Part shown: positions 1 through 64,000 of the stretch, one piece after another | How the letters are laid out: every line of letters begins with the position of its first letter | Numbering within the stretch: the first letter of the stretch is position 1 | NCBI GenBank assembly: GCA_003258405.1 | Contig: QKPN01000008.1 | Location: 1-64,000, forward strand | Length of the DNA stretch: 64,000 nt | DNA from: Rhodobacteraceae bacterium DSL-40 | Lineage (GTDB): Bacteria; Pseudomonadota; Alphaproteobacteria; Rhodobacterales; Rhodobacteraceae | Direction of reading: 5' to 3' | Notes under the pieces: model-generated | Told to the model about the DNA's origin: nothing | Seen by the model: the letters and a program-made list of their open reading frames with translations, nothing else | The model's database searches: none | Position numbers and translations under genes: made by a program

Positions 1-413
1 TGTCCGGTCGAAACAGGGGCCAGTTCAGCCGGTCCGGAAATGGGCCGACGAAAACGAGGGGCCACGAAACGACATCGATCCGGGCAGGTCCGGCGTCTCG
101 AGGACATCCTTCGCGACCCCAGGTCAGCACAGGGATAGGTTCAACCATCCGATACGCAAGCAAGCGGGTAGCGGGATGCTGTCTCAAATCGACTTCGTGC
201 GGCAGCAGAAGCGGGACAGGAAAGCGTTCATAAAAGACGGGGCTTTTCACCGTAGTTCGCAGAACGTCCCGATTTCGGGACTCCCGGATCGCCTCGGAAC
301 ACTGTGCGGGCATGCGCGTTCACAATGCATTCAGTCAGCCATAGGTCAAAATGGGACTCATCCTGGACATCCGGCTCCCCGATCGTGGAAATCAGCAAGG
401 CAGGAGATGATTG
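1..413. other. Left-edge region without a recognisable gene
   Basis: I see no convincing gene in these 413 bases. The open frames here have poor codon position bias and no family resemblance that I can name. The last bases hold the ribosome binding site of the Crp/Fnr gene (GGAG at 403-406). No FNR-type TTGAT-N4-ATCAA box is visible. The region may include the promoter of that gene and the tail of something that lies outside the window. Confidence 0.4.
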
Positions 414-1202
414 ATGAAGGGCGGACGGATTGGCAGCCCGGGACGTTCGAATGTGGCACCAATGTCGGATGTTGGAGAAAGCCCCTTGCCGGAGAGAAGC
501 CGGCGGGGCCTCGTGGGGCGGCTCGACCCTGAACTGTGGGAGATGTTGAGCGCGGCGTGTTCCGGGACACGACACCTCGACGCCCGCGAGGTGCTGTCCG
601 AAGCGGGAGAGAGGCTCGAGGCGAGTGCGCTTCTGCTGGACGGGCTGATGGGCCGCTATGTCCGGGGGGCATTCGAGGGCCGGACGCAGCGCGGGATTGT
701 TTCCATCAGCGTGCCGGGGGATTTCGTCGACCTGCATGCCCTCCCGCTGAAGCAGCTGGATCATGATATCGTGGCCTTGACGGACGTGCGCATCGCGCTG
801 TTTCCCCACACGGCGCTGAACCGGATCATCGACCAGTCCCACCGGTACGCACGCCAACTGTGGCGGCTGACGATGATCGACGCCTCGATCCACCGGCACT
901 GGATCTATCGCGGAAGCCGGTTGCGCGCGTTGGCGGCGGTGGCCGATTTCGTGAGCGAGATGGACATGCGGCTTCAGGAAGCTGGGGAAATCGAGGGCGA
1001 CTGCCTTCCCTTGCGCCTTCTGCAGACCGACCTTGCCGAGATCGTCGGGCTGTCCCCGGTCCATATCAGTCGCGTTTGCAGGGAGCTTCGCGAGAGCGGA
1101 GCATGCACGATCCGCGACGGATTTGCGCAAATCCACGACCGGGCGCGTCTGCATCGCCTGGCGCAATTCGATCCGTCCTATTTCTACGGGCCTGAGGGCT
1201 GA
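414..1202 (+). CDS. Crp/Fnr-family transcriptional regulator
   Basis: Cytoplasmic DNA-binding regulator of about 262 residues. The N-terminal two thirds look like a cyclic-nucleotide-binding-type beta barrel (the stretch around VSISVPGDFVDLHAL is the usual P-G-D-hydrophobic turn). A long dimer helix follows, then a C-terminal winged helix with the recognition segment LAEIVGLSPVHISRVCREL near residues 205-225. There is no N-terminal cysteine cluster, so an Fe-S FNR is unlikely; the ligand is unknown. ATG 414 is preferred because GGAG lies seven bases upstream; ATG 465 (MSDVGESPL) is an alternative. The 3' end overlaps the convergent methyltransferase gene by 19 bases, so it sits tail to tail with the katE/glycosyltransferase operon and could regulate it, which is inference. 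Confidence 0.85.
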   Translation: MKGGRIGSPGRSNVAPMSDVGESPLPERSRRGLVGRLDPELWEMLSAACSGTRHLDAREVLSEAGERLEASALLLDGLMGRYVRGAFEGRTQRGIVSISVPGDFVDLHALPLKQLDHDIVALTDVRIALFPHTALNRIIDQSHRYARQLWRLTMIDASIHRHWIYRGSRLRALAAVADFVSEMDMRLQEAGEIEGDCLPLRLLQTDLAEIVGLSPVHISRVCRELRESGACTIRDGFAQIHDRARLHRLAQFDPSYFYGPEG

Positions 1203-1774
1203 TCACCGCCGCACTCGAAGACCGCTGCGATCCAGGAGGTTGCGGCGTCGCGGCGAATGACGTGATCCGGCCAGGCGACAGCAAGTGCTGTCAGCAGGCG
1301 GGTTTCGACCTCGCGGGCGGTAAGCGCCGTTTCGGTCGGGCCGAGGTAGCCCGCGACGAGGCAGGCGCCGCCGGGGGCGAGGCTTTGGACGATCAGCCCG
1401 ATTGTCTCGTCCAGCGTGTCCGGGGGGAGGTAGTAGAGCACTTCGGACAGCACGATCAGGTCCCATTCGCCTTCCGGCCAGCCTTCGGGCACGCCGGCCA
1501 CCTCGAATTGCACCTTCGGGATGTTCCGCGCGCGGGCGCGGTCGATGGCGGTCGGCGCGAAGTCGAGGCCGAGAAGGCTGTCGCAGTGGCGCGCGATCGC
1601 TTCGCTCATCACGCCGATGGAGCAGCCGACCTCGAGCGCGCGGGCGAAGCGGCGCGCAGGAAGGAGGGCGAGGCAGCGGGCGTATTTCTCCGCCTCGTAG
1701 GCGCTGGTTTCGTAGTTCCAGGGGTCGCCTGTCTCGCGGTAGAGACGGTCGAAGGATGCGGCGTCGCGGGTCAT
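1184..1774 (-). CDS. NodS-like SAM-dependent methyltransferase
   Basis: A 196-residue class I methyltransferase. The N-terminus FDRLYRETGDPWNYETSAYE is typical of the NodS family, followed by the SAM-binding motif I LEVGCSIGVMSEAIA near residues 47-61 and the acidic motif LLGLDFAP. NodS proteins N-methylate deacetylated chito-oligosaccharides in rhizobia; here the substrate is unknown, but it would fit a product deacetylated by the adjacent PIG-L enzyme. It is the last gene of the eight-gene minus-strand operon; its ATG overlaps the PIG-L stop as ATGA (1771-1774), implying translational coupling. The end overlaps the Crp/Fnr gene on the other strand. Confidence 0.85.
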   Translation of the reverse strand: MTRDAASFDRLYRETGDPWNYETSAYEAEKYARCLALLPARRFARALEVGCSIGVMSEAIARHCDSLLGLDFAPTAIDRARARNIPKVQFEVAGVPEGWPEGEWDLIVLSEVLYYLPPDTLDETIGLIVQSLAPGGACLVAGYLGPTETALTAREVETRLLTALAVAWPDHVIRRDAATSWIAAVFECGGDQPSGP

Positions 1775-2493
1775 GCGGGGATGAAGATCTCGTCGGCCGC
1801 CACGAAATGCGCGGCGAGGTCCTGCGGCATCCGGAAGCCCTCCGGGTCGTCGTCGATCAGCCCGGTCATCTGCGAGACATGGGCGGCAACGGCGCGCGCC
1901 TTGAGGTCGCGGACGGCGGTGGTCCGAAAGCGTCTGAGGCCCTCACTGGACGCTCCGGCCACGGGCGACTGCACCCGGCCCCAGACGGGGCAGCCGAACA
2001 TGGGGCATTCGACCCGATCGGCGATGTGCCGGGCGAGCCGCCAGACGCGCTGGTGGTCAGGATGCGGATCGCCGTCCCAGGTGGTCCAGATCGCGGTGAC
2101 GCCGTCGAAATGGCCGGCCAGCCGCGCCTCGACCTCGGCGAAGGTTTCGGGATCGTCGGGCGCGGCCAGATCCGGGTAGCCCAGCCAGATCGGCGCCTCC
2201 CGTCCGGCGGTGAGGATGTCGACCGCGGTCTCGACTTCGGACTTGCGCAGGGCGGCGAGGGCGGCGGCCGGATAGGCCTTCGAGTTCCGGTGCGACATCG
2301 ACCCGTCGGTGATCACGGCCACGTGCACGCGGTGAGCCGCGGCGGAGGCTGCGGCGATGGCCCCGCCCATGGCGAGCGATTCATCGTCCGGGTGCGGCGC
2401 GAGGACCAGCACGGCGCCGGGGCCGGTGAGATCCTCCAGCCGGGCGTAGGGCGCGGTTCCGGACTGCGCGACGATGGCGGTGAAGGTTGTCAT
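1771..2493 (-). CDS. PIG-L/LmbE-family deacetylase
   Basis: A 240-residue zinc-dependent N-deacetylase-type protein. The metal and base motif PHPDDES lies at about residues 33-39 and the second ligand motif HPDH at about residue 120. Family members remove acetyl groups from GlcNAc-type substrates (GPI precursors, mycothiol and bacillithiol precursors, teicoplanin). Between glycosyltransferases and a NodS-like methyltransferase it most likely acts on an N-acyl amino sugar, which is inference. ATGA overlaps at both ends (2490-2493 with the dehydrogenase-like gene, 1771-1774 with the methyltransferase) place it firmly in the operon. There is no signal peptide, so it is cytoplasmic. Confidence 0.88.
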   Translation of the reverse strand: MTTFTAIVAQSGTAPYARLEDLTGPGAVLVLAPHPDDESLAMGGAIAAASAAAHRVHVAVITDGSMSHRNSKAYPAAALAALRKSEVETAVDILTAGREAPIWLGYPDLAAPDDPETFAEVEARLAGHFDGVTAIWTTWDGDPHPDHQRVWRLARHIADRVECPMFGCPVWGRVQSPVAGASSEGLRRFRTTAVRDLKARAVAAHVSQMTGLIDDDPEGFRMPQDLAAHFVAADEIFIPA

Positions 2494-3581
2494 TCGGACC
2501 AGATCTCTCCGATGGGGGCGTCGGCGGCGCAGAGGGCCTCGGCCACTTGCCGCAGCTTGCCGTCGAGATCGGCCTGCCGCAGGAAGAAGCCGAGGTCGCG
2601 GCGGACGAGCTCGACCCGGTGGCCCTTGGCGAAGGACCGTGTGCCGAGGGCGCGGTCGGCCAACGCGATGCCTTCGAGGCAGGCCGCCTCGACCTCTTCG
2701 CGCGCCGCAAGGCTGAGCGCGACGGCCTCCGGCCCCGCGCCCGGCGCCTCTGCCCGGGCGGCGGCATCCTCGACCATCAGCCGTGCGCGGTGGGCGAGGC
2801 CGGCGATGTGGGCCAGGCGGTGGAGCTGAGCCTCGCCGGGGGACTCCGTTGCGCCGACCGCGCGGCGAACCTCTTCGGCCAGCGCCTCCAGCCCGCCGGT
2901 GTGCAGAGCGGCATAGCGCCAGACGCCGCCCTGGAAATGCGGCTCGCGCATGTAGTCACCGGCCGCACCGAGGGGCTCTGCCGCGGCGCCGTTGAAATCA
3001 TGGGAGCCCGACGCCGTGGCCCGCATGCCGGAGGTGTCCCACGCGGCGGCATCTGCACGTTGGGGGTCGCGGACCTCCGCAATGGCGAGGCGAAGGCCAT
3101 CGCTCCCGCCCGCCGTCACCACGGCATGGCTGACGGTGCCGAGCCCCGAGGCGAAACGCTTGCCGCCGGAGAGGCGGAGAAGGCCGCCGGTGTCGGCGTC
3201 GATGCGTACCGGAGGGTCACCGTCGGCCCCCCAAACGCCGTAGATCGCCCCCTCTCTCGCAGCGGCGGTGTGGCGTTTCACCTGAGAGGGCGTGCCGTAA
3301 AGGCTCACGAGCTTCAGCGCGTTCATATGTCCTTCGGCGAGGCGCCCGACCGACAGGCTGGCCCGGCCGATGCGGCGCAGCAACGTGGCCTGTGCCCGCA
3401 CCTCCCGCGGCGTGGCGGGGAAGGTGCAGAGCCGGTCCAGCAGGCCGGATGTCACGAGAAGGTGCATGTCGCTCGATAGGTCGCGGCGGCCTGCATCGGC
3501 ATCCAGCGCACCCGCCGCGACGGCGTCGAGGGCGGCGGCTTCGCTCAGGGGCGGCGACAATCTTGCGGGGGCCATCGTCAT
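2490..3581 (-). CDS. Acyl-CoA dehydrogenase-like flavoprotein
   Basis: Predicted 363 residues, with similarity to acyl-CoA dehydrogenases over the central and C-terminal helical parts (for example the segment running through GRASLSVGRLAEGHMNALKL). ATG 3581 is chosen because it overlaps the stop of the preceding glycosyltransferase gene as ATGA (3578-3581); the open frame extends further upstream but the extra residues are low-complexity and overlap that gene. At 363 residues it is slightly shorter than classical members, and I cannot identify the catalytic glutamate with confidence, so oxidation of an acyl-CoA is not assured. Context suggests it modifies an acyl or sugar moiety of the product made by this operon. 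Confidence 0.75.
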   Translation of the reverse strand: MTMAPARLSPPLSEAAALDAVAAGALDADAGRRDLSSDMHLLVTSGLLDRLCTFPATPREVRAQATLLRRIGRASLSVGRLAEGHMNALKLVSLYGTPSQVKRHTAAAREGAIYGVWGADGDPPVRIDADTGGLLRLSGGKRFASGLGTVSHAVVTAGGSDGLRLAIAEVRDPQRADAAAWDTSGMRATASGSHDFNGAAAEPLGAAGDYMREPHFQGGVWRYAALHTGGLEALAEEVRRAVGATESPGEAQLHRLAHIAGLAHRARLMVEDAAARAEAPGAGPEAVALSLAAREEVEAACLEGIALADRALGTRSFAKGHRVELVRRDLGFFLRQADLDGKLRQVAEALCAADAPIGEIWSE

Positions 3582-4615
3582 GCGGTGAGCCTTTCCGTAT
3601 TCATTTGCGCTGATGACACCGCCGCAGACAGCAGGGGCAATTCGCGTACCACGTCCGACAGACGCATCCGGGTGCGCGGCAGCCCGCCCAGTTGCGCGTC
3701 GATCCCGGCCACCTGCGGCGCGTCCGGTCCGAACCGCGATATGGCCCTGCGCCGTGCCTGCCGAAGCTGCAGGCGCAGGGCGGTTTGGCCGGCAGGCTCG
3801 AGCGCGCTGTCCACCAGCGGATCGTCCTCGGAGATGCGACCCGCCAGCGCTTCGGCCATGCCATTCGGCGCGCGCCCGTCCAGCCGGCACGAGGTCGTGA
3901 CCCGCGCCTTCGGACTGTGACGCACACGCCAGCCGCGATCCTCTGCAGTTTCGGCAAAGGCGCGATCCTCGCTGTTCGGCAGCGCCGGAATGCCGCCGGT
4001 ATCGGCATAGAGCGGCATCCGGAACGCAAGGCTGGCGCCGGCCGCGCCAAGTCCGCAGGGGGCGGGGTCGTGCGCGAGGGGATAGATCAGCGCGCGGAGC
4101 GCGAGGGTGAGCGCGACATACTCGCCCTCCGCCACGCCGCGCTGCGAGATGATCGGCGGCAGGCGGGCGAACTCGCCGGCATCCGGGAAGACGGTGCCGC
4201 AGATCAGGTCGGCCTGTTTCAGCTCCGCCAGGTTGGCGTCGAGCCAGTCGGGAAAGACCCGGCTGTCCGCATCGGTGGTCAGCACGACGCCATCAGGGGC
4301 GAGCCGGGGCACGGCGGCGGTCACGGCCTGCCGCCGAACCGCGCCGACACCCCCCGGCGGGCTGTCGGCCAGGTCCAGCAAAAGACCGGCCGTGCCCGTC
4401 GCGTCGAACCAGGTTTGCGCGCTGGCAAAGGTCGCGTCGTCCGAGCCGTTGACGACCAGAACGATCCCGCCTCGACCCCGCAAGGCCGTGTGCGCCGCCT
4501 CGAGGCAGGGACCGATCCGCTCCGCCTCGTTGCGGGCAGGGACGGTGATCGCCGCGGGCCACGGTGTGTCCGGGCCGAAGGCGAGGCTGCGCCGGGCGGG
4601 GGCGTGGCGTGTCAT
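3578..4615 (-). CDS. Glycosyltransferase family 2 protein
   Basis: A 345-residue GT-A fold enzyme. The nucleotide-sugar binding start [20 protein letters not shown] is near residues 20-40, and the metal-binding DxD motif appears as [13 protein letters not shown] near residue 115. It has no membrane segments. It would transfer a sugar from an NDP donor to an unknown acceptor. The start overlaps the catalase stop (ATGA, 4612-4615) and its own stop overlaps the acyl-CoA dehydrogenase-like start (ATGA, 3578-3581), so its expression is coupled to katE. A cytoplasmic glycosyltransferase directly behind a catalase is an unusual pairing. Confidence 0.88.
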
Positions 4616-6663
4616 GCCGCCCGTTCCCAGAAGCGCAGGTCCTTGCAGGCGGCGATGAAGTCGTCCGGCGCGCCGTCGAGGACGAAGACGCCGTCATCGG
4701 CCTCGTCCGGCACCGCAGCCGACCAGAAGGCGGATTTCGCTTCCGCCGTCAGGGCAATGAACTTCTTGTGCGCGAAGGCGTCGGCCAGGAAGCTGCGCGC
4801 GCCGTGCATGCCCGCCAGCTTGGCCGCGCCGTCCCCGGACGCGAGGATCGCCACCGCATCGAACAGGACAGACGGTGCGCCATCCAGCTTTTCGTCCGCC
4901 TCGATGGTCTTGCCGCGCGCGGTGGTCACCCCGCCGACCTTCTCGGCCACGACCGTCACCTGCGCGCCCTCCGCCTCGGCGGCCGCTTTCAGCGCATCGA
5001 AGGCCCCGCCGTCGATGCCGTCGGTGAGAAGCACGCCCAGCTTGCGGCCGGCAAAGCTCTCGGGCGGGTTGGCGAGGATGCTGAGCGCGGGGGATGGCTC
5101 GGTCTCGACCACCTTGCGCGCAGGCTCGGCCGGCGCCGGCATCTCGGCAAGGCCCAGCCCGTCGGCGACCATCCGGGCCAGACCCTCGTCGACGACGATC
5201 AGGTGCCCGACCATCCGCTGCCGGATCGCAAGGCGTTCGACCTTGGAAAGTTCGAAGATGAAGGCGTCGGCGATGTGCCCTTTCTCGATATCCGTCTGGC
5301 TGAGGTAGAACTGCCGCGCCTGGCTGTAGTGGTCCGCGAAGGTCTCCGACCGGATGCGCTGTTTCGGCCCGGACTCTTCCGCCGGATAGGACGTGAACCC
5401 GCGCTCGGGGTCCTCGCGCGGGCCCTCGCCGAAGCTGTTCGGCTCGTAGTTCACCCGGCCCTTCGGGTTGTGCATCGCCATGTGCCCGTCCTGCTGCAGG
5501 TGGGCGAAGGGGCATTTGGGCGCGTTGATCGGGATATGGCTGAAGTTCGGGCCGCCGAGACGCTTGAGCTGCGTATCGAGGTAGGAGAAGTTCCGCCCCT
5601 GCAGCAGCGGGTCGTTGGAATGGTCGATGCCGGGGACGATGTTGCCGGTCTGGAAGGCGACCTGCTCGGTCTCGGCGAAGAAGTTGTCGACCATGCGGTT
5701 CAGCGTCATGGTGCCGACGATCCGCACCGGGACCAGCTCTTCGGGGATGATCTTGGTGGCGTCCAGCACGTCGAAATCGAAGCTGTCGGCGAAGTCCTCG
5801 TCGAAGATCTGGAGACCGAGATCCCACTGGGGATTGTCGCCCTTCTGGATCGCGTCCCAGAGGTCGCGGCGGTGAAAGTCGGGGTCCGCGCCGTTGATCT
5901 TGACCGCCTCGTCCCAGAGGACGGACTGCATCCCCTGCCGGGGTTTCCAGTGGAACTTGACGAAGCTCGACTTGCCGTCGGCGTTCACCAGCCGGAAGGT
6001 GTGCACGCCGAAGCCTTCCATGAAGCGGAAGGAGCGCGGGATGGTCCGGTCGGACATGATCCACATCGCCATGTGCATGGCTTCCGGCATCAGCGAGATG
6101 AAGTCCCAGAAATTGTCATGGGCGGTCTGCGCTTGCGGAAAGCCGCGGTCGGGCTCCTGCTTGGCGGCGTGGATCAGGTCGGGGAACTTGATCGCGTCCT
6201 GGATGAAGAAGACGGGGATGTTGTTGCCGACGAGGTCCCAGTTGCCTTCCTTGGTGTAGAACTTCACCGCGAAGCCGCGCACGTCGCGGGCAAGGTCGGG
6301 CGAGCCCTTGTTGCCCGCGACGGTGGAGAAGCGCACGAACACGTCGGTCTTCTCGCCGACCTCGGTCAGGATCCTGGCACGGGTGAGGTCGCTGAGGTCC
6401 TCGCTCAACTCGAATGTCCCGTGGGCGCCGTAGCCACGGGCGTGGACCACCCGTTCGGGGATGCGTTCGTGGTCGAAATGGAACAGCTTCTCGCGGAAGA
6501 CCTGGTCCTCGATCAGGTGCGGGCCGCGCTGCCCGACCTTCAGCGTGTTCTGGTCGTCCGAGATCGGCATGCCGGCCTGCGTCGTCATCGTCTCGTGACC
6601 GTCACCGGCGACCTGGTGGATTTCGCCGGCGTTGCCTTTGCGGGGGGCCTTGTCGTCGTTCAT
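4612..6663 (-). CDS. katE: Catalase HPII, large-subunit clade 2
   Basis: A 683-residue haem catalase that disproportionates hydrogen peroxide. Catalytic His74 lies in [13 protein letters not shown], distal Asn147 in [13 protein letters not shown], and the proximal haem tyrosine in [10 protein letters not shown]. After the core (to about residue 500) there is the clade-2 C-terminal flavodoxin-like/amidotransferase-like domain ([17 protein letters not shown] onward). Length matches large-subunit catalases (about 680-750). The ribosome binding site is GGAAGAGAT just upstream of ATG 6663. It is embedded in a glycosyltransferase operon: 18 bases after the GT4 gene, and its stop overlaps the next glycosyltransferase start (ATGA). 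Regulation is therefore probably shared with the operon, perhaps a general stress response, although I found no clear stress promoter. Confidence 0.97.
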
Positions 6664-6681
6664 GGTCGATCTCTTCCCTTT

Positions 6682-7722
6682 TCAGTCTTGCATGGCGTGG
6701 GTGCGGGGCCGGTCGGCCGTTGCGGGATGAAGCAGGCCCGCCCATTCTTCGGCCACGCGCGACAGCCGGAACTCCGGCCGCGCGGTGGCGAGGGGGCGCA
6801 GGCCCGTGGCCTCGCGCCATTGCATGATCCGGGCCGCGATGGCTTTGGGGTCGGCGGTGTCGATGCACTGACAGGGATCCGAGGCGACCTCGTCATTCGC
6901 ACCAAGGCCCCGGTGCAGGAGCGCCGGGCAGCCGACGGCATTGGCCTCCGCGATCACCAGCCCGAAGGTCTCGGCGAAGTGGTCCTGCGGGGAGAAGAGG
7001 CAGAGCGCCCGGCGCATCCAGCCGATGAGTTCGGGCTGGTCGAGCCGCCCGAGTGGGATGACGCCGTCCGGGACCGGCCCGGTCGGCCAGGCGAGATAGC
7101 CGGGATCCGCCACGGCAAGGCGCAGCGACGGCAGACGATCCTTCAGCGCCTCGAAGCGGCGGAAGACCTGTCCGAGCCCCTTGTGAGGGGAGGAGGCGAA
7201 CAGCAGCAGGTCGCGATCGCGGGGCGTGTCGTCGGGTTGAAGATCGTCGGCGATCGGGTTGTGGATGTGACCGACGGCGGGCGCATCGGTGCCGAGAAAC
7301 CGGCGCAGCCAGTCGACATGGGCGGCGGAGACGCAAAGCACCTCCACCCCTGCCGCGCGCAGCGAAGGCGCCAGTGCCCGGTTGTGGCGGCCGGGGAAGA
7401 CGTGCTGCCAGACGATGACCCGCGCCCCGGGATGCAGTCGCGCCAGCCGGGGCGCGACCTTCCAGGAATTGACCACGACAATGGTCCCCGGCGCTTCGGG
7501 CAAGGGGCGCCTGACGTCGAACCCGCCATACCGGACGCCACCGGAGAGCGTGTCCGGCCCCTGCCGCGCGGACTGGCGCGCTGTGACGCGGATGCGGGGG
7601 GCGAGGCTCTCGGCGATGCGCACCAGGGTCGCCTCCGTCCCGCCAAGCCCTGCGAGCTCTCCCCGCACGCCGCTGTAGGCACGGGGCGCCAGCACATCGA
7701 CGAAGGTGATCCCGCCGCTCAT
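6682..7722 (-). CDS. Glycosyltransferase family 4 protein
   Basis: A 346-residue GT-B-type glycosyltransferase. The C-terminal half holds the family 4 donor-site pattern: FASSPHKGLGQVFRRFEAL near residue 190, and FSPQDHFAETFGLVIAEANAVGCPAL near residues 265-290 with the E-x7-E type signature (E..FGLVIAEA). The N-terminal part carries the glycine-rich GELAGLGGTEATL loop. It has no signal peptide or membrane helix. Its ATG overlaps the upstream glycosyltransferase stop (ATGA, 7719-7722) and katE follows after 18 bases. Donor and acceptor are unknown. Confidence 0.85.
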   Translation of the reverse strand: MSGGITFVDVLAPRAYSGVRGELAGLGGTEATLVRIAESLAPRIRVTARQSARQGPDTLSGGVRYGGFDVRRPLPEAPGTIVVVNSWKVAPRLARLHPGARVIVWQHVFPGRHNRALAPSLRAAGVEVLCVSAAHVDWLRRFLGTDAPAVGHIHNPIADDLQPDDTPRDRDLLLFASSPHKGLGQVFRRFEALKDRLPSLRLAVADPGYLAWPTGPVPDGVIPLGRLDQPELIGWMRRALCLFSPQDHFAETFGLVIAEANAVGCPALLHRGLGANDEVASDPCQCIDTADPKAIAARIMQWREATGLRPLATARPEFRLSRVAEEWAGLLHPATADRPRTHAMQD

Positions 7723-8630
7723 GCCACCCGGTCCTTAAGGGCCGTCATCCGGGCAAGCGCCCCGCGCTCGCAGAGGGCCGGGTTGGTGCAGGACCGGATG
7801 CCGACGCCCGTCAGATCGATCGGCACCGGATCGACTTCGCGCGTGGCGAACCAGCGGCCGACCGCGTCCCAGACCCGCTTGCGATCCGCGATGCGCCGGG
7901 GGCTGTCGTAATCCGTCTCGCCCGCCTGGGTCAGGCTGTCGGCCGTCTCGATCTTCGTCAGCAGGATCTCGGGGATGACCCAGAGCACCTCGCCCGCCAT
8001 GATCAGCCGGTTGCGGAACTCCCGATCCTCCTCGATGCAGTCCGAGAACCCGCCCAGCCGGTCGAAGACCGAACGGTGGAACAGGCCGGAATTCACATGC
8101 GTCCAGTCCCCCGGCACCCCCGCGGCCATCTGCAGGTTCGGGAAGAAATCGTCGACAAGGCTGAGCGTGCGGCGGATCTCGACCCGCTCGCCGTCGGGCA
8201 GGATCAGCTCGTGATGGGTCAGCACGCCGCCCACCTGGATGCGCGTCTCGGGCTCGCGGCCCGACAGGCGCCAGTTGAGGCAGGGATGCGCGCTGATCGT
8301 TTCGTTCCGGATCACGCGTGCCTGCCGCATGACCTTGTCGCGGTGCGGCAGGTCGTCGGAATCGTGGAAGGTGATGGCATCCGCGGAGCTGAGCGCGATG
8401 CCCACGTTCTTCGCCTGCGCGGTGCCGACGTTGCCGGCGAGGCTGACGCCGACGAAACGGGGATGATCCGCATAGCGCGCGATGACCGATCCGGTGCCGT
8501 CGGTCGAGCCGTCATCGACGACCATCACCGTGGTGTCGGGATGCGACTGCCCGAGCGCCGCATCGATGGCCAGGGGCAGGGTGTGGGCGCGGTTGTAGGT
8601 CGGGATGACGATCGTGACGCTGGGTGTCAT
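7719..8630 (-). CDS. Glycosyltransferase family 2 protein
   Basis: A 303-residue GT-A enzyme beginning MTPSVTIVIPTYNRAHTLPL, the classic GT2 opening. VMVVDDGSTDGTGSVIARY follows near residue 38, and the DSDD metal motif (ITFHDSDDLPHRDKVMRQAR) near residue 95. ATG 8630 is chosen because it has GAGGAGAG upstream and starts exactly at the family N-terminus; the open frame continues about 50 residues upstream into low-complexity sequence. It lies 11 bases after the membrane glycosyltransferase gene and overlaps the GT4 start (ATGA). It is cytoplasmic and its substrate is unknown. Confidence 0.88.
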   Translation of the reverse strand: MTPSVTIVIPTYNRAHTLPLAIDAALGQSHPDTTVMVVDDGSTDGTGSVIARYADHPRFVGVSLAGNVGTAQAKNVGIALSSADAITFHDSDDLPHRDKVMRQARVIRNETISAHPCLNWRLSGREPETRIQVGGVLTHHELILPDGERVEIRRTLSLVDDFFPNLQMAAGVPGDWTHVNSGLFHRSVFDRLGGFSDCIEEDREFRNRLIMAGEVLWVIPEILLTKIETADSLTQAGETDYDSPRRIADRKRVWDAVGRWFATREVDPVPIDLTGVGIRSCTNPALCERGALARMTALKDRVA

Positions 8631-8641
8631 CGGGTCTCTCC

Positions 8642-10093
8642 TCAAGCAGGGTGAAGCGCGGTGCGGTAGGCCACCAGACGGCGACGTGTGGCGAGGGCCA
8701 GCGGATAGGGCAGCGCGATAAGCACGGCGCCCAGCATGGCAGCGGCCGGCAGGTGCGGGACGGCCAGCAGGGCAACGCCGCAAAGGGCGAGCGCAGGCAG
8801 CATCGGCCCGACGGCATCGGAGACCTCGGTCACATCCTTCGCGGTGCGCTGGAACCTGCCGGACCGGCCCATGAGGGCGTCCACCGTTCCGAGCGCCGAC
8901 GGCAGGATCATCGCAGTCCGCGCCGCCAGAGCCGCGAGGCAGGCGTTCAGCGGCGGGTGACCGCGGACGATCATGCCGATGACCATCGGCAGGCAGACCG
9001 ACAGGTAGACGAACGCCAGACCTATCCCCGACAGCGTCACCAGCAAGCGGCTCACCCCGGCGTGGTGGCCAAGCGAGAGCGCGATCCCGCCGCCGATCAG
9101 CCCGGCTGCAAGGGGAAGCGCGAGGTTGGCCCAGGCGGTAAGCTGCGCGAAGACCTGAAGTGTCGTGCGCGCCGGCAGACAGCCCAGACTGCCGCAGGCC
9201 GTGTCCATGTTGCCGGCTGCCCAGCGGTAGCGCTGCAAGCTCAGTCCGCCGAGGTCGAGAGGCAGCAGGCCCCGTCCGACGATCCGGTCCACGAAGCGCC
9301 CGCGATAGCCCATACGGTGCAGGCGCAGGCCAAGCTCCGCATCCTCGGTGATGGTCCGGCAGCTCCAGCCCCCGGCGGCCTCGAGCGCGTCCCGTCTGAT
9401 CACGCTGAGCGTCCCGGTCAGCAGCATCGCGCCCGCCACGTTCGCATGACGCGCGTGGCGCAGGAAATAATCCGCCAGTTCAAGCGACAGCCCCTGCGCC
9501 GATCCGCCATCGCCGCGGTAGGCCTGCGGGAACTGGACGAAGTCCTCGCCGCCGCGCCGAAGCTCCTGCCAGGCGATGGCAAGGAAATCCGGCGCGACCT
9601 CGTAGTCGGCATCCACTATGACGACATGGGTGGCGGCAGGATCGGTGCGGGCCAGAGCAATCTGGAGCGCGCCCGCCTTTGCCCCGGTGACGCCCTCCTC
9701 GTGGTAAAACCGGAATGCAGGACCAAGGGTGTCGCAGAGCGCCTCGATCGGCCGCCAGAGGGCCGGATCGGCGGTATTGTTGTCCAGGACGATGACCTCG
9801 AACTCCGGCGCGCCGACCTGCGAGGCGAGGGCCCGAAGCGTGCGCGCGACAACGGCGGGAGGTTCGTCGTGGGTCGCCACGTGGACCGAGAACCGCCGCC
9901 GGCCCGTCGCCGCGCACCGCGACCGCGCGTCGGGCCTGCCAGCCTTCAGGCCAAGCCCGGAATGCAGGTTGAACCCCCCGAGCACGGCCTGAACCAGCAC
10001 GGCCAGCGCGACCACCGGGACAGCCACGGCGGGCATCAGGACGGCAAGCGTCATCAGTCCGAGGAAGACGCCTCGTCCGTCAGGTGCTGGCAT
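8642..10093 (-). CDS. Membrane glycosyltransferase, family 2 (cellulose synthase-like)
   Basis: A 483-residue membrane protein and the first gene of the operon. N-terminal hydrophobic segments (about residues 8-42) are followed by a GT2 catalytic domain with the processive-type D, DxD, TED and QxxRW motifs: VIVDADYEV, TITEDAELGLRL and LQRYRWAAG. Several hydrophobic helices cover about residues 300-460. Such enzymes polymerise or transfer sugars at the inner membrane. ATG 10093 has AAGGAAG upstream; the 14 extra residues available upstream are unsupported. As the only membrane enzyme of the set it probably initiates, polymerises or exports the glycan, which is inference. Confidence 0.87.
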   Translation of the reverse strand: MPAPDGRGVFLGLMTLAVLMPAVAVPVVALAVLVQAVLGGFNLHSGLGLKAGRPDARSRCAATGRRRFSVHVATHDEPPAVVARTLRALASQVGAPEFEVIVLDNNTADPALWRPIEALCDTLGPAFRFYHEEGVTGAKAGALQIALARTDPAATHVVIVDADYEVAPDFLAIAWQELRRGGEDFVQFPQAYRGDGGSAQGLSLELADYFLRHARHANVAGAMLLTGTLSVIRRDALEAAGGWSCRTITEDAELGLRLHRMGYRGRFVDRIVGRGLLPLDLGGLSLQRYRWAAGNMDTACGSLGCLPARTTLQVFAQLTAWANLALPLAAGLIGGGIALSLGHHAGVSRLLVTLSGIGLAFVYLSVCLPMVIGMIVRGHPPLNACLAALAARTAMILPSALGTVDALMGRSGRFQRTAKDVTEVSDAVGPMLPALALCGVALLAVPHLPAAAMLGAVLIALPYPLALATRRRLVAYRTALHPA

Positions 10094-10685
10094 GATGTGC
10101 TTCCTTGAACAGCGGGCCGGTGTCGGGGACCGCAATGTCAGGTTAAATGCCGGTTCGGACCATTCGTTCCGGCAACATTTGTTATGCCGCCCGCGCCCTT
10201 TTCCGCTTTGGCGACACCGCCGGACCCATCAGAGCAGAGCATCGCCCCGCTCGTGCCCGATGCTATTCGACGCAGGTAACAGGCGGTCTTGTCGTCCCGC
10301 TCACCGCGGGGACAATGGATCGGGGGCCGGGCCGTCAGTAGGAGCTTGCAATTGTGGCCTTCGCCGCCGTGTAGCCGATGACCACAAGGCAGGGCCCGTC
10401 CCATTTCGTCTGGCAGCCGACGTTGCGAAAGACATCGGGAACGCCCTTGCCAGAGCAAGCCGTCAATCCATTCCTGCTCCCGCCCCTCCGGCGGGGTTTT
10501 GTCGTTTGAACGGAAAGCGCAGGAATTCCAGCGCGATCGCCGCGAACGTCGACCTCCACCTTTTCATCCACCAGTGCCACCACGATGCCCTCCAGCAGCG
10601 GAATGGCCATGAAATCAATCGAACAATACCTTTTAACACCTCGTAATAAATAGGTATTCAGCTTTCCCGGGCATCTCGGCCGGCA
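10094..10685. other. Gene-poor spacer upstream of the katE/glycosyltransferase operon
   Basis: The 592-base gap must contain the promoter of the minus-strand operon that starts at 10093. A minus-strand open frame at 10335-10610 (91 codons, MAIPLLEGIVVALVDEKVEV at its start, ending KATIASSY) is the only candidate gene. It lacks a clear ribosome binding site and its middle is formed by a GC hairpin that resembles a terminator, so I regard it as doubtful, perhaps a mobile-element or phage lysis-module remnant. The right end, next to the LysR stop, is noticeably AT-richer (10600-10660). Confidence 0.4.
10478..10500 (+). terminator. Possible intrinsic terminator
   Basis: CCCGCC and GGCGGG arms around a five-base loop are followed by GTTTT, the layout of a rho-independent terminator read on the plus strand. 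No plus-strand gene lies upstream in the window, so it may belong to a lost gene or act on antisense transcription into the katE operon promoter region. Confidence 0.45.
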
Positions 10686-11579
10686 TCACCGCGCGCCAAG
10701 CGCGTCGGCGACCTGCTGGGCGAATTTTGCCGTGGCAACCGGCAGGGTCCGGCCCCGGAGCTGGCCGATCAGCAGCAGGCCGGGGCCGATGTCGGCCGGA
10801 TCGATCGGGCGGATGACCAGCCGGGGATCGACCGGCGGGACGACGCCGATGGGGATCTGGAAGCTGATGACGTCCTCGTAGAGCACGTATTGCCGCATGA
10901 GCTCGAAGCTGTCGGCCTCGATCACCGGGTTGAGGTTCAGCGAGCGGCCGCGCGTCGCCTTCTCGAGCAGGTGGCGCACGCCGTATTCCACCGAGGGCAC
11001 CACATGGGGGTGGGCGAGGCAGTCGCGCAGGCGCAGGATCTCCTGCCCGGCGAGCGGGTGGCTTGCCGAAAGCACGGCGGCGACCGGCTGCTCCACCGCG
11101 CGGATCACCTCGAAATCCACCAGGTAGACCGGTTCGAAGACGATGGCGAGATCGGTGGCGAACTGGCCGAGATCCCGCTCCGCCTGGGCGCGGTCGCGAA
11201 CCCTGATCGAGAAGGTCACCCGCGGATGCGCCTTGCGATAGCGCGCGACCTCGCGGGGCAGGAAGATCGGGTTCACCGCCTGGGAACAGGCGATGGCGAC
11301 ATGGCCGCGCCGCTCGCCGCTGAGATCCGCGACCTGTCCGCGGACGCGTTCGAGATCGCTCACCTGGGTGCGGATGTGCTGCATCAGCAGCTCGCCCGCC
11401 GGGTTGAGCCGCACCCCCTTCGGCAGCCGCTCGAAGATCGGCCCGCCGAATTCCGCCTCGAAGCGCTGGATCTGCCGGGTGAGCGCCGAGCTGGTGATGT
11501 TCATGTCCTCGGCGGCGCGGCGGATCGATCCGGCGCGCGCCACGTGGCGGATCATCTCGAAGATGCGCAGATGACGCAT
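10686..11579 (-). CDS. LysR-family transcriptional regulator of the biuret/Atz cluster
   Basis: A 297-residue LysR regulator. The N-terminal winged HTH (RHVARAGSIRRAAEDMNITSSALTRQIQRFEAEFGGPIFERL, shown only in part here as residues 11-50) is followed by a periplasmic-binding-protein-like effector domain from about residue 90. It is divergent from the allophanate hydrolase gene, with only 52 bases between them and a perfect palindrome at 11591-11611. By analogy with other LysR/divergent-target pairs it probably controls atzF and itself; the effector could be an intermediate such as biuret or allophanate, which is inference. Confidence 0.92.
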   Translation of the reverse strand: MRHLRIFEMIRHVARAGSIRRAAEDMNITSSALTRQIQRFEAEFGGPIFERLPKGVRLNPAGELLMQHIRTQVSDLERVRGQVADLSGERRGHVAIACSQAVNPIFLPREVARYRKAHPRVTFSIRVRDRAQAERDLGQFATDLAIVFEPVYLVDFEVIRAVEQPVAAVLSASHPLAGQEILRLRDCLAHPHVVPSVEYGVRHLLEKATRGRSLNLNPVIEADSFELMRQYVLYEDVISFQIPIGVVPPVDPRLVIRPIDPADIGPGLLLIGQLRGRTLPVATAKFAQQVADALGAR

Positions 11580-11590
11580 GGTCTGGCCTG

Positions 11591-11611
11591 GTGCTGCATT
11601 TTATGCAGCAC
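11591..11611. promoter_or_regulatory. Perfect palindromic operator between LysR gene and atzF
   Basis: The arms GTGCTGCAT and ATGCAGCAC are exact reverse complements separated by TTT. The site begins 12 bases upstream of the LysR start codon and 21 bases before ATG 11632. The T-rich centre and position are typical of a LysR recognition/autoregulation site. The match is exact over 18 paired bases, so chance is unlikely. Confidence 0.7.
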
Positions 11612-11631
11612 ATTGGTGAAATCATAGCAGT

Positions 11632-13488
11632 ATGAGTCAACATCAATTTGCCGCATGCTCTGCCCGTGAGCGACATATCGTGTTGGGGGTGGCGTTGCGG
11701 GACCTGGAATTCACACTGTCATCCTTGCGAGAGGTCTATGCCGCGGGGGCCAGCCCGGCGGATGTGATCCGGGAGACATATCGCCGGATCGAGGCGCATG
11801 GTGATCCGGGCATCTTCATCCACCTCGCGCCCCTTGCCGAGAGCCTCGCGCGCGCCGGGGCGCTCGGCGCCTTCGATCCCGAGCGGCCGCTCTGGGGGAT
11901 GCCCTTCGCGGTAAAGGACAATATCGACGTCGCGGGCATGCCGACCACCGCGGCCTGTCGCGCCTTCGCCTACGCCCCGCAGGAGGATGCCCATGTCGTG
12001 GCGCGGCTGGTGGCCGCCGGGGCGATCCCGATCGGCAAGACCAATCTTGACCAGTTCGCCACCGGCCTCGTCGGCGTCCGTTCGCCCTGGCCGGTGCCGC
12101 GCAATACGCTCGATCCGGAAATCGTGCCGGGTGGGTCCTCATCGGGCTCGGCGGTCGCAGTCGCGGCCGGGCTGGTGCCCTTCGCGCTCGGGACCGATAC
12201 GGCCGGCTCCGGCCGGGTCCCCGCGGCGCTCAACAACATCGTCGGGCTGAAACCGAGCCTCGGGGCGCTCTCCACCCGGGGCGTCGTGCCCGCCTGCCGG
12301 ACGCTTGATTGCGTGTCGATCTTCGCGCTCACCGTCGCCGATGCCTTCGCGGTCTTCGAGACGGCCGCCGCCTTCGATCCGGCCGATCCGTTTTCGCGGA
12401 AACTGCCCGTCGGGCCGCTTTCCCCCGTGCCGCCGGGATGCAGGGTCGGGGTGCCGACGCAGGGATCGCTGCGCTTCTTCGGCGATGCGCAGCAGGACGC
12501 GGCCTTCGCCTCGATGATCGCGGCGCTCGGGGCGATGGGCTTCGATCTCGTGCCGGTGGATCTTGCGCCGTTCCACGCGGTGGCGGAGCTGCTCTACGCC
12601 GGGCCCTGGGTGGCCGAGCGCGATACCGTCGTGGGCCCGGTGATGGCGCAGGATCCGGAGGCGGTGCTGCCGGTCATCCGCGAGATCGTCGGCAAGGCCG
12701 AAGGCCAGAGCGCCGCGGATGCCTTTCGCGGGCTCTATCGGCTGGAGGAGCTGCGCCGCGAAGTGGCGCCGGTGCTGGAGCGCATCGATGTCATCTGCCT
12801 GCCGTCGATGCCGGGTTTCTGCACCCTGGCGGAGCTCGACGCCGACCCGATCGGGCCGAATTCCCGGCTCGGGACCTATACCAATTTCGTGAACCTGCTC
12901 GGCCTTTGCGGGCTCGCCGTCCCGGCTCCGGCGCGGGGCGACGGCCGGCCGGGGGGCGTGACCCTGATCGCGCCTCCCGGCCGTGACGCTCTGCTCGCGA
13001 GCCTCGGGGAGCGGATCGAGCGGCTGGGCGAACGCCAGCTCGGCGCGACCGGCTGGCCGGTGCCGCCCGCACCGCCGCGCCTCGCGCGGGCCATGCCCGG
13101 AGAGATCGAGATCGCCGTCTGCGGGGCGCACATGTCCGGCCTGCCGCTCAATGGCGAGCTGACCACGCGGGGCGGGCGGTTCCTGCGCGCCGCCGAGACC
13201 TTGCCGGAATACCGGCTCTATCGCCTCGCCGGCGGGCCGCCCGAGCGTCCGGGCCTCGTGCGGGACGGGCAGGGGGCGGCCATTGCCCTCGAGGTCTGGG
13301 CGCTCCCCGAAGCCGGGGTCGGCAGCTTCCTCGCGGGCATTCCGAGCCCCCTCGGCATCGGAACCCTCGCGCTCGCCGATGGCACGACGCCCAAGGGCTT
13401 TCTCTGCGAGGTCGCGGGCCTTGCCGGTGCCGAGGAGGTGACCGCGCTCGGCTCCTGGCGCCGGGTCATCGCCGAGAGCGCGGCGTGA
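11632..13488 (+). CDS. atzF: Allophanate hydrolase
   Basis: Amidase-signature enzyme (618 residues from this start) that hydrolyses allophanate to ammonia and carbon dioxide, the last step of urea/biuret/s-triazine nitrogen release. The catalytic lysine is in PFAVKDNIDVAGMPTTAAC, the cis-serine in GGSSSGSAVAV and the nucleophilic serine in TDTAGSGRVPAALNN. A C-terminal domain beyond about residue 470 matches the second allophanate hydrolase domain (MPGEIEIAVCGAHMSG onward). Family homology begins near LRDLEFTLSSLREVYAAG, so GTG 11689 (or GTG 11680) is a serious alternative start; neither ATG nor GTG has a strong ribosome binding site. It converges with the AtzH-like gene after 8 bases. Confidence 0.9.
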   Translation: MSQHQFAACSARERHIVLGVALRDLEFTLSSLREVYAAGASPADVIRETYRRIEAHGDPGIFIHLAPLAESLARAGALGAFDPERPLWGMPFAVKDNIDVAGMPTTAACRAFAYAPQEDAHVVARLVAAGAIPIGKTNLDQFATGLVGVRSPWPVPRNTLDPEIVPGGSSSGSAVAVAAGLVPFALGTDTAGSGRVPAALNNIVGLKPSLGALSTRGVVPACRTLDCVSIFALTVADAFAVFETAAAFDPADPFSRKLPVGPLSPVPPGCRVGVPTQGSLRFFGDAQQDAAFASMIAALGAMGFDLVPVDLAPFHAVAELLYAGPWVAERDTVVGPVMAQDPEAVLPVIREIVGKAEGQSAADAFRGLYRLEELRREVAPVLERIDVICLPSMPGFCTLAELDADPIGPNSRLGTYTNFVNLLGLCGLAVPAPARGDGRPGGVTLIAPPGRDALLASLGERIERLGERQLGATGWPVPPAPPRLARAMPGEIEIAVCGAHMSGLPLNGELTTRGGRFLRAAETLPEYRLYRLAGGPPERPGLVRDGQGAAIALEVWALPEAGVGSFLAGIPSPLGIGTLALADGTTPKGFLCEVAGLAGAEEVTALGSWRRVIAESAA

Positions 13489-13496
13489 TCGGGGGA

Positions 13497-13895
13497 TCAG
13501 TCCTCCGGGCCGGGCGGCGGGGCGCCGAGGCTCACATGCGCCGAAACGATCCGCCATCCCTCGGGGCGGCGCATCCAGACCTGGCTTTGCGCGCCGCGGC
13601 GGCCCGATCCGGTGCGGCGGTATTCGCAGGTGGCGATGCCCCAGTCGGGGCCGAAGGCGATGATCCGCACCTCGGAGATCTCGCGCGTCAGATCGCCGGT
13701 GTCGCGCCCCTTCCGGAAGGCGCTGATCCGGTCGTGGCCATAGAGGCCGCCGTCGGGCCCGAGCCGCACCACCTGCGGGTCTTCCCAGAAGGCCGAGGCC
13801 AGCGCCTCCACGTCGTTCGCCCCGAGAGCCGCCTCATAGGCCTCGAAGGCCGCCCGGATCTCGGCCCCGACCGCATCCGCATCGAATTTTTCCAT
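13497..13895 (-). CDS. AtzH-like/HpxZ-like small hydrolase (SnoaL fold)
   Basis: A 132-residue NTF2/SnoaL-like protein of the DUF3225 type (FEAYEAALGANDVEALASAFWEDPQVVRLGPDG, in part; later ATCEYRRTGSGRRGAQSQVW). Relatives include HpxZ of oxalurate use and AtzH, reported to deaminate 1,3-dicarboxyurea to allophanate between AtzE/AtzG and AtzF. ATG 13895 has GAGAGG upstream. It is divergent from the BiuH-like gene with 44 bases between them and convergent with atzF, so it sits exactly among the enzymes it would link. Activity is inferred from family and context. Confidence 0.8.
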   Translation of the reverse strand: MEKFDADAVGAEIRAAFEAYEAALGANDVEALASAFWEDPQVVRLGPDGGLYGHDRISAFRKGRDTGDLTREISEVRIIAFGPDWGIATCEYRRTGSGRRGAQSQVWMRRPEGWRIVSAHVSLGAPPPGPED

Positions 13896-13939
13896 GCCGT
13901 CCCTCTCGCGTGTCTCGCCCGCAGAAAGGAATGCCAGAA

Positions 13940-14623
13940 ATGAGCGAAGTGCAACTCCCCGCCGAACCGGCGCCGCTCGGGTTCGACCCGGCACGCACCG
14001 CCGTCGTCATCATCGACATGCAGCGCGACTTTCTCGAACCGGGCGGCTTCGGCGAGACGCTCGGCAACGATGTCTCGCTGCTCCAGGCCGCGGTCGTGCC
14101 CTGCCAGACGGTGCTGGCCGCGGCGCGCGCCGCCGGCATGCTCGTCATCCACACCCGCGAGGGGCACCGCGCGGATCTCTCGGACGCGCCGCCCGCCAAG
14201 ATCGCCCGCGGCGCGCCCTCGAAGCGGATCGGCGATCCGGGGCCGATGGGCCGCATCCTCATCCGGGGCGAACCGGGCCACGACATCGTCGCAAGCCTCT
14301 ATCCCGCCCCGGGCGAGGTGGTGCTCGACAAGCCCGGCAAGGGCGCCTTCCACCAGACCGACCTCGCCCAGATCCTGCAGAACGGCGGCATCGACACGCT
14401 CATGGTCTGTGGCGTGACCACCGAAGTCTGCGTGCATACCACGATCCGCGAAGGCAACGACCGCGGCTACCGCTGCGTGGCGATCGGCGATGCCTGCGCC
14501 TCCTACTTCCCGGAATTCCACCGCGTCGGGCTCGAGATGATCAAGGCCCAGGGCGGCATCTTCGGCTGGGTGAGCGACAGCGCGTGCCTCGCCGGAGCGC
14601 TCGCCGCAGCAAAGGCCGCCTGA
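13940..14623 (+). CDS. biuH: Isochorismatase-family amidohydrolase, biuret hydrolase-like
   Basis: A 227-residue cysteine hydrolase with the D-K-C triad: Asp26 in VVIIDMQRDFL, Lys131 in LDKPGKGAF and Cys164 in CGVTTEVCVHTTIREG, the latter two separated as in biuret hydrolases. BiuH converts biuret to allophanate and ammonia, which AtzF would then destroy. ATG 13940 is preferred over 13931 and 13910 because AAAGGA lies nine bases upstream. First gene of a plus-strand run with the NCS2 permease, AtzG and AtzE. A ureidoacrylate or other carbamoyl amide substrate is possible; the Atz neighbourhood favours biuret. Confidence 0.8.
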   Translation: MSEVQLPAEPAPLGFDPARTAVVIIDMQRDFLEPGGFGETLGNDVSLLQAAVVPCQTVLAAARAAGMLVIHTREGHRADLSDAPPAKIARGAPSKRIGDPGPMGRILIRGEPGHDIVASLYPAPGEVVLDKPGKGAFHQTDLAQILQNGGIDTLMVCGVTTEVCVHTTIREGNDRGYRCVAIGDACASYFPEFHRVGLEMIKAQGGIFGWVSDSACLAGALAAAKAA

Positions 14624-14637
14624 CGCATCCCCCCCAG

Positions 14638-14658
14638 GCCCGGCCGCTCGGGCCGGGG
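14638..14658 (+). other. Intra-operon RNA hairpin
   Basis: CCCGGCC and GGCCGGG form a seven-pair stem with a five-base loop in the 56 bases between the BiuH-like gene and the permease gene. There is no uridine tract. It may stabilise or partly terminate the message, lowering permease expression relative to the hydrolase. Confidence 0.45.
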
Positions 14659-14679
14659 CGTTCCCGTTGAAAAGGACAG

Positions 14680-16266
14680 ATGAAGATGCATGAGACCAGG
14701 ACACCTTCCCTCTGGACCCCGGGCGACTGGAACGCCCTGTTCGGCCTGGGAACCAACGTGCTCGTCAACCTGCTGGTGATGACGGGGCTTCTGAAGTTCG
14801 TCGTCGGATTGCCGGACGAGCTCACCTTCGGGCGCATCCTGCCGGCGGTGGGCCTGATGCTCTTCCTCGGCAACATGTATTACGCCTGGATGGGCTGGAA
14901 GCTCGCCAAGAAGGAAGGCCGGGCGGATGTCTGTGCGCTGCCCTCCGGCCCGTCGGTGCCGCACATGTTCATCGTGGTCTTCGTCATCATGCTGCCGATC
15001 CTCGGCCGCACCAACGACCCGGTGAAGGCCTGGGAAGCGGGCCTCGCCTGGGTGTTCCTGCAGGGCTTCATCCTGATCGGCGGCTCGTTCGTCGCGCCCT
15101 TCATCCGCCGGATCACGCCGCGCGCCGCGCTCCTCGGCACGCTCGCGGGCGTCTCGATCGCCTTCATCGCCATGCGGCCGGCGACGGAGATCTTCATGAC
15201 CTCCATCATCGGGCTCACCTGCCTCGCGATCATCCTCGTGAGCTGGTTCGGCGGGCTGAAATACCCCCGCGGCATTCCTGCGGGCCTCGTCGCGATCGTT
15301 GTCGGCATGGCCATCGCCTGGGGGGCCGCCGCGCTCGGCATGCCGGAAATCGGCGGCATGAGTGCCGCGAGGCTCAGCGAAAGCTTCGCGAATTTCGGCT
15401 TCTCCATCCCGCTGCCGGCGCTCAACCACGTGTTCTCGGGCTTCGAATTCCTCGGCTTCATCCTCGTGACCGCCATTCCCTTCGGCGTCTACGATCTCGT
15501 CGAGGCCATGGACAACGTGGAAAGTGCCGAGGCCGCGGGCGACACCTACTCGACCACCGAGGCGATTTCGGCCGAGGGCTGCATCTCGCTCATCGGCACC
15601 CTGCTGGGCTCGCCCTTCGCCAACGCCGTCTACATCGGCCACCCGGGCTGGAAGAGCATGGGCGGCCGCATCGGCTACTCGGTCGGGACGGGCATCTTCG
15701 TGCTCTGCCTCGCCTGGTTCGGCATCCTCGCGGTGTTCCTCAACCTGGTGCCGGTCGTCGCGATCTCGCCGATCCTGCTCTACATCGGCATGCTGATCGG
15801 CGCGCAGGCCTTCCAGACCACGCCGATGAAGCACGCGCCCGCCATCGTGCTCGGCCTCGTTCCGCATCTCGCGGCCTGGGCCAAGACGCTGATCGACGGC
15901 GCGCTGGGGGCGGCGGGCGCCCAGGTCACGCCGGAACTCATCGCCGGCATGGGCCAGAACGGCGTGCTCTACGAAGGGCTGGGCGTGCTCGGCAACGGGG
16001 CGATCCTCACCGGGCTGGTTCTGGCCGCGATCGGTGTCTTCATCATCGAGCGCAAATACGAATGGGCCGCGGGCTTTGCCGGGGCGGGCGCGATCCTCAC
16101 CTTCTTCGGCTTCATGCACGGGCCCGCCGTCGGCATCGCGGTCACCCCCTCGATCTCGCTGGCCTATGCGATCGTGGCGGTCTTCCTCGTCGCCTGCACC
16201 CGGCTGGGCTGGACCCATGACACGGAGGCAGAGCCCGAAGCCGTCGTCGCACAGCCGGCGGAGTGA
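14680..16266 (+). CDS. NCS2-type permease (xanthine/uracil family, AzgA-like)
   Basis: A 528-residue inner-membrane transporter with about a dozen hydrophobic segments. It belongs to the nucleobase-ascorbate transporter superfamily as judged by the N-terminal layout, the re-entrant region IPFGVYDLVEAMDNVESAEAAGD (shown in part) around residue 270, and the helix SPFANAVYIGHPGWKSMGGRIGY. AAGGA lies just before ATG 14680; the downstream AtzG start overlaps the stop as GTGA. Position between BiuH-like and AtzG genes suggests import of biuret, cyanurate, a pyrimidine-like ring or a related nitrogen compound. The precise substrate cannot be read from sequence. Confidence 0.87.
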   Translation: MKMHETRTPSLWTPGDWNALFGLGTNVLVNLLVMTGLLKFVVGLPDELTFGRILPAVGLMLFLGNMYYAWMGWKLAKKEGRADVCALPSGPSVPHMFIVVFVIMLPILGRTNDPVKAWEAGLAWVFLQGFILIGGSFVAPFIRRITPRAALLGTLAGVSIAFIAMRPATEIFMTSIIGLTCLAIILVSWFGGLKYPRGIPAGLVAIVVGMAIAWGAAALGMPEIGGMSAARLSESFANFGFSIPLPALNHVFSGFEFLGFILVTAIPFGVYDLVEAMDNVESAEAAGDTYSTTEAISAEGCISLIGTLLGSPFANAVYIGHPGWKSMGGRIGYSVGTGIFVLCLAWFGILAVFLNLVPVVAISPILLYIGMLIGAQAFQTTPMKHAPAIVLGLVPHLAAWAKTLIDGALGAAGAQVTPELIAGMGQNGVLYEGLGVLGNGAILTGLVLAAIGVFIIERKYEWAAGFAGAGAILTFFGFMHGPAVGIAVTPSISLAYAIVAVFLVACTRLGWTHDTEAEPEAVVAQPAE

Positions 16267-16475
16267 GCGCGGTGGATCTCGACAGATACGTGGACGTGGC
16301 GGCGGAGGTCATCGACCTCCCCGTCACGCCGGACTGGAAGCCCGGCGTCGTCCGGTTCCTCGGCCTCGCCGCGGAAATGGCACAGCTCCTCGAAACGGTG
16401 GCGCTTGATGACGCCGAGCTGGTGATGGCGCCGGTCTACAGCCCGGATGCCTTCGCGGGAGGGAAGGATGACTGA
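16263..16475 (+). CDS. atzG: AtzG-like small subunit
   Basis: A 70-residue protein of the DUF4089/AtzG type (VIDLPVTPDWKPGVVRFLGL; ends in LVMAPVYSPDAF). AtzG forms a GatC-like stabilising complex with the amidase AtzE, and small size plus position directly before an AtzE-like amidase matches that pairing. It starts at GTG 16263 inside the permease stop (GTGA) and overlaps the AtzE start by eight bases, so all three are translationally coupled. Such small genes are easily missed. Confidence 0.85.
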   Translation: MSAVDLDRYVDVAAEVIDLPVTPDWKPGVVRFLGLAAEMAQLLETVALDDAELVMAPVYSPDAFAGGKDD

Positions 16476-17892
16476 TCTTCCCTGGGCCCAGGCCCACGAG
16501 ATCGCCGAGGCTGTCCGGAGCGGCCGGCGGACGGCGGCAAGCGTCATCGAGGCGACACTCGGGCGGATTGCCGCGGTCGATCCGCGGATCAATGCCTTCA
16601 CCGCCGTGACGGCGGAGCGCGCCCGCGCCGAAGCCGCGGCCCTCGACCGGGCCATCGCGGCGGGCGCGGCGCCGGGCCCGCTCGCAGGTGTCCCGTTCGC
16701 GGTCAAGAATCTCTTCGATATCAAGGGCCTTCCGACGCTCTGCGGATCGAAGATCAATCGCGACCGCACGCCCGCCAGCCGCGATGCCCTGCTCGTCGAG
16801 CGGCTGCGGGCGGCCGGGGCCATTCTCGTCGGCGCCCTCGGCATGGGCGAATATGCCTACGATTTCACCGGCGAGAATGCCCATGACGGCGCGGTCCGGA
16901 ACCCCCATGATCCGGAGCGGATGAGCGGTGGCTCGTCCTCGGGCTCGGGCGCCGCGACCGCGGCCGGCATGGCGCCGATCTCGCTCGGCTCCGATACCAA
17001 TGGCTCGCTCCGCGTCCCGGCCTCGCTCTGCGGCGTCTTCAGCCTGAAACCGACCTACGGCCGGCTGCCCCGGACGCGGACCTTTTCCTTCGTCGACAGT
17101 CTCGACCACCTCGGCCCCTTCGCCCGGTCCGTCAGGGATCTCGCGCTGGCCTATGACGCGATGCAGGGGCCGGACGGGGGCGATCATGCCTGCACCCGGC
17201 GCGGCGTGGAGCCCGCGCTGCCCGCGCTCGCCGACGGGCCGGGGCGGTTGCGGATCGGCGTTCCGGGCGGCTGGTTCGAGACCCGCTACGGGCCGGAGGC
17301 GCGGGAGGCCGTCGGCCGCGTGCTGCAAGGGCTGCCGGGTTCCGGCCAGATCATGCGGGTCGATCTCGATGCCGCCGAGGCCGGGCGCGCCGCCGCCTAT
17401 CTCATCACCAATTCGGAAAGCGCGGCCTTTCACATCGAGCGGCTCCGCAGCCGGGCGCAGGACTATGACCCGGACACGCGGGACCGCTTTCTCGCCGGCG
17501 CGCTTCTGCCCGCCGCCTGGGTCGCGCGCGCGCAAAGGGTGCGGGCCTGGTGGCTGACACAGGCGCTGGCCGCCTTCAGCGTCGCCGATGTGCTGATCGT
17601 GCCCGCGACCCCCGTTCCGGCCCCGCGGCGCGGCGAGACGGTGCTCGATCTCGCCGGCCGGAAGCTGCCCCTGCGCCCGAGCCTCGGCCTGCTCTCGCAG
17701 CCCTTCTCCTGCATCGGCCTCCCGGTAGTCACCGTCCCCGTCTTCCGCCCGGGCGAGCTGCCCATCGGGGTTCAGATCATCGCGCCCCCCTGGCGCGAGG
17801 ATCTCGCGCTGAAGGTCGGCCATGCGCTCGAGGCAAGAGGCGTCGCGACCGCCCACGCGCCCGGCGGCGTCCGCGCCCAGGCCGTCGCCTAG
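16468..17892 (+). CDS. atzE: AtzE-like amidase (1-carboxybiuret hydrolase-type)
   Basis: A 474-residue amidase-signature enzyme. The Lys80-cisSer156-Ser180 triad sits in FAVKNLFDIKG, GGSSSGSGAATAAG and GSDTNGSLRVPAS with the expected 24-residue serine spacing. AtzE with AtzG hydrolyses 1-carboxybiuret to 1,3-dicarboxyurea; AtzH-like and AtzF-like enzymes in this window could finish the route. ATG 16468 has GGAGGGAAGG immediately upstream and overlaps the atzG stop. A cyanuric acid hydrolase (AtzD), which would supply carboxybiuret, is not in the window, so the true substrate may differ. Confidence 0.85.
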   Translation: MTDLPWAQAHEIAEAVRSGRRTAASVIEATLGRIAAVDPRINAFTAVTAERARAEAAALDRAIAAGAAPGPLAGVPFAVKNLFDIKGLPTLCGSKINRDRTPASRDALLVERLRAAGAILVGALGMGEYAYDFTGENAHDGAVRNPHDPERMSGGSSSGSGAATAAGMAPISLGSDTNGSLRVPASLCGVFSLKPTYGRLPRTRTFSFVDSLDHLGPFARSVRDLALAYDAMQGPDGGDHACTRRGVEPALPALADGPGRLRIGVPGGWFETRYGPEAREAVGRVLQGLPGSGQIMRVDLDAAEAGRAAAYLITNSESAAFHIERLRSRAQDYDPDTRDRFLAGALLPAAWVARAQRVRAWWLTQALAAFSVADVLIVPATPVPAPRRGETVLDLAGRKLPLRPSLGLLSQPFSCIGLPVVTVPVFRPGELPIGVQIIAPPWREDLALKVGHALEARGVATAHAPGGVRAQAVA

Positions 17893-17977
17893 ATCAATGC
17901 AGGGCGCAACGCTGCCGGTCTCCCTCTGGCCGATGTCATGCGCCCGGTCCCGGCGAAGTCGCTGGGGCAGGGCGGGA

Positions 17978-18829
17978 TCATCCCTGGGCGAGCTCCTCCA
18001 GCATGGTCTTCGCCGCGAGCTGGCCGAGCGGATTGGCGGCCATCGGGCTGTCGCCGGTCAGCAGCCGGCCATCCCGATGCACCGCCCCCGAGATGTCGTC
18101 GTTCACGAGCTCGAAGCCCATGGACTGCAGCGCCTCCCCGAACTTCCAGGTCAGATGGCCGGGCATGTAGCCGATATCGGGGGTCTGGGCGTCCATCGCA
18201 TCGGGGAAGGCGCAGATCTTGCGGCCCCGGTAGATGCCGCTCTCGCCCACCGCCAGGAAGGCCGCCGGACCGTGGCAGAGCGAGATCACGAAGCGATCCT
18301 CCTCCTCCGCCCATTCGAGCGCCGCGCCGACATCCCGGCTTTCGGGCAGGCCGATCAGCGCGCCATGCCCGCCCGGAATGAAGAGCGCGGCATAGTCGTC
18401 GAGCCCCCCGGCGACCAGATCGGCGAGCTTCAGCGGCTGCCGGAACTGCGGGCTGTAGCGCGCGAAGAGGCCCTTGATCTCCTCATCCTCGGAGGGCATC
18501 GCCCAGAACTCGAATTTCACCGGATTGCCCGAAACCGTGGCCACATCGAAGGCAAAGCCCGCCTTGTCGAGATGATACATCGGCAGGAGCGTCTCGACGG
18601 GATGGTTGCCGGTCGAGAAGAAACTGCCGTTGTCGGTCAGCAGATAGCGCTCGTCGGCGCCGATCATCAGGATCTTCCGGTTGCCCGTGTAGGGCTCCGG
18701 ATAGTCCGCGCCGGAAAGATCGGATTTCGGCGCGGTGAACTGGCTCAGCGAATAGGGCGAGGGGAAAAACGCGTTCTCCTCGGCCGGATCGGGCTGTGGT
18801 TTCCTGTCGGTTTTGTCCGTGTCGGTCAT
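17978..18829 (-). CDS. hchA: DJ-1/PfpI-family protein HchA (Hsp31, glyoxalase III/deglycase)
   Basis: A 283-residue cytosolic protein, full length for Hsp31. The nucleophile elbow [18 protein letters not shown] places Cys185 at the same number as in the E. coli protein, with HGA in [19 protein letters not shown] and the N-terminal P-domain segment [18 protein letters not shown]. Reported roles are glutathione-independent methylglyoxal conversion, chaperone and contested protein/nucleic acid deglycase activity. GGGGAGA precedes ATG 18829. It lies alone between AtzE (convergent) and the molybdenum hydroxylase large subunit, which may be co-directional but separate. Confidence 0.93.
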
Positions 18830-18910
18830 GGGATTCTCCCCTCAATGTTGGTCCTGGACCCTGAAAGCTGGGGGCTCCTCCGCGGCGTTCAAGACGCCGG
18901 GCGCCCCTGG

Positions 18911-21145
18911 CTAGGGCCCGGGCGGCGCGAGCGGAGGAAGCCGCTCCAGCATCCCGTCGAGCGTCAGCGGATACTCCCGCAGCCGGATGCCCGTGGCGTT
19001 GTAGAGGGCGTTGGCGATCGCCGCGCCGACGCCGCAGAGCCCCAGCTCCCCGACCCCCTTGGCCTTCATCGGCGAGGAGAAGGCGTCGGGATGATCGAGG
19101 AAGATCACCTCCTGCTCCGGCAGGTCGGCATGGACCGGCACCTCGTAGCCGGCGAGATCGTGATTGACGAAAAAGCCCGCCCCGGCATCGACCGCGAGCT
19201 CCTCCATCAGCGCCGAGCCGATCCCCATGGTCATCGACCCGATCACCTGGCTCCGCGCCGTCTTCGGATTGAGGATCCGCCCGGCATCGCAGACCGAGAG
19301 CATCCGGCGGAGCCGCACCTCGCCCGTCCAGGCATTGACCGCCGCCTCCACGAAATGCGCCGCGAAGGTCGCCTGCTGATGGGTCTCGTCGAGATCGCCG
19401 TATTCGATGCGATCCTCGGCGCTGATCGCCTCATCGCGCACCAGTTCCGCGAGCTCCACCCTGCGCCCGGCCCCGGTCACCGCGCCATCGGCAAACTGCG
19501 CCTCGGCCTCCGGCATCTGCAGCATCTCGCAGATCATCGCCCGCAACCGGACACAGGCGGCATAAAGACCGGCGGTCGCGTTGTTGGCACCCCATTGCCC
19601 GCCCGAACCCACACTGAGCGGGAAATCCGAATCCCCCAGCCGGACAGCGACCCGCCCGAGCGGCACGCCCAGCATCTCGGCGGCGGTCTGGGCCAGGATG
19701 GTGTAGGAGCCGGTGCCGATATCCGTCATATCGGTCTCGACCGTCAGGCTGCCGTCCTGTTCCAGCCGGATGCGCGCCGCCGACTGCCGGACCAGGTTGT
19801 CGCGATAGCCCGCGGCCATCCCCATCCCGAGGAGCCAGTCGCCGTCGCGCCGCGTGCCGGGGGTCGTGCTGCGCTCCGACCAGCCGAACCGCTCGGCCCC
19901 CGTCCGCAGGCACTCGACCAGATGCCGCTCGGAAAACGGCCGCTCCGGGTCGGCCGGATCGCTCTGGGTGTCGTTCCGGATGCGGAGCTCGACCGGGTCC
20001 ATCCCGAGCGCCTCCGCAAGTTCGTCCATCGCGACCTCGAGCGCCATCAGCCCCGGCGCCTCGCCAGGGGCGCGCATGTCGCTCGCCTTGGGCAGATCGA
20101 GGATCGCCATGTGCATCGCCGTGAGCCGGTTTGCCCCGGCATAGAGCAGCTTCGTCTGGGAGACCGCCGGCTCGTGCCGCCCCTCGGCCAGATTGCCCGA
20201 GATGCCCTGATGCGCGATCGCCGTCAGCCGCCCGTCGCGCTCGGCCCCCAGCCGCACGCGCTGGAGCGTGGCCGAGCGGTGGGTGGTGTTGTTCATCACC
20301 ATCGGCCGCGTCAGCGCCACCTTGACCGGCCGGCCGACCTTGCGCGCGGCCATGGCCGCGAGCACGGCATCGGACTGGATCGCGAGCTTCGCCCCGAAAC
20401 CGCCGCCGACATAGGGCGCGATCACCCGGACATCGCTCTTCTCGATCCCGAACAGCCGGGCCAGCGACCGCTGCGCCCAGCCGACCATCTGGGTCGCGGT
20501 CCAGAGCGTCAGCCGGCCATCGGCCCAATGCGCGATCGTGGCATGGGGCTCCATCATCGCGTGGCTCTCGTGGCTCGTCTGGTAGCGCTGCTCGATCCGC
20601 ACCGGCGCCGCCGCGAAGGCCGCCTCGAAATCGCCGACCGTGTCGCTGTCGACGGGCTCGAGCCCCTCGCGCGCCTCGTCCGGCGCCGGCCAGTCGCCCT
20701 CGGCAAGGGAAGGCAGCGCATAGCGCCCCGGCGCGCGGTCATAGCTGATCTCGAGCAGGAAGGCGCCGTCGCGGGCCGCCTCGAAGCTCTCGGCCACCAC
20801 CAGCGCCACCGCCTGATGGTAATGCTGGATCTCCGGCCCGGCGAGATAATCGGGCGTGCCGCCGCCGGGATAGGTCACATCGCCGGCATTTTCCCAGGTG
20901 ATGACCTCGATCACCCCCGGCAGGTCGCGCGCCGCGCGGCTGTCGATGGCCCGGATCCGGCCCCGGGCGATGCCCGCGCCGACCAGATAGCCGTAGGTCT
21001 GATCCGGCACCACATCGTGCTGCTCATAGGCATAGCGGGCCTGCCCGGTCGTCTTCAGCGCGCCGTCGATGCGCGACGTCGGCTGCCCGACGACCGTCTG
21101 ATCGTCGATGGGATTGCGCTCTGCGGGTCTGTCGAATTTCATCAT
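18911..21145 (-). CDS. Molybdenum-cofactor-binding large subunit, PaoC-like
   Basis: A 744-residue xanthine oxidase-family large subunit. Moco and substrate-binding segments include PYVGGGFGAKLAIQSDAVLAA, RAPGEAPGLMALEVAMDELAEALG (in part) and the C-terminal KGVGELGLCGVGAAIANAL, whose glutamate (GEPG-type) is the catalytic base. The similarity is closest to PaoC/YagR, which oxidises aromatic aldehydes. GAAAGG lies upstream of ATG 21145. It follows the FAD subunit gene within one base. No XdhC/PaoD-type Moco insertion chaperone is adjacent, although family members need one. The substrate is unknown; an aromatic aldehyde or N-heterocycle is plausible given the next cluster. Confidence 0.9.
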   Translation of the reverse strand: MMKFDRPAERNPIDDQTVVGQPTSRIDGALKTTGQARYAYEQHDVVPDQTYGYLVGAGIARGRIRAIDSRAARDLPGVIEVITWENAGDVTYPGGGTPDYLAGPEIQHYHQAVALVVAESFEAARDGAFLLEISYDRAPGRYALPSLAEGDWPAPDEAREGLEPVDSDTVGDFEAAFAAAPVRIEQRYQTSHESHAMMEPHATIAHWADGRLTLWTATQMVGWAQRSLARLFGIEKSDVRVIAPYVGGGFGAKLAIQSDAVLAAMAARKVGRPVKVALTRPMVMNNTTHRSATLQRVRLGAERDGRLTAIAHQGISGNLAEGRHEPAVSQTKLLYAGANRLTAMHMAILDLPKASDMRAPGEAPGLMALEVAMDELAEALGMDPVELRIRNDTQSDPADPERPFSERHLVECLRTGAERFGWSERSTTPGTRRDGDWLLGMGMAAGYRDNLVRQSAARIRLEQDGSLTVETDMTDIGTGSYTILAQTAAEMLGVPLGRVAVRLGDSDFPLSVGSGGQWGANNATAGLYAACVRLRAMICEMLQMPEAEAQFADGAVTGAGRRVELAELVRDEAISAEDRIEYGDLDETHQQATFAAHFVEAAVNAWTGEVRLRRMLSVCDAGRILNPKTARSQVIGSMTMGIGSALMEELAVDAGAGFFVNHDLAGYEVPVHADLPEQEVIFLDHPDAFSSPMKAKGVGELGLCGVGAAIANALYNATGIRLREYPLTLDGMLERLPPLAPPGP

Positions 21146-21146
21146 C

Positions 21147-22093
21147 TCAGCCTTTCGCCTGCGCCATGACATACGCCAGCGTGCGGGTGGCAAGCGGCAG
21201 CTTGAAGGCGTTCCCGGCCGTCGGCCGCGCGTCGCGGAAGGCGCGGTCGGTCACGGCTCGCGCGCCCTGCGGGAGAAGCTCCTCGGCCTCTTCCACCCGC
21301 CACGGCCGCGGCGCGACGCCCCCGAAGGCCACCCGCCCGGTCCCGTCGGGCCGGAGGAGGGCGGCCACGGACACCAGCGCAAAGGCGTAGGAGGCCCGGT
21401 CGCGGACCTTCTGGTAGAACTGCCGGCCCTCCGGCGGTGGCCCAAGATGGACCGCGGTGATGAATTCGCCCTGTTCCAGCACGGTATCGCGCTCCGGCGT
21501 GGTGCCGGGCAGGCGATGGAACTCCGCCAGCGGGATCATCCGCACCGCGCCCTCGGCATCCACCGTTTCCACCACGGTCTCGAAGAGCCGCAGCGCGACG
21601 GCCATGTCCCCCGGATAGGTCGCGATGCAGTGCTCCGAGGTTCCGATCACCCCGAGGCCGCGTGAAAACCCCTCGATCGCCGCGCAGCCCGAGCCGGGCG
21701 CGCGCTTGTTGCAGCGCTGTGCCGTGTCATAGAAATAGGGGCAGCGCGTGCGCTGAAGCAGGTTCCCCGCCGTCGTCGCCTTGTTGCGCAACTGGCCGCT
21801 GGCACCGGCCATGATGGCCCGGGCGACCGCGCCGTAATCGCGCCGGATGCGTTCATCCGTCGCCAGCGCCGTGTTCGAGACCAGCGCGCCGATGCGCAGG
21901 CCGCCGTCCTCCTTCGCCTCGATCCGGTGCAGGTCGAGATCCTGCACGTCGACCAGATGGCGCGGCGCCTCGATCTGGAGCTTCATCAGGTCGATGAGAT
22001 TGGTGCCCCCGGCGATGAAGCGGGCTTCGGGATTGGCGGCGACCACCGCCGCGGCCTGCTGCGGGCTCCGGGCGCGTTCGTAGCTGAAGGCCT

Positions 22094-22097
<4 letters not shown>
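21147..22097 (-). CDS. FAD-binding subunit with extra Fe-S cysteines, PaoB-like
   Basis: A 316-residue FAD subunit of a molybdenum hydroxylase ([15 protein letters not shown] flavin loop; [20 protein letters not shown]). Four cysteines at positions 119, 129, 138 and 157 reproduce the pattern that binds an additional [4Fe-4S] cluster in E. coli PaoB, which most xanthine dehydrogenase FAD subunits lack. ATG 22097 overlaps the 2Fe-2S subunit stop (ATGA). It carries electrons between the 2Fe-2S clusters and the final acceptor. The cluster assignment is by motif only. Confidence 0.9.
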
Positions 22098-22630
<533 letters not shown>

Positions 22631-22742
22631 TGCACTCCCTTCCGTTGCAAACGCGTGCCCCGAAGGACCCCGCGCGCCACCGATCGGGACACGCCCGGCA
22701 GTAAGCTTTGCGGGTCAACCGCCGAAGGAGGGAGAGGTTCCG

Positions 22743-22880
22743 TCACGCCGCGACCAAATCCGGTTCGAAGGCCTCGGCCGCGCGGCGCTCTTGCCGCCAT
22801 GCCCGTGTCGCGGCGGCGCGCAGACCGGCCGGCACCCCGTCGCGAAGGTCGTCGCCCCAGCCCTCGGGCAGCGCGCATTC
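22743..22880 (-). pseudogene. Possible truncated coding remnant
   Basis: In the 375-base gap between the 2Fe-2S subunit gene and the LysR gene, one minus-strand frame reads like the C-terminus of a protein (LPEGWGDDLRDGVPAGLRAA, later ending EPDLVAA and TGA) with the GC-rich third positions of real genes. It has no proper start, and it begins exactly where the AT-rich three-copy module ends. I cannot name the family. It may be the stump of a gene cut by a rearrangement at the module edge, or chance. Confidence 0.25.
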
Positions 22881-22957
22881 ATGATATGTTAACTACGAAA
22901 ATTCAATGAAATCAAAGGCGGTTTTCCATTTTCACGGTGAAACGCCCCATTTTCACC
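22875..22957 (-). repeat. Three-copy promoter-like module, copy A
   Basis: AT-rich ~85-base element in otherwise GC-rich sequence, also present at 29072-29156 and 59911-59991. Read on the minus strand it has a half-site GTGAAAA, seven bases, the palindrome TTTCAC-C-GTGAAA (22930-22942), 14 bases, TTGATT, 17 bases, TTAACA, then ATCATGAAT. The distances from half-site to palindrome and palindrome to TTG are identical in all three copies. Downstream on the minus strand lies the 2Fe-2S subunit gene after about 250 bases. It may be a regulated sigma-70 promoter or a dispersed repeat. Confidence 0.75.
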
Positions 22958-23005
22958 GCCGCCACACCATGGACGGCCCCCGCCTGAGGGCCTTTCCGCT
23001 CCCTC

Positions 23006-23899
23006 TCACTCGAAGGGCTTGCGCGCGACCTTCCGCGCGATCTCGACGAACGTGCGGACATGGACGCCCCGCTCGTCGAGCCGGTAATTCAGCGAAAGCT
23101 CCGTCGTGCCGAGCGCGGGGTCGAAGGGGAGGTAGCGGATGCCGTTCCGCGTGGCGCTTCCCACCGATTCCGGCACGATGGCGATGCCTTCGCCGATGGC
23201 GACAAGGCTCAGCGCGGTCTGGAGATCCATGGTGAAGACCCGCTTCCTGACCTCCACGCCCTGCCGCTCGCAACACGACAGCACGAAGTCCGCATAGCTT
23301 GGGCGGGGATATTCCGGATAGAGGATGAAGTTCTGGTCGGCGAGCGTCGCGAGGCTCACGGTCTTGCGCATGCCGGTGTCGATCGTGTCGGGCGCCGCGA
23401 GGATCAGCGGCTCGTCCCGGAGCTTGAGCTTGGCCAGCTCGGCATCCACCAGCGCGGGCCGGGCGACGGCCACGTCGATTTCGCGGGCGACCAGCTTGCG
23501 GTGGAGCTGGGCATTGTTCATCGGAATGAGGCTCAGCGCGATCTGCGGGAAGTTCGCCCGGAACGACTTGATGATGTTGGGCAGGATCCCGTAGGTCGAG
23601 GAGCCCACGAACCCGATCCGGAGCCGCCCCTCCGCGCCCTGGCCGATACGGCGGACCTCGAGCCGGGTATCCTCGATCAGATCGAGAATGGTCTGGCCGC
23701 GCAGGCGGAGCCGTTCGCCTGCCTGGGTAAGCGTGATCGCGCTCCGGCCCCTGTCGAAGAGGACCGCCTGGAGCTCTTCCTCGAACTGCTTGATCTGGCG
23801 CGAGAGCGGCGGCTGGGCGATCCCCAGCCGTTCCGCGGCGCGCCCGAAATGCAGCTCCTCGGCAAGGGCCATGAAATATTTCAGCTGTTTGAAGTTCAT
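23006..23899 (-). CDS. LysR-family regulator of the aromatic cluster
   Basis: A 297-residue LysR protein of the CatR/BenM/CatM-like subgroup: MNFKQLKYFMALAEELHFGR then AAERLGIAQPPLSRQIKQFE, a near-textbook N-terminus for regulators of aromatic catabolism. The effector domain runs from about residue 90. GGGAGG lies nine bases upstream of ATG 23899. It is co-directional with and downstream of the ring-cleavage dioxygenase gene but separated by an intrinsic terminator. Two GTAT-N6-ATAC sites in the nearby divergent promoter are its likely targets; muconate-type intermediates are the likely effectors by family precedent. Confidence 0.92.
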   Translation of the reverse strand: MNFKQLKYFMALAEELHFGRAAERLGIAQPPLSRQIKQFEEELQAVLFDRGRSAITLTQAGERLRLRGQTILDLIEDTRLEVRRIGQGAEGRLRIGFVGSSTYGILPNIIKSFRANFPQIALSLIPMNNAQLHRKLVAREIDVAVARPALVDAELAKLKLRDEPLILAAPDTIDTGMRKTVSLATLADQNFILYPEYPRPSYADFVLSCCERQGVEVRKRVFTMDLQTALSLVAIGEGIAIVPESVGSATRNGIRYLPFDPALGTTELSLNYRLDERGVHVRTFVEIARKVARKPFE

Positions 23900-23934
23900 C
23901 AGCGTCGCCCTCCCGGCATGGGGAAGCCTACACG

Positions 23935-23965
23935 AAAAAAAGGGCGCCCGACATGCAGGCGCCCC
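23935..23965 (-). terminator. Intrinsic terminator downstream of the dioxygenase gene
   Basis: Read on the minus strand, GGGCGCC and GGCGCCC pair over seven bases around a nine-base loop and are followed directly by seven T residues. It sits 22 bases after the dioxygenase stop and before the LysR start, so it should separate their transcripts. Confidence 0.85.
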
Positions 23966-23987
23966 ATAACCGGAGAGGAACGCGGGA

Positions 23988-24875
23988 CTATTCCGCAGCG
24001 ACCTCCTCCGCGACCTTCTGTTCCGTCTTCTCCGCCTTCAGGACGAAGTCGAACCGCACGTGCAGGTCGGTGTCGAGATCCTCGCCCGCAGGCTCGAATT
24101 CGCCCACGAGGCTGTCCTTCACCGCAAACACGGAGTCGTTGTCGAGCCACTCGGAAGAGCTGTCATAGATCTGGCTGATCAGCGGGCGGTGTCCGTCCTT
24201 GCTCAGGATGAAATGCATGTGGCCGGGGCGGTTCGGATGGTGCCCCATGAAGCGCAGAAGCTCGCCCGCGGTTTCGTTGTCCGGGATCGGATAGGGCACG
24301 GGCCGCAGCGCGCGGAAGGCATAGTGCCCGTCCGCGTCGGTCTCGAACCGGCCGCGGAGGTTGTAGTCCGGCTGGTCGGGGTCGTGGTTCTCGTAAAGGC
24401 CGTTCGGGGCGTCTTCCCAGACGTCGAGGATCACGCCCTGAAGCGGGCTGCCGTCCGCATCGCGCACATAGCCCTCGAAATAGACCGTTTCCTCGCCCTC
24501 GAAATGCTTCTGCACGACCGATGCGCCCTTGGGCAGCACCGGCGGATTGTGGCGGTAGAACGGGCCGAGCACCGTGCTTTCGCTCTCGTTGCCGGAGACC
24601 TCGTTTGAGAGCATGTCGACGAGCACTTCGAAGCCGAGGATATCGCCGAGGAGGATGAATTCCTGCCGCTTGTCCGAGCAGGTCTGGCCGGCGCGGGCGA
24701 GGTAGTCGCAGGCTGCCATGAACTCGTAATGCTGCAGCTTCACGTCCTTGGCAAAGCCGTGCAGGTGCCGGATGAGCGCCGTCATGATCTCCCGCTGGCG
24801 TTCGGTGATCTCACCGTTCTGGCCGAGAGAGCCGATGACGACATCGGTGATATTCTCGAGTGTGACCTTTGCCAT
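23988..24875 (-). CDS. Intradiol ring-cleavage dioxygenase (catechol/hydroxyquinol 1,2-dioxygenase)
   Basis: A 295-residue non-haem Fe(III) enzyme that opens a catechol-type ring between the hydroxyl groups. All four iron ligands are present with CatA-like spacing: Tyr161 (NGLYENHDPD), Tyr195 (VPYPIPDN), His219 and His221 (PNRPGHMHFI). The N-terminal dimerisation helices precede them. Features such as YPIP and DSVFAVKDSLV recall hydroxyquinol/chlorocatechol-type members, so catechol versus hydroxyquinol cannot be settled; the neighbouring muconate cycloisomerase argues for catechol or a substituted catechol. GGAGGAA precedes ATG 24875. It is divergent from the SCP2/hydrolase/BKACE genes across a 240-base regulatory region. 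Confidence 0.92.
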   Translation of the reverse strand: MAKVTLENITDVVIGSLGQNGEITERQREIMTALIRHLHGFAKDVKLQHYEFMAACDYLARAGQTCSDKRQEFILLGDILGFEVLVDMLSNEVSGNESESTVLGPFYRHNPPVLPKGASVVQKHFEGEETVYFEGYVRDADGSPLQGVILDVWEDAPNGLYENHDPDQPDYNLRGRFETDADGHYAFRALRPVPYPIPDNETAGELLRFMGHHPNRPGHMHFILSKDGHRPLISQIYDSSSEWLDNDSVFAVKDSLVGEFEPAGEDLDTDLHVRFDFVLKAEKTEQKVAEEVAAE

Positions 24876-24978
24876 CACATTTCCTCCGCTATCGAGCTCG
24901 CCACGATTCCTGCGGCGCAGCCTGTTGTTCTGTCCGTGGACCATCCGCCCATTGCCGCGCCCGACCAATGCCTTTCTC

Positions 24979-25069
24979 GGTATCGCGCAATACTCTGGAA
25001 CCGCCGCGCCGCAGGGCGCCCGCGAAGGTATCGCGGCATACCGGCCGGGACATTGCCGCGGGCGCCCTG
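24979..25069. promoter_or_regulatory. Paired GTAT-N6-ATAC operators and long inverted repeat in divergent promoter
   Basis: Two near-identical sites, GGTATCGCGCAATACT (24979-24994) and GGTATCGCGGCATACC (25027-25042), lie 48 bases apart between the dioxygenase and SCP2-like genes. The second is enclosed by a perfect 13-base inverted repeat, CAGGGCGCCCGCG at 25012-25024 and its complement at 25057-25069. CatM/BenM-type LysR proteins bind dyads built from ATAC and GTAT halves, so these are probable sites for the adjacent LysR regulator. Confidence 0.65.
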
Positions 25070-25115
25070 AAAGCGCAGGTTCGGGAAAAGCGGACACCCG
25101 ATGCGCGGAGGAAAC

Positions 25116-25496
25116 ATGATCGACCAACTGGCCATGATGCAGGCCCGGCTCAACGCCACGCCGCACCTGCTGCGGCTCGGGCGTCTCTTCTGCGAGACCG
25201 TGCTCCTCTCCGTCGATGGCGACGAATACTACCTCACCTTCGAGAAGGGCCGCCTGGAGGCGATCACGCCGGGCCCAAGCCGCAAGACACCCTACCGCTT
25301 CGCGCTCCTCACCGATGCCGAGGCGCTTGCCGAATTCTGGCGTCCGGTCCCGAAGCCCGGGTTTCACGACCTGTTCGGTCTGGTGAAGATGGGCCGCGGA
25401 CAGGTGGCGGGAGACATTCTCAGCCTCGTGAAGAACCTGCGCTTCTTCAAGGAATTCATGGCGCTGCCGCGCGAGATGGCGAAGGAGGCCGCATGA
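25116..25496 (+). CDS. SCP2-like small protein
   Basis: A 126-residue cytoplasmic protein whose body (LSVDGDEYYLTFEKGRLEAI then RFALLTDAEALAEFWRPVP) resembles SCP2/sterol-carrier-like lipid-binding domains. ATG 25116 is chosen because GGAGG lies six to ten bases upstream. Its stop overlaps the alpha/beta hydrolase start (ATGA at 25493-25496), so the two are coupled. Its role is unknown: it may bind a hydrophobic intermediate. It is too large and too different to be muconolactone isomerase, the step otherwise missing here. Confidence 0.65.
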   Translation: MIDQLAMMQARLNATPHLLRLGRLFCETVLLSVDGDEYYLTFEKGRLEAITPGPSRKTPYRFALLTDAEALAEFWRPVPKPGFHDLFGLVKMGRGQVAGDILSLVKNLRFFKEFMALPREMAKEAA

Positions 25497-26362
25497 TGGG
25501 CATCGAGGCGATCACCGGACGCTATGTCACCGTCGAGGTCGAGGGCCGCGCGCTCCGGATCTATTTCGAGGAAGCCGGGCAAGGGCGTCCCGTGCTCTGC
25601 CTCCATACCGCGGGTGCCGATACGCGGCAGTGGCGCCATCTGATGAACGATGCCGAGGTCACCGCGGCGAACCGTCTCATTGCCTTCGACATGCCCTGGC
25701 ACGGCAAGTCACTGCCCCCCGAGGGCTTCCAGACCGAGGAATACCTGCTGACCACCGAGGCCTATATCGAGACGATCCTCGCCGTGATCGATGCGCTCGG
25801 GCTGGAGCGGCCCGTCCTTGCCGGCTGCTCGATGGGCGGGCGGATCGCGCTCCAGCTCGCCGCGCTGCATCCCGGCCGCTTCTCGGGTTTCATCGCGATC
25901 GAGGCATCGGATTTCCAGCCCGCCTGGTATGACATCGACTGGTTCCACCGCCCTGATGCCCATGGCGGCGAGATGGGCGCGGCCCTCGTCTCCGCCAATA
26001 TCTCGCCCCATGCCCCGGACGTGGAGCGCTGGAACACGCTCTGGATGTTCATGGCGTCCGGGCCGGGTGTCTTCCGCGGCGATCTGAGCTTCTACACGAA
26101 GGACGACAGCCTGATCGGCCGGCTCGGCCGGATCGACACCGCCAAGACCCCGGTCCACATCATCGTCGGCGCCTATGATCTCACCTGCACGCCGGAGGAT
26201 GCGCAGCGCACGGCGGATGCGATCCCCGGCGCGACCCTCGCGGTGATGGACGAGCTCGGCCATTTCCCGATGAGCGAGCACCCGGAGGGCTTCCGGCCGT
26301 TCTTCATCGAGGCGCTGGCGAAGATGCCGGCCGGGAAGGCTCGGGCCGAGGCTGCAGCCTGA
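25493..26362 (+). CDS. Alpha/beta hydrolase, enol-lactonase-like
   Basis: A 289-residue alpha/beta hydrolase. Oxyanion-loop segment LCLHTAGADTRQW near residue 36, nucleophile Ser113 in LAGCSMGGRIAL, acid in VGAYDLTCTPED and histidine in DELGHFPMSEHP. Members of this branch include 3-oxoadipate enol-lactone hydrolase (PcaD) and meta-cleavage hydrolases. Placed between an intradiol dioxygenase, a muconate cycloisomerase and a beta-keto acid cleavage enzyme, hydrolysis of an enol-lactone to a 3-oxoadipate-type acid is the best guess. Start at ATG 25493 or 25496. Confidence 0.85.
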   Translation: MMGIEAITGRYVTVEVEGRALRIYFEEAGQGRPVLCLHTAGADTRQWRHLMNDAEVTAANRLIAFDMPWHGKSLPPEGFQTEEYLLTTEAYIETILAVIDALGLERPVLAGCSMGGRIALQLAALHPGRFSGFIAIEASDFQPAWYDIDWFHRPDAHGGEMGAALVSANISPHAPDVERWNTLWMFMASGPGVFRGDLSFYTKDDSLIGRLGRIDTAKTPVHIIVGAYDLTCTPEDAQRTADAIPGATLAVMDELGHFPMSEHPEGFRPFFIEALAKMPAGKARAEAAA

Positions 26363-26402
26363 CGGATCACGACACCAGACACCAGATCACCGGAGGAAGG
26401 CC

Positions 26403-26567
26403 ATGAGCGGCAGCAGGTCCGGCGCACCCTGCGAAGGGTGCGGGAATCGCGAGGCCGGTCGTTGTCCGGGCCTCCCGGGCTTCCTCACCCGAGCGGAGCC
26501 TGCCTCTCCCGAAGAAACGACCCGCGTCGCGGCGCAGAGCCGCGACCGGCGTGCCGCGCATCCATGA
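26403..26567 (+). CDS. Possible 54-codon cysteine-containing leader ORF with RNA hairpins
   Basis: ATG 26403 has a near-perfect ribosome binding site (GGAGGAAGG ending two bases before it). The frame gives MSGSRSGAPCEGCGNREAGR and stops at 26567, 13 bases before the beta-keto acid cleavage gene. The same DNA forms strong hairpins: GCACCCT-GCGA-AGGGTGC at 26424-26441 (a GNRA loop) and GTCGCGGC-GCAGA-GCCGCGAC at 26526-26546. It could be a leader peptide or structured 5' region controlling the next gene, or a degraded gene start. No family was recognised. Confidence 0.35.
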   Translation: MSGSRSGAPCEGCGNREAGRCPGLPGFLTRAEPASPEETTRVAAQSRDRRAAHP

Positions 26568-26580
26568 AGAAGGCCCGATC

Positions 26581-27438
26581 ATGACCAAGCCGACCGAGAA
26601 ACCCTGCATCATCTGCGTTGCGATCACCGGCAGCCTGCCAACCAAGGCGAACAATCCGGCCGTGCCGATCACGGTCGCGGAACAGGTCGAGAGCACGCAG
26701 GAAGCCTTCGAGGCGGGCGCCGCCATCGTCCACGCCCATGTCCGCAACGACGACGGCACGCCTTCCTCGGATCCCGAGCGGTTTGGCCGCCTGCTGGAAG
26801 AGCTTCGCCGCCACTGCCCCGGGATGATCGTGCAGTTCTCGACCGGTGGCCGTTCGGGGGCAGGGCGCTCGCGGGGCGGCATGCTCTCGCTGCGCCCGGA
26901 CATGGCCTCGCTGTCGGTCGGGTCCAACAACTTCCCGACCCGCGTCTACGAGAACCCGCCCGATCTCGTCGATTGGCTCGCGGCCGAAATGCGGACCCAT
27001 GGCGTGAAGCCCGAGATCGAGGCCTTCGATCTCAGCCATATTCATCAGGCGGTGGCGATGCGTCGCGACGGGCGCATACCGGCGGCGCTCTACATCCAGT
27101 TCGTGATGGGCGTGAAGAACGCGATGCCGGTCGACCGGGATGTCTTCGACTACTACATCCGCACCGTCGAGCGGCTGGCACCGGACGCGGAATGGTGTGC
27201 CGCCGGGATCGGACCGAACCAGATCGTGCTCAACGAATGGTGCGTGGCGAGCGGTGGGCATGCGCGCACCGGGCTCGAGGATAACGTGCGCCTCGACCGC
27301 GACAGGCTTGCGCCCTCCAATGCCGCGCTCGTTTCCCGGGTCACCGCGCTTTGCGAGAAATACGAGCGCCCGGTTGCCACCTGGCAGCAGGCCCGCAGGC
27401 TTCTGGGCCTGCCGATCGCCGCACTCGCCGATGCGTGA
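26581..27438 (+). CDS. Beta-keto acid cleavage enzyme (BKACE, DUF849)
   Basis: A 285-residue TIM-barrel zinc enzyme of the BKACE family. Zinc ligands His51 and His53 are in IVHAHVRNDDG and the later glutamate is in RTGLEDNVRLD; the GMIVQFSTGGRSG and GGHARTGLEDN segments are diagnostic. BKACEs condense a beta-keto acid with acetyl-CoA to give acetoacetate plus a new acyl-CoA. With 3-oxoadipate this would give succinyl-CoA and bypass the PcaIJ/PcaF steps. ATG 26581 lies at the family N-terminus with AAGAAGG upstream. It stands downstream of the enol-lactonase-like gene on the same strand. Confidence 0.93.
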   Translation: MTKPTEKPCIICVAITGSLPTKANNPAVPITVAEQVESTQEAFEAGAAIVHAHVRNDDGTPSSDPERFGRLLEELRRHCPGMIVQFSTGGRSGAGRSRGGMLSLRPDMASLSVGSNNFPTRVYENPPDLVDWLAAEMRTHGVKPEIEAFDLSHIHQAVAMRRDGRIPAALYIQFVMGVKNAMPVDRDVFDYYIRTVERLAPDAEWCAAGIGPNQIVLNEWCVASGGHARTGLEDNVRLDRDRLAPSNAALVSRVTALCEKYERPVATWQQARRLLGLPIAALADA

Positions 27439-27441
27439 GGA

Positions 27442-27669
27442 CGTTGTCGGGGTGCCGGCCGGTCCGGGGCTGAACGGCGCCTCCCGGCTCCTTCGGGATG
27501 CGTCCGCGCCCGTGATTGCCGCCCGCTCGGCACCGTCGGGCCGGGCCTGCCGATGTCGGGCGTGGTTGCGGCCTGTATCGTTTCGGCGCCCGTCATTCGC
27601 GCGGTGGGCCTGACCGGGCATTTCGACAGGCTGCTCGCACGTGTCCCGAAGGCGGTTGCGAGCGGATGA
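27442..27669 (+). pseudogene. Remnant resembling a BenE-type benzoate permease
   Basis: In the 294-base gap between the BKACE gene and the convergent cycloisomerase gene, a 38-codon frame starting at ATG 27553 reads GVVAACIVSAPVIRAVGLTG and then HFDRLLARVPKAVASG before TGA. This resembles the LTG-x-R-x-IP-AxA segment conserved in BenE-like benzoate/proton symporters and related permeases. The rest of such a gene is absent. It is likely a deletion remnant, which would fit an aromatic cluster that has lost its uptake gene. Assignment is from memory of the motif and tentative. Confidence 0.35.
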
Positions 27670-27732
27670 GGGCGGGCGTCCGCTTCGGCACGGGCGCCCT
27701 TGGCGGGCCCGCCCGTGGGCCCGGATTGCTGC

Positions 27733-28884
27733 TCAGATCGCCTTGACGGGGATGCTGACGGGGGCGACGCGGCCGCGGGTGTAATGGGCAATCTTGTCCT
27801 CATCGAGGGCGACCCCGAGACCGGGCCCTGCGGGAAGGTGGACCTGGAAATCGGCGTATCGGAGCGGCTCGGCCAGGATCTCGTCCTTGAAAAGCAACGG
27901 CCCGAAGAGTTCCGTGCCCCAGAACATCGTCTCGACGGTCGAGAAGAGCTGGAGAGCAGCGGCCGTGCCGATCCCTGCCTCGAGCATCGTGCCGCCATAA
28001 AGGCCGATCCCGGCGGCTGCGGCAATCGAGATGACCTCGGAGGCCCGCGCCAGCCCGCCGGACTGCGCGATCTTCACCGCGAAGGCGTCGGTGCGGTGCC
28101 CCGCGGCATGCCGCATGGCATCGACCGGCCCCTGAAGCGCCTCGTCGGCCATGACGGCGATCTCGTAGGTGTCCGAGAGCATCCTGAGGCTTTCGCCCAT
28201 GCGCGCGTCGATCGGCTGTTCGACCATCGCCACGCCGATCTCCTGCAACCCCTTGAGGCCCCATCGTGCCTGATGCAGATCCCAGGCTTGGTTCACATCG
28301 ACGGTGATGCGGGCGCGATCGCCGATTGCGGCGCAGATGCGGCCGACATGGGCGATGTCCTCGCGCACCTCGCGCTTGCCGATCTTGAGCTTGAACTGGC
28401 GATGCCGGCGGCGGGCGAGCATCTCCTCGGCTTCGGCGACGTCACGGTCGGAATTGCCCGAGGCAAGGGTCCAGGCGACATCCATCGCGGGGTGGACGGT
28501 GCCGCCGAAGAGCTGGGCCACCGGAACCCCGAGGCGGCGCCCGAGCCCATCCCAGAGCGCGATCTCGACGGCGCATCGCGCGATCGGATTGCCGCGCACC
28601 GCCTTCTCGATCCGGCCGCGGGCGGCATTGATATTGTCGGCATCCATGCCCTCGAGGAGCGGGGCGATGTAGGTGTCGATCGCCGACTTGATGCTCTCGG
28701 CGCTTTCCGCACCATAGCTGAGCCCGCCGATCGACGTGCCCTCGCCAAGGCCCACGGAGCCGTCCGAGAACCGCACCCGCACGAGGACGATGGACTGGGA
28801 GACCATGGTGGTCATCGACAGCACGTGCCCGCGGATGGTCGGCAGGTCGATGATTTGCGTCTCTATCCGCTCGATCTTTGTCAT
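27733..28884 (-). CDS. catB: Muconate cycloisomerase (enolase superfamily)
   Basis: A 383-residue enolase-superfamily enzyme of the muconate lactonising branch. Lys165 and Lys167 are in FKLKIGK, metal ligands Asp196 (VDVNQAW), Glu222 (VEQPID) and Asp247 (ADEALQG), Lys271 in VKIAQSGG, and Glu302 in GGTMLEAGIG, all at CatB-like positions. It would convert cis,cis-muconate (or a substituted form) to a muconolactone. ATG 28884 is the family start; the ribosome binding site is weak (AGGTGA). It is convergent with the BKACE gene. Muconolactone isomerase (CatC) is not present in the window. Copy B of the three-copy module lies about 190 bases upstream, pointing away. Confidence 0.88.
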   Translation of the reverse strand: MTKIERIETQIIDLPTIRGHVLSMTTMVSQSIVLVRVRFSDGSVGLGEGTSIGGLSYGAESAESIKSAIDTYIAPLLEGMDADNINAARGRIEKAVRGNPIARCAVEIALWDGLGRRLGVPVAQLFGGTVHPAMDVAWTLASGNSDRDVAEAEEMLARRRHRQFKLKIGKREVREDIAHVGRICAAIGDRARITVDVNQAWDLHQARWGLKGLQEIGVAMVEQPIDARMGESLRMLSDTYEIAVMADEALQGPVDAMRHAAGHRTDAFAVKIAQSGGLARASEVISIAAAAGIGLYGGTMLEAGIGTAAALQLFSTVETMFWGTELFGPLLFKDEILAEPLRYADFQVHLPAGPGLGVALDEDKIAHYTRGRVAPVSIPVKAI

Positions 28885-29071
28885 CCGGATCACCTGAAAT
28901 GTGCCTCGTGTCGGTATGGAAGTTGCCTGCCGCAAGCCGGTCGCGTCGATGACTGTTATGGTCTCACGCCATACCGGGGCCGGATCTCGAGGACGGCGCA
29001 GCCTGAGGAGCGGCTTCCCTCCGGGCCATCTTCCCAGGGTCGCCGGTGCGTGCCCGGCGCGGCGGGGTTGA

Positions 29072-29156
29072 GCGTGAAAAGGGGGCGTTTCACCGTGAAA
29101 ATCCGGAAAGCGCATTGATTTTAATGGATTTTGGCAGTTAACATATCATGAATGCC
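29072..29156 (+). repeat. Three-copy promoter-like module, copy B
   Basis: Plus-strand reading: GTGAAAA (29074-29080), palindrome TTTCAC-C-GTGAAA (29088-29100), 14 bases, TTGATT (29115-29120), 17 bases, TTAACA (29138-29143), then ATCATGAAT. It is the best match of the three copies to a sigma-70 layout but points into the 3' end of the V-ATPase A gene, where no plus-strand gene follows. It sits inside the 356-base gap 28885-29240, whose left part must hold the catB promoter. Confidence 0.75.
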
Positions 29157-29186
29157 CGCGGTTTCACGCCGCTGCCGGCTTGGCTG

Positions 29187-29218
29187 GCCCCTCGGTATCA
29201 ACTCCCGGCCCGAGGGGC
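29187..29218 (-). terminator. Hairpin after the V-ATPase operon
   Basis: A perfect nine-base stem (GCCCCTCGG with CCGAGGGGC) around a 14-base loop lies 23 bases after the stop codon of the last V-ATPase gene. There is no T tract, so it may be a Rho-assisted or mRNA-stabilising 3' hairpin rather than a full intrinsic terminator. Confidence 0.5.
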
Positions 29219-29240
29219 AGGCGCGCCTCGCCCCCACCGC

Positions 29241-31106
29241 TCAGGATGGGGCGGCGGGCGGTTCGGGGGCGTCCTCTCCGGCCTCGGCCGGGAGAGTGAG
29301 ACCGGCGCGGCGGGCGATGCTTGCGAGGTAGCTCCGATAATCGGGTGTCGCTTCAACGGCGTAGTGGAAGTTCCTGAAATCGCTTGTCAACGCGGTGAAG
29401 AACGTGCGCGCCTCCGCCTTGTCCCGGAAGGTGAACGGCTTGTTGATGATCTCCCGCACCAGATCGAAGGTCAGCTTCTGCCGCGGGAGCGGGACGCAGG
29501 CATCCACCCTGTCGAAGGCATCCTGCTGGAGATAGACCATGTCGAGGAAGAGCGCCTTCTGCTGCGTCACGAAATCCTCCATCGTGATCCCTTCCTCGCC
29601 CGTGACCTGCATCATCTGGCCGACCTGGTTGCCGTGGACCAGAAGCTCCTGCATCCGGCGCACCCAGTCGGTCCAGCCGGGCGCGACCTCGCTCTCGTAC
29701 CAGGGGCGGAGCTGGTCGAGATAGCGCGACCAGCTGAGCAGCGGATCGACGGCCGGATAAAAGCGCCGGTAGGCCCGCTCGGCCGAGAGGCCAAGGAAGC
29801 ACTTCACGGTCGAGAGCGTCGCCTGGGTGACAGGTTCGTCGAAATTGCCGCCCGCGGGCGAGACCGTCCCGATCATGGTGAGGCTGCCGGTCGCGCCGGC
29901 ATTCGTGGTGATGACGCCCGCGCGCTCGTAGACGCCCTTGATCCGGCTTTCGAGATAGGCGGGGAAGCCCTCGTCGCCGGGAATCTCCTCGAGCCTGCCG
30001 GAGGTCTCGCGCATCGCCTGGGCCCAGCGGGAGGTGGAATCGGCGATCAGCAGCGCGTGATAGCCCATCTGCCGGTAGTATTCCCCGAGCGTCAGCCCGG
30101 TGAAGATCGAGGCCTCGCGGGCCGCAACCGGCATCGAGGAGGTGTTGCAGATGATGATGGTGCGGTCCATCAGGCTGCCGCCGGTGGCCGGATCGCTCAT
30201 CTTGGGAAATTCGGCGATGGTCTCGACCACCTCGCCGGCGCGCTCGCCGCAGGCCACCACGATGACGATATCGACCTGCGCGTTGCGGGCGATCAGGTTC
30301 TGCAGCACCGTCTTGCCGGCGCCGAAGGGGCCGGGAATGCAGGCGGTGCCGCCACGGGCGATCGGGAAGAAGGTGTCGATGATCCGCTGCGAGGTGAGCA
30401 TCGGCTCGGACGGATAGTCGCGCCGGGAGAGCGCCTGCTTCAGGAGCGCCTCGGGCAGCGCGCGGCGCACCGGCCAGCGCTGGCTGAGCGTGATCTCGCG
30501 CCGGGTGCCCTCGTCATCGATCAGGCGCGCCACCGGGTCATGCACGCGCGCCGCGCCCTTCTGGATCCAGTCGACGGTCCAGCGGCCGCGCCAGTTGAAG
30601 GGCACCATGATCCTGTGGGCGATATGCCCTTCGGGCACCGTGCCGAGCACGTCACCCGCACGGAGGCTTTCGCCGCGGGTGACGGCCGGATCGAAGGACC
30701 ACCTCGCCTCAGGATTGAGTGCGGCCACCTCGGCGCCGCGCGGCAGGAAGATGCCGAACTCGTTGGCGAGCGTCTTGAGCGGCGCTTGCAGCCCGTCATA
30801 GACCGCGCCGAGAAGCCCCGGCCCGAGCTCGACCGACAGCAGCTCGCCCGACTGCTCCACCGGATCGCCGGCCGCGACGCCCTGCGTCGATTCATAGACC
30901 TGTGCCTTGGCGCGCCGGCCGTCGATCCGCAGGATCTCGGCCTTGAGCCGCTCCTGCCGGCCGCCCGGGCCGGGGCGGGTGGGCAGGATGAAGATGACCT
31001 CGTTCATCACCAGCGGGTGCGGCGCGCCGTCGGGGCCGTCGAGGGCTTCGATTTCGACAAGGTCGTCCTGGACCGCGACAATCCGGGCCATGGGCGTGCC
31101 AAGCAT
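29241..31106 (-). CDS. atpA: V-type ATPase subunit A (catalytic)
   Basis: A 621-residue catalytic subunit of the V1 sector. The Walker A motif [12 protein letters not shown] is near residue 230, preceded by the A-subunit non-homologous region and followed by [16 protein letters not shown] and [20 protein letters not shown] (in part). It hydrolyses or makes ATP coupled to ion flow. ATG 31106 is the family start ([20 protein letters not shown]). It is the last gene of the operon. V-type ATPases are rare in alphaproteobacteria, so horizontal acquisition is likely. Confidence 0.97.
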
Positions 31107-31110
31107 GATC

Positions 31111-31794
31111 CTATCTCTCCGCGAAGATGTCTGTGCGCGCCCCGAGGGCGGCATCGGCCAGCGCATGGAACCGGCGGGCAGCGGCCGCGGCATTGGCCCG
31201 TGCCCAGCGATCGTGGATGTTCCAGATCAGCACATAGGCCGCGACGGCGATGAAATCGAAGTAGTGGCCTTCGGCCCGGCGCCGGGTGATCGCGCGGGAT
31301 TCGGTCAGGACGAGCCGCTCGAAGCCCAACGCATCGCCACGCTCGAGCAGCCCCGCCGCCTCGCTGAGCCAGGGGTAGGGGCGCTCGAGGCCGAAGGCGG
31401 GCTCCTGCCAGTTGGCCGCGATCCGCCGGGCGATCCCGCCGAAACCCCATTGCGCCGGGGGTGGGCCGCCGCCCGCCTTCCTGCGGCGCAGGGCGGCAAT
31501 CAGGGTGCGCATCTGCAGCCGGTCGCGCAGGATGCTCCGCAGCTCGGGCTGCGGCACGGCGTCCAGCGCCGCCCGGCCGCGGGCGAAGGCCTCCGCCTCG
31601 GTCGTCTCGAGCCCATAGGCGGGCCAGCTCAGGCAATGCTCGAGCGTCGCGAGGGTCGCGGCATCCTCCACCGACAAGGCCTTCAGGCGCATCTCCAGGC
31701 GGAGGCGGGAGAGGGGCGGCTGCTTCGCGACGAAAAGCTCCTCGTGGCGCGGAAGGCTGGTGATGAGGGCGACATAGGCATCCGGATCGGCCAC
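31111..31794 (-). CDS. DUF2764-type V-ATPase operon protein
   Basis: A 227-residue helical protein of the DUF2764 type (YVALITSLPRHEELFVAKQP at the N-terminus; YFDFIAVAAYVLIWNIHDRW near the end). Genes of this family occur between atpE and atpA in V-ATPase operons of Chlamydia, spirochaetes and Bacteroidetes, and the same position is kept here. It probably replaces subunit C or another stalk component, since no recognisable C, F or G gene is present; this is inference. It ends four bases before the atpA start. Confidence 0.75.
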   Translation of the reverse strand: MADPDAYVALITSLPRHEELFVAKQPPLSRLRLEMRLKALSVEDAATLATLEHCLSWPAYGLETTEAEAFARGRAALDAVPQPELRSILRDRLQMRTLIAALRRRKAGGGPPPAQWGFGGIARRIAANWQEPAFGLERPYPWLSEAAGLLERGDALGFERLVLTESRAITRRRAEGHYFDFIAVAAYVLIWNIHDRWARANAAAAARRFHALADAALGARTDIFAER

Positions 31795-31798
31795 GGCA

Positions 31799-32482
31799 TC
31801 AGCCCCGGATCACGCCTTCGAGCACGGCGCGGAACCGCGGCTGCATATGCGCGAGCAGCAGCGCCGCGACCGCCTCGTCGGTCAGGTCGAGTTCGATGTC
31901 GCCCTCCTGGAACCGCACCCGGATGCCGCCCTGCCGGCCGTCGGCGGCGAGAAGCGTGACGCCGTCCCGCAGCATGTCGCTCGTCAGCCCCAGGACATAG
32001 CCGGTAAGACGGTCGGACTGGATGTCGCCGGCATTCTCGCGGATCTGTTCGGCGCCGACGACAGCGGCGGGGAGGATCACCTCCGCCGCCCCGCGGGTGT
32101 CCAGGCTGTCGCGGGCCCGGCCGACGATCTCCAGTATCATGGCCTTCAGCATCTCCTCGTCGGCGAGCTTCTCGCTCACGAGGCGCTGCATCTCGTCGCG
32201 GAAGCGCCCCGCCATCCCGGCCCTGAGGCGCAGCACCGCATCGCGGATCGAGGTTTCCAGCGCCTGCTCGCCGGCGGCGCGATAGGCATCGGCCTCCTTC
32301 TTCGCCTTGACCAGATAGCTGTCGGCCTCGGCGCGGGCCCTGGCCAGAAGGCGCGCGGCCTCGGCCTCGGCGTCGGATTTCAGGCGCGCGGCCTCGTCCC
32401 TGCCGGCGGCGACGCCGTCGTCCCTGAGCTTCGCGATCAGCTTGTCGACACCGCGCGATGTGATCCTCGAGGTCTCGGTCAT
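31799..32482 (-). CDS. atpE: V-type ATPase subunit E
   Basis: A 227-residue peripheral-stalk subunit. The N-terminal half is a charged alanine-rich coiled coil (LKSDAEAEAARLLARARAEA then DSYLVKAKKEADAYRAAGEQ, about residues 34-75), and the C-terminal half is a globular domain with GGIRVRFQEGDIELDLTDEAV. This is the standard layout of V/A-type subunit E, which holds the stator to the head. Its ATG overlaps the subunit K stop (ATGA, 32479-32482). Confidence 0.88.
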   Translation of the reverse strand: MTETSRITSRGVDKLIAKLRDDGVAAGRDEAARLKSDAEAEAARLLARARAEADSYLVKAKKEADAYRAAGEQALETSIRDAVLRLRAGMAGRFRDEMQRLVSEKLADEEMLKAMILEIVGRARDSLDTRGAAEVILPAAVVGAEQIRENAGDIQSDRLTGYVLGLTSDMLRDGVTLLAADGRQGGIRVRFQEGDIELDLTDEAVAALLLAHMQPRFRAVLEGVIRG

Positions 32483-32922
32483 TGGATCCCGCCGCTGATG
32501 ACGAGGGCAAAGACGAAGGCAAAGACCGCGAAACCCTCGATGATCGCGGCCGGTGCGAGCGAGAGCCCGAAGATCTCGGGCTTTTCCTTGGCGGCATTGA
32601 CGGCGCTGGCGCAGGCCCGGCCCTGCCAGACCCCGGTGACGAAGAAGGCGATCCCGGCCATGAAGCCGATCCCGAAGAGCGCGCCGGCGTTTTCGGGCGT
32701 CACCGCGCGGTTGAGCGAGAACATGATGACGATGCCGTAGATCACCATCGTCGAGGGGAGCGCCGACATGCCGACGAAGCGGCCGTAGCCGCCTTCCGTC
32801 TCGACCATGGCGCCGATGGCGGCCTGACCGGCGATGGCGCAGCCGATGGCGCTGCCGCAGGCGCCGAGCGCCACGGGGCTGTAGATCCCCAGCCAGCCCA
32901 GGGCCAGGACAAGCTCGTTCAT
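32479..32922 (-). CDS. atpK: V-type ATPase subunit K (proteolipid)
   Basis: A 147-residue membrane rotor subunit with four helices in two hairpins. Glu129 in APAAIIEGFAVFAF is the ion-carrying carboxylate. By alignment with the sodium-binding Enterococcus hirae NtpK, Leu55, Thr58, Gln100 and Glu129 match four of the five sodium ligands, but the position of the fifth, Gln65, is Met59 (LPSTM instead of LPGTQ). Ion specificity is therefore uncertain. ATGA overlaps join it to subunits I and E. Confidence 0.93.
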   Translation of the reverse strand: MNELVLALGWLGIYSPVALGACGSAIGCAIAGQAAIGAMVETEGGYGRFVGMSALPSTMVIYGIVIMFSLNRAVTPENAGALFGIGFMAGIAFFVTGVWQGRACASAVNAAKEKPEIFGLSLAPAAIIEGFAVFAFVFALVISGGIQ

Positions 32923-34700
32923 TCCTGAACCTCCTTCCGGGTGAAGGGCCGGAAGGCCATGCCTTCGCCCGACAATCCCCAGTTGAAAAACTCGATGTAA
33001 TTGAGCCGCAGCCCATGGACGACGCCGCTCATGATCGCGAGCGCGAAATTGAGCCCGTGACCGACCAGCAGGATCAGCAGCGCAAGCAGCAGGCCGAGCC
33101 CGTGCACCGCGTCGCGCGCCTGTCCGGCCAGATCGTTGAAGGTGAGTGCGAGCGAGGCCGAGGCGAGGCCGAGGGCGAAGAGCCGCATGTAGCTCAGCAC
33201 GTCGCCAAACGCGCCCATGGCGCCGGCAAGCCCCTGCACCCCGCCGGCCAGCCGCCAGAGCGCGTCCGTGCGCGTGGTGAGAGGGCGGTCGCTGCTGAAG
33301 GCGAAGACGGCGGCGAGACCGAGCCCCATCAGCGTCCCGCCCGCCGCGGGTGCCCCGAGCCAGAGCACCAGCCCGCCGATCAGGGCGGCACACCAGCCGA
33401 GGCTCGCGAAGGCGGTGGTCCTGCCGCGGCGCATCCGCGCGGTCATCGCGTTGGCGAGCACCAGATGCAGCACGCCCACCCCCACCGAGAGCCGCATCAT
33501 GGTGGCGAAATCGTCGATCGACATGAGCTGAAGGCTGGCAAGCGGGCTGCCCTTGGGCGGGCTCGCACCGAAATAGCTTCCGAGCAGCATGCCGAAGAGA
33601 ATTGTCGCCCCGGAAATTGCCACCACAAGCCGCCGCCAGGACCGGCTGTGGGCGGAGCCCGCGAGCCGGCGCCAGAGCAGGAGCACGATCAGCGCGATGA
33701 CGAGCCCGTAGCCGGCATCGGCGAGGATCATCGCAAAGAAGATCACGAAGGAGGCGGTGACCACCACGGAAGGATCCCAGTCGTCATAGCCCGGGATCTG
33801 GTAGAAGAGCCCGAGATCGACATCGGCCGCGCGTGTCTCCGGCTGCACGAGCAGGGTGGGCGGCCTGTCGTCCGGTGCGGGGTCTTCGACGAGCACGGCG
33901 CAGTCGAGGCCTTCGGCGGCTTGCGCGACCGCCGCCGCCTGGTCCGCCGGCACCCAGCCCTGCACCGCGAAGAGCGCATCGTCCGAGAGCACCTGCTGGC
34001 GGGCGAAGTCGAGCTCCGCCTTCGTCTCGGCCGCCGACATGCTGAGCCGCATCAGGTCGAGATAGCGCGTCAGCGCCTGGCGCTCGGCCTCGATCTCCTC
34101 GAGCGCGACCCGCGTGTCCTCGAGCTCCGCCTCGAGCTCGGTGATCGGGCTTGCACCCACATGCGTCCGCGGTACCGGCAGGAGATCGCGCGGCGGCTCG
34201 GCGGGCGAGAGCACGACCACATAGGCGAATTTCGTGTCGGTATGGACGATCTCCCAGGGCAGCTCGACCCGTTCGAGCGCCTCGCGATGCCGGACCGGCA
34301 GCCGGTAGAACCAGAGGTGATAGCCGGCGAGCTCTTCCTTCGGCGGAAAGACCAGATCGCCCCAGGGTCGCACCGCCTCGATCCGGTGTTCGAGGAAATC
34401 GCAGCGGTCGAGGGTTTCGCGCAGCCGCGCCCGGATCTCGAGAACCTGCGGCACGAAGGCGTGAATGTCGAAGCCCGCATCGCGCCGCACCTGCCGCCGC
34501 CGCTCCGGCGCATCGGCGAGAAACCGCAGCGCGACATAGGCGTCCTTCGCGGTCCGGTCCCGCGCCTCCTCGACATGCGCGGGCGGCGGGCCGAGCGGCA
34601 GGAGATGCATGCAGCCGAGCTCCTGCAGCGCCGAAAGCACCTCGGTTTCCTGCTGCGTCCGGCCGAGAACGGAGATCTTCTTCTGCCGCGCGATGCTCAT
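32919..34700 (-). CDS. atpI: V-type ATPase subunit I
   Basis: A 593-residue membrane stator subunit. The soluble N-terminal half has coiled coils (TELEAELEDTRVALEEIEAE near residue 200). About seven membrane helices start near residue 325 (VVVTASFVIFFAMILADAGYG), and the conserved FGDVLSYMRLFALGLASASLA segment supplies the arginine that serves the rotor carboxylate. Size and layout match short bacterial I subunits. Its ATG overlaps the subunit D stop and its stop overlaps the subunit K start (ATGA in both cases). Confidence 0.95.
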   Translation of the reverse strand: MSIARQKKISVLGRTQQETEVLSALQELGCMHLLPLGPPPAHVEEARDRTAKDAYVALRFLADAPERRRQVRRDAGFDIHAFVPQVLEIRARLRETLDRCDFLEHRIEAVRPWGDLVFPPKEELAGYHLWFYRLPVRHREALERVELPWEIVHTDTKFAYVVVLSPAEPPRDLLPVPRTHVGASPITELEAELEDTRVALEEIEAERQALTRYLDLMRLSMSAAETKAELDFARQQVLSDDALFAVQGWVPADQAAAVAQAAEGLDCAVLVEDPAPDDRPPTLLVQPETRAADVDLGLFYQIPGYDDWDPSVVVTASFVIFFAMILADAGYGLVIALIVLLLWRRLAGSAHSRSWRRLVVAISGATILFGMLLGSYFGASPPKGSPLASLQLMSIDDFATMMRLSVGVGVLHLVLANAMTARMRRGRTTAFASLGWCAALIGGLVLWLGAPAAGGTLMGLGLAAVFAFSSDRPLTTRTDALWRLAGGVQGLAGAMGAFGDVLSYMRLFALGLASASLALTFNDLAGQARDAVHGLGLLLALLILLVGHGLNFALAIMSGVVHGLRLNYIEFFNWGLSGEGMAFRPFTRKEVQE

Positions 34701-35296
34701 GCCGCGGAGGCCTTCTTGCGCTTGGCGATCTTCGAGCGGACCACGGCCTGCATCTCCTCCTCGCCAAGCGCGGTGCGGATCTTCTTGATGTTGGCCTGCG
34801 CGGTCGGGATCAGGACATGTTCGAAGAGGTTGACGCGCTGGGTGATCGTGGTCACGGCGCGGTCGAGCAGCCGTACGCGTTCCTGCGCGATCTGCACCTT
34901 CAACCGGGCTTCCAGCATGTCGTGCAGAAGGGCTGCGACCGCGTCGACCCATTGCGGCCGGGCGAAGGCGGAATAGTCCCGCACCTGAACCTCGATGCGC
35001 CGGAGCGTCGGCAGCTTCGTCCCGACGACATTCTCGCTTCCGAGCTCGAAATCCGCGAGCTGCACCAGCCCGTCGAGTTCGACATCCTCGAGCGCCAGCA
35101 TCGGCACCTCGCGGCCCACGCGCCGGGCCAGCGCCTCGACCGCCCCCTCGGCCTGCGCGGCTTCGGCGCGCGCCGCGGCGCGCGCGGCCAGGAGCTGCTG
35201 GCGCTTGAGATCCAGCGAGGGCAGGAAGCGCCGGAAGGTCGCAAGCTGCGTCCGTTCACGCGCGAGCGCGGACTTATTGAGCTGCAGGCGCGGCAT
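34697..35296 (-). CDS. atpD: V-type ATPase subunit D
   Basis: A 199-residue central-shaft subunit, mostly two long helices: LQLNKSALARERTQLATFRR at the N-terminus and RAVTTITQRVNLFEHVLIPT near residue 160, the latter a hallmark of V/A subunit D. ATG 35296 (MPRLQLNK) is preferred with AAGG upstream; ATG 35314 has its GGAG directly abutting the codon. The gene begins inside the last 23 bases of the subunit B gene. Confidence 0.93.
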   Translation of the reverse strand: MPRLQLNKSALARERTQLATFRRFLPSLDLKRQQLLAARAAARAEAAQAEGAVEALARRVGREVPMLALEDVELDGLVQLADFELGSENVVGTKLPTLRRIEVQVRDYSAFARPQWVDAVAALLHDMLEARLKVQIAQERVRLLDRAVTTITQRVNLFEHVLIPTAQANIKKIRTALGEEEMQAVVRSKIAKRKKASAA

Positions 35297-36647
35297 CGGC
35301 AACCTTCGGGGCATCTCCGGGAAAATACTTGTCGACGAGCGCCTGACGCATCAGCAACTGGCCCGGCTGAAAGCACTCCGCCAGCGTCTGCCAGCAGAGG
35401 TCGAGCGCCTCCTCGAGCGGCAGGGAGACGTTGATGTCCATGAAGCGGCCTCGGAACAGATCGCCGAAGCGCAGGAGCTGGTGGTCGTAATCCGACAGCT
35501 CAAAGGCCATGGTCTGTTTCTGCGCGGCCTCGCGGCTTTCGGAATAGAAGCGGATCATGGTGTTCATGATCTGGCCGTGATCCTCCCGCGTCACCTTGCC
35601 GATCACGTTCTGCTTCAGGCGCGAGAGGCTGCCGAACGGGTCGATCACGCCGTCATGGAGGTAGAACTGGCCCTCGGTGATGTAGCCGGTGTTGTCCGGC
35701 ACCGGATGGGTGACATCGTCGCCCGGCATGGTCGTCACCGTGAGGATCGTCACCGAGCCTCCCTTGGCGAAGTTGCAGGCCTTCTCGTAGCGGCGTGCGA
35801 GCTGCGAGTAGAGATCGCCCATGTAGCCGCGGTTGGAGGGCACCCGCTCCTGGCTGATGCCGACCTCCTTCATCGCATCGGCAAAGGCGGTCATGTCGGT
35901 CATCAGGACCAGCACCCGCCTGCCTTCCTCCACGGCGAATTTCTCGGCCACCGCCAGCGCCATGTCGGGGACCATGAGCCGTTCGACCAGAGGGTCGGAA
36001 GCCTGGTTCACGAACATCACCGTGCGGGCGAAGACGCCCGCGTCCTCGAAGGCCTGCCGGAAGAGGTAGTAGTCGTCAAAGATCAGCCCCAGCCCGGCGA
36101 AAACCACGACATCGGCATCGGCCTGAATGCCGATCCGTGCGAGGAACGGATTGTAAGGCTCTCCGGAAACAGAGAAAATCGGTATCTTCTGGCTCTCCAC
36201 GAGGCAGTTGAAGACATCGATCATCGGCACATCGGTCCGGATCATGCGGGCCGGCACCGTGCGTTCGACCGGGTTCACCGAAGGGCCGCCGATGACCGCC
36301 TTCGGTTCGTCCGAAAGCTCCGGGCCTCCGTCGATCGTCCGACCCGAGCCATCCATCACCCGGCCGAGGATGTTTTCGGAATAGGGCACCTGCATGGGGT
36401 GGCCGAGAAACGTCGCCGAGGCTCCTGTCGAGATCCCCTTGGTGCCGGAAAAGATCTGCAACGTCACGGCGGTGTCGTCGATATTGATCGTCTGCGCCAG
36501 CGATTGCGTGCCGTCGACGCCCCGGACCGTTGCCAGATCGCCGAGCCGGACGGCCGCGGCGCCTCCGGCGGCCTCGGGCACACCCACCTTCAGCGTGTCG
36601 CCGACGATCTCTATCACGCGCCTGTAGCGGAGAAGACTCTGAGCCAT
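35274..36647 (-). CDS. atpB: V-type ATPase subunit B (regulatory)
   Basis: A 457-residue non-catalytic head subunit, beginning at YRRVIEIVGDTLKVGVPEAA, with NPVERTVPARMIRTDVPMID, PIFSVSGEPYNPFLARIGIQ (in place of the P-loop) and LYSQLARRYEKACNFAKGGS. It is the first gene of the operon, transcribed B-D-I-K-E-DUF2764-A on the minus strand. Its ribosome binding site is AAAGAG upstream of ATG 36647. The promoter should lie in the 319-base gap upstream. Confidence 0.96.
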   Translation of the reverse strand: MAQSLLRYRRVIEIVGDTLKVGVPEAAGGAAAVRLGDLATVRGVDGTQSLAQTINIDDTAVTLQIFSGTKGISTGASATFLGHPMQVPYSENILGRVMDGSGRTIDGGPELSDEPKAVIGGPSVNPVERTVPARMIRTDVPMIDVFNCLVESQKIPIFSVSGEPYNPFLARIGIQADADVVVFAGLGLIFDDYYLFRQAFEDAGVFARTVMFVNQASDPLVERLMVPDMALAVAEKFAVEEGRRVLVLMTDMTAFADAMKEVGISQERVPSNRGYMGDLYSQLARRYEKACNFAKGGSVTILTVTTMPGDDVTHPVPDNTGYITEGQFYLHDGVIDPFGSLSRLKQNVIGKVTREDHGQIMNTMIRFYSESREAAQKQTMAFELSDYDHQLLRFGDLFRGRFMDINVSLPLEEALDLCWQTLAECFQPGQLLMRQALVDKYFPGDAPKVADAAPAAQ

Positions 36648-36966
36648 GATCTCTTTCGCCGTCCGGCGCCTGCAATTCCATCCAGCCGGCGGAAAGTGCC
36701 GGGGTCACAAGGAGCACGGGGCGCAACCGGAAGCACGCGCCCGGCTCCGGGGCAAGGCTAGTCCAGCCGCCTCGGGCGGACAATCCGGAACGGGAGGTTT
36801 TTCCTTCTCTCCTGCCGGTTGAGGGGCGCCTGCCGGACACAGTTCGGTGATCCGATGCGGCTGCGACCGCGTGCGAGAGCCGGCTCGCCGAGACCGGCGG
36901 CATGGGGTGGCGGTATAGGCCACCGCCCGACTCGCGGCCACAAGCGCCGGGCTGGCTGCGGCCGCG
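36648..36966. other. Spacer upstream of the V-ATPase operon
   Basis: This 319-base gap holds no recognisable gene. It must carry the V-ATPase operon promoter on the minus strand. A weak TTGTCC-17-TAGCCT pair can be drawn at about 36760-36785, but it matches consensus at only half the positions and I do not rely on it. The minus-strand gene at 36967 ends at the far side, so the region is flanked by the 5' end of atpB and the 3' end of a secreted-protein gene. Confidence 0.4.
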
Positions 36967-37722
36967 TCAGTCGCGCAGCTGGCCGTTCCGGGCCAGAGCA
37001 GAGATCAGCGCGATCACGTTGCCCGCCCGCACATCGACCGTGCCCTTGACCACGAAGCCCATCTCGCCGCCGCCGAAATCGCGGAAGCCGCCGCTCCGGA
37101 GCCGCGTGTCGATGATGCGGAACTCCTCGGGCAGGTCGAGGCAGGCGAGCTTCTCCTCGATCGCGGCATTGACGCCCTCCCGCGCCCGCTCGGCAATCCG
37201 TCTGGTCAGGCCGGTGACATTGAGGATACGTGACCCGAAACCGCCTGGTTCCAGCGTCAGCTCCTCGAGCGATGCCTCGAGGCAGTTCTCCACGATCTGT
37301 CCGTCAAAGAGCGCATCGAAGCCGCTGGTGGTGCTGAAAAGGCGCTGCCGGGTCGCGAAATCCTCGGGATCCCTGCAGCGATAGGCGAGGATCTGGATCC
37401 GCCCGTGCAGCCGCACCTGATCGCCCTCGGCGCGCACCTGCTGCACCTCGAGGCCCACCCGGCGCTTGCAGGTGTTCTCCAGCACGCTCGAGAACATCGA
37501 GGGCAACGCGGCCTGCAGCGCGCCGAGGTTCCCGGCCACCTTCACCGCGATGACGGTGTCGCTCAACGCCGCCATGTAGAGTTCGCTCGCCACCGGCACA
37601 TTGCGCCCTCCGGCTTCCACGACGTGCGTAAAGCGGATCGGCGTTTCGCCCTTCGCGCCGGATATCCCCGGCGCGACCAAGAGCGCAGTTGCGAGCAGAG
37701 CAGCTCTTCCGAAACGCAGCAT
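36967..37722 (-). CDS. Secreted protein of unknown function
   Basis: A 251-residue protein starting with a clear signal peptide (MLRFGRAALLATALLVAPGI, cleavage probable after SGAKG). ATG 37722 is chosen because it begins exactly at the signal peptide, with a GGGG stretch upstream; ATG 37764 would add 14 unlikely residues. The mature part has four or five cysteines and no family I recognise. It is divergent from the FMN-type glutamate synthase-like gene, with about 185 bases between. It may be periplasmic or outer-membrane associated. Confidence 0.65.
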   Translation of the reverse strand: MLRFGRAALLATALLVAPGISGAKGETPIRFTHVVEAGGRNVPVASELYMAALSDTVIAVKVAGNLGALQAALPSMFSSVLENTCKRRVGLEVQQVRAEGDQVRLHGRIQILAYRCRDPEDFATRQRLFSTTSGFDALFDGQIVENCLEASLEELTLEPGGFGSRILNVTGLTRRIAERAREGVNAAIEEKLACLDLPEEFRIIDTRLRSGGFRDFGGGEMGFVVKGTVDVRAGNVIALISALARNGQLRD

Positions 37723-37907
37723 CCGGGCCCCGTCAGCGGCATGACGACACGAAGCGTCTGCCATAGAATGCCCGCGGGGACCGCACCGATCAACGCCTGC
37801 CGCGCCGGGCGGCCTTGCGAAATTCCGCCGGAACCCGATCCGGCCTGCTGCGTTGGAAATTCGGACGGTCATAGAAGCGGGGATGGACAAGGCTCCCGGC
37901 CGCATGA

Positions 37908-39599
37908 TTGTTTCGGCCATTGTCCCTCAGACGGAGCTTCGCCCCCGGCGTCGCTGATAGCTTGCTAGACACCCTCAAGAGATCCATCATTCCCATTGCC
38001 GCGGCGCTTATCGGGATCGCGGCCCTTGCCTCCGGGGCAGTGCTGCTCGCGCTCTTCTGCCTCGCCGTGGTCCTGCTCGGCGTCTACGACCGGATGCAGA
38101 CCCACTGGACCATCACCCGGAACTACCCGGTCGCCGGGCGGATCCGCTGGCTCTTCTACAAGCTGCGCCCCTATCTGCGCGCCTATATCGTCGAGGACGA
38201 CCTGCACGGCACGCCGTTCCCCTTCGAGGCGCGCAACCTCGTCCATGCCCGCGCCCGCGGCGAGACCGACACCCAGCCCTTCGGCACCGAGCGCGACCCG
38301 GATGACGAGGAATACCACTGGATCGGCCATTCGATCGCCCCGGAACCCGAGCCGGAGACCGATCCGCGGGTGATGGTCGGCGGCAGTCAGTGCACGAAAC
38401 CCTACTCGGCCTCGCTGCTCAACATCTCGGCGATGAGCTTCGGCGCGCTCTCGGCCAATGCGGTGAAGGCGCTCAACCTTGGCGCCCTGAAGGGCAATTT
38501 CTACCACGATACCGGCGAGGGCGGCCTCAGCGACCACCATCTCGAGCATGGCGGCGATCTGGTCTGGGAACTTGGCTCGGGCTATTTCGGCGCCCGCGAC
38601 CGTGACGGGCATTTCGACCCGGAGCGCTTCCGCGATGGCGCGGGCCGCGATGCCGTGAAGATGACCGAGATCAAGCTCAGCCAGGGCGCGAAGCCCGGCC
38701 ATGGCGGGCTGCTGCCCGCCGCCAAGGTCACCGAGGAAATCGCCCGGATCCGCAACGTCCCCGCCCACAAGGACTGCCTCTCGCCCCGCGGCCATTCCGC
38801 TTTCTCGACGCCGGTTGAGATGCTCGAGTTCGCCGCGCGGATGCGCGAGCTTTCGGGCGGCAAGCCGGTCGGCCTCAAGCTCTGCATCGGCCTGCCGCAC
38901 GAGCCCTTCGCCATCGTGAAGGCGATGCTCGAAACCGGCATCCACCCGGATTTCATCGTCGTCGATGGCGGCGAGGGCGGCACCGGCGCGGCCCCGCTCG
39001 AACTCTCGGACTGGGTCGGGATGCCGCTCTCCGAGGGGCTTGTGCTCATGCGCAACGCCCTCGTCGGCGCCGGGCTCAAGGGCGAGATCCGGCTGGCCGC
39101 GAGCGGCAAGGTCTATTCCGGCATGGGGCTTGCCCGCAACATTGCCCAGGGCGCGGACTGGTGCAACGCCGCCCGCGCCTTCATGTTCTCGATCGGCTGC
39201 ATCCAGGCGCAGCGCTGCCATCTTGGCACCTGTCCGACCGGGGTCACGACACAGAACCCGGCCCGTCAGCGCGGTCTCATCCCGGAGGTGCAGGGCGAAC
39301 GCGCCGCGCGCTTCCATGCCAAGACGCTCGAGGCACTTTCCGAGATCATCGCCTCGGTCGGCCTCAAGCACCCGCGTGAGCTCGAGGCCCATCACCTGAT
39401 GCACCGGGCAGGGCCCGAGAAGGCCGTGGCAATGGACCGCGTCCACACCTTCCTCCCCGAGGGCATCCTGCTCGATGCGCCGGAGGAGACCCTCTACGCC
39501 GACTGGTGGAAGGCGGCCCGCGCCGACAGCTTCCGCCCGGCGATCGATCTCGTTTCAGCCCGTGCCAGGGCAAGGCCGGAAATCCCGACCACAGGATAA
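37908..39599 (+). CDS. FMN-binding glutamate synthase-family protein
   Basis: About 563 residues. One or two N-terminal membrane helices (IPIAAALIGIAALASGAVLL, near residue 30) are followed by a GltB-type FMN barrel (NISAMSFGALSANAVKALN, VVDGGEGGTGAAPLELSDWV). The 3Fe-4S cysteine set CIQAQRCHLGTCPTG near residue 430 is intact. It lacks the amidotransferase domain, so it is not a classical glutamate synthase; the reaction of this stand-alone family is unknown. TTG 37908 is the earliest start and has no good ribosome binding site; TTG 37962 is possible. First of four plus-strand genes. Confidence 0.83.
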   Translation: MFRPLSLRRSFAPGVADSLLDTLKRSIIPIAAALIGIAALASGAVLLALFCLAVVLLGVYDRMQTHWTITRNYPVAGRIRWLFYKLRPYLRAYIVEDDLHGTPFPFEARNLVHARARGETDTQPFGTERDPDDEEYHWIGHSIAPEPEPETDPRVMVGGSQCTKPYSASLLNISAMSFGALSANAVKALNLGALKGNFYHDTGEGGLSDHHLEHGGDLVWELGSGYFGARDRDGHFDPERFRDGAGRDAVKMTEIKLSQGAKPGHGGLLPAAKVTEEIARIRNVPAHKDCLSPRGHSAFSTPVEMLEFAARMRELSGGKPVGLKLCIGLPHEPFAIVKAMLETGIHPDFIVVDGGEGGTGAAPLELSDWVGMPLSEGLVLMRNALVGAGLKGEIRLAASGKVYSGMGLARNIAQGADWCNAARAFMFSIGCIQAQRCHLGTCPTGVTTQNPARQRGLIPEVQGERAARFHAKTLEALSEIIASVGLKHPRELEAHHLMHRAGPEKAVAMDRVHTFLPEGILLDAPEETLYADWWKAARADSFRPAIDLVSARARARPEIPTTG

Positions 39600-39611
39600 C
39601 GGAGAGACTGC

Positions 39612-41327
39612 ATGTCCAAGACCGTGGCAGACATCGTCACCGAAACGCTCTACGAGGCCGGCGCCCGCCGGTGCTGGGGCATCGTGGGCGACACGATCAA
39701 CCATTTCACCGACGCGGTGCGGCGCTCCGACCTGCGCTGGCTCCATGTCCGGCACGAGGAGGCCGGGGCGCTTGCCGCCGGGGGCGAGGCCTACATGACG
39801 GGCGAGCTCGCGCTTTGCGCCGGCACCTGCGGCCCCGGCAGCCTGCATTTCGTCAACGGCATCTTCGAGAGCCACCGAAACGGCGCGCCGGTCGTGCTGA
39901 TCGCCTCCGATGTGGCGCGCACCGAAACCGGGCTCAACTTCCCGCAGGAGGTGGATCAGCGGCGCATCTACGAACAGTGCAGTGTCTTCTGCGAATACAT
40001 CTCGCACCCCTCGCAGGCCCGGCGCATCACCACGCTGGCGGCGCAGGCCGCGCTCACCAGGGGCGGCGTCGCTGTGGTGATCGTCAACGGCGACATGTTC
40101 TCCGAGACGGTTTCCGACGATCTGGCCTGGGCGGTCCACCGCCCGCAGCCGGTCCTCCGCCCGTCCGAGGCGGAGCTCGACGCGCTTGCCGCGCTGCTCA
40201 ACGAGGCCGGGTCGGTGACGATCTATGCCGGCATCGGCGCCCGCGCCGCGCATGACGAGGTGGTGGCACTAGCCGGACGGCTGCAGGCGCCCGTCGCGCA
40301 CAGCAGCCGCGCCAAGGAGTTCATCGAGCCCGCCAATCCCTTCAACGTCGGCATGACCGGCATCCTCGGCAACCGCGCCGGAGCGGATGCGATCGACGCC
40401 GCCGACATCATGCTCTGCCTCGGTACCGATTTCGCCTGGACGCAATACTACCCCGAAGGCAAGCATGTCATCCAGATCGACCGGGATCCGACCCATATCG
40501 GCCGCCGCGCGCCGGTGCGCATGGGCCTCGTCGGCGATGTCGGCGCGACGATCGCGGCGCTTCTTCCGCGGCTCGCCGAACGCAGCGACGACAGCCACCT
40601 GCAGAAGGCGCTCGCGCGCTGGAAGACCGATCGCGAGGGCTATGCCGACGAGGCGGAGGAAAGCGATGCCTCGCTCATCCACCCGCAATTCGTGACGCAG
40701 ATGCTCGACCGTCTCGCGGCGGAGGATGCGATCTTCACCGCCGACGGCGGCTCGCCCATGGTCTGGCTGCTGCGCCATCTGACCGCCCGCGGCGAGCGGC
40801 GCTTCCTCACGAGCCTGCTCCACGGCACCATGGCCAATGCCTATCCCCAGGCGATGGGCATCACCGCGGCCTATCCCGGCCGTCAGGTCGTGGCGCTCTG
40901 CGGCGATGGCGGCATGACCATGCTCATGGGCGACCTGCTGACGCTGGTGCAGGAGGAGCTGCCGGTGAAGCTCCTCGTCTTCAACAACGGCTCGCTCGGC
41001 TTCGTCGAGATGGAGCAGCGCGTCGAGGGCCTTCTCGATGCCTTCACCGGCCTCACCAATCCCGATTTCAGCCACCTCGCGGAGGTCTGCGGCCTGCGCG
41101 GCTGGCGGGTGGAGAGCGCGGACGGGCTCGAGACCGCGATGCGCAGCTGGCTCGACGCCGAGGGGCCGGCGCTCCTCGACGTGAAGGTCAACCGGATGGA
41201 GCTCGTCATGCCGCCGAAGATCGAGGCCTCCCAGGTCGCCTCCACCGCGCTCTTCGGCATGAGGGCCGTGCTCGGCGGGCGGGGCAAGGAGGTCGTGGCG
41301 CTGCTCCGCAACAATTTCCTGAAGTAA
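39612..41327 (+). CDS. Thiamine-pyrophosphate enzyme, pyruvate oxidase/PoxB-like
   Basis: A 571-residue ThDP enzyme of the pyruvate oxidase/acetolactate synthase family. The N-terminal domain has the activating glutamate in WLHVRHEEAGALAAGGEAY; the C-terminal ThDP motif is ALCGDGGMTMLMGDLLTLVQ, ending in FNNGSLGF. The order and the MPPKIEASQVASTALFGM tail resemble PoxB, which decarboxylates pyruvate to acetate and passes electrons to quinone, rather than acetolactate synthase. GGAGAG precedes ATG 39612. It lies 12 bases after the glutamate synthase-like gene, so probably in one operon. Confidence 0.88.
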   Translation: MSKTVADIVTETLYEAGARRCWGIVGDTINHFTDAVRRSDLRWLHVRHEEAGALAAGGEAYMTGELALCAGTCGPGSLHFVNGIFESHRNGAPVVLIASDVARTETGLNFPQEVDQRRIYEQCSVFCEYISHPSQARRITTLAAQAALTRGGVAVVIVNGDMFSETVSDDLAWAVHRPQPVLRPSEAELDALAALLNEAGSVTIYAGIGARAAHDEVVALAGRLQAPVAHSSRAKEFIEPANPFNVGMTGILGNRAGADAIDAADIMLCLGTDFAWTQYYPEGKHVIQIDRDPTHIGRRAPVRMGLVGDVGATIAALLPRLAERSDDSHLQKALARWKTDREGYADEAEESDASLIHPQFVTQMLDRLAAEDAIFTADGGSPMVWLLRHLTARGERRFLTSLLHGTMANAYPQAMGITAAYPGRQVVALCGDGGMTMLMGDLLTLVQEELPVKLLVFNNGSLGFVEMEQRVEGLLDAFTGLTNPDFSHLAEVCGLRGWRVESADGLETAMRSWLDAEGPALLDVKVNRMELVMPPKIEASQVASTALFGMRAVLGGRGKEVVALLRNNFLK

Positions 41328-41331
41328 GCCG

Positions 41332-42045
41332 ATGCCGCAGAGCCTCGTCCTCGTATCGTGGCTCTCAATTGCCACTGCCCTGATCTGCGCGCTCTGGATC
41401 GCACAGGACTGCCTCCGCCGCCCGCAGCACATGGCGATCATGAACGCGGTCTGGCCGCTCTGCGCGCTCTTCGGCGCGCTCCCGCTGCTGTGGTTCTACC
41501 TCCGGCACGGCCGCGCGCCGCGGCCTCGGGACCACGGGCACATGCAGGGTCACGGTCAGGAAACGCCGTTTCCCATCGCGGTCGCCAAGGGGGCGCTCCA
41601 CTGCGGCTCGGGCTGCACGCTGGGTGACGTCCTGGCCGAAACCCTCGCCGCCATGGCGCCCGCGGTCCTTCTCGCCTTCGGCTGGCAGACGGTGTTTTCC
41701 GAACGCATCTTCGCCGTCTGGATGCTCGATTTCGTCTTCGCCTTCGTGATCGGCATCGTGTTCCAGTATTTCAGCATCGCCCCGATGCGGGGCCTCGGCC
41801 TCCGCGACGGGCTCAAGGCCGCGCTCAAGGCCGATACGCTCTCGCTCACAGCCTGGCAGGTCGGCATGTACGGGCTCATGGCCATCGCGGTCTTCGGCGT
41901 CTATCGTCCGATCTTCGGCACCGAGCCCGGCGCGGCCTCGCCGGTCTTCTGGTTCACCATGCAGCTCGCGATGATCGCGGGTTTCGCAACGGCCTATCCG
42001 ATGAACTGGTGGCTGATCCGCAAGGGCCTGAAGGAAAGGATGTGA
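41332..42045 (+). CDS. DUF4396 membrane protein
   Basis: A 237-residue inner-membrane protein. Helices lie at the N-terminus (LVLVSWLSIATALICALWIA) and after a His/Cys-bearing loop (GALHCGSGCTLGDVLAETLA) that is characteristic of DUF4396 proteins. MNWWLIRKGLKERM closes it. The HCxxxC arrangement suggests metal binding. Function unknown; its place four bases after a PoxB-like gene hints at a membrane partner for that enzyme, which is inference. Confidence 0.8.
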   Translation: MPQSLVLVSWLSIATALICALWIAQDCLRRPQHMAIMNAVWPLCALFGALPLLWFYLRHGRAPRPRDHGHMQGHGQETPFPIAVAKGALHCGSGCTLGDVLAETLAAMAPAVLLAFGWQTVFSERIFAVWMLDFVFAFVIGIVFQYFSIAPMRGLGLRDGLKAALKADTLSLTAWQVGMYGLMAIAVFGVYRPIFGTEPGAASPVFWFTMQLAMIAGFATAYPMNWWLIRKGLKERM

Positions 42046-42081
42046 CATGACCGGAACCACGCGCGGGGAAGGACAGCGCTG

Positions 42082-42894
42082 ATGTGTGAACTCTTCGCCA
42101 TGAGCGCCTCGCGCCCCGCGGTCGTCGAATACACGCTCGACCGGTTCGCGCGCGAGGGCGGCGAGCGCCACCGCAACCGCGACGGCTGGGGCATCATGTT
42201 CGCCGAGGATCGCGACGCCCATGTCTTCCGCGAGGCGCGGCCCGCGTCCGACAGCGCGCTCGCCCGCATGGTGGTCGACCGCGAGCTCCCCTGCCGCCAC
42301 CTCATCGCCCATGTCCGGCGCGCCTCGCGCGGGCATCCGCATCTCGCCAACACCCACCCCTTCGGCCGGGTGCAGAACGGGCGGATGCAGCATTTCGCCC
42401 ATAACGGCACGCTGGCGGGGATCGACGAGCGCGCCGCGGAACTCCGCGCCGAATGCGTCGGCGACACCGATTCCGAGCTCGCCTTCCTGATCCTCCTGCG
42501 CAGCCTCGAGGGCGTGGGGCACGGGGAGGATGCGACGGCCGAACGCTTCGCGCGCTTCCGGGCGTTCTGCGCCGAGATGGTCGGGCTCGGCTCCGCAAAT
42601 TTCCTCTTCCACGATGGCGAGACGCTGTTTGCCCACGCCCATCGCCGGATCTACGAGACCCCTGAGGGCCTCACCCCGCCGCGCCCGCCCGGGCTCTGCA
42701 TGCGCCATTTCGGCCGCGAGCCCGGCCGCCCGCACTGGCATGCCGAGGGCGCCCATATCGAAGACCTGCCGCGCAGCACCATCCTGCTTGCGAGCGTGCC
42801 GCTCAACGGCGAGGGTTGGGTGGAGCTTCCTGAAGGCCACGCCATGGCCCTGCGGGACGGCATGATCCTCCACGAAGCCTCCACCCTGGCCTGA
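42082..42894 (+). CDS. Class II glutamine amidotransferase (YafJ-like)
   Basis: A 270-residue stand-alone Ntn-type amidotransferase. The start MCELFAMSASRPAVV exposes Cys2 as the N-terminal nucleophile after methionine removal; RDGWGIMFAED, AHVRRASRG and NTHPFGRVQNGRMQHFAHNG are the glutamine-site segments of this family. Related proteins include EgtC/DUG3-type gamma-glutamyl amidases. It is co-directional with the three genes before it. It converges on the SorC gene, with a run of ten G residues (42903-42912) in the short gap. Confidence 0.9.
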   Translation: MCELFAMSASRPAVVEYTLDRFAREGGERHRNRDGWGIMFAEDRDAHVFREARPASDSALARMVVDRELPCRHLIAHVRRASRGHPHLANTHPFGRVQNGRMQHFAHNGTLAGIDERAAELRAECVGDTDSELAFLILLRSLEGVGHGEDATAERFARFRAFCAEMVGLGSANFLFHDGETLFAHAHRRIYETPEGLTPPRPPGLCMRHFGREPGRPHWHAEGAHIEDLPRSTILLASVPLNGEGWVELPEGHAMALRDGMILHEASTLA

Positions 42895-42920
42895 GCGGGC
42901 GAGGGGGGGGGGCGCCCCGC

Positions 42921-43865
42921 TCAGGCTGTCAGCAACGCCTCGGCCAGCACCGCGTCCACCACCATGTGATCGACATAGCCGCCGCGGAGCGCGGCGGCTG
43001 TGGCGTGGAGCTTGGCCAGGCCGCTCACGACGAGAAACCCCGTCATCGCCCGCAGCGTGGCATGGCCCGCACCGATCAGCCGGTCGTCGAGCTCGCCGAG
43101 GATCGGCGCGCCCTCGGCATCGATGAAGCGGCCCGCGATGATCCCCACCGCGCCCCGGGCGACGTAATCGGCGATGTCCTGCACCGAGGCGATCTTGAAC
43201 TGCACCACATGCGTGTCGGGCGTGCAGGGGCTCAGCGAATAGATCGCCTTGTTGCAGCGGTCGAGATTGGCAAGCTGCTCGGCGATGATCGGCTCGGCCA
43301 TCAGGGCCGCAGCCAGCTCCGCCGTCGAACAGACCGCCGGGGCGTTGAGGTTGACGCAGAAGGCCGAGAGGCGCCGGGCGATCTCGGTCGAGCAGCTCTC
43401 GGAGGTCGGCAGCACCGGGTTCGCCATCGAGCCGATGAGCTGGCGGATCACCAGATCGCCCACCGGCCAGCGCGGCACGCTCTCGGAGACGAACCAGACC
43501 GTCTGGCCCCAGCTCACCCCCAGCTCGTCGCCCGGCGCGACGAAATCGGGGAGCGCCTGCGCCGCCGCCTCGCAGACCTGCCGGGCCAAGGGCTCGCCCG
43601 TGAGCCCGTTGTCCGGGATCACCTGCACCGTCTCGAGGCCGAAGCGCGACTTGAGGCTGTCGGCCAGCGAGTTGATCCTGAAATGCTCGCCCGCGATCTT
43701 GATGCAGACGATCTCGCGCTCCTTGGCGAGCCGGAGGTAGCTGATGATGGTCGGGCGCGACAGGCCGAGCGTCTTTGCAATCTCGCCCTGCGTCATGTTC
43801 TTGACGAAATAGAGCCAGGCGACTTCGGCCACCGCCCTGTCGGAGGGATGATTGATGCGTGTCAT
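42921..43865 (-). CDS. SorC-family sugar-sensing transcriptional regulator
   Basis: A 314-residue regulator. The N-terminal HTH is KNMTQGEIAKTLGLSRPTII, and the C-terminal sugar-phosphate-binding domain (LGVSWGQTVWFVSESVP, LIGSMANPVLPTSE, ARGAVGIIAGRFIDAEGAP) is typical of SorC/DeoR-type regulators such as EryD. Inducers are usually phosphorylated sugars or polyols made by the operon's own kinase. GGGAG precedes ATG 43865. It is the last gene of the polyol operon, 34 bases after the aldolase-like gene, which implies autoregulation of the whole unit. Confidence 0.92.
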   Translation of the reverse strand: MTRINHPSDRAVAEVAWLYFVKNMTQGEIAKTLGLSRPTIISYLRLAKEREIVCIKIAGEHFRINSLADSLKSRFGLETVQVIPDNGLTGEPLARQVCEAAAQALPDFVAPGDELGVSWGQTVWFVSESVPRWPVGDLVIRQLIGSMANPVLPTSESCSTEIARRLSAFCVNLNAPAVCSTAELAAALMAEPIIAEQLANLDRCNKAIYSLSPCTPDTHVVQFKIASVQDIADYVARGAVGIIAGRFIDAEGAPILGELDDRLIGAGHATLRAMTGFLVVSGLAKLHATAAALRGGYVDHMVVDAVLAEALLTA

Positions 43866-43899
43866 TCTGACTCCCGGCTTGCTGCGCCCGGCCTGGAAA

Positions 43900-44919
43900 T
43901 CAGGCCGCCTTGGCTGCAGGGCGGAGAACATCTTCGGTGACGCGCAGGTCAGCGTCCAGTTCGCGATCGGGCGTGAGGCCGCGTTTCGCGAGATCGCCGT
44001 GATAGCCGCGCACCGCCTCCGCGGGATCCGCCTCGCCATCGGCCACCCGGCGCATCCAGTCGATGAAGGCGGGCTGATCCTCGGCGCTGTTGATCTTGCG
44101 GCCGAAGAGCGCGATGCGCGCGCCATGGCGTTCGGCCTGGGCCACGAGCTCGAAGGTGTCGCGATGCGTCCCGCTGCCGCCCCCGAGCACCCCGACGACC
44201 ATGCTGGTGTCGTGCGCGGCAAGCTCCTCGAGCGCCTCCGGCCCGTTGTAGGCGACCTTGAGGAATTCCGGCCGCTCCGCGCGGGTGAGGCTCGCGAGCC
44301 CCCGCAGGATGCAGTCGTTCACATAGGCCCCGGTTTCGGCCGCACCGAAGCCGAGGTCGAGATTGGGATTGAAGACCTCGAGGAAATGCATCACGCCCGC
44401 CGCCCGCGCCTCGGCCCGGAAGGCGGCATAGGTCTCGAGGGCCGCCGCATCGCGTTCGGCATCGTTGTTGAAGGTGACGGAGTAGAGGCAGAGGGGCGCG
44501 GGGGCGAAGGCCAGGTTCGCGCCACGGTGCGGCCGCGAGGGGGCCTCGCGATAGCGTCCGCCGCGGATGTTGCCCCAGACATCGGTCGCCTCGTTGGCGC
44601 GGAAGGCGGGCAGGATGCCGGTGCCCTCGAAGGCCCGCTCGGCGTTCAGCACCTCGATGTTCCCGGCGGAGGCGAGCAGGATGTCCACCTTGTCCTGGGT
44701 GACGAGGCCGCGGATCTGGTCGAGAAACTCCTGGCGCGTGCGGTTGCCCGTCACCCGGCCCGCGGCATCGCGGCGGCGGCCGGCGGTCACGACGCCGCCC
44801 GAGAGATCGGCGTCCTTGGCGTCGGCGATCATGAAATCGCCCTTGCGGTAGTTTCCGGCGCGGATGCGGGTGATCTTGTCGAGATAGCGGGTGCCGTCCA
44901 GCGGCGTCATTGCGGTCAT
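43900..44919 (-). CDS. Class I aldolase-like TIM-barrel protein
   Basis: About 339 residues. The C-terminal part (VVGVLGGGSGTHRDTFELVA, ARIALFGRKINSAEDQPAFI) has the pattern of the DhnA/FbaB/DeoC-type class I aldolase barrels, with a candidate Schiff-base lysine in EFLKVAYNG. It would cleave a sugar or polyol phosphate produced by the FGGY kinase and the dehydrogenase, but this is inference. Starts at ATG 44919, 44910 or 44934 are possible; I choose 44919, four bases after the ABC ATPase stop. Confidence 0.65.
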   Translation of the reverse strand: MTAMTPLDGTRYLDKITRIRAGNYRKGDFMIADAKDADLSGGVVTAGRRRDAAGRVTGNRTRQEFLDQIRGLVTQDKVDILLASAGNIEVLNAERAFEGTGILPAFRANEATDVWGNIRGGRYREAPSRPHRGANLAFAPAPLCLYSVTFNNDAERDAAALETYAAFRAEARAAGVMHFLEVFNPNLDLGFGAAETGAYVNDCILRGLASLTRAERPEFLKVAYNGPEALEELAAHDTSMVVGVLGGGSGTHRDTFELVAQAERHGARIALFGRKINSAEDQPAFIDWMRRVADGEADPAEAVRGYHGDLAKRGLTPDRELDADLRVTEDVLRPAAKAA

Positions 44920-44923
44920 GGTA

Positions 44924-46018
<1,095 letters not shown>

Positions 46019-46029
46019 GAGTGACTGTC

Positions 46030-46848
46030 CTATTTCGGCCCGCCGCCGCGAACCATGGAATTGATGACGCCCATGAGAAGGCCGATGAAGACGAGGGGCG
46101 GGAGCACGAGCACGACCGTTGCCGCGTTGATGACCCCCCAGGGCACTTCCTTGCCGAGCGAGGTGATCGAGGCCGCCACCACCGGCAGCGTCGCGTTCTG
46201 GGCCGCAAGGGTGAGCGCAAGCAGGAGCTCGTTCCAGACCAGGACGAAGGTGAAGACCAGCGCCCCGAAGAGCGAGGGTGCCGCGATGGGGAGCGAGAAG
46301 CGCCAGAAGATCTCGGCGTCCGAGCAGCCCTCCATCGCCGCGGCTTCCTCGATCTCGCGCGGCACCCGCTCGAAGGCCGGCACCGCGAGCCAGATCGTCG
46401 TCGAGACGGTGGTGACGAGATAGACGAGGATGAGCCCGAAGAGCGTGTCGTAGATCCCGAGGTCGAGATAGATCACGATGAACGGGATCGCGATCGCCAC
46501 CGGCGGCATGAAGCGCAGCGAGAGCACGAAGAACTGCATGTCCGGGCCCCAACGCCGCGCGTGGCGGGCAAGGGTGTGGGCCGCCGGGATGCCGAGGATC
46601 GCGCCGAGCGCCACCGCGATCGAGACGACGATCACCGAATGCAGCAGCCCGTCACGGATCGTCGGGTTGTGCAGGATGGTGGCGAAATTCTCGAGCGTCG
46701 GCGTGAAGAAGAGCTTCGGCACCGGCGTCACGATGTCGCGCAGCGACTTGAAGGCCCCGAGCAGCGTCCAGAGGATCGGCATCTGCGCCACGAGCACGAC
46801 GAGCACGAGTACGGTCCGCGCCAGGTTTTTTGAGATCAGCCGGCCCAT
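46030..46848 (-). CDS. ABC sugar transporter permease (MalG type)
   Basis: A 272-residue inner-membrane permease with six predicted helices, beginning with NLARTVLVLVVLVAQMPILW. The cytoplasmic EAA loop reads EEAAAMEGCSDAEIFWRFSLPIAAP, the contact with the ATPase. It pairs with the MalF-type permease, whose stop lies 13 bases inside its start. Order in the operon is binding protein, MalF-type, MalG-type, ATPase. Confidence 0.95.
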   Translation of the reverse strand: MGRLISKNLARTVLVLVVLVAQMPILWTLLGAFKSLRDIVTPVPKLFFTPTLENFATILHNPTIRDGLLHSVIVVSIAVALGAILGIPAAHTLARHARRWGPDMQFFVLSLRFMPPVAIAIPFIVIYLDLGIYDTLFGLILVYLVTTVSTTIWLAVPAFERVPREIEEAAAMEGCSDAEIFWRFSLPIAAPSLFGALVFTFVLVWNELLLALTLAAQNATLPVVAASITSLGKEVPWGVINAATVVLVLPPLVFIGLLMGVINSMVRGGGPK

Positions 46849-47708
46849 TTCTTCCCCGCACGCCAGATGATGGTGAAGGCGATGGTGGTGACGATCAGCA
46901 GCAGGATCGACATCGCCGAGGCATAGGAAACCCGCCCACCGAGATTGATGCCGCTCTGGTAGGCGTAGAGATCGAGCGTCTCGGTCGCCTTGCCGGGGCC
47001 GCCGCCGGTCATCACGAAGATGAGGTCGAAGGAGCGGAGCGATTCCACCGCCTTGACCAGCACCAGCGAGATGAGCGGCGCCTTGAGCATCGGCAGCGTC
47101 ACATAGGCATGGATCTGCCAGAGGCTCGCGTTGTCGAGCATCGCCGCCTCGATCGGATCCTTCGGCAGTGTCTCGAGCAGCTTCACCAGGATCACGGTGA
47201 AGAAGAGCCCCCACTGCCAGATATCGACCACCGCCACCGAGAGGAGCGCGATCGAGGGATCGGCCAGGAACTCGATCGGCCCGAGGCCCAGAAGACCGGC
47301 AAGATAGTTCAGCAGGCCCAGCGACGGCGAGTAGAGAAAGCGCCAGATGAAGGCCGCGGCCACGCGCGGCAGCAACACCGGGGCGAGAAAGGCAAAGCAG
47401 ATGAGGTTGCGCCGGAGCGGGCTCTTCACCGTTTCATGCACGAGCACCGCCAGCACGATCGCGAGCGCCAGCGTGCCGGTGACGGTGACGATCTCCCAGA
47501 TCGCCGAGATCTGCAGCGCGTTGAAGAAACGGCTGTCCCGCAGCAGGCGCAGGTAGTTGTAGGCGCCGACGAACTCGTAGTCCGGCGAGCGCAGGGTCCG
47601 GTTCATCAGCGAGAACCAGACGGCACCGGCAATGGAGACGAGCGCCAGCGAGGCCAGCACCACGGTCGCAGGCGCCAGCGTCCAGAAGACGAAGTGCTTT
47701 CGGGTCAT
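46836..47708 (-). CDS. ABC sugar transporter permease (MalF type)
   Basis: A 290-residue inner-membrane permease with six helices. The EAA loop is EAAMLDNASLWQIHAYVTLPML, shown here in overview, and FDLIFVMTGGGPGKATETLDL is the usual MalF-type segment before the last helix. It starts at ATG 47708, 61 bases after the binding-protein gene, and overlaps the MalG-type gene. Confidence 0.95.
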   Translation of the reverse strand: MTRKHFVFWTLAPATVVLASLALVSIAGAVWFSLMNRTLRSPDYEFVGAYNYLRLLRDSRFFNALQISAIWEIVTVTGTLALAIVLAVLVHETVKSPLRRNLICFAFLAPVLLPRVAAAFIWRFLYSPSLGLLNYLAGLLGLGPIEFLADPSIALLSVAVVDIWQWGLFFTVILVKLLETLPKDPIEAAMLDNASLWQIHAYVTLPMLKAPLISLVLVKAVESLRSFDLIFVMTGGGPGKATETLDLYAYQSGINLGGRVSYASAMSILLLIVTTIAFTIIWRAGKKWAG

Positions 47709-47769
47709 TGCCCCTCCAGGAATATGCGGTCCCGGCCCGCCCCCCGCGGGGAGCAGGCCGGGCAGGCGG

Positions 47770-49050
47770 TCACTTGACGCGGGCGAGGCTGTCCTCGGCG
47801 TCGAAGGCGGCTTCGTCGAGCGCGCCCTGGATGTCGGTGCGCGTGCCGGTGAAGAGCTCCTCGAGGGCAAGCCCGAGCGTGTCGCCGATCTCCGGCCAGG
47901 CGGGGTTTGCCATGATGAGCAGGCTGGTGCGCGGCCCGGTCGCGAGCAGCGCGTCGATGTAGTCCTGCGGCACCGCGGCGCGGAAGGCCTCGCTCTGGAG
48001 CGTCGAGGTGCGGCCGATGTCGGAGGCGATGCCCGCCTCGAGACGGCGCATCTCCATGTCCTTCGACGTGGCCCATCCGACGAAATCACCTGCCACGGCC
48101 CTGGTGCAGTCGTCCTTGGCGCCCGCGGTCGAGACCGCCCAGCCATGCGCCCAGCCCGCCGAGGGCAGCGGCTCGGGGGGCGGGGCATAGCCCACCTTGC
48201 CCGCGACCTGCGATTTCTCCGGATCTTCCATCCAGGGGCCGAAGACGTCGGATTCGATCACCAGCGCGACCTGGCCGCCCCGGAAGGCCTCGACCGAGTC
48301 CGACCAGTTGAACGTGCCCACGCCCGGCGGCCCGTAGCTCATCAGGTCCATGTAGACCTCGGTCGCCTCCACGCCCTTCTCGGAGTTGAAGGCGGGCATG
48401 TCGCCGTCGAGCCACTCGCCGCCGAGGCCGCGGAAGAACGGGGTCCAGCGCCAGACGTTCATGCCCGAGCCACGCTGGCCGCGGGCGGTCCAGCCATAGA
48501 TGCCCGCCTCGGGATCGGTGGTGGCCTTCACCGCGGCGACGAGCTCGTCGAGGGTCTGCGGCACCGCGATGCCCTTCTCCTCGAGAATGTCCTTGCGATA
48601 GATCATCACGTCGCCGCCGCCGACGAAGGGGGCGAAATACTGCACGCCGTCATAGGAGGAGACATTGGCGAGATCGACGCGGAAATCGGCGAGATCGTAG
48701 TCGGCGGGCACCACGTCCGCCAGCGGATAGACCCAGCCCGCAGTCGCATATTCGGCGAGGTTCGCCTCGTCGATGTAGAGCACCTGATAGGCGCCCGCGC
48801 CGGTCGAGGCATCGAGGCGCGACTTCGCCCGGCGCTCGTTCTCGCCGAGCAGGGTGATCTTCACCTCCGTGCCCCATTTCTCGTCGAATTCCGGCAGGAA
48901 CTTGTCGAGCGCCGTGACCGAGGGCATGCCCTGGCCGATCACGTTGAGCGTCGGCACCTTGCCCTTGCATTCGGCCGCGTCCTGGGCCAGCGCCATCGCG
49001 GGCAGGAGCGCGAGGCAGGCCGTCCCCAGGAGGAAGTTTCGTGACGTCAT
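47770..49050 (-). CDS. ABC transporter extracellular solute-binding protein
   Basis: A 426-residue periplasmic protein of solute-binding family 1. The signal peptide is MTSRNFLLGTACLALLPAMA with cleavage likely after LAQ/ALA. The mature domain shows LNVIGQGMPSVTALDKFLPEF, YFAPFVGGGDVMIYRKDILEE and VALVIESDVFGPWMEDPEKS. The ligand is expected to be a sugar or polyol. GGGAGAG precedes ATG 49050. It lies between the FGGY kinase gene and the permease genes, all in one direction. Confidence 0.95.
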   Translation of the reverse strand: MTSRNFLLGTACLALLPAMALAQDAAECKGKVPTLNVIGQGMPSVTALDKFLPEFDEKWGTEVKITLLGENERRAKSRLDASTGAGAYQVLYIDEANLAEYATAGWVYPLADVVPADYDLADFRVDLANVSSYDGVQYFAPFVGGGDVMIYRKDILEEKGIAVPQTLDELVAAVKATTDPEAGIYGWTARGQRGSGMNVWRWTPFFRGLGGEWLDGDMPAFNSEKGVEATEVYMDLMSYGPPGVGTFNWSDSVEAFRGGQVALVIESDVFGPWMEDPEKSQVAGKVGYAPPPEPLPSAGWAHGWAVSTAGAKDDCTRAVAGDFVGWATSKDMEMRRLEAGIASDIGRTSTLQSEAFRAAVPQDYIDALLATGPRTSLLIMANPAWPEIGDTLGLALEELFTGTRTDIQGALDEAAFDAEDSLARVK

Positions 49051-49101
49051 GGTTGATCTCTCCCTGTGCAGGTTTTCTTTTGTCCGGAGCCTCGGCGCAC
49101 T

Positions 49102-50595
49102 TCAGCCGCCGGGCCGCGCGAGCAGGGCCATCATGCCCTTGTCGAGCCTCAGGAATTCCCTGAACCGCTCCTCGTAGAAATCGGCGTGGCGCGCGTCGGG
49201 CAGATGCCGGCGGCGCACGCGGGTCATCGCCTGCGCGGCGGTGACGAGATCGGGGTGGAGCCCGCCCGCGACGGCGGCGCAGATCGCGGCGCCAAGCGTG
49301 CCGACCTCCTCGGCCTCCGAGACCTCCACCGGACGCTGGCAGATGTCGGCGAAGATCTGCGCCCAGGGCTCGGAGCGCGCCGCGCCGCCCGCGAGCCGGA
49401 TCGTCTCGGGCCAGACCCCGCCGACATGCGGCAGGATCTCCTCGGCATGCACCCGGTGCTGGAAGGCGACGCCCTCGCAGATCGCCCGGAGCATCGTGCC
49501 GTCGTCATCGGTCGCGCCGAGATCGACGAAGGCGCCCCGCCGCGGCGCCGGCCCGTGGACGAAGGGCAGGAACTGGCAGCGCCGCGCCTCGACCGGGCTT
49601 TGCGCCACGCGCGCGCTGGCCTCCGCCGGCGAGATCGCCCGGCCCATCGCGCGGTCGAGATACCAGCCGAGATTGGCGGCCGAGCTCGGGCTCCCCTCCG
49701 CCACAAGCCGGCAGGCGCGGTCGCGGTGAAGCATGTTGAGGATCGGCGGCGCGCCGCGGTCCTCGGCATCGGTCTCGACGCAGTTGATCGACCAGGTGCC
49801 GGCGATCATCACCAGCGCGCTCTGGTCGATGAGCCCGGCGCCGAGCGCGCAGGCGGCGACATCCATCATCGAGCCCGCGACCGGCGTGCCGGCCCGGAGC
49901 CCGGTTTCGGCCGCGCCCCGCGCACTCACCCGCCCGCCGATGGCGGAGTTCTCCACGATCGGCGGCAGCTTCTCCCAGACATCGCCCATCTCGAGCCCGT
50001 CGAAGAGCGCCCGGCCGTAGGTGCCCTCGGCAAGCGCCATGAGCCCGCCGCCGCTCGCATCCGTCGGATCGGTGAAGGCCTCGCCCGTGAGGCGCAGGCG
50101 GATGAAATCCTTGCAGGCAAGCGCCCAGCGGGTCCGCGCCATCACCTCCGGTTCGGCATGGCGGAGATGCGCGATCTGGGTGAGCGTCTGTCCGCCCCAG
50201 AGCCGATGGCGGCTGATCGCGGCGAGCGCATCGGCCCGCCCCTCGGCCGCAAGCCGGTCCACCAGCCCCTGCGCCCGGTGATCGACCGAGACGATGCCCG
50301 GCCGCGTGCCCCGGCCATCGGCATCGGTGAGGAAGACGCCGTTGCCGAAGCCGGTGCAGCCGATGGCGGCGATCCGGTCGGGATCGGTGGTGTCGACCGC
50401 GGCGCGGATCGCCTTGGCCGTCGCGGTCCAGAAGGCTTCCGGATCGCGCTCGACCCGCCCGTCCGGCAGGAAATCCGTCCGCACATCCGCGGCCTTGCCG
50501 GCCACGATCCGGCCGGCCGTGTCGATGAGCGAGACCTTGACGGCCGTGCCGCCCGCATCGATGGCGAGAACGAGGGGGAGAGCCGCGGCGGTCAT
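49102..50595 (-). CDS. FGGY-family carbohydrate kinase (EryA/LyxK-like)
   Basis: A 497-residue sugar/polyol kinase. N-terminal phosphate loop LVLAIDAGGTAVKVSLIDTA; SVDHRAQGLVDRLAAEG and RWALACKDFIRLRLTGEAFT resemble LyxK/EryA-type kinases; the C-terminal ATP segment is IRLAGGAARSEPWAQIFADI. Phosphorylation of the imported polyol or ketose is the likely first step. The start ATG 50595 overlaps the dehydrogenase stop (ATGA). Substrate (erythritol, xylulose, threitol or similar) cannot be fixed from sequence. Confidence 0.92.
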   Translation of the reverse strand: MTAAALPLVLAIDAGGTAVKVSLIDTAGRIVAGKAADVRTDFLPDGRVERDPEAFWTATAKAIRAAVDTTDPDRIAAIGCTGFGNGVFLTDADGRGTRPGIVSVDHRAQGLVDRLAAEGRADALAAISRHRLWGGQTLTQIAHLRHAEPEVMARTRWALACKDFIRLRLTGEAFTDPTDASGGGLMALAEGTYGRALFDGLEMGDVWEKLPPIVENSAIGGRVSARGAAETGLRAGTPVAGSMMDVAACALGAGLIDQSALVMIAGTWSINCVETDAEDRGAPPILNMLHRDRACRLVAEGSPSSAANLGWYLDRAMGRAISPAEASARVAQSPVEARRCQFLPFVHGPAPRRGAFVDLGATDDDGTMLRAICEGVAFQHRVHAEEILPHVGGVWPETIRLAGGAARSEPWAQIFADICQRPVEVSEAEEVGTLGAAICAAVAGGLHPDLVTAAQAMTRVRRRHLPDARHADFYEERFREFLRLDKGMMALLARPGG

Positions 50596-52280
50596 TGCGC
50601 CGCCTCCGGGCCCATGATGCGCGGATCGGCGAGCGCCCGGCCGATTTCCGCCGCGCGCCACTCCGCATCCCGGCCGAGCGTCCCCGCGAGGATCGCGCCC
50701 AGATCGCGGACGGTCTCGGCGGCGAGCCTGCCCGAATAGACAAGGCGGGTGCGGCGCAGGAGAAGATCCTCGAGCGTCCGCGCCGCGCGGCACCGGATCA
50801 GCCATTCGACCTCGCGGAGGCTCAGCTCCGGCGCGCCCTCGACCGGCCGGTCCGGCCCGGCGGCGCAATGCAGCGCCACCTCGCGGGCGACGCCGCCATA
50901 GCGCGCGAGGAGCGCCCTGGCGCGGGCCTCGGCCAGCCCCGTCTCCTGTGCCAGCGCCTTGGGCGGCACGGGCTTCGCGCCCGGATAGGAGAGGCTGCGG
51001 GTCGAGACATGCCGCGGCTTTTCGAGCAGCGCCAGCGCCCGGTCGGCGGCATGCTCGGCGAAAGAGCGGAAGGTCGTCCACTTGCCACCGATGAGCGAGA
51101 GCACCGGTGCCCCGGCCGCGCCCGGCATCCGGTCCTCGGTCATGGCATGGTCGCGCGCGGCCTGGGTCGCATTGGCGCCGCCCCCGGCCTGCAGCGGCCG
51201 GATGCCGGTCGTCACCGCCGCGACATCCTCGGGCCCGAGCGGAATGTCCTCGAAGAGGCCGCCGAGCGCCCGCAGGAGATAGCCGATCTCGTCGCCCGCG
51301 ACCTCACGGTCGTCGGGGTTGCGCGTCTCGACCTCGGTCGTCCCGATCAGGATCGTCTCGCCCACCGGCAGGCAGATCACCATCCGTCCGCTGCCGTCAT
51401 CGAAATAGAACGCGCGCCCCGCCATCCGCGCCCGCAGGCGCTCGTTGCGGATCACCAGATGCGCGCCCTTCACCCCGCGCACATACGCCGTCTCGAGCCC
51501 CAGCCGCCCGTTCACCGCGTCGATCCAGGCCCCGGCGGCGTTGATGACGACCTTCGGCCGCACGATGGCGCTCCGTCCGGTCTCGCGGTCCCTGAGCTCG
51601 AACGCCCCGTCGGGCAGCACTGCCCAGTCCATGTGATTGAGCGCCGCGGCGTCTCCGGCCCGCGTGGCGTCGGCGAGGATCTCGAAGACCAGCCCCTCGG
51701 GGTTGAGGATCTGGCCATCGTAATAGCTCACCACCGCCCGCGTCTCGCGCGCGAGCCCGGCCGGGAAGCGGCGGCGGCGCAGGAGGGTGCGGAACCGCGG
51801 CAGCGTCCGGTCGAGCCGTCCGAAGATCTCGTAGAGCACCAGCGCGCCCTCGAGCGCGGCAAGGCTCAGCGGCCCCGCCTGCCGCGAGAGCCCGAGAAAC
51901 CGCATCACGGCGCGGAAGAAGCCGCCGGTGAGCGTGCGCAGCGGCACGACGATCTCCAGCGGATGCACCAGATGCGGCGCCTGGCGCAGCAGCAGGTTCC
52001 GCTCGTGCGCGGCTTCGGCCACCAGCCGGAACTCGCGGCCCTCGAGATAGCGCAGGCCCCCATGGGCCATCCGGCTCGAGGCGCTGCTCGCGCCCCCGCA
52101 GAAATCCCCGCTGTCGATCAGCACTGCCGAGACGCCGTTGAGCGCGAGATCGCGCAGCGTGCCCGCCCCGTTCACCCCGCCGCCGAGGATCAGCACGTCG
52201 GCCGCACCAAGGCGCGCAAGCCGGTCGAACGCCGCGTCGCGCGCATCGGGCAGGGAAGGGGTGGTCTCGTGTCTGATCAT
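50592..52280 (-). CDS. FAD-dependent GlpD/EryB-like polyol-phosphate dehydrogenase
   Basis: A 562-residue flavoprotein related to glycerol-3-phosphate dehydrogenase. FAD motif DVLILGGGVNGAGTLRDLAL near residue 28, ALVLYEIFGRLDRTLPRFRT, INAAGAWIDAVNGRLG and the C-terminal domain LIGGKWTTFRSFAEHAADRA. It probably oxidises a polyol phosphate at the membrane and passes electrons to quinone, as EryB does for erythritol phosphate. ATG 52280 is preferred: GGAAAG lies upstream and a -35 like TTGACA lies inside the longer frame that begins at ATG 52343. First gene of the eight-gene operon. Confidence 0.9.
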   Translation of the reverse strand: MIRHETTPSLPDARDAAFDRLARLGAADVLILGGGVNGAGTLRDLALNGVSAVLIDSGDFCGGASSASSRMAHGGLRYLEGREFRLVAEAAHERNLLLRQAPHLVHPLEIVVPLRTLTGGFFRAVMRFLGLSRQAGPLSLAALEGALVLYEIFGRLDRTLPRFRTLLRRRRFPAGLARETRAVVSYYDGQILNPEGLVFEILADATRAGDAAALNHMDWAVLPDGAFELRDRETGRSAIVRPKVVINAAGAWIDAVNGRLGLETAYVRGVKGAHLVIRNERLRARMAGRAFYFDDGSGRMVICLPVGETILIGTTEVETRNPDDREVAGDEIGYLLRALGGLFEDIPLGPEDVAAVTTGIRPLQAGGGANATQAARDHAMTEDRMPGAAGAPVLSLIGGKWTTFRSFAEHAADRALALLEKPRHVSTRSLSYPGAKPVPPKALAQETGLAEARARALLARYGGVAREVALHCAAGPDRPVEGAPELSLREVEWLIRCRAARTLEDLLLRRTRLVYSGRLAAETVRDLGAILAGTLGRDAEWRAAEIGRALADPRIMGPEAAQ

Positions 52281-52311
52281 CGCGCTCGGGCTTTCCGTAA
52301 GCAGGTCCCGC

Positions 52312-52340
52312 GACAATGCATCGGAATTTACTTTTGTCAA
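52312..52340 (-). promoter_or_regulatory. Candidate promoter of the polyol operon
   Basis: On the minus strand a perfect -35 hexamer TTGACA (52340-52335) is followed, after 16-17 bases, by CATTGT/ATTGTC, a weak -10. It would start transcription near 52305, about 25 bases before ATG 52280. The surrounding sequence (52320-52365) is AT-rich compared with the flanks. Confidence 0.4.
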
Positions 52341-52343
52341 CAT

Positions 52344-52586
52344 AGGGTATCACAAATAAAGCTACCTGCACGGACTGCGACAGGGCCGATCCGGCGAGAA
52401 AAGGCGCGGAAAGAGGCTACCGCGCACTGCAAACACGACGCGGGTTCCCGGAACAAAAAGGAGAAATTATGTTATTTTCCAGTGTGATAGTTTTATATCT
52501 TCAGATGGGTATGACGCCCAGATACGCCCGGCGAGCGGCCGACGCGGGCCGCCCCACAGCCATCGGAGCGCACTCAACCGGAAGGG
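52344..52586. other. AT-rich spacer between polyol operon and sensor kinase gene
   Basis: The centre (about 52450-52515) is markedly AT-rich. On the plus strand AAAGGAG precedes an ATG at 52469 whose frame begins MLFSSVIVLYLQMGMTPRYA but soon turns into arginine-rich antisense of the sensor kinase gene, so it looks like a gene stump or a chance start rather than a gene. No other gene is seen. SorC operators may lie near 52340-52380, where TTTTGT and ACAAAT flank the -35 region. Confidence 0.35.
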
Positions 52587-53948
52587 TCAGAGGCTTCCTG
52601 CCCCGGAGGGGGCCGCATCGCCGGCGAGCGGCATCCGGAGGCGTGCCTCGAAGCCCGAGGCGCGGCCCGGGCGGGGCGATTCCAGCGCGAGCGGGCTGCC
52701 GATCCGCCCGGCGATGGCCGCGACGATGGCAAGCCCCAGCCCGCTGCCCTCCGCACCGCCGGCCGCGCGCTCGAACCGCCCGGTGAGCCGCGCCAGCATC
52801 TCCGGCGACACCACCGGCCCGTCATTGGCAACCGTGAGCAGGCCGTCGGCGTCGAGCCGCACCTCGACCGGCCCCGCCGCCGCGCCATGGCGCAGGGCAT
52901 TGTCGATGAGGTTGCGGCAGAGGATCGCGAAGGCGTCCGGGTCGAGATCCGAGACCACCGGCGCCTCGGGGAGCGCGAGCTCCACCCGCCCGCCCGGCGC
53001 GGCCCGCGCAATATCCTCCGCCACCACCCTGAGCACGCCACGGAGATCCGTGGTGCCGTCGAGCCGCAGCCGCCCGCCTTCGGCGCGCGCAAGCTGCATC
53101 AGCCGCTCCGAGACATGGGTGAGGCGCTTCAGCGTGGCCTCGATATCCGCCGCGCGCCGCTCCACCGCATCGTCGGCGGTCTCGACCCGCAGCCGCTGGG
53201 CCTGGGCGATCGCGCCCGCCAGCGGCGTCCGGAGCTCGTGCGCGGCGTTGGCGGCAAAGCTGCGCTCGGCATCGAAGGCCGACTTGAGCCGGGCGAGCAG
53301 CGAGTTGAGGGTCGCTGCCACCGGCGCGATCTCGGCCGGCAGATCCCCGGCCGGAACCGGCGAGAGGTCCCGCGCGGTGCGCGCCGCCAGCCGCTCGCGA
53401 AACCGCCGGAGCGGCGCGAAACTTCTCCGCACCGCGAGGGCGATCACCGCAAGCGCCACCGGAAGGACGACGAGAAGCGGCAACCCGAGCCCCATGCGGA
53501 TCTCGCGCGCCAGCGCCGCCCGATGCGCCAGCGGTTCGGCCACGGTGATCCGCACCGTCCCCCGGAGCGCCTCGTCGCTATAGAGCCGGAAGGCCCCTGT
53601 CTGGCGAAAGCCGCGGCCGTCGTAGGGTGGGAAATCCGCCGGATCCGCGGCATGGGACTGCAGCAGGATCCGCCCCTCGGCATCACGCACCACATAGGTG
53701 AAGAACTCGTCATGCTCCCGGATCGCGGCGAGCCGCTGGGTGACGCCATCCTCCTCGCGATCGACGATATCGAGCACGGCGAGCGGCAGGATGCGCTCCG
53801 CCGTCTCCTGCAGCGCGGAATCGAACACCCGGTTCATCTCGCCGCGCAGCAACAGCGCCGTCACCGTCGCCGCCCCGAGCCAGAGCAGCGTCAGCAGCAG
53901 GCCGAGCGTGAGCCCGAGCCGGGCCTGAAGGCTGCGCGGCCCCCTCAC
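52587..53948 (-). CDS. Sensor histidine kinase
   Basis: A 453-residue membrane sensor. Helix 1 is near residues 10-34, a periplasmic sensing region of about 115 residues follows, and helix 2 is near residues 155-175 (LPLLVVLPVALAVIALAVRR). A HAMP-like segment comes next, then the phospho-acceptor H-box FAANAAHELRTPLAGAIAQA and the ATPase motifs NLIDNALRHGA and GLGLAIVAAIAGRIGS. It starts at GTG 53948 overlapping the response regulator stop (GTGA). This type (QseC/PmrB/TctE-like) often senses metals or envelope state. Partner of the next regulator. Confidence 0.95.
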   Translation of the reverse strand: MRGPRSLQARLGLTLGLLLTLLWLGAATVTALLLRGEMNRVFDSALQETAERILPLAVLDIVDREEDGVTQRLAAIREHDEFFTYVVRDAEGRILLQSHAADPADFPPYDGRGFRQTGAFRLYSDEALRGTVRITVAEPLAHRAALAREIRMGLGLPLLVVLPVALAVIALAVRRSFAPLRRFRERLAARTARDLSPVPAGDLPAEIAPVAATLNSLLARLKSAFDAERSFAANAAHELRTPLAGAIAQAQRLRVETADDAVERRAADIEATLKRLTHVSERLMQLARAEGGRLRLDGTTDLRGVLRVVAEDIARAAPGGRVELALPEAPVVSDLDPDAFAILCRNLIDNALRHGAAAGPVEVRLDADGLLTVANDGPVVSPEMLARLTGRFERAAGGAEGSGLGLAIVAAIAGRIGSPLALESPRPGRASGFEARLRMPLAGDAAPSGAGSL

Positions 53949-54604
53949 GGCGCGCCGAGCCGGTAGCCGAGGCCGCGCTCGGTCTCGATGACGCCCGTGC
54001 CGAGCTTCTTGCGCAACCGGCTCACATGCACCTCGATCGTGTTGCTCTCGACCTCGACATCGAAGGAATAGAGCTTTTCCTCGAGCTGCGGCTTGGAGAG
54101 GAGCTGGCCGGGGCGGGCGAGAAAGGCCTCGAAGAGCGCCCATTCCCGCGCGGTGAGCTGGACCGGCCGGCCGTCGCGGCGGATGCTGCGGGCGGCGAGG
54201 TCGATCTCGAGCCCGCCATGGGTGATGATCGGGTTCGGATTGCCGCTGTAGCGCCGCGCCACCGAGCCGATCCGGGCCGAAAGCTCGGCGAGATCGAAGG
54301 GCTTGACGAGGTAATCGTCCGCCCCGGCATTGAGCCCCTCGATCCGGTCCGAGACCTGATCGAGCGCGGTGAGAATGATCACCGGCGTCACGCTCCCCCG
54401 CGCCCGCAGCGCCTTGAGAAACCCGATGCCCCGGCCGTCGGGCAGCATGAGATCGAGCAGGATCAGGTCATGCGCGGCACCCGCCATCGCATCCGCAGCG
54501 GCATCGAGCCGGGTGACCCAGTCCACCGAATGCCCGTCGCCCGCGATCTGGTCGCGCACGGCGCCCCCCAGCACGGTATCGTCCTCGATCAGCAGGATGC
54601 GCAT
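53945..54604 (-). CDS. OmpR/PhoB-family response regulator
   Basis: A 219-residue two-domain regulator. The receiver has acidic pair ED at residues 7-8, phospho-acceptor Asp51 in LILLDLMLPDG, and Lys in DDYLVKPFDLAEL. The winged-helix output domain includes REWALFEAFLARPGQLLSKP and EVHVSRLRKKLGT. It is divergent from the PepSY gene across 145 bases that hold two CTGA-N7-CTGA boxes; proteins of this family bind such 11-base-period direct repeats as head-to-tail dimers. Probably autoregulated and an activator of the flavin cluster. Confidence 0.96.
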   Translation of the reverse strand: MRILLIEDDTVLGGAVRDQIAGDGHSVDWVTRLDAAADAMAGAAHDLILLDLMLPDGRGIGFLKALRARGSVTPVIILTALDQVSDRIEGLNAGADDYLVKPFDLAELSARIGSVARRYSGNPNPIITHGGLEIDLAARSIRRDGRPVQLTAREWALFEAFLARPGQLLSKPQLEEKLYSFDVEVESNTIEVHVSRLRKKLGTGVIETERGLGYRLGAP

Positions 54605-54649
54605 CTTGTCCCGTTCCTTCCGGCCGTTTCGTTCTTGTCGCCTCCGGGA

Positions 54650-54698
54650 CTGACGCGATGCTGACGGAGGCAGCCTCCGGGCTTCAGGCTCCCGTCAG
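54650..54698. promoter_or_regulatory. Inverted pair of response-regulator boxes, site 1
   Basis: CTGA-CGCGATG-CTGA at 54650-54664 (plus strand) and CTGA-CGGGAGC-CTGA at 54684-54698 (minus strand) are direct repeats of 11-base period facing each other with starts 34 bases apart. They lie in the 145-base region between the response regulator gene and the PepSY gene. The same arrangement, with the same 34-base spacing, recurs at 55051-55099. Confidence 0.75.
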
Positions 54699-54749
54699 CT
54701 TCACCGCGCAAGGTCCGCGCAACACTGGCCGCAACCCGGAGATTGGCCC

Positions 54750-55037
54750 ATGAAGACGACGACCGCAATTCTGTGCGTTCTCGCCGCCCTGCCGGCGGCC
54801 GCAGCGCTTGCCGATGACGACTGTTTCGTGCCGATGGCCGACTGGCAGCCACGGAGCGCGGTTGCCCGGCTCGCCGAGGAAAACGGCTGGACGGTGCGCC
54901 GGATCAAGATCGACGACGGCTGCTACGAGATCGACGGGAGCGATGCCACCGGCCGCCCGATCGAGGTGACGGTCCATCCCGAGACGCTCCAGGTGATCGA
55001 GCTGGAATACGAGGACGCGCACTCCGGCCACCACTGA
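54750..55037 (+). CDS. Secreted PepSY-domain protein
   Basis: A 95-residue periplasmic protein: signal peptide MKTTTAILCVLAALPAAAAL, then one PepSY domain (ARLAEENGWTVRRIKIDDGC, EIDGSDATGRPIEVTVHPET). Two cysteines (DDDCF, DDGCYE) may form a disulfide. Single PepSY proteins like this are common next to PepSY-type flavin reductases and two-component systems. Directly downstream of response-regulator boxes, so probably a member of that regulon. Confidence 0.88.
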   Translation: MKTTTAILCVLAALPAAAALADDDCFVPMADWQPRSAVARLAEENGWTVRRIKIDDGCYEIDGSDATGRPIEVTVHPETLQVIELEYEDAHSGHH

Positions 55038-55050
55038 GGCCGGCCCGTTC

Positions 55051-55099
55051 CTGACGGGAGGCTGAAGCGGAAACCGCGCGCCCGTCAGCAAACCCTCAG
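55051..55099. promoter_or_regulatory. Inverted pair of response-regulator boxes, site 2
   Basis: CTGA-CGGGAGG-CTGA at 55051-55065 (plus) and CTGA-GGGTTTG-CTGA at 55085-55099 (minus) repeat the site-1 design with the same 34-base offset. CTGACGGGAGnCTGAAG is shared almost exactly between one box of each site. It stands in front of the poly-Asp, DUF2271, reductase and ApbE genes. Confidence 0.75.
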
Positions 55100-55146
55100 G
55101 TGGCCGCTCCAGTCTCTCCGCATCGAAAGCCAAGGGAGACCCCGCC

Positions 55147-55500
<354 letters not shown>

Positions 55501-55547
55501 GGCCCGGCCCGCACCCCGTCCGCTTTCCCGATGAAAGGCAGTTCCCG

Positions 55548-56021
55548 ATGAAATCCGTTCTCGCAGCGCTCGCGCTCACCACCGCCCTCACGCTTCCCGC
55601 CGTCGCCGTCTCCGCCCGTCCGGTCACGCTCACCACGACGCTCAACGCCTATGGCGGCGACGGCGCCTATCTCGTGCTCTACGTCACCGATCCGCAGGGC
55701 GCCTATGCCGGCAGCCTCTGGATGGCGGGCGGCAAGTCGAAATACTACAAGCACCTCACCGACTGGTTCCGCGCCACCGGCGGCGATCCGGCCCAGATCA
55801 ACGGCATCACCGGCGCGAGCGTCGGGGCCGGGCGCACGCTCGAGATCACCCTCGATCTCGCCGACGCGCTCTTCGATGCGGGCTACACGCTCCACATCGA
55901 CGCCGCCGTCGAGGACATGCGCGACAGCCCCAACGAGATCGCGGTGCCGCTGACGCGCGAGGGCGCAGGCACGCCGGTCCCCGGCCGCCGCTACATCGCC
56001 AGCTTCGAATACGGCATGTGA
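55548..56021 (+). CDS. Periplasmic DUF2271 protein with flavinylation-like motif
   Basis: A 157-residue exported protein: signal peptide MKSVLAALALTTALTLPAVA, then a beta-rich DUF2271 domain. Residues 86-91 (NGITGAS) contain a TGAS motif (Thr88) of the kind to which ApbE attaches FMN in Na+-NQR/RnfG-type proteins. DUF2271 proteins have been linked to ApbE flavinylation clusters. ATG 55548 starts exactly at the signal peptide with AAAGG upstream. The stop is 15 bases before the reductase start, and ApbE is two genes downstream. Confidence 0.82.
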   Translation: MKSVLAALALTTALTLPAVAVSARPVTLTTTLNAYGGDGAYLVLYVTDPQGAYAGSLWMAGGKSKYYKHLTDWFRATGGDPAQINGITGASVGAGRTLEITLDLADALFDAGYTLHIDAAVEDMRDSPNEIAVPLTREGAGTPVPGRRYIASFEYGM

Positions 56022-56035
56022 GGGGGGAGGGGGCG

Positions 56036-58243
56036 ATGATCCGCGCGCTTCACCGCTGGCCGGGGCTTCTCGCACTGGCCCTCGTCCTGGTGCTCTCCCT
56101 GAGCGGGGCCGCGCTCTCGCTCTTTCCCGCCGCCGAGCGCCTTGCCGCACCGGGGGGCGCGGCGGAGATGAGCGTGGCGGAGCTCGTCCCGCGCATCGAG
56201 GCCGCGATCCCCGGCCTCGAACAGGTCCGGCGCGCGCCCTCGGGCCGGATCACCGCCTTCTGGTTCGAGGATGGCACGCCGGGCGCGGCCGTGATCGACC
56301 CCGCGACCGGCGCACCCGTCGCCTCCGCCGATCCCGACCCGCTGCTCCGCTGGCTCACCAACCTCCACCGCTCGCTCTTCCTCGGCGATGCCGGGCGGCT
56401 CGCGATGGCGGCGGGGGCGGCGGCGCTGCTCGTCCTCGCAGCCTCGGGCGCCAGCCTCGTCGCCCGCCGCGCCGGGGGATGGCGGCACTGGTTCGCGCCC
56501 CTCCGCGGGCCGCTGGCCGCCCGGCTCCACATCGAGATCGCGCGCTTCAGCGTCGCGGGTCTCGCCTTCTCCGCGCTCACCGCGCTCTGGATGACCGCCT
56601 CCACCTTCGGCCTCCTGCCCGACGCGGCCTCCGAGCCCGCCTTTCCCGCGGCGGTGAGCGGCCAGACCGGCGCCCCCGTCGCCGGGATGGCGCGGCTCGC
56701 CGCCACGCCGGTCTCCGACCTTCGCGAGCTCTCCTTCCCCTATCCGGGCGATGCGACCGATGTCTTCACCCTGCGCACCGACAGCGGCACCGGCTATATC
56801 GACCAGGGCACCGGCGCCGAGCTCGCCTGGGCGGGCCTCTCCGGCTGGGAGCGCGTCTCCGAGACGATCTACCGGCTTCACACCGGCCAGGGCGCGGCGG
56901 CGCTCGGTCTCGTCCTCGGGCTGATGGCGCTCGGCGTGCCGGTGATGGCCGCGACCGGCGTCCTGCTCTGGCAGGCGGGCCGCCGCGGCCGCCCCCGCCT
57001 CCGCGGCAACCAGCCCGCCTCCCGCGCCGGCACCATCCTCCTTGTCGGCAGCGAAGGCGGCAGCACCTGGGGCTTTGCCGCAACGCTGCGCGCGGCGCTG
57101 ACGTCGGCGGGCGAAACCGTCCACATCGCGCCGATGTCGGCCTTCGATCCGGCCCGCTACACCCAGGCCCGCCGCATCCTCCTCCTCACCGCCACCTACG
57201 GCGACGGCGCGGCGCCCGCCTCCGCCAGGGGCTTCCTCGCGCGCCTCGCCCGCGCCGAAGCGCGGCCCGGGATCCCGCTCGCCGTGCTCGGGTTCGGCGA
57301 CCGCAGCTTCCCGGCCTATTGCGGCTTTGCCCGCAGCGTGTCGGAGGCCGCCGCCGCGCAGGGCTGGCCGGAGCTCCTGCCGCCCGCCACCGTCGACCGC
57401 CAGTCGCCGCAGGATTTCGCCCGCTGGGGCCGCGATCTCGGCGCGGCACTCGGCTTCCCGCTCGAGCTCGCCCACCAGCCGGAGCGCCCCGCGGCAGCGG
57501 CGCTCACCCTCGTCTCGCGCCGCGACTACGGCACCGAGGTCGGCGCGCCCACCGCCATCCTGCGCTTCGCCCTGCCGCAGGTGCCGCTCCGCCAGCGCCT
57601 CACCGGCCGCGGCTTCGGCCGCTTCCATGCGGGCGACCTCCTCGGGATCCTGCCCGACGGCGCGGCGGTGCCCCGCTTCTACTCGCTCGCCTCCGGCCGC
57701 CGCGACGGCTTCATCGAGATCGTCGTGCGCAAGCACCCCGGCGGCCTCTGCTCGGGCCAGCTCCACGCGCTCGCGCCGGGCGACAGCCTGCCGGGCTTCC
57801 TCCGGCCCAACCCGGGCTTCCGCACCGGCCGCGGCACAGCACCCCTCATCCTCATCGGTGCCGGCACCGGCATCGGCCCGCTCGCGGGCTTCATCCGCGG
57901 CAATGCCGGGCGGCGCGCCGTCCACCTCTTCTTCGGCATGCGCCATCCCGGCAGCGACTTCCTCTACGGCGGCGAGCTCCCCGGCTGGCAGGCCGACGGC
58001 CGCCTCGCCCGGATCGTCACCGCCGTCTCGCGCCGCCCCGGCCCGCGCTATGTCCAGGACGCGCTCCGCGCCGAAGGGCTCGAGGTCGCCCGGCTGATCC
58101 GGGAGGGCGCGCGCATCATGGTCTGCGGCGGGCGGGACATGGCCGCGGGCGTGACCGAGGCGCTCACCGAAATCCTCGCGCCCTCCGGCCTCTCGCCGGT
58201 CGCGCTCAAGGCAGAGGGACGTTATGTCGAAGACATCTACTGA
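56036..58243 (+). CDS. PepSY-membrane/flavodoxin/NADPH-reductase fusion protein
   Basis: A 735-residue inner-membrane flavoprotein. Helix 1 is at residues 5-28 (HRWPGLLALALVLVLSLSGA). PepSY-type loops and three further helices reach to about residue 315, including the LHRSLFLG and YRLHTGQGAAALG histidines of PepSY_TM proteins. A flavodoxin-like FMN domain follows (ILLVGSEGGSTWGFA, LLTATYGDGAAPAS; about 330-470), then a CysJ-type FAD/NADPH reductase domain (FYSLASGRRDG, LIGAGTGIGPLAGF; about 490-735). It should move electrons from cytoplasmic NADPH through flavins to the membrane/periplasm. ATG 56036 has GGGGAGGGGG upstream. Confidence 0.92.
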   Translation: MIRALHRWPGLLALALVLVLSLSGAALSLFPAAERLAAPGGAAEMSVAELVPRIEAAIPGLEQVRRAPSGRITAFWFEDGTPGAAVIDPATGAPVASADPDPLLRWLTNLHRSLFLGDAGRLAMAAGAAALLVLAASGASLVARRAGGWRHWFAPLRGPLAARLHIEIARFSVAGLAFSALTALWMTASTFGLLPDAASEPAFPAAVSGQTGAPVAGMARLAATPVSDLRELSFPYPGDATDVFTLRTDSGTGYIDQGTGAELAWAGLSGWERVSETIYRLHTGQGAAALGLVLGLMALGVPVMAATGVLLWQAGRRGRPRLRGNQPASRAGTILLVGSEGGSTWGFAATLRAALTSAGETVHIAPMSAFDPARYTQARRILLLTATYGDGAAPASARGFLARLARAEARPGIPLAVLGFGDRSFPAYCGFARSVSEAAAAQGWPELLPPATVDRQSPQDFARWGRDLGAALGFPLELAHQPERPAAAALTLVSRRDYGTEVGAPTAILRFALPQVPLRQRLTGRGFGRFHAGDLLGILPDGAAVPRFYSLASGRRDGFIEIVVRKHPGGLCSGQLHALAPGDSLPGFLRPNPGFRTGRGTAPLILIGAGTGIGPLAGFIRGNAGRRAVHLFFGMRHPGSDFLYGGELPGWQADGRLARIVTAVSRRPGPRYVQDALRAEGLEVARLIREGARIMVCGGRDMAAGVTEALTEILAPSGLSPVALKAEGRYVEDIY

Positions 58244-59237
58244 AACCGCCGGCCTCCGGCGCATCGCGCTCAACGGCCCCACCATGGGCACCCGCTGGTC
58301 CGCGCTCTTCCACGCAGACCCCGGCCTCGATCCCGAACCGGTCCGCGCCGCGCTTCAGGCCGCGGTGGCGGAGGTCGATGCCCAGATGTCGACCTGGAAG
58401 CCGGAAAGCGATCTCATGCGCCTCAATGCCGCCGCCCCCGGCGCTTGGGTGCCGGTGCCCGCGCGGCTTCTCGCCGTGCTCGGCCTCGGGCTCGAGATCG
58501 GCCGCGCCTCCGAAGGCGCCTTTGACATCGCGATGGGCGATGCCGTCACCGCCTGGGGCTTCGGCCCCGACGCGGCCGACCCCGCCCGGATCCGTGCCGC
58601 GATGGCCGGGCCGCGCTGGCCCGCCGCCGATGCGCTGGAGATCGATGTCGCAGCCGCCCGCGTGCGCAAGCATGCGCCCCTCCGCCTCGATCTCAACGGC
58701 ATCGCCAAGGGCTACGGCGCCGACCGCCTGATCGAGGTGCTCGCGGGCTTCGGTATCCGGGCCGCGCTGGCGGGCATCGACGGCGAGATGCGCGCCACGG
58801 GCCTCCGCCCCGACGGCACCCCCTGGACCATTGCCGTCGAGGCCCCCGACCCGGAGCGCCGCGCGCCCCATGCCATCCTCGCGCTCGAGAATGCCGCCGT
58901 CGCCACCTCGGGCGATTACCGGCACTGGGTCGAGGTGCGCGGCCGCCGACTGTCGCACAGCATGGACCCCCGCCGCGGCGCGCCGCTCGTCGATGCTCCG
59001 GCCTCGGTCACCGTCGTCGCCCGCACCTGCGCCGAAGCCGATGCCTGGGCCACCGCCCTCATGGTGATGGGGGCGGAGCGTGGGTCCGCCTGCGCCCGCG
59101 CCCGCGGGCTCGACGCGCTCTTCCTGCTCCGGGATGCCGAAGGCCGGATCGAGGCCCGCGGCATCGGCCCGCTCTTTGCCGAAGACCTGCCCCCGGCCGC
59201 ACCCTCCGGTGCCATGCCGGCGCACCCCGCGGCCTGA
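58224..59237 (+). CDS. apbE: FAD:protein FMN transferase ApbE
   Basis: A 337-residue flavin transferase that links FMN to Ser/Thr of target proteins. Motifs: GPTMGTRWSALF at the N-terminus, RLDLNGIAKGYGADRLIEVL, ATSGDYRHWVEV, HSMDPRRGAPLVDAPASVTV and EADAWATALMVMG. The start lies 20 bases inside the reductase gene. Unlike most ApbE proteins it shows no signal peptide or lipobox: the catalytic domain begins within about 16 residues. Either flavinylation is cytoplasmic before export or the true export mechanism is not visible. The DUF2271 protein is the likely substrate. Confidence 0.95.
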   Translation: MSKTSTETAGLRRIALNGPTMGTRWSALFHADPGLDPEPVRAALQAAVAEVDAQMSTWKPESDLMRLNAAAPGAWVPVPARLLAVLGLGLEIGRASEGAFDIAMGDAVTAWGFGPDAADPARIRAAMAGPRWPAADALEIDVAAARVRKHAPLRLDLNGIAKGYGADRLIEVLAGFGIRAALAGIDGEMRATGLRPDGTPWTIAVEAPDPERRAPHAILALENAAVATSGDYRHWVEVRGRRLSHSMDPRRGAPLVDAPASVTVVARTCAEADAWATALMVMGAERGSACARARGLDALFLLRDAEGRIEARGIGPLFAEDLPPAAPSGAMPAHPAA

Positions 59238-59251
59238 ACCGGGGCGCGCGC

Positions 59252-59845
59252 TCAGCCCGCCCAGTGCCGGAAGGCGGGCCAGTCCCAGATCCGCGCGGCG
59301 AGGGCGGCATAGCCCGCGCCATCGGGGTGCGTGCCATCGCCCGCCGCAGCACTCTGGCGCCAGGCCGCATCCTGCCGCAGGGCCTCGAAGACCGGCAGGA
59401 ACGGCACGCCATGGCGCCCCGCCACCGTGGCAAGCTCCGGTTCGAGCCGCGCGATGCGCGCATCCGCGGCCGGATCGTCGAGCACCGGCGGCGGCCCGAT
59501 CAGCAGGGTGGGCGCCATCCGGGCGGCGCGGGCGAGGATCGCATCGGCATGGCCCAGGCTCTCGGCCATCGGCACCCGCGCCGCGCCCGTCCCGTCATCG
59601 GCGCAATCGTTGGTCCCGAAAGAGAAGACGAGCCGGTGCCGGAACCCCGCCGCCAGCCGCGCCAAGGCCTCCGCTTCCCAGCGCCTGCGAATATCGCCGC
59701 TGGTGTCGCGCCGGATACCGAGATCATAGGCGGTCAGGTCCGGCACCCCGGCCTGCATCCGCGCGACGACCCGCCCGCGCCAGCCGAGCCCCGCGGCATC
59801 GCCCACGCCATGCGTGAAGCTGTCGCCGATGAAACAGGCCCGCAT
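59252..59845 (-). CDS. SGNH/GDSL-family hydrolase
   Basis: A 197-residue esterase-type hydrolase. Block I GDS serine in MRACFIGDSFTHGVGDAAGL, block III GTND in VFSFGTNDCADDG, and block V DGTHPDGAGYAALA with the catalytic Asp-His. No signal peptide, so cytoplasmic. GAGGAG lies upstream of ATG 59845. Copy C of the promoter-like module ends 66 bases upstream and points at this gene, giving a plausible promoter. Convergent with apbE after 14 bases; substrate unknown. Confidence 0.88.
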   Translation of the reverse strand: MRACFIGDSFTHGVGDAAGLGWRGRVVARMQAGVPDLTAYDLGIRRDTSGDIRRRWEAEALARLAAGFRHRLVFSFGTNDCADDGTGAARVPMAESLGHADAILARAARMAPTLLIGPPPVLDDPAADARIARLEPELATVAGRHGVPFLPVFEALRQDAAWRQSAAAGDGTHPDGAGYAALAARIWDWPAFRHWAG

Positions 59846-59910
59846 GCCCGGCTCCTCCCTCTTCTGTCGCCTTTGGCGGGCCCGGCCCGCGTCCTGCGTG
59901 CAAGCCCGCC

Positions 59911-59991
59911 GATTCATGATTTGTTTACTGAAATATTCAACAATTCCAACGCGAAAATCCGGTTTTCACGGTGAAACGCCCTGTTTTCACA
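59911..59991 (-). repeat. Three-copy promoter-like module, copy C
   Basis: Minus-strand reading: GTGAAAA, seven bases, palindrome TTTCAC-C-GTGAAA (59964-59976), 14 bases, TTGGAA, 16 bases, TAAACA, then ATCATGAAT. This copy is positioned to drive the SGNH hydrolase gene (about 70-base leader). Its right edge lies 37 bases after the kdgK stop. Divergence from copies A and B is mostly between palindrome and -10, while the palindrome is identical in all. Confidence 0.75.
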
Positions 59992-60027
59992 CCCCCGACG
60001 CCCCGGCGTCAGGCCGTTTTTTGGGCC

Positions 60028-60957
60028 TCAGACCGCCATATCCGGCACCGCTTCCCGCACCAGCGCGCCCGGGTGCCGGATCACGATCCGGCTCACCTCA
60101 TGGGCCTGCCGGATCGCCTCGTCGATCTCCGCGCCGCGCTCGCGGGCGGCGAGATAGCCCGCATTGAAACTGTCGCCCGCCGAGGTCGTATCGACCGGCA
60201 CCGCGCGTTCGAGCCCCTCGACCAGCCCCGTGCCCTCGGCCCCGCCGAAACGGACCGGATCGCCGCCGTTCTTCACCACCACCTGCCGCGCCCCGAGATC
60301 CAGATAGCGCGCCACCGTGGCCCCGGTATCGGCATCGCCGAAATGGGTCCGCTCGTCATCGAAGCTCGGCAGCATGATGTCCGTGAGCGCCGCCATCGCC
60401 TCGACCTCGCGACGCATGGTCGCCGCATCGGCCCAGAGCCGCGGCCGAAGGTTCGGATCGAAGACCACCCGCGTCCCCGCCGCCCGCGCCCCGGCGAGCG
60501 CCGCCCGCAGGGCCTCGCGCCCCGCCTGCGGCAGGATCGCGAGCGTGATCCCGGAGAGCAGCGCGACCGTCGCGCCCTCGAGCCCCGCGGCCAGCGCCAC
60601 CGGATCGTCGGCGAGCCCGCGGGCGGCCGAACTGTCGCGCCAGTAGCTGAAGCTCCGCTCGCCATCCCTGAGCGCGATCGCATAGAGCCCGATCTCGCGC
60701 GCGGGATCGCGCCCGACATGTGCGCTCTCGATGCCTTCCTCGGCAAGGAAGGCCAGCATCCGGTCGGAAAACTCGCCCGTGCCGACCCGGCTGAAATAGC
60801 CCACCCGCCAGTCCCGCGGCAGAAGCCGCCGCAGATACCAGGCGGCGTTGAGCGTGTCGCCCGCGATCCCCAGCCGCCAGAGGCTGGCATCGCTCCCCGC
60901 CGCGCGGGAAAGCTCGACCATGGCTTCGCCGATCGAGAGGATCAGGGGGCGGGTCAT
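60028..60957 (-). CDS. kdgK: 2-keto-3-deoxygluconate kinase (PfkB family)
   Basis: A 309-residue ribokinase-family sugar kinase. The PfkB signature 2 DTTSAGDSFNAGYLAARERG carries the catalytic Asp, and LSIGEAMVELSRAAGSDASL opens the protein. With UxuA and UxuB upstream, phosphorylation of 2-keto-3-deoxygluconate to KDPG for the Entner-Doudoroff aldolase is the expected role. ATG 60957 overlaps the uxuB stop (ATGA). A KDPG aldolase gene is not in the window. Confidence 0.9.
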   Translation of the reverse strand: MTRPLILSIGEAMVELSRAAGSDASLWRLGIAGDTLNAAWYLRRLLPRDWRVGYFSRVGTGEFSDRMLAFLAEEGIESAHVGRDPAREIGLYAIALRDGERSFSYWRDSSAARGLADDPVALAAGLEGATVALLSGITLAILPQAGREALRAALAGARAAGTRVVFDPNLRPRLWADAATMRREVEAMAALTDIMLPSFDDERTHFGDADTGATVARYLDLGARQVVVKNGGDPVRFGGAEGTGLVEGLERAVPVDTTSAGDSFNAGYLAARERGAEIDEAIRQAHEVSRIVIRHPGALVREAVPDMAV

Positions 60958-62411
60958 GCGGCGTCGTCCCGTGCAAGCGCCGCCCCGAGCCCCTCGCGGC
61001 GGATCAGGGCAAGGCGGGCAATGACGGCTTCGGCAAAGGCCGGGGCCTCCACGAGTTCCGCAGGCGCAAGACCGGGAAGGCCGAGAACCGACCGCACAAG
61101 CGCCGCATCATCCGCCCCTGCGGCGCGGGCAAGGTCGCGCAACACCGCGCCGCGGGGATCGTCCGGTGTCTCCTCGCGCGCCGCCAGCCGCCCGAGCCAG
61201 GCCAGCCAGATCGCGCTCGCCATCGCATGGGGCCGGAGATCCCCGCCCGCGCGCAGGATCCCGGCGGCGGGCGCGAACCAGCGCTGGGGCAGTTTCTCGG
61301 TGCCGTCCATGGCGATCTGTCGGGTCCGGTGGTCGATGGCAGGGTTTGCGAAACGCTCCATCAGTGCCCGCCCGTAGGCGTCCGGGTCAAGGCCGGCATT
61401 GCCCGGCAGGGTGGTCCCCGCCGCCGCCATGAGCCGCACGATCTGGGCGGCCAGCGGCCGGTCGGCGACCGCCTGCCGCACGAACTCGAGCCCGAGCAGC
61501 TGCCCGGCATAGGCGATGAGCGAATGCGACCCGTTGAGCAGCCGGAGCTTCATCGCCTCATGCGGCCGCACATCGGCCACGAATTCGGCGCCGCCCGCTT
61601 CCCAGAGCGGCCGGCCTTGCGGGAACTGTTCCTCGATCACCCACTGGCTGAAGGGCTCGGTCTCGACCGCGGCCGGATCGCTGCGGCCGGTGAGCGCCTC
61701 GGCATCGGCCAGGGTGCGGGCCGTGGTCGCGGGCGTGATCCGGTCGACCATGGTGGCCGGAAAGGCGACGTTCTCCGCGATCCAGTCCGCCAGCGCCGGA
61801 TCTCTCCGCCGGGCAAAGCCCAGCACGCCCGCGCGCAGGAGCGGGCCGTTGTCGGGCAGGTTGTCGCAGCTCAGCGCGGTGAAGGGCGCAATCCCCGCCG
61901 CGCGGCGCGCGGCAAGGGCCGCGGTGATGAGCCCGAGCACGCCGGTGGGGGCCTCGGGCGCCCTGAGGTCGGCGGCAACAGCCGGATGGGTCTCGTCAGC
62001 ATCCATCGCCGCGCGGTCGATGCCGTAGGCCTTTTCCGAGACGGTGAGCGAGAGGATGCGGATCGCGGGGTCGCAGGCCGCCTCGAGGATCGCCGCCGGA
62101 TCGCCGCCGAGGGTCGGGCCGTGGGCGCCGATCACCCGGGCGCGGTTTTCCGGCCCGCGGACCAGCACGGTATAGAGACCGTTCTGGGCCGCCATCGCGT
62201 CGGGGATCTCGCGGCTCCGGAGGTTCGCCCCCAGGATCCGCCAGTCGCCGCCGCCCGAGGCGAGGGCATCATCCGTCGCCACCGCCTGATGCGCGCGGTG
62301 GAAGGCTCCGAGGCCGAGATGCAGGATCCCGACCCCGTGCGCCGCGCGATCGTAGCGCGGAACCTCGACACCGGAGGGCAGATCCTCCGTGCCACTGAGG
62401 CGCGGGTTCAT
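60954..62411 (-). CDS. uxuB: Mannitol dehydrogenase-family oxidoreductase, fructuronate reductase-like
   Basis: A 485-residue polyol dehydrogenase-family enzyme. N-terminal NAD loop GILHLGLGAFHRAHQAVATD, ALSCDNLPDNGPLLRAGVLG, and the catalytic-lysine region MKLRLLNGSHSLIAYAGQLL. With mannonate dehydratase downstream of it in the pathway, reduction of fructuronate to mannonate is the best assignment; mannitol or arabinitol oxidation is possible in the family. ATGA overlaps connect it to both uxuA and kdgK. Confidence 0.9.
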   Translation of the reverse strand: MNPRLSGTEDLPSGVEVPRYDRAAHGVGILHLGLGAFHRAHQAVATDDALASGGGDWRILGANLRSREIPDAMAAQNGLYTVLVRGPENRARVIGAHGPTLGGDPAAILEAACDPAIRILSLTVSEKAYGIDRAAMDADETHPAVAADLRAPEAPTGVLGLITAALAARRAAGIAPFTALSCDNLPDNGPLLRAGVLGFARRRDPALADWIAENVAFPATMVDRITPATTARTLADAEALTGRSDPAAVETEPFSQWVIEEQFPQGRPLWEAGGAEFVADVRPHEAMKLRLLNGSHSLIAYAGQLLGLEFVRQAVADRPLAAQIVRLMAAAGTTLPGNAGLDPDAYGRALMERFANPAIDHRTRQIAMDGTEKLPQRWFAPAAGILRAGGDLRPHAMASAIWLAWLGRLAAREETPDDPRGAVLRDLARAAGADDAALVRSVLGLPGLAPAELVEAPAFAEAVIARLALIRREGLGAALARDDAA

Positions 62412-63616
62412 GCCACGCCCCGGTGCAGCAGCGCGGCCTCGACCCCGCGCAGTTCGGCAAGCCCCTTCAGGCGGCCGATCGCGGGGTACCCCGGCTGGCC
62501 GCCGCGACCAATGTCGTCGAGGATGTCCTGGCCATGGTCGGGGCGCATCGGGATCTCGGCATCGGCCCGTCCCGCCTCTCGCCGCCGTGCTTCCTCCCTG
62601 AGCACCGCGGCGACGAGCGCGACCATGTCGGTCTGGCCGCCCAGATGCTCGTCCTCGAAGAACGAGCCGCGGATCGCATCGCCATCGCGCCGGACGTTGC
62701 GCAGGTGCAGGAAATGCACCCGGTCCCCGAGCCGCTCCATCATGCCGGGCAGATCATTGTCGGGGCGCGCCCCGAGCGAGCCCGAGCAGAGGGTGATGCC
62801 GTTGGCCGGCAGATCGACCGCCGCCACGCGTTCGGCATAGTCGGTCTCGGTCGACATGATGCGCGGCAGGCCGAGCAGACCGAAGGGCGGATCGTCGGGA
62901 TGGCAGCAGAGCCGGAGCCCGAGCTCCTCCGCGGCCGGCACGACCATCTCGAGGAAATCGTGGAAATTGCGCCGCAGCACCGCCTCCGTCACCGGCGCAT
63001 AGCTTTCGAGCAGCGCGCGCACATCCTCGAGGCTGAAGCGCTCCGCCGCACCCGGCAGGCCGAAGACGACATTGCCCGCCAGCGCCTCGCGGCGCGCATC
63101 GTCCATCTCGGCGAACCGGCGGGCGGCTTCCTCGCGGATCTCCTCGGGGAAATCCTCCGCAGCACCCTTCCGCTGCAGGATATGGATGTCGAAGGCCGCG
63201 AAATCGGTGAAGTCGAAGCGCATGCAGGTCGCCCCGTTCGGGCGACGCCAGGCAAGATCGGTGCGGGTCCAGTCGAGCACCGGCATGAAGTTGTAGCAGA
63301 TGACTTCGATGCCCGCCGCCTTGAGGTGGCCGAGCGAGGTGATCCAGTTCGCGACATGCTCGCGCCACGGACCGCTCTGTGTCTTGATCGCCTCGCTGAC
63401 GGGCAGGCTCTCGACGACCTCCCATCCGAGCCCCGAGGGGCTGCCGTCGTGCATCACCGCGAGCTGCTGCTGCCGCCGGGCGATCTCCTCGGGCGACCAG
63501 ACCTCGCCGGTGGGCAGGTGGTGGAGCGCGGTGACCACGCCCCGGACGCCTGCCTGAAGCATGTCGTCGACGGAAACCCGGTCGTTCGGGCCGAACCAGC
63601 GCCATGTATGCCGCAT
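62408..63616 (-). CDS. uxuA: Mannonate dehydratase
   Basis: A 402-residue TIM-barrel enzyme that dehydrates D-mannonate to 2-keto-3-deoxygluconate. Start MRHTWRWFGPNDRVSVDDML; VITALHHLPTGEVW-type segment (GVVTALHHLPTGEVWSPEEI), LRLCCHPDDPPFGLLGLPRI and HFLHLRNVRRDGDAI are family hallmarks, and RPDHGQDILDD near the end holds a metal ligand histidine. Length matches E. coli UxuA (394). It lies 23 bases after the alcohol dehydrogenase gene. Confidence 0.96.
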   Translation of the reverse strand: MRHTWRWFGPNDRVSVDDMLQAGVRGVVTALHHLPTGEVWSPEEIARRQQQLAVMHDGSPSGLGWEVVESLPVSEAIKTQSGPWREHVANWITSLGHLKAAGIEVICYNFMPVLDWTRTDLAWRRPNGATCMRFDFTDFAAFDIHILQRKGAAEDFPEEIREEAARRFAEMDDARREALAGNVVFGLPGAAERFSLEDVRALLESYAPVTEAVLRRNFHDFLEMVVPAAEELGLRLCCHPDDPPFGLLGLPRIMSTETDYAERVAAVDLPANGITLCSGSLGARPDNDLPGMMERLGDRVHFLHLRNVRRDGDAIRGSFFEDEHLGGQTDMVALVAAVLREEARRREAGRADAEIPMRPDHGQDILDDIGRGGQPGYPAIGRLKGLAELRGVEAALLHRGVA

Positions 63617-63639
63617 CGTAACCTCCTTGCGCGCGCCGG

Positions 63640-64000
63640 TCAGGCCGCGAAATCCAGTTGCACCTTGACCGCCTGCGCGCGGTCCCCGGCAAGATCGAAG
63701 GCCCGGACCGCCTCGCGGGCAGGCAGAACCTGCGTGACCATCGGTGCAAGGTCGATCTCACCCGCCCCGATCATGCGCACGGCTTCGGCAAATTCGGTGT
63801 CGAACCTGTGGGTGCCGAGGAGCCGCAGCTCCTTGCCGACGATCTGGTTGAGGGGCAGGGGCGTCGGCCCTGCGACGCCGATCTGCACGAGGGTTCCCTG
63901 CGGACGGGTGACGCCGACGGCCTGGGCGATGGCATGGGCATTGGCCGAGCATTCGAGCACGATGTCGATCCGGCCCTTGCCCTCGGTGAGATCCGAGAGG
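63640..64000 (-). CDS. Zinc-type alcohol dehydrogenase, partial (L-idonate 5-dehydrogenase-like)
   Basis: Only the C-terminal 119 residues or so are in the window; the gene continues past the right edge. The visible part is the end of a medium-chain dehydrogenase NAD domain (IDIVLECSANAHAIAQAVGV, GTLVQIGVAGPTPLPLNQIV, LGTHRFDTEFAEAVRMI) and the closing KVQLDFAA. In a mannonate/hexuronate operon this resembles L-idonate or L-gulonate/galactonate dehydrogenases. It is co-directional with and upstream of uxuA, probably in the same operon. Confidence 0.85.
   Translation of the reverse strand, partial: LSDLTEGKGRIDIVLECSANAHAIAQAVGVTRPQGTLVQIGVAGPTPLPLNQIVGKELRLLGTHRFDTEFAEAVRMIGAGEIDLAPMVTQVLPAREAVRAFDLAGDRAQAVKVQLDFAA

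Follow-up and report, generated by a model that had tools for sequence, protein, structure and literature searches.

A parS-like module recurs at 64 dispersed places in the source genome (G000, a 4.37-Mb draft assembly), and we favour, with moderate confidence, the view that an orphan CTPase of the RepB/ParB type organises the genome and is loaded as a clamp at these copies. The genome carries a defined set of these sites with a characteristic placement, relatives carry sets of the same architecture with species-specific palindromes, and in five genomes the orphan gene is linked to a site of its own genome's set. This pattern suggests that the orphan protein binds the sites and points to a role for it in the cell. 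Throughout, genus denotes the Amaricoccus group, a name that we assume for G000.

Three copies of the module in the window

The window, that is, the whole 64,000-nucleotide stretch of DNA that was analysed, lies on contig C169 (246 kb), which carries 5 of the 64 places. The original prediction had described three copies of a module here, and all three were confirmed to within a few bases, with the following features:

22877 to 22956, minus strand: module copy 1, comprising half-site, palindrome, TTGA tail and GTTAAC..CATGAAT (sequence, alignment, and a match to the model R1 at 22870-22960 with 89.0 bits)
22930 to 22942, no strand: 13-bp palindrome of copy 1, TTTCACGGTGAAA, putative nucleation site of the orphan ParB-like protein (motif search)
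22951 to 22956, minus strand: phased half-site GTGAAA of copy 1 (sequence)
29074 to 29153, plus strand: module copy 2, locus L078 (sequence, gene context, and an R1 match at 29070-29162 with 81.4 bits)
29074 to 29079, plus strand: half-site GTGAAA of copy 2 (sequence)
29088 to 29100, no strand: 13-bp palindrome of copy 2, TTTCACCGTGAAA (motif search)
29115 to 29120, plus strand: tail core TTGATT of copy 2, promoter -35-like, matching the TTGATW part of the relatives' IHF-like core (sequence, alignment, IHF-consensus counts)
29137 to 29153, plus strand: distal element GTTAACATATCATGAAT of copy 2 (sequence, alignment)
59912 to 59990, minus strand: module copy 3 (sequence, and an R1 match at 59905-59994 with 71.2 bits)
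59964 to 59976, no strand: 13-bp palindrome of copy 3, TTTCACGGTGAAA (motif search)
59985 to 59990, minus strand: half-site GTGAAA of copy 3 (sequence)

A search of the window for TTTCACNGTGAAA returned three exact matches and one with 2 mismatches, a total of 4 that none of 100 shuffles equalled (shuffle mean 0.28). Copy 3 is flanked by genes for a PfkB kinase (60028-60957, minus strand) and a GDSL lipase (59252-59848, minus strand), as assigned with Pfam. Neither neighbouring gene of copy 2 is co-directed with the module, so the earlier remark that the 29.1-kb copy drives no visible gene is right by gene context, and this arrangement is typical of the sites.

The module is a genome-wide family with near-fixed geometry

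Across G000, TTTCACCGTGAAA/TTTCACGGTGAAA has 72 exact copies at 64 places (reversed control, 0), and TTTCACSGTGAAA has 79 matches at up to one mismatch. The consensus of the module is GTGAAA-N8-TTTCACCGTGAAA-N14-TTGAAATCATTGGATTTTCGTAGTTAACATATCATGAAT. Eight of the 64 places are doublets whose starts lie 21 bp apart, the same two-turn phase that separates half-site from palindrome. The 56 places that were aligned had been collected by exact palindrome, which makes the palindrome identical in all 56 by construction. Three further places (L027, L044 and L065) have the tail and failed the text filter, while five (L020, L023, L038, L061 and L071) contain the palindrome and lack the full tail, which leaves their orientation arbitrary.

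Among the 56 copies, TTGA follows the palindrome at 14 bp in 54, with one extra base in the other two. GTGAAA stands 8 bp from the palindrome in 48 copies and 7 bp in 7, the exact half-site being absent in one, and the spacing from the palindrome to CATGAAT is 46, 45, 44 or 47 bp in 33, 17, 4 and 2 copies, respectively. The geometry that had been called fixed is therefore near-fixed and falls short of invariance. Identity to the consensus falls from 100% in the palindrome to 84% in the tail and 65% in the next stretch.

As an independent check we ran R1, a model built from the 56 aligned copies, over the whole of G000, scoring 150 of the 600 candidates that passed a first look. It returned 59 matches at 45 bits or more, 56 of them the training copies and all of them at exact palindromes; elsewhere no match exceeded 14.3 bits. 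Since all matches of that strength fall on exact palindromes and the flanking sequence diverges, the palindrome is held fixed while the rest varies. Together, the site set, the spacings and the R1 model support genome-wide the earlier suggestion of selection on geometry.

We also considered whether this palindrome is common across the class, and rejected this, as 21 other genomes of 289 have 1-2 exact matches each. In each of the 10 other genus members it has 0-12 matches at up to one mismatch. In IMG/VR, two related viral contigs (L080 and L081) carry GGTGAAATC..GGGATTTCACCGTGAAATT in the same context, matches that look unrelated to the module.

Relatives share the architecture and differ in the palindrome

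R1 gave weak matches (E up to 1) in G292 (23), G294 (15), G296 (11), G297 (11), G298 (2), G291 (1) and G295 (1), and none at that threshold in G289, G290 and G293. The copies in these relatives are built around other palindromes: mostly GTTCACGCGTGAAA in G292, GCCCACGCGTGAAA preceded by a GTGGGC half-site in G294, TTTCGC(A/G)CGCGAAA in G296 and, less clearly, mostly TTTCACGATGAAA-like sequences in G297. As these copies were first found with a model based on G000, their tails are biased toward G000, a bias from which the palindrome counts obtained with a degenerate pattern are free. That pattern, drawn up for the palindromes of G292, G294 and G296, matched 41+33=74 times in G292, 37+45=82 in G294, 55+53=108 in G296 and 43+38=81 in G388, which belongs to another genus, with controls of 0, 0, 0 and 0+2, respectively; the sites of G296 and G388 are mostly palindromic under the pattern, so that the places there number about half the matches. 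In the other 13 of 17 genomes the matches numbered 0-12 and the controls 0-8. G388 put the link between gene and sites to the test: a palindrome seen beside its orphan gene proved to belong to a dispersed set. In G398, a one-contig genome with a ParA-less orphan, no dispersed palindrome was found in a 400-kb sample (9%).

The tails vary as well. Tail spacing in G292 differs from that in G000, and at least 7 of 20 G292 copies (L103-L122) have a second conserved string, CACACTRCACGACA, after the tail. Similar AT-rich TTAAC/GTAAAC-type tails follow a different palindrome in G297 at L140 and L145 (CCGTCCCCATGGGGACGG / GTCCCCATGGGGAC), and on this sequence evidence G297 may have two site types. Strict matches to the IHF consensus occur in 15 of 20 copies in G292 and 11 of 15 in G294 (shuffles 0.0), 3 of 11 in G297, 7 of 56 in G000 (against 0.3) and 0 of 11 in G296.

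Where positions could be compared, they are mostly not conserved: 20 of 60 regions from relatives had any blastn alignment to the 64 G000 loci. The same gene flank carries a site in two cases, as read from the table, L103/L034 and L153/L029, the latter being the orphan gene. At L034 (G000) and L103 (G292) the site directly follows the stop codon of the same gene, and the palindromes differ.

A further set was found in G290 (L384, L395-L400), where 44 matches to ATATGCAWWTGCATAT were counted at up to one mismatch; the control gave 1, and the 10 other members of the genus gave none. These palindromes are often paired 33, 43 or 53-54 bp apart, in helical steps, and some directly follow stop codons; one pair lies 3' of the orthologue of the PfkB kinase gene, at the spot that window copy 3 occupies in G000. 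Since no RepB-type gene was found beside a G290 site among the regions fetched, site sets with such placement may have other binders.

Sites are intergenic and often lie at gene ends

Using a home-made, codon-usage-based gene caller on drafts only (coding fraction of the examined sequence, 83%), we found none of the 64 G000 sites inside a called gene. Relative to the module, the neighbouring genes are convergent (+,-) at 20 places, (-,-) at 18, (+,+) at 17 and divergent (-,+) at 7, with 2 at contig ends; (+,+) modules read towards the next gene and (-,-) modules away from it, and once the five tail-less sites were excluded these two classes counted 16 and 14, respectively. A depletion is seen in divergent gaps, which hold 7 sites where their share of intergenic length predicts 16.6 (P 0.004). 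Sites in convergent gaps are enriched when gaps are counted by number (20 against 11.8, P 0.014), and show no enrichment when length is taken into account (20 against 18.7). For the 39 sites whose upstream gene has the same direction, the median distance from its stop codon to the palindrome is 36 bp, and in 31 of them the stop codon is within 60 bp. The relatives show a similar placement: among 46 regions from G292, G294 and G296 (60 were fetched, the 14 from G297 being left out), 18 sites were tandem, 15 convergent, 4 divergent, 1 in a called gene and 4 at contig edges, with 4 regions lacking the exact motif, and a stop codon lay within 80 bp in 23.

Along the replicons, gaps between sites within contigs of G000 are more even than random (CV 0.57 against 0.97, a value reached in 0 of 5000 placements), and 4 are shorter than 15 kb against 12.0 expected. 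Even spacing was not seen in G292 (CV 0.96 against 0.92, 13 contigs), and we dropped it as a general rule after this result. The site-bearing contigs include C103 with canonical parS/parB, C13 beside purL, and C169 and C79 with repAB pairs. They also include C1, where GC skew and the polarity of GGGNAGGG, which we take to be an FtsK-orienting type of motif, converge near 340-380 kb in 20 sampled stretches of the draft assembly; this region is a putative terminus, and sites lie at it (355, 381 and 421 kb). The longest site-free stretch among these contigs is C1:1-226 kb, in which two samples are lower in G+C (0.61-0.63) and which is perhaps acquired DNA.

Much of this description would also fit a mobile or selfish dispersed repeat of the REP/MITE-like kind, perhaps spreading with the orphan gene, for which the places after stop codons are harmless points of insertion. 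The many copies, their species-specific sequence and their position at gene ends agree with such an element, target immunity could account for the even spacing in G000, and the orthologous kinase flank of copy 3 lacks a G000-type module in G291, G292 and G293 (and in G292 also the G292 motif). As a description, then, the dispersed repeat family proposed earlier holds. As an explanation we consider it unlikely: by eye there are no terminal inverted repeats, no gene family common to the flanks was found (of 316 proteins, 16 pairs showed weak similarity), and a neutral repeat would not be expected to keep its palindrome fixed when the remainder of each copy diverges. The REP/RAYT form was rejected, as the Y1 transposase (PF01797, TnpA_REP) is absent in 11 of 11 genus genomes, with controls positive in 5 of 14.

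The shared regulon promoter of the original prediction is not supported. In that reading an ordinary regulator would use the palindrome as its operator, and TTGA with TTAACA about 20 bp further on would form a promoter for genes or short RNAs. Conservation of both elements at near-fixed spacing in the 56 aligned copies, and the position of two of the three window copies upstream of a co-directed gene, speak for it. Against it stand the unbiased orientation and the depletion of divergent gaps described above, the different tail spacing in G292 and the lack of any Rfam match in the window, and we regard a promoter module as quite improbable.

Resident RepB proteins and the chromosomal ParB have palindromes of their own

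The sites had also been proposed to be a partition-site family of a secondary replicon. As stated this does not hold, as sites are also found on the contigs with canonical parS/parB (C103), the putative terminus (C1) and purL (C13). Contigs C169 and C79 carry both repAB pairs and sites, but the RepB proteins of these pairs have palindromes of their own. At 170 kb on C169 (L416, C169:166000-174500), a repAB-like pair adjoins a gene of the methionine-synthase type, and its repB is followed by a separate palindrome, CTTCCCCNNGGGGAAG; repC was sought only among five frames of two loci, and C169 may be a chromid or a chromosome. The palindromes right after repB are CTTCCCCACGGGGAAG on C169 and GATGTTCCGCGCGCGGAACATC on C79. 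Since both differ from that of the module, the module is not the partition site of those pairs.

More generally, five of six RepA-linked RepB genes (L408, L410, L404, L415, L414 and L416) have a palindrome 3-13 bp after the stop codon, and four of the six have a copy of it inside the first codons of the frame. The position of these palindromes beside RepA-linked RepBs makes it reasonable to take the nearest palindrome as the cognate site. Canonical parS is present without change in 10 of the 11 genomes of the genus, and the 11th departs from it at a single position. As it is near-constant while the module palindrome changes, the chromosomal ParB is an unlikely binder of the module.

An orphan ParB/RepB-like gene lies beside the sites

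G000 has three ParB-type genes by ParB_N search and a fourth, on C79, by profile A3. The orphan on C13 encodes 289 aa from a TTG start with a ribosome-binding-like sequence and adjoins a module doublet, between a presumably MerR-like frame on one side and what we take to be purL on the other. Its ParB_N score is just below the cut-off, and its NCBIfam scores for RepB (TIGR03454, 30.1 bits) and TIGR00180 (34.9 bits) are below the curated cut-offs; the Noc score is as weak as that for RepB and almost the same (29.1 against 30.1 bits). The residues GxRR and ENxxR, presumably the ParB-type motifs, are invariant in alignment A3, in which the genus homologs are 48-53% identical and the seventh row (L303, 41%) is a RepA-linked RepB. 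These motifs and the predicted fold make CTP-dependent clamp closure by the orphan plausible.

In five genomes (G000, G292, G294, G296 and G388) a species-specific site is found no more than 0.5 kb from the orphan gene, in different gene neighbourhoods. The palindrome follows the stop codon by 94 bp in G000, 383 bp in G296, 448 bp in G292 (C70 paralog) and 341 bp in G388, and in G294 it lies 157 bp before the orphan's open frame. The chance of such closeness is about 2-7% per genome (sites times about 1.9 kb over the genome). No site was found within the 8.2 kb surrounding the second G292 paralog (C19) nor, by a loose motif, within the 6-8 kb surrounding either orphan of G297; G293 has the orphan and no known site set. 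Downstream of the orphan gene, hairpins GGGTGGGGTTCCACCCCACC and GGTGGGGTAGAACCCCACC are seen in L314 (G388) and L320 (G332). The likeness to parS noted in the original prediction is thus strengthened, as in five genomes one member of the genome's own set of sites adjoins an orphan gene of the ParB/RepB type.

A family-wide search returned a RepB-type match at E 1e-30 or better in 67 of 149 genomes. In a tree of 40 proteins (42 were collected, 2 were dropped for coverage and a frame with a stop was not used; two more rows are poorly covered), a branch with support 100/100 sets 17 ParA-less proteins apart from the rest. The ParA Walker motif KGG.GK[ST] was found upstream in 0 of these 17 rows, three of which have short upstream sequence (387, 870 and 993 bases), and in 20 of the 23 other rows. 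Three proteins scored as ParA-less fall outside the group, one of them with a ParA motif within its own frame. Six other RepB-type genes of the same genomes have the motif 850-940 bp upstream or, in G289, inside an over-long frame. Profile A3 retrieves RepBs, and the tree, which is unrooted, joins them with the orphans; the orphans may have derived from RepB.

An AlphaFold model of the orphan (7 sequences, pLDDT 81) was searched with Foldseek and matched Noc best (7nfu and 7ol9; E 8e-9, TM 0.43/0.55), then ParB and KorB, and Noc is also the best sequence match in the PDB. These matches, together with scattered sites in a number of the order that we recall for Noc, would suit a nucleoid occlusion factor of the Noc type, evolved independently in alphaproteobacteria, that anchors DNA at the membrane and keeps the cell from dividing across the nucleoid. 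Noc sites are sparse at the terminus, whereas the module sites extend to the putative terminus on C1. The predicted starts of the orphan (MPQDIHQIP...) and its homologs leave no room for an N-terminal amphipathic helix, a strand starting at residue 5 of the model, and we find this reading very doubtful. According to PMC8429893, Noc requires such a helix, its sites are scattered round the chromosome, and it depends on a low site concentration at mid-cell.

Comparison with known systems and a possible mechanism

The module combines traits of several known systems. KorB operators of RK2 are 13-bp palindromes with one central base, and KorB is a plasmid-borne regulator acting at promoters. The orphan model matches the KorB fold and the module palindrome has the same length and central base, whereas the G000 sites avoid divergent promoter regions. 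The likeness to Noc of Bacillus lies in the scattered sites and the ParB-family CTPase fold, which for the orphan is predicted and concerns the fold only; the module differs in being a composite 80-bp site with a palindrome that varies between sister species. It shares its TTTCAC/GTGAAA half-sites with chromosomal parS, TGTTTCACGTGAAACA, but the latter is a 16-bp site that lacks the central base and is present in 2 copies near parB on C103 of G000, whereas module copies are dispersed. The closest architecture is that of P1 parS, which the module resembles. P1 parS is an 83-bp site downstream of parB, with a GC-rich box between its inverted A-boxes, another A-box close by, B-boxes and an IHF site. 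Its right arm can be aligned by eye with the reverse complement of the module (TTTCAAGGTGAAATCGCCACGATTTCAC against TTTCACGGTGAAACGCCCCGTTTTCAC, 27-28 bases, one gap, a comparison of the sites only). P1 parS is a single copy with a ParA partner, in contrast with the 64 genomic copies, which have none.

RepB/parS of repABC plasmids are like the orphans in having the palindrome beside a RepB-type gene, as with the RepA-linked RepBs above. They differ in that the orphans lack an adjacent ParA-type gene, that the dispersed copies number tens (64 in G000) rather than one or two, and that the G000 module has the extra half-site and tail. In PMC5613091, the RepB sites of Rhodobacteraceae repABC replicons are described as palindromes specific to each group, and two of the groups are distinguished by one reciprocal base change. 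Our search of the open-licence literature found no description of the module motif or of a Noc/ParB orphan site system in Rhodobacteraceae or Amaricoccus, and the available part of PMC7022226 does not describe such a system.

Under the reading that we prefer, that of dispersed clamp-loading sites, an orphan dimer would bind the 13-bp palindrome and also the half-site 21 bp away at two-turn phase, and in some relatives an IHF-like site beside the palindrome could, as in P1 parS, introduce a bend. Closure of the protein into a clamp would require CTP, and the clamp would then slide into adjacent DNA. Sites would remain intergenic, often at gene 3' ends, so that loading spares promoters, and the likeliest output would be genome organisation (condensation, bridging or position marking) and not regulation of adjacent genes.

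Beyond this, we propose more tentatively that the widespread ParA-less group of plasmid-RepB-like CTPases could serve as a genome-wide DNA organiser in Rhodobacteraceae, acting through tens of dispersed parS-like sites. Their palindrome would be rewritten throughout the genome from one sister species to the next, perhaps so as to avoid cross-talk with repABC replicons in the same cell. To judge from the sequences, the gene end at L034/L103 would then display such a palindrome swap at a single locus, with the G290 pair at the spot of copy 3 as an extreme case.

Known CTP clamps of the ParB type include segregation factors of plasmids and chromosomes, Noc, and regulators such as KorB. If the proposal is true, the orphan would be a candidate chromosome-organising factor in alphaproteobacteria, and a bacterial DNA-binding protein would be seen to co-evolve rapidly with all of its sites, in which placement rules are kept and sequence is changed. 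These genomes would thereby form a natural series in which to follow how the specificity of such a protein shifts across dozens of sites together.
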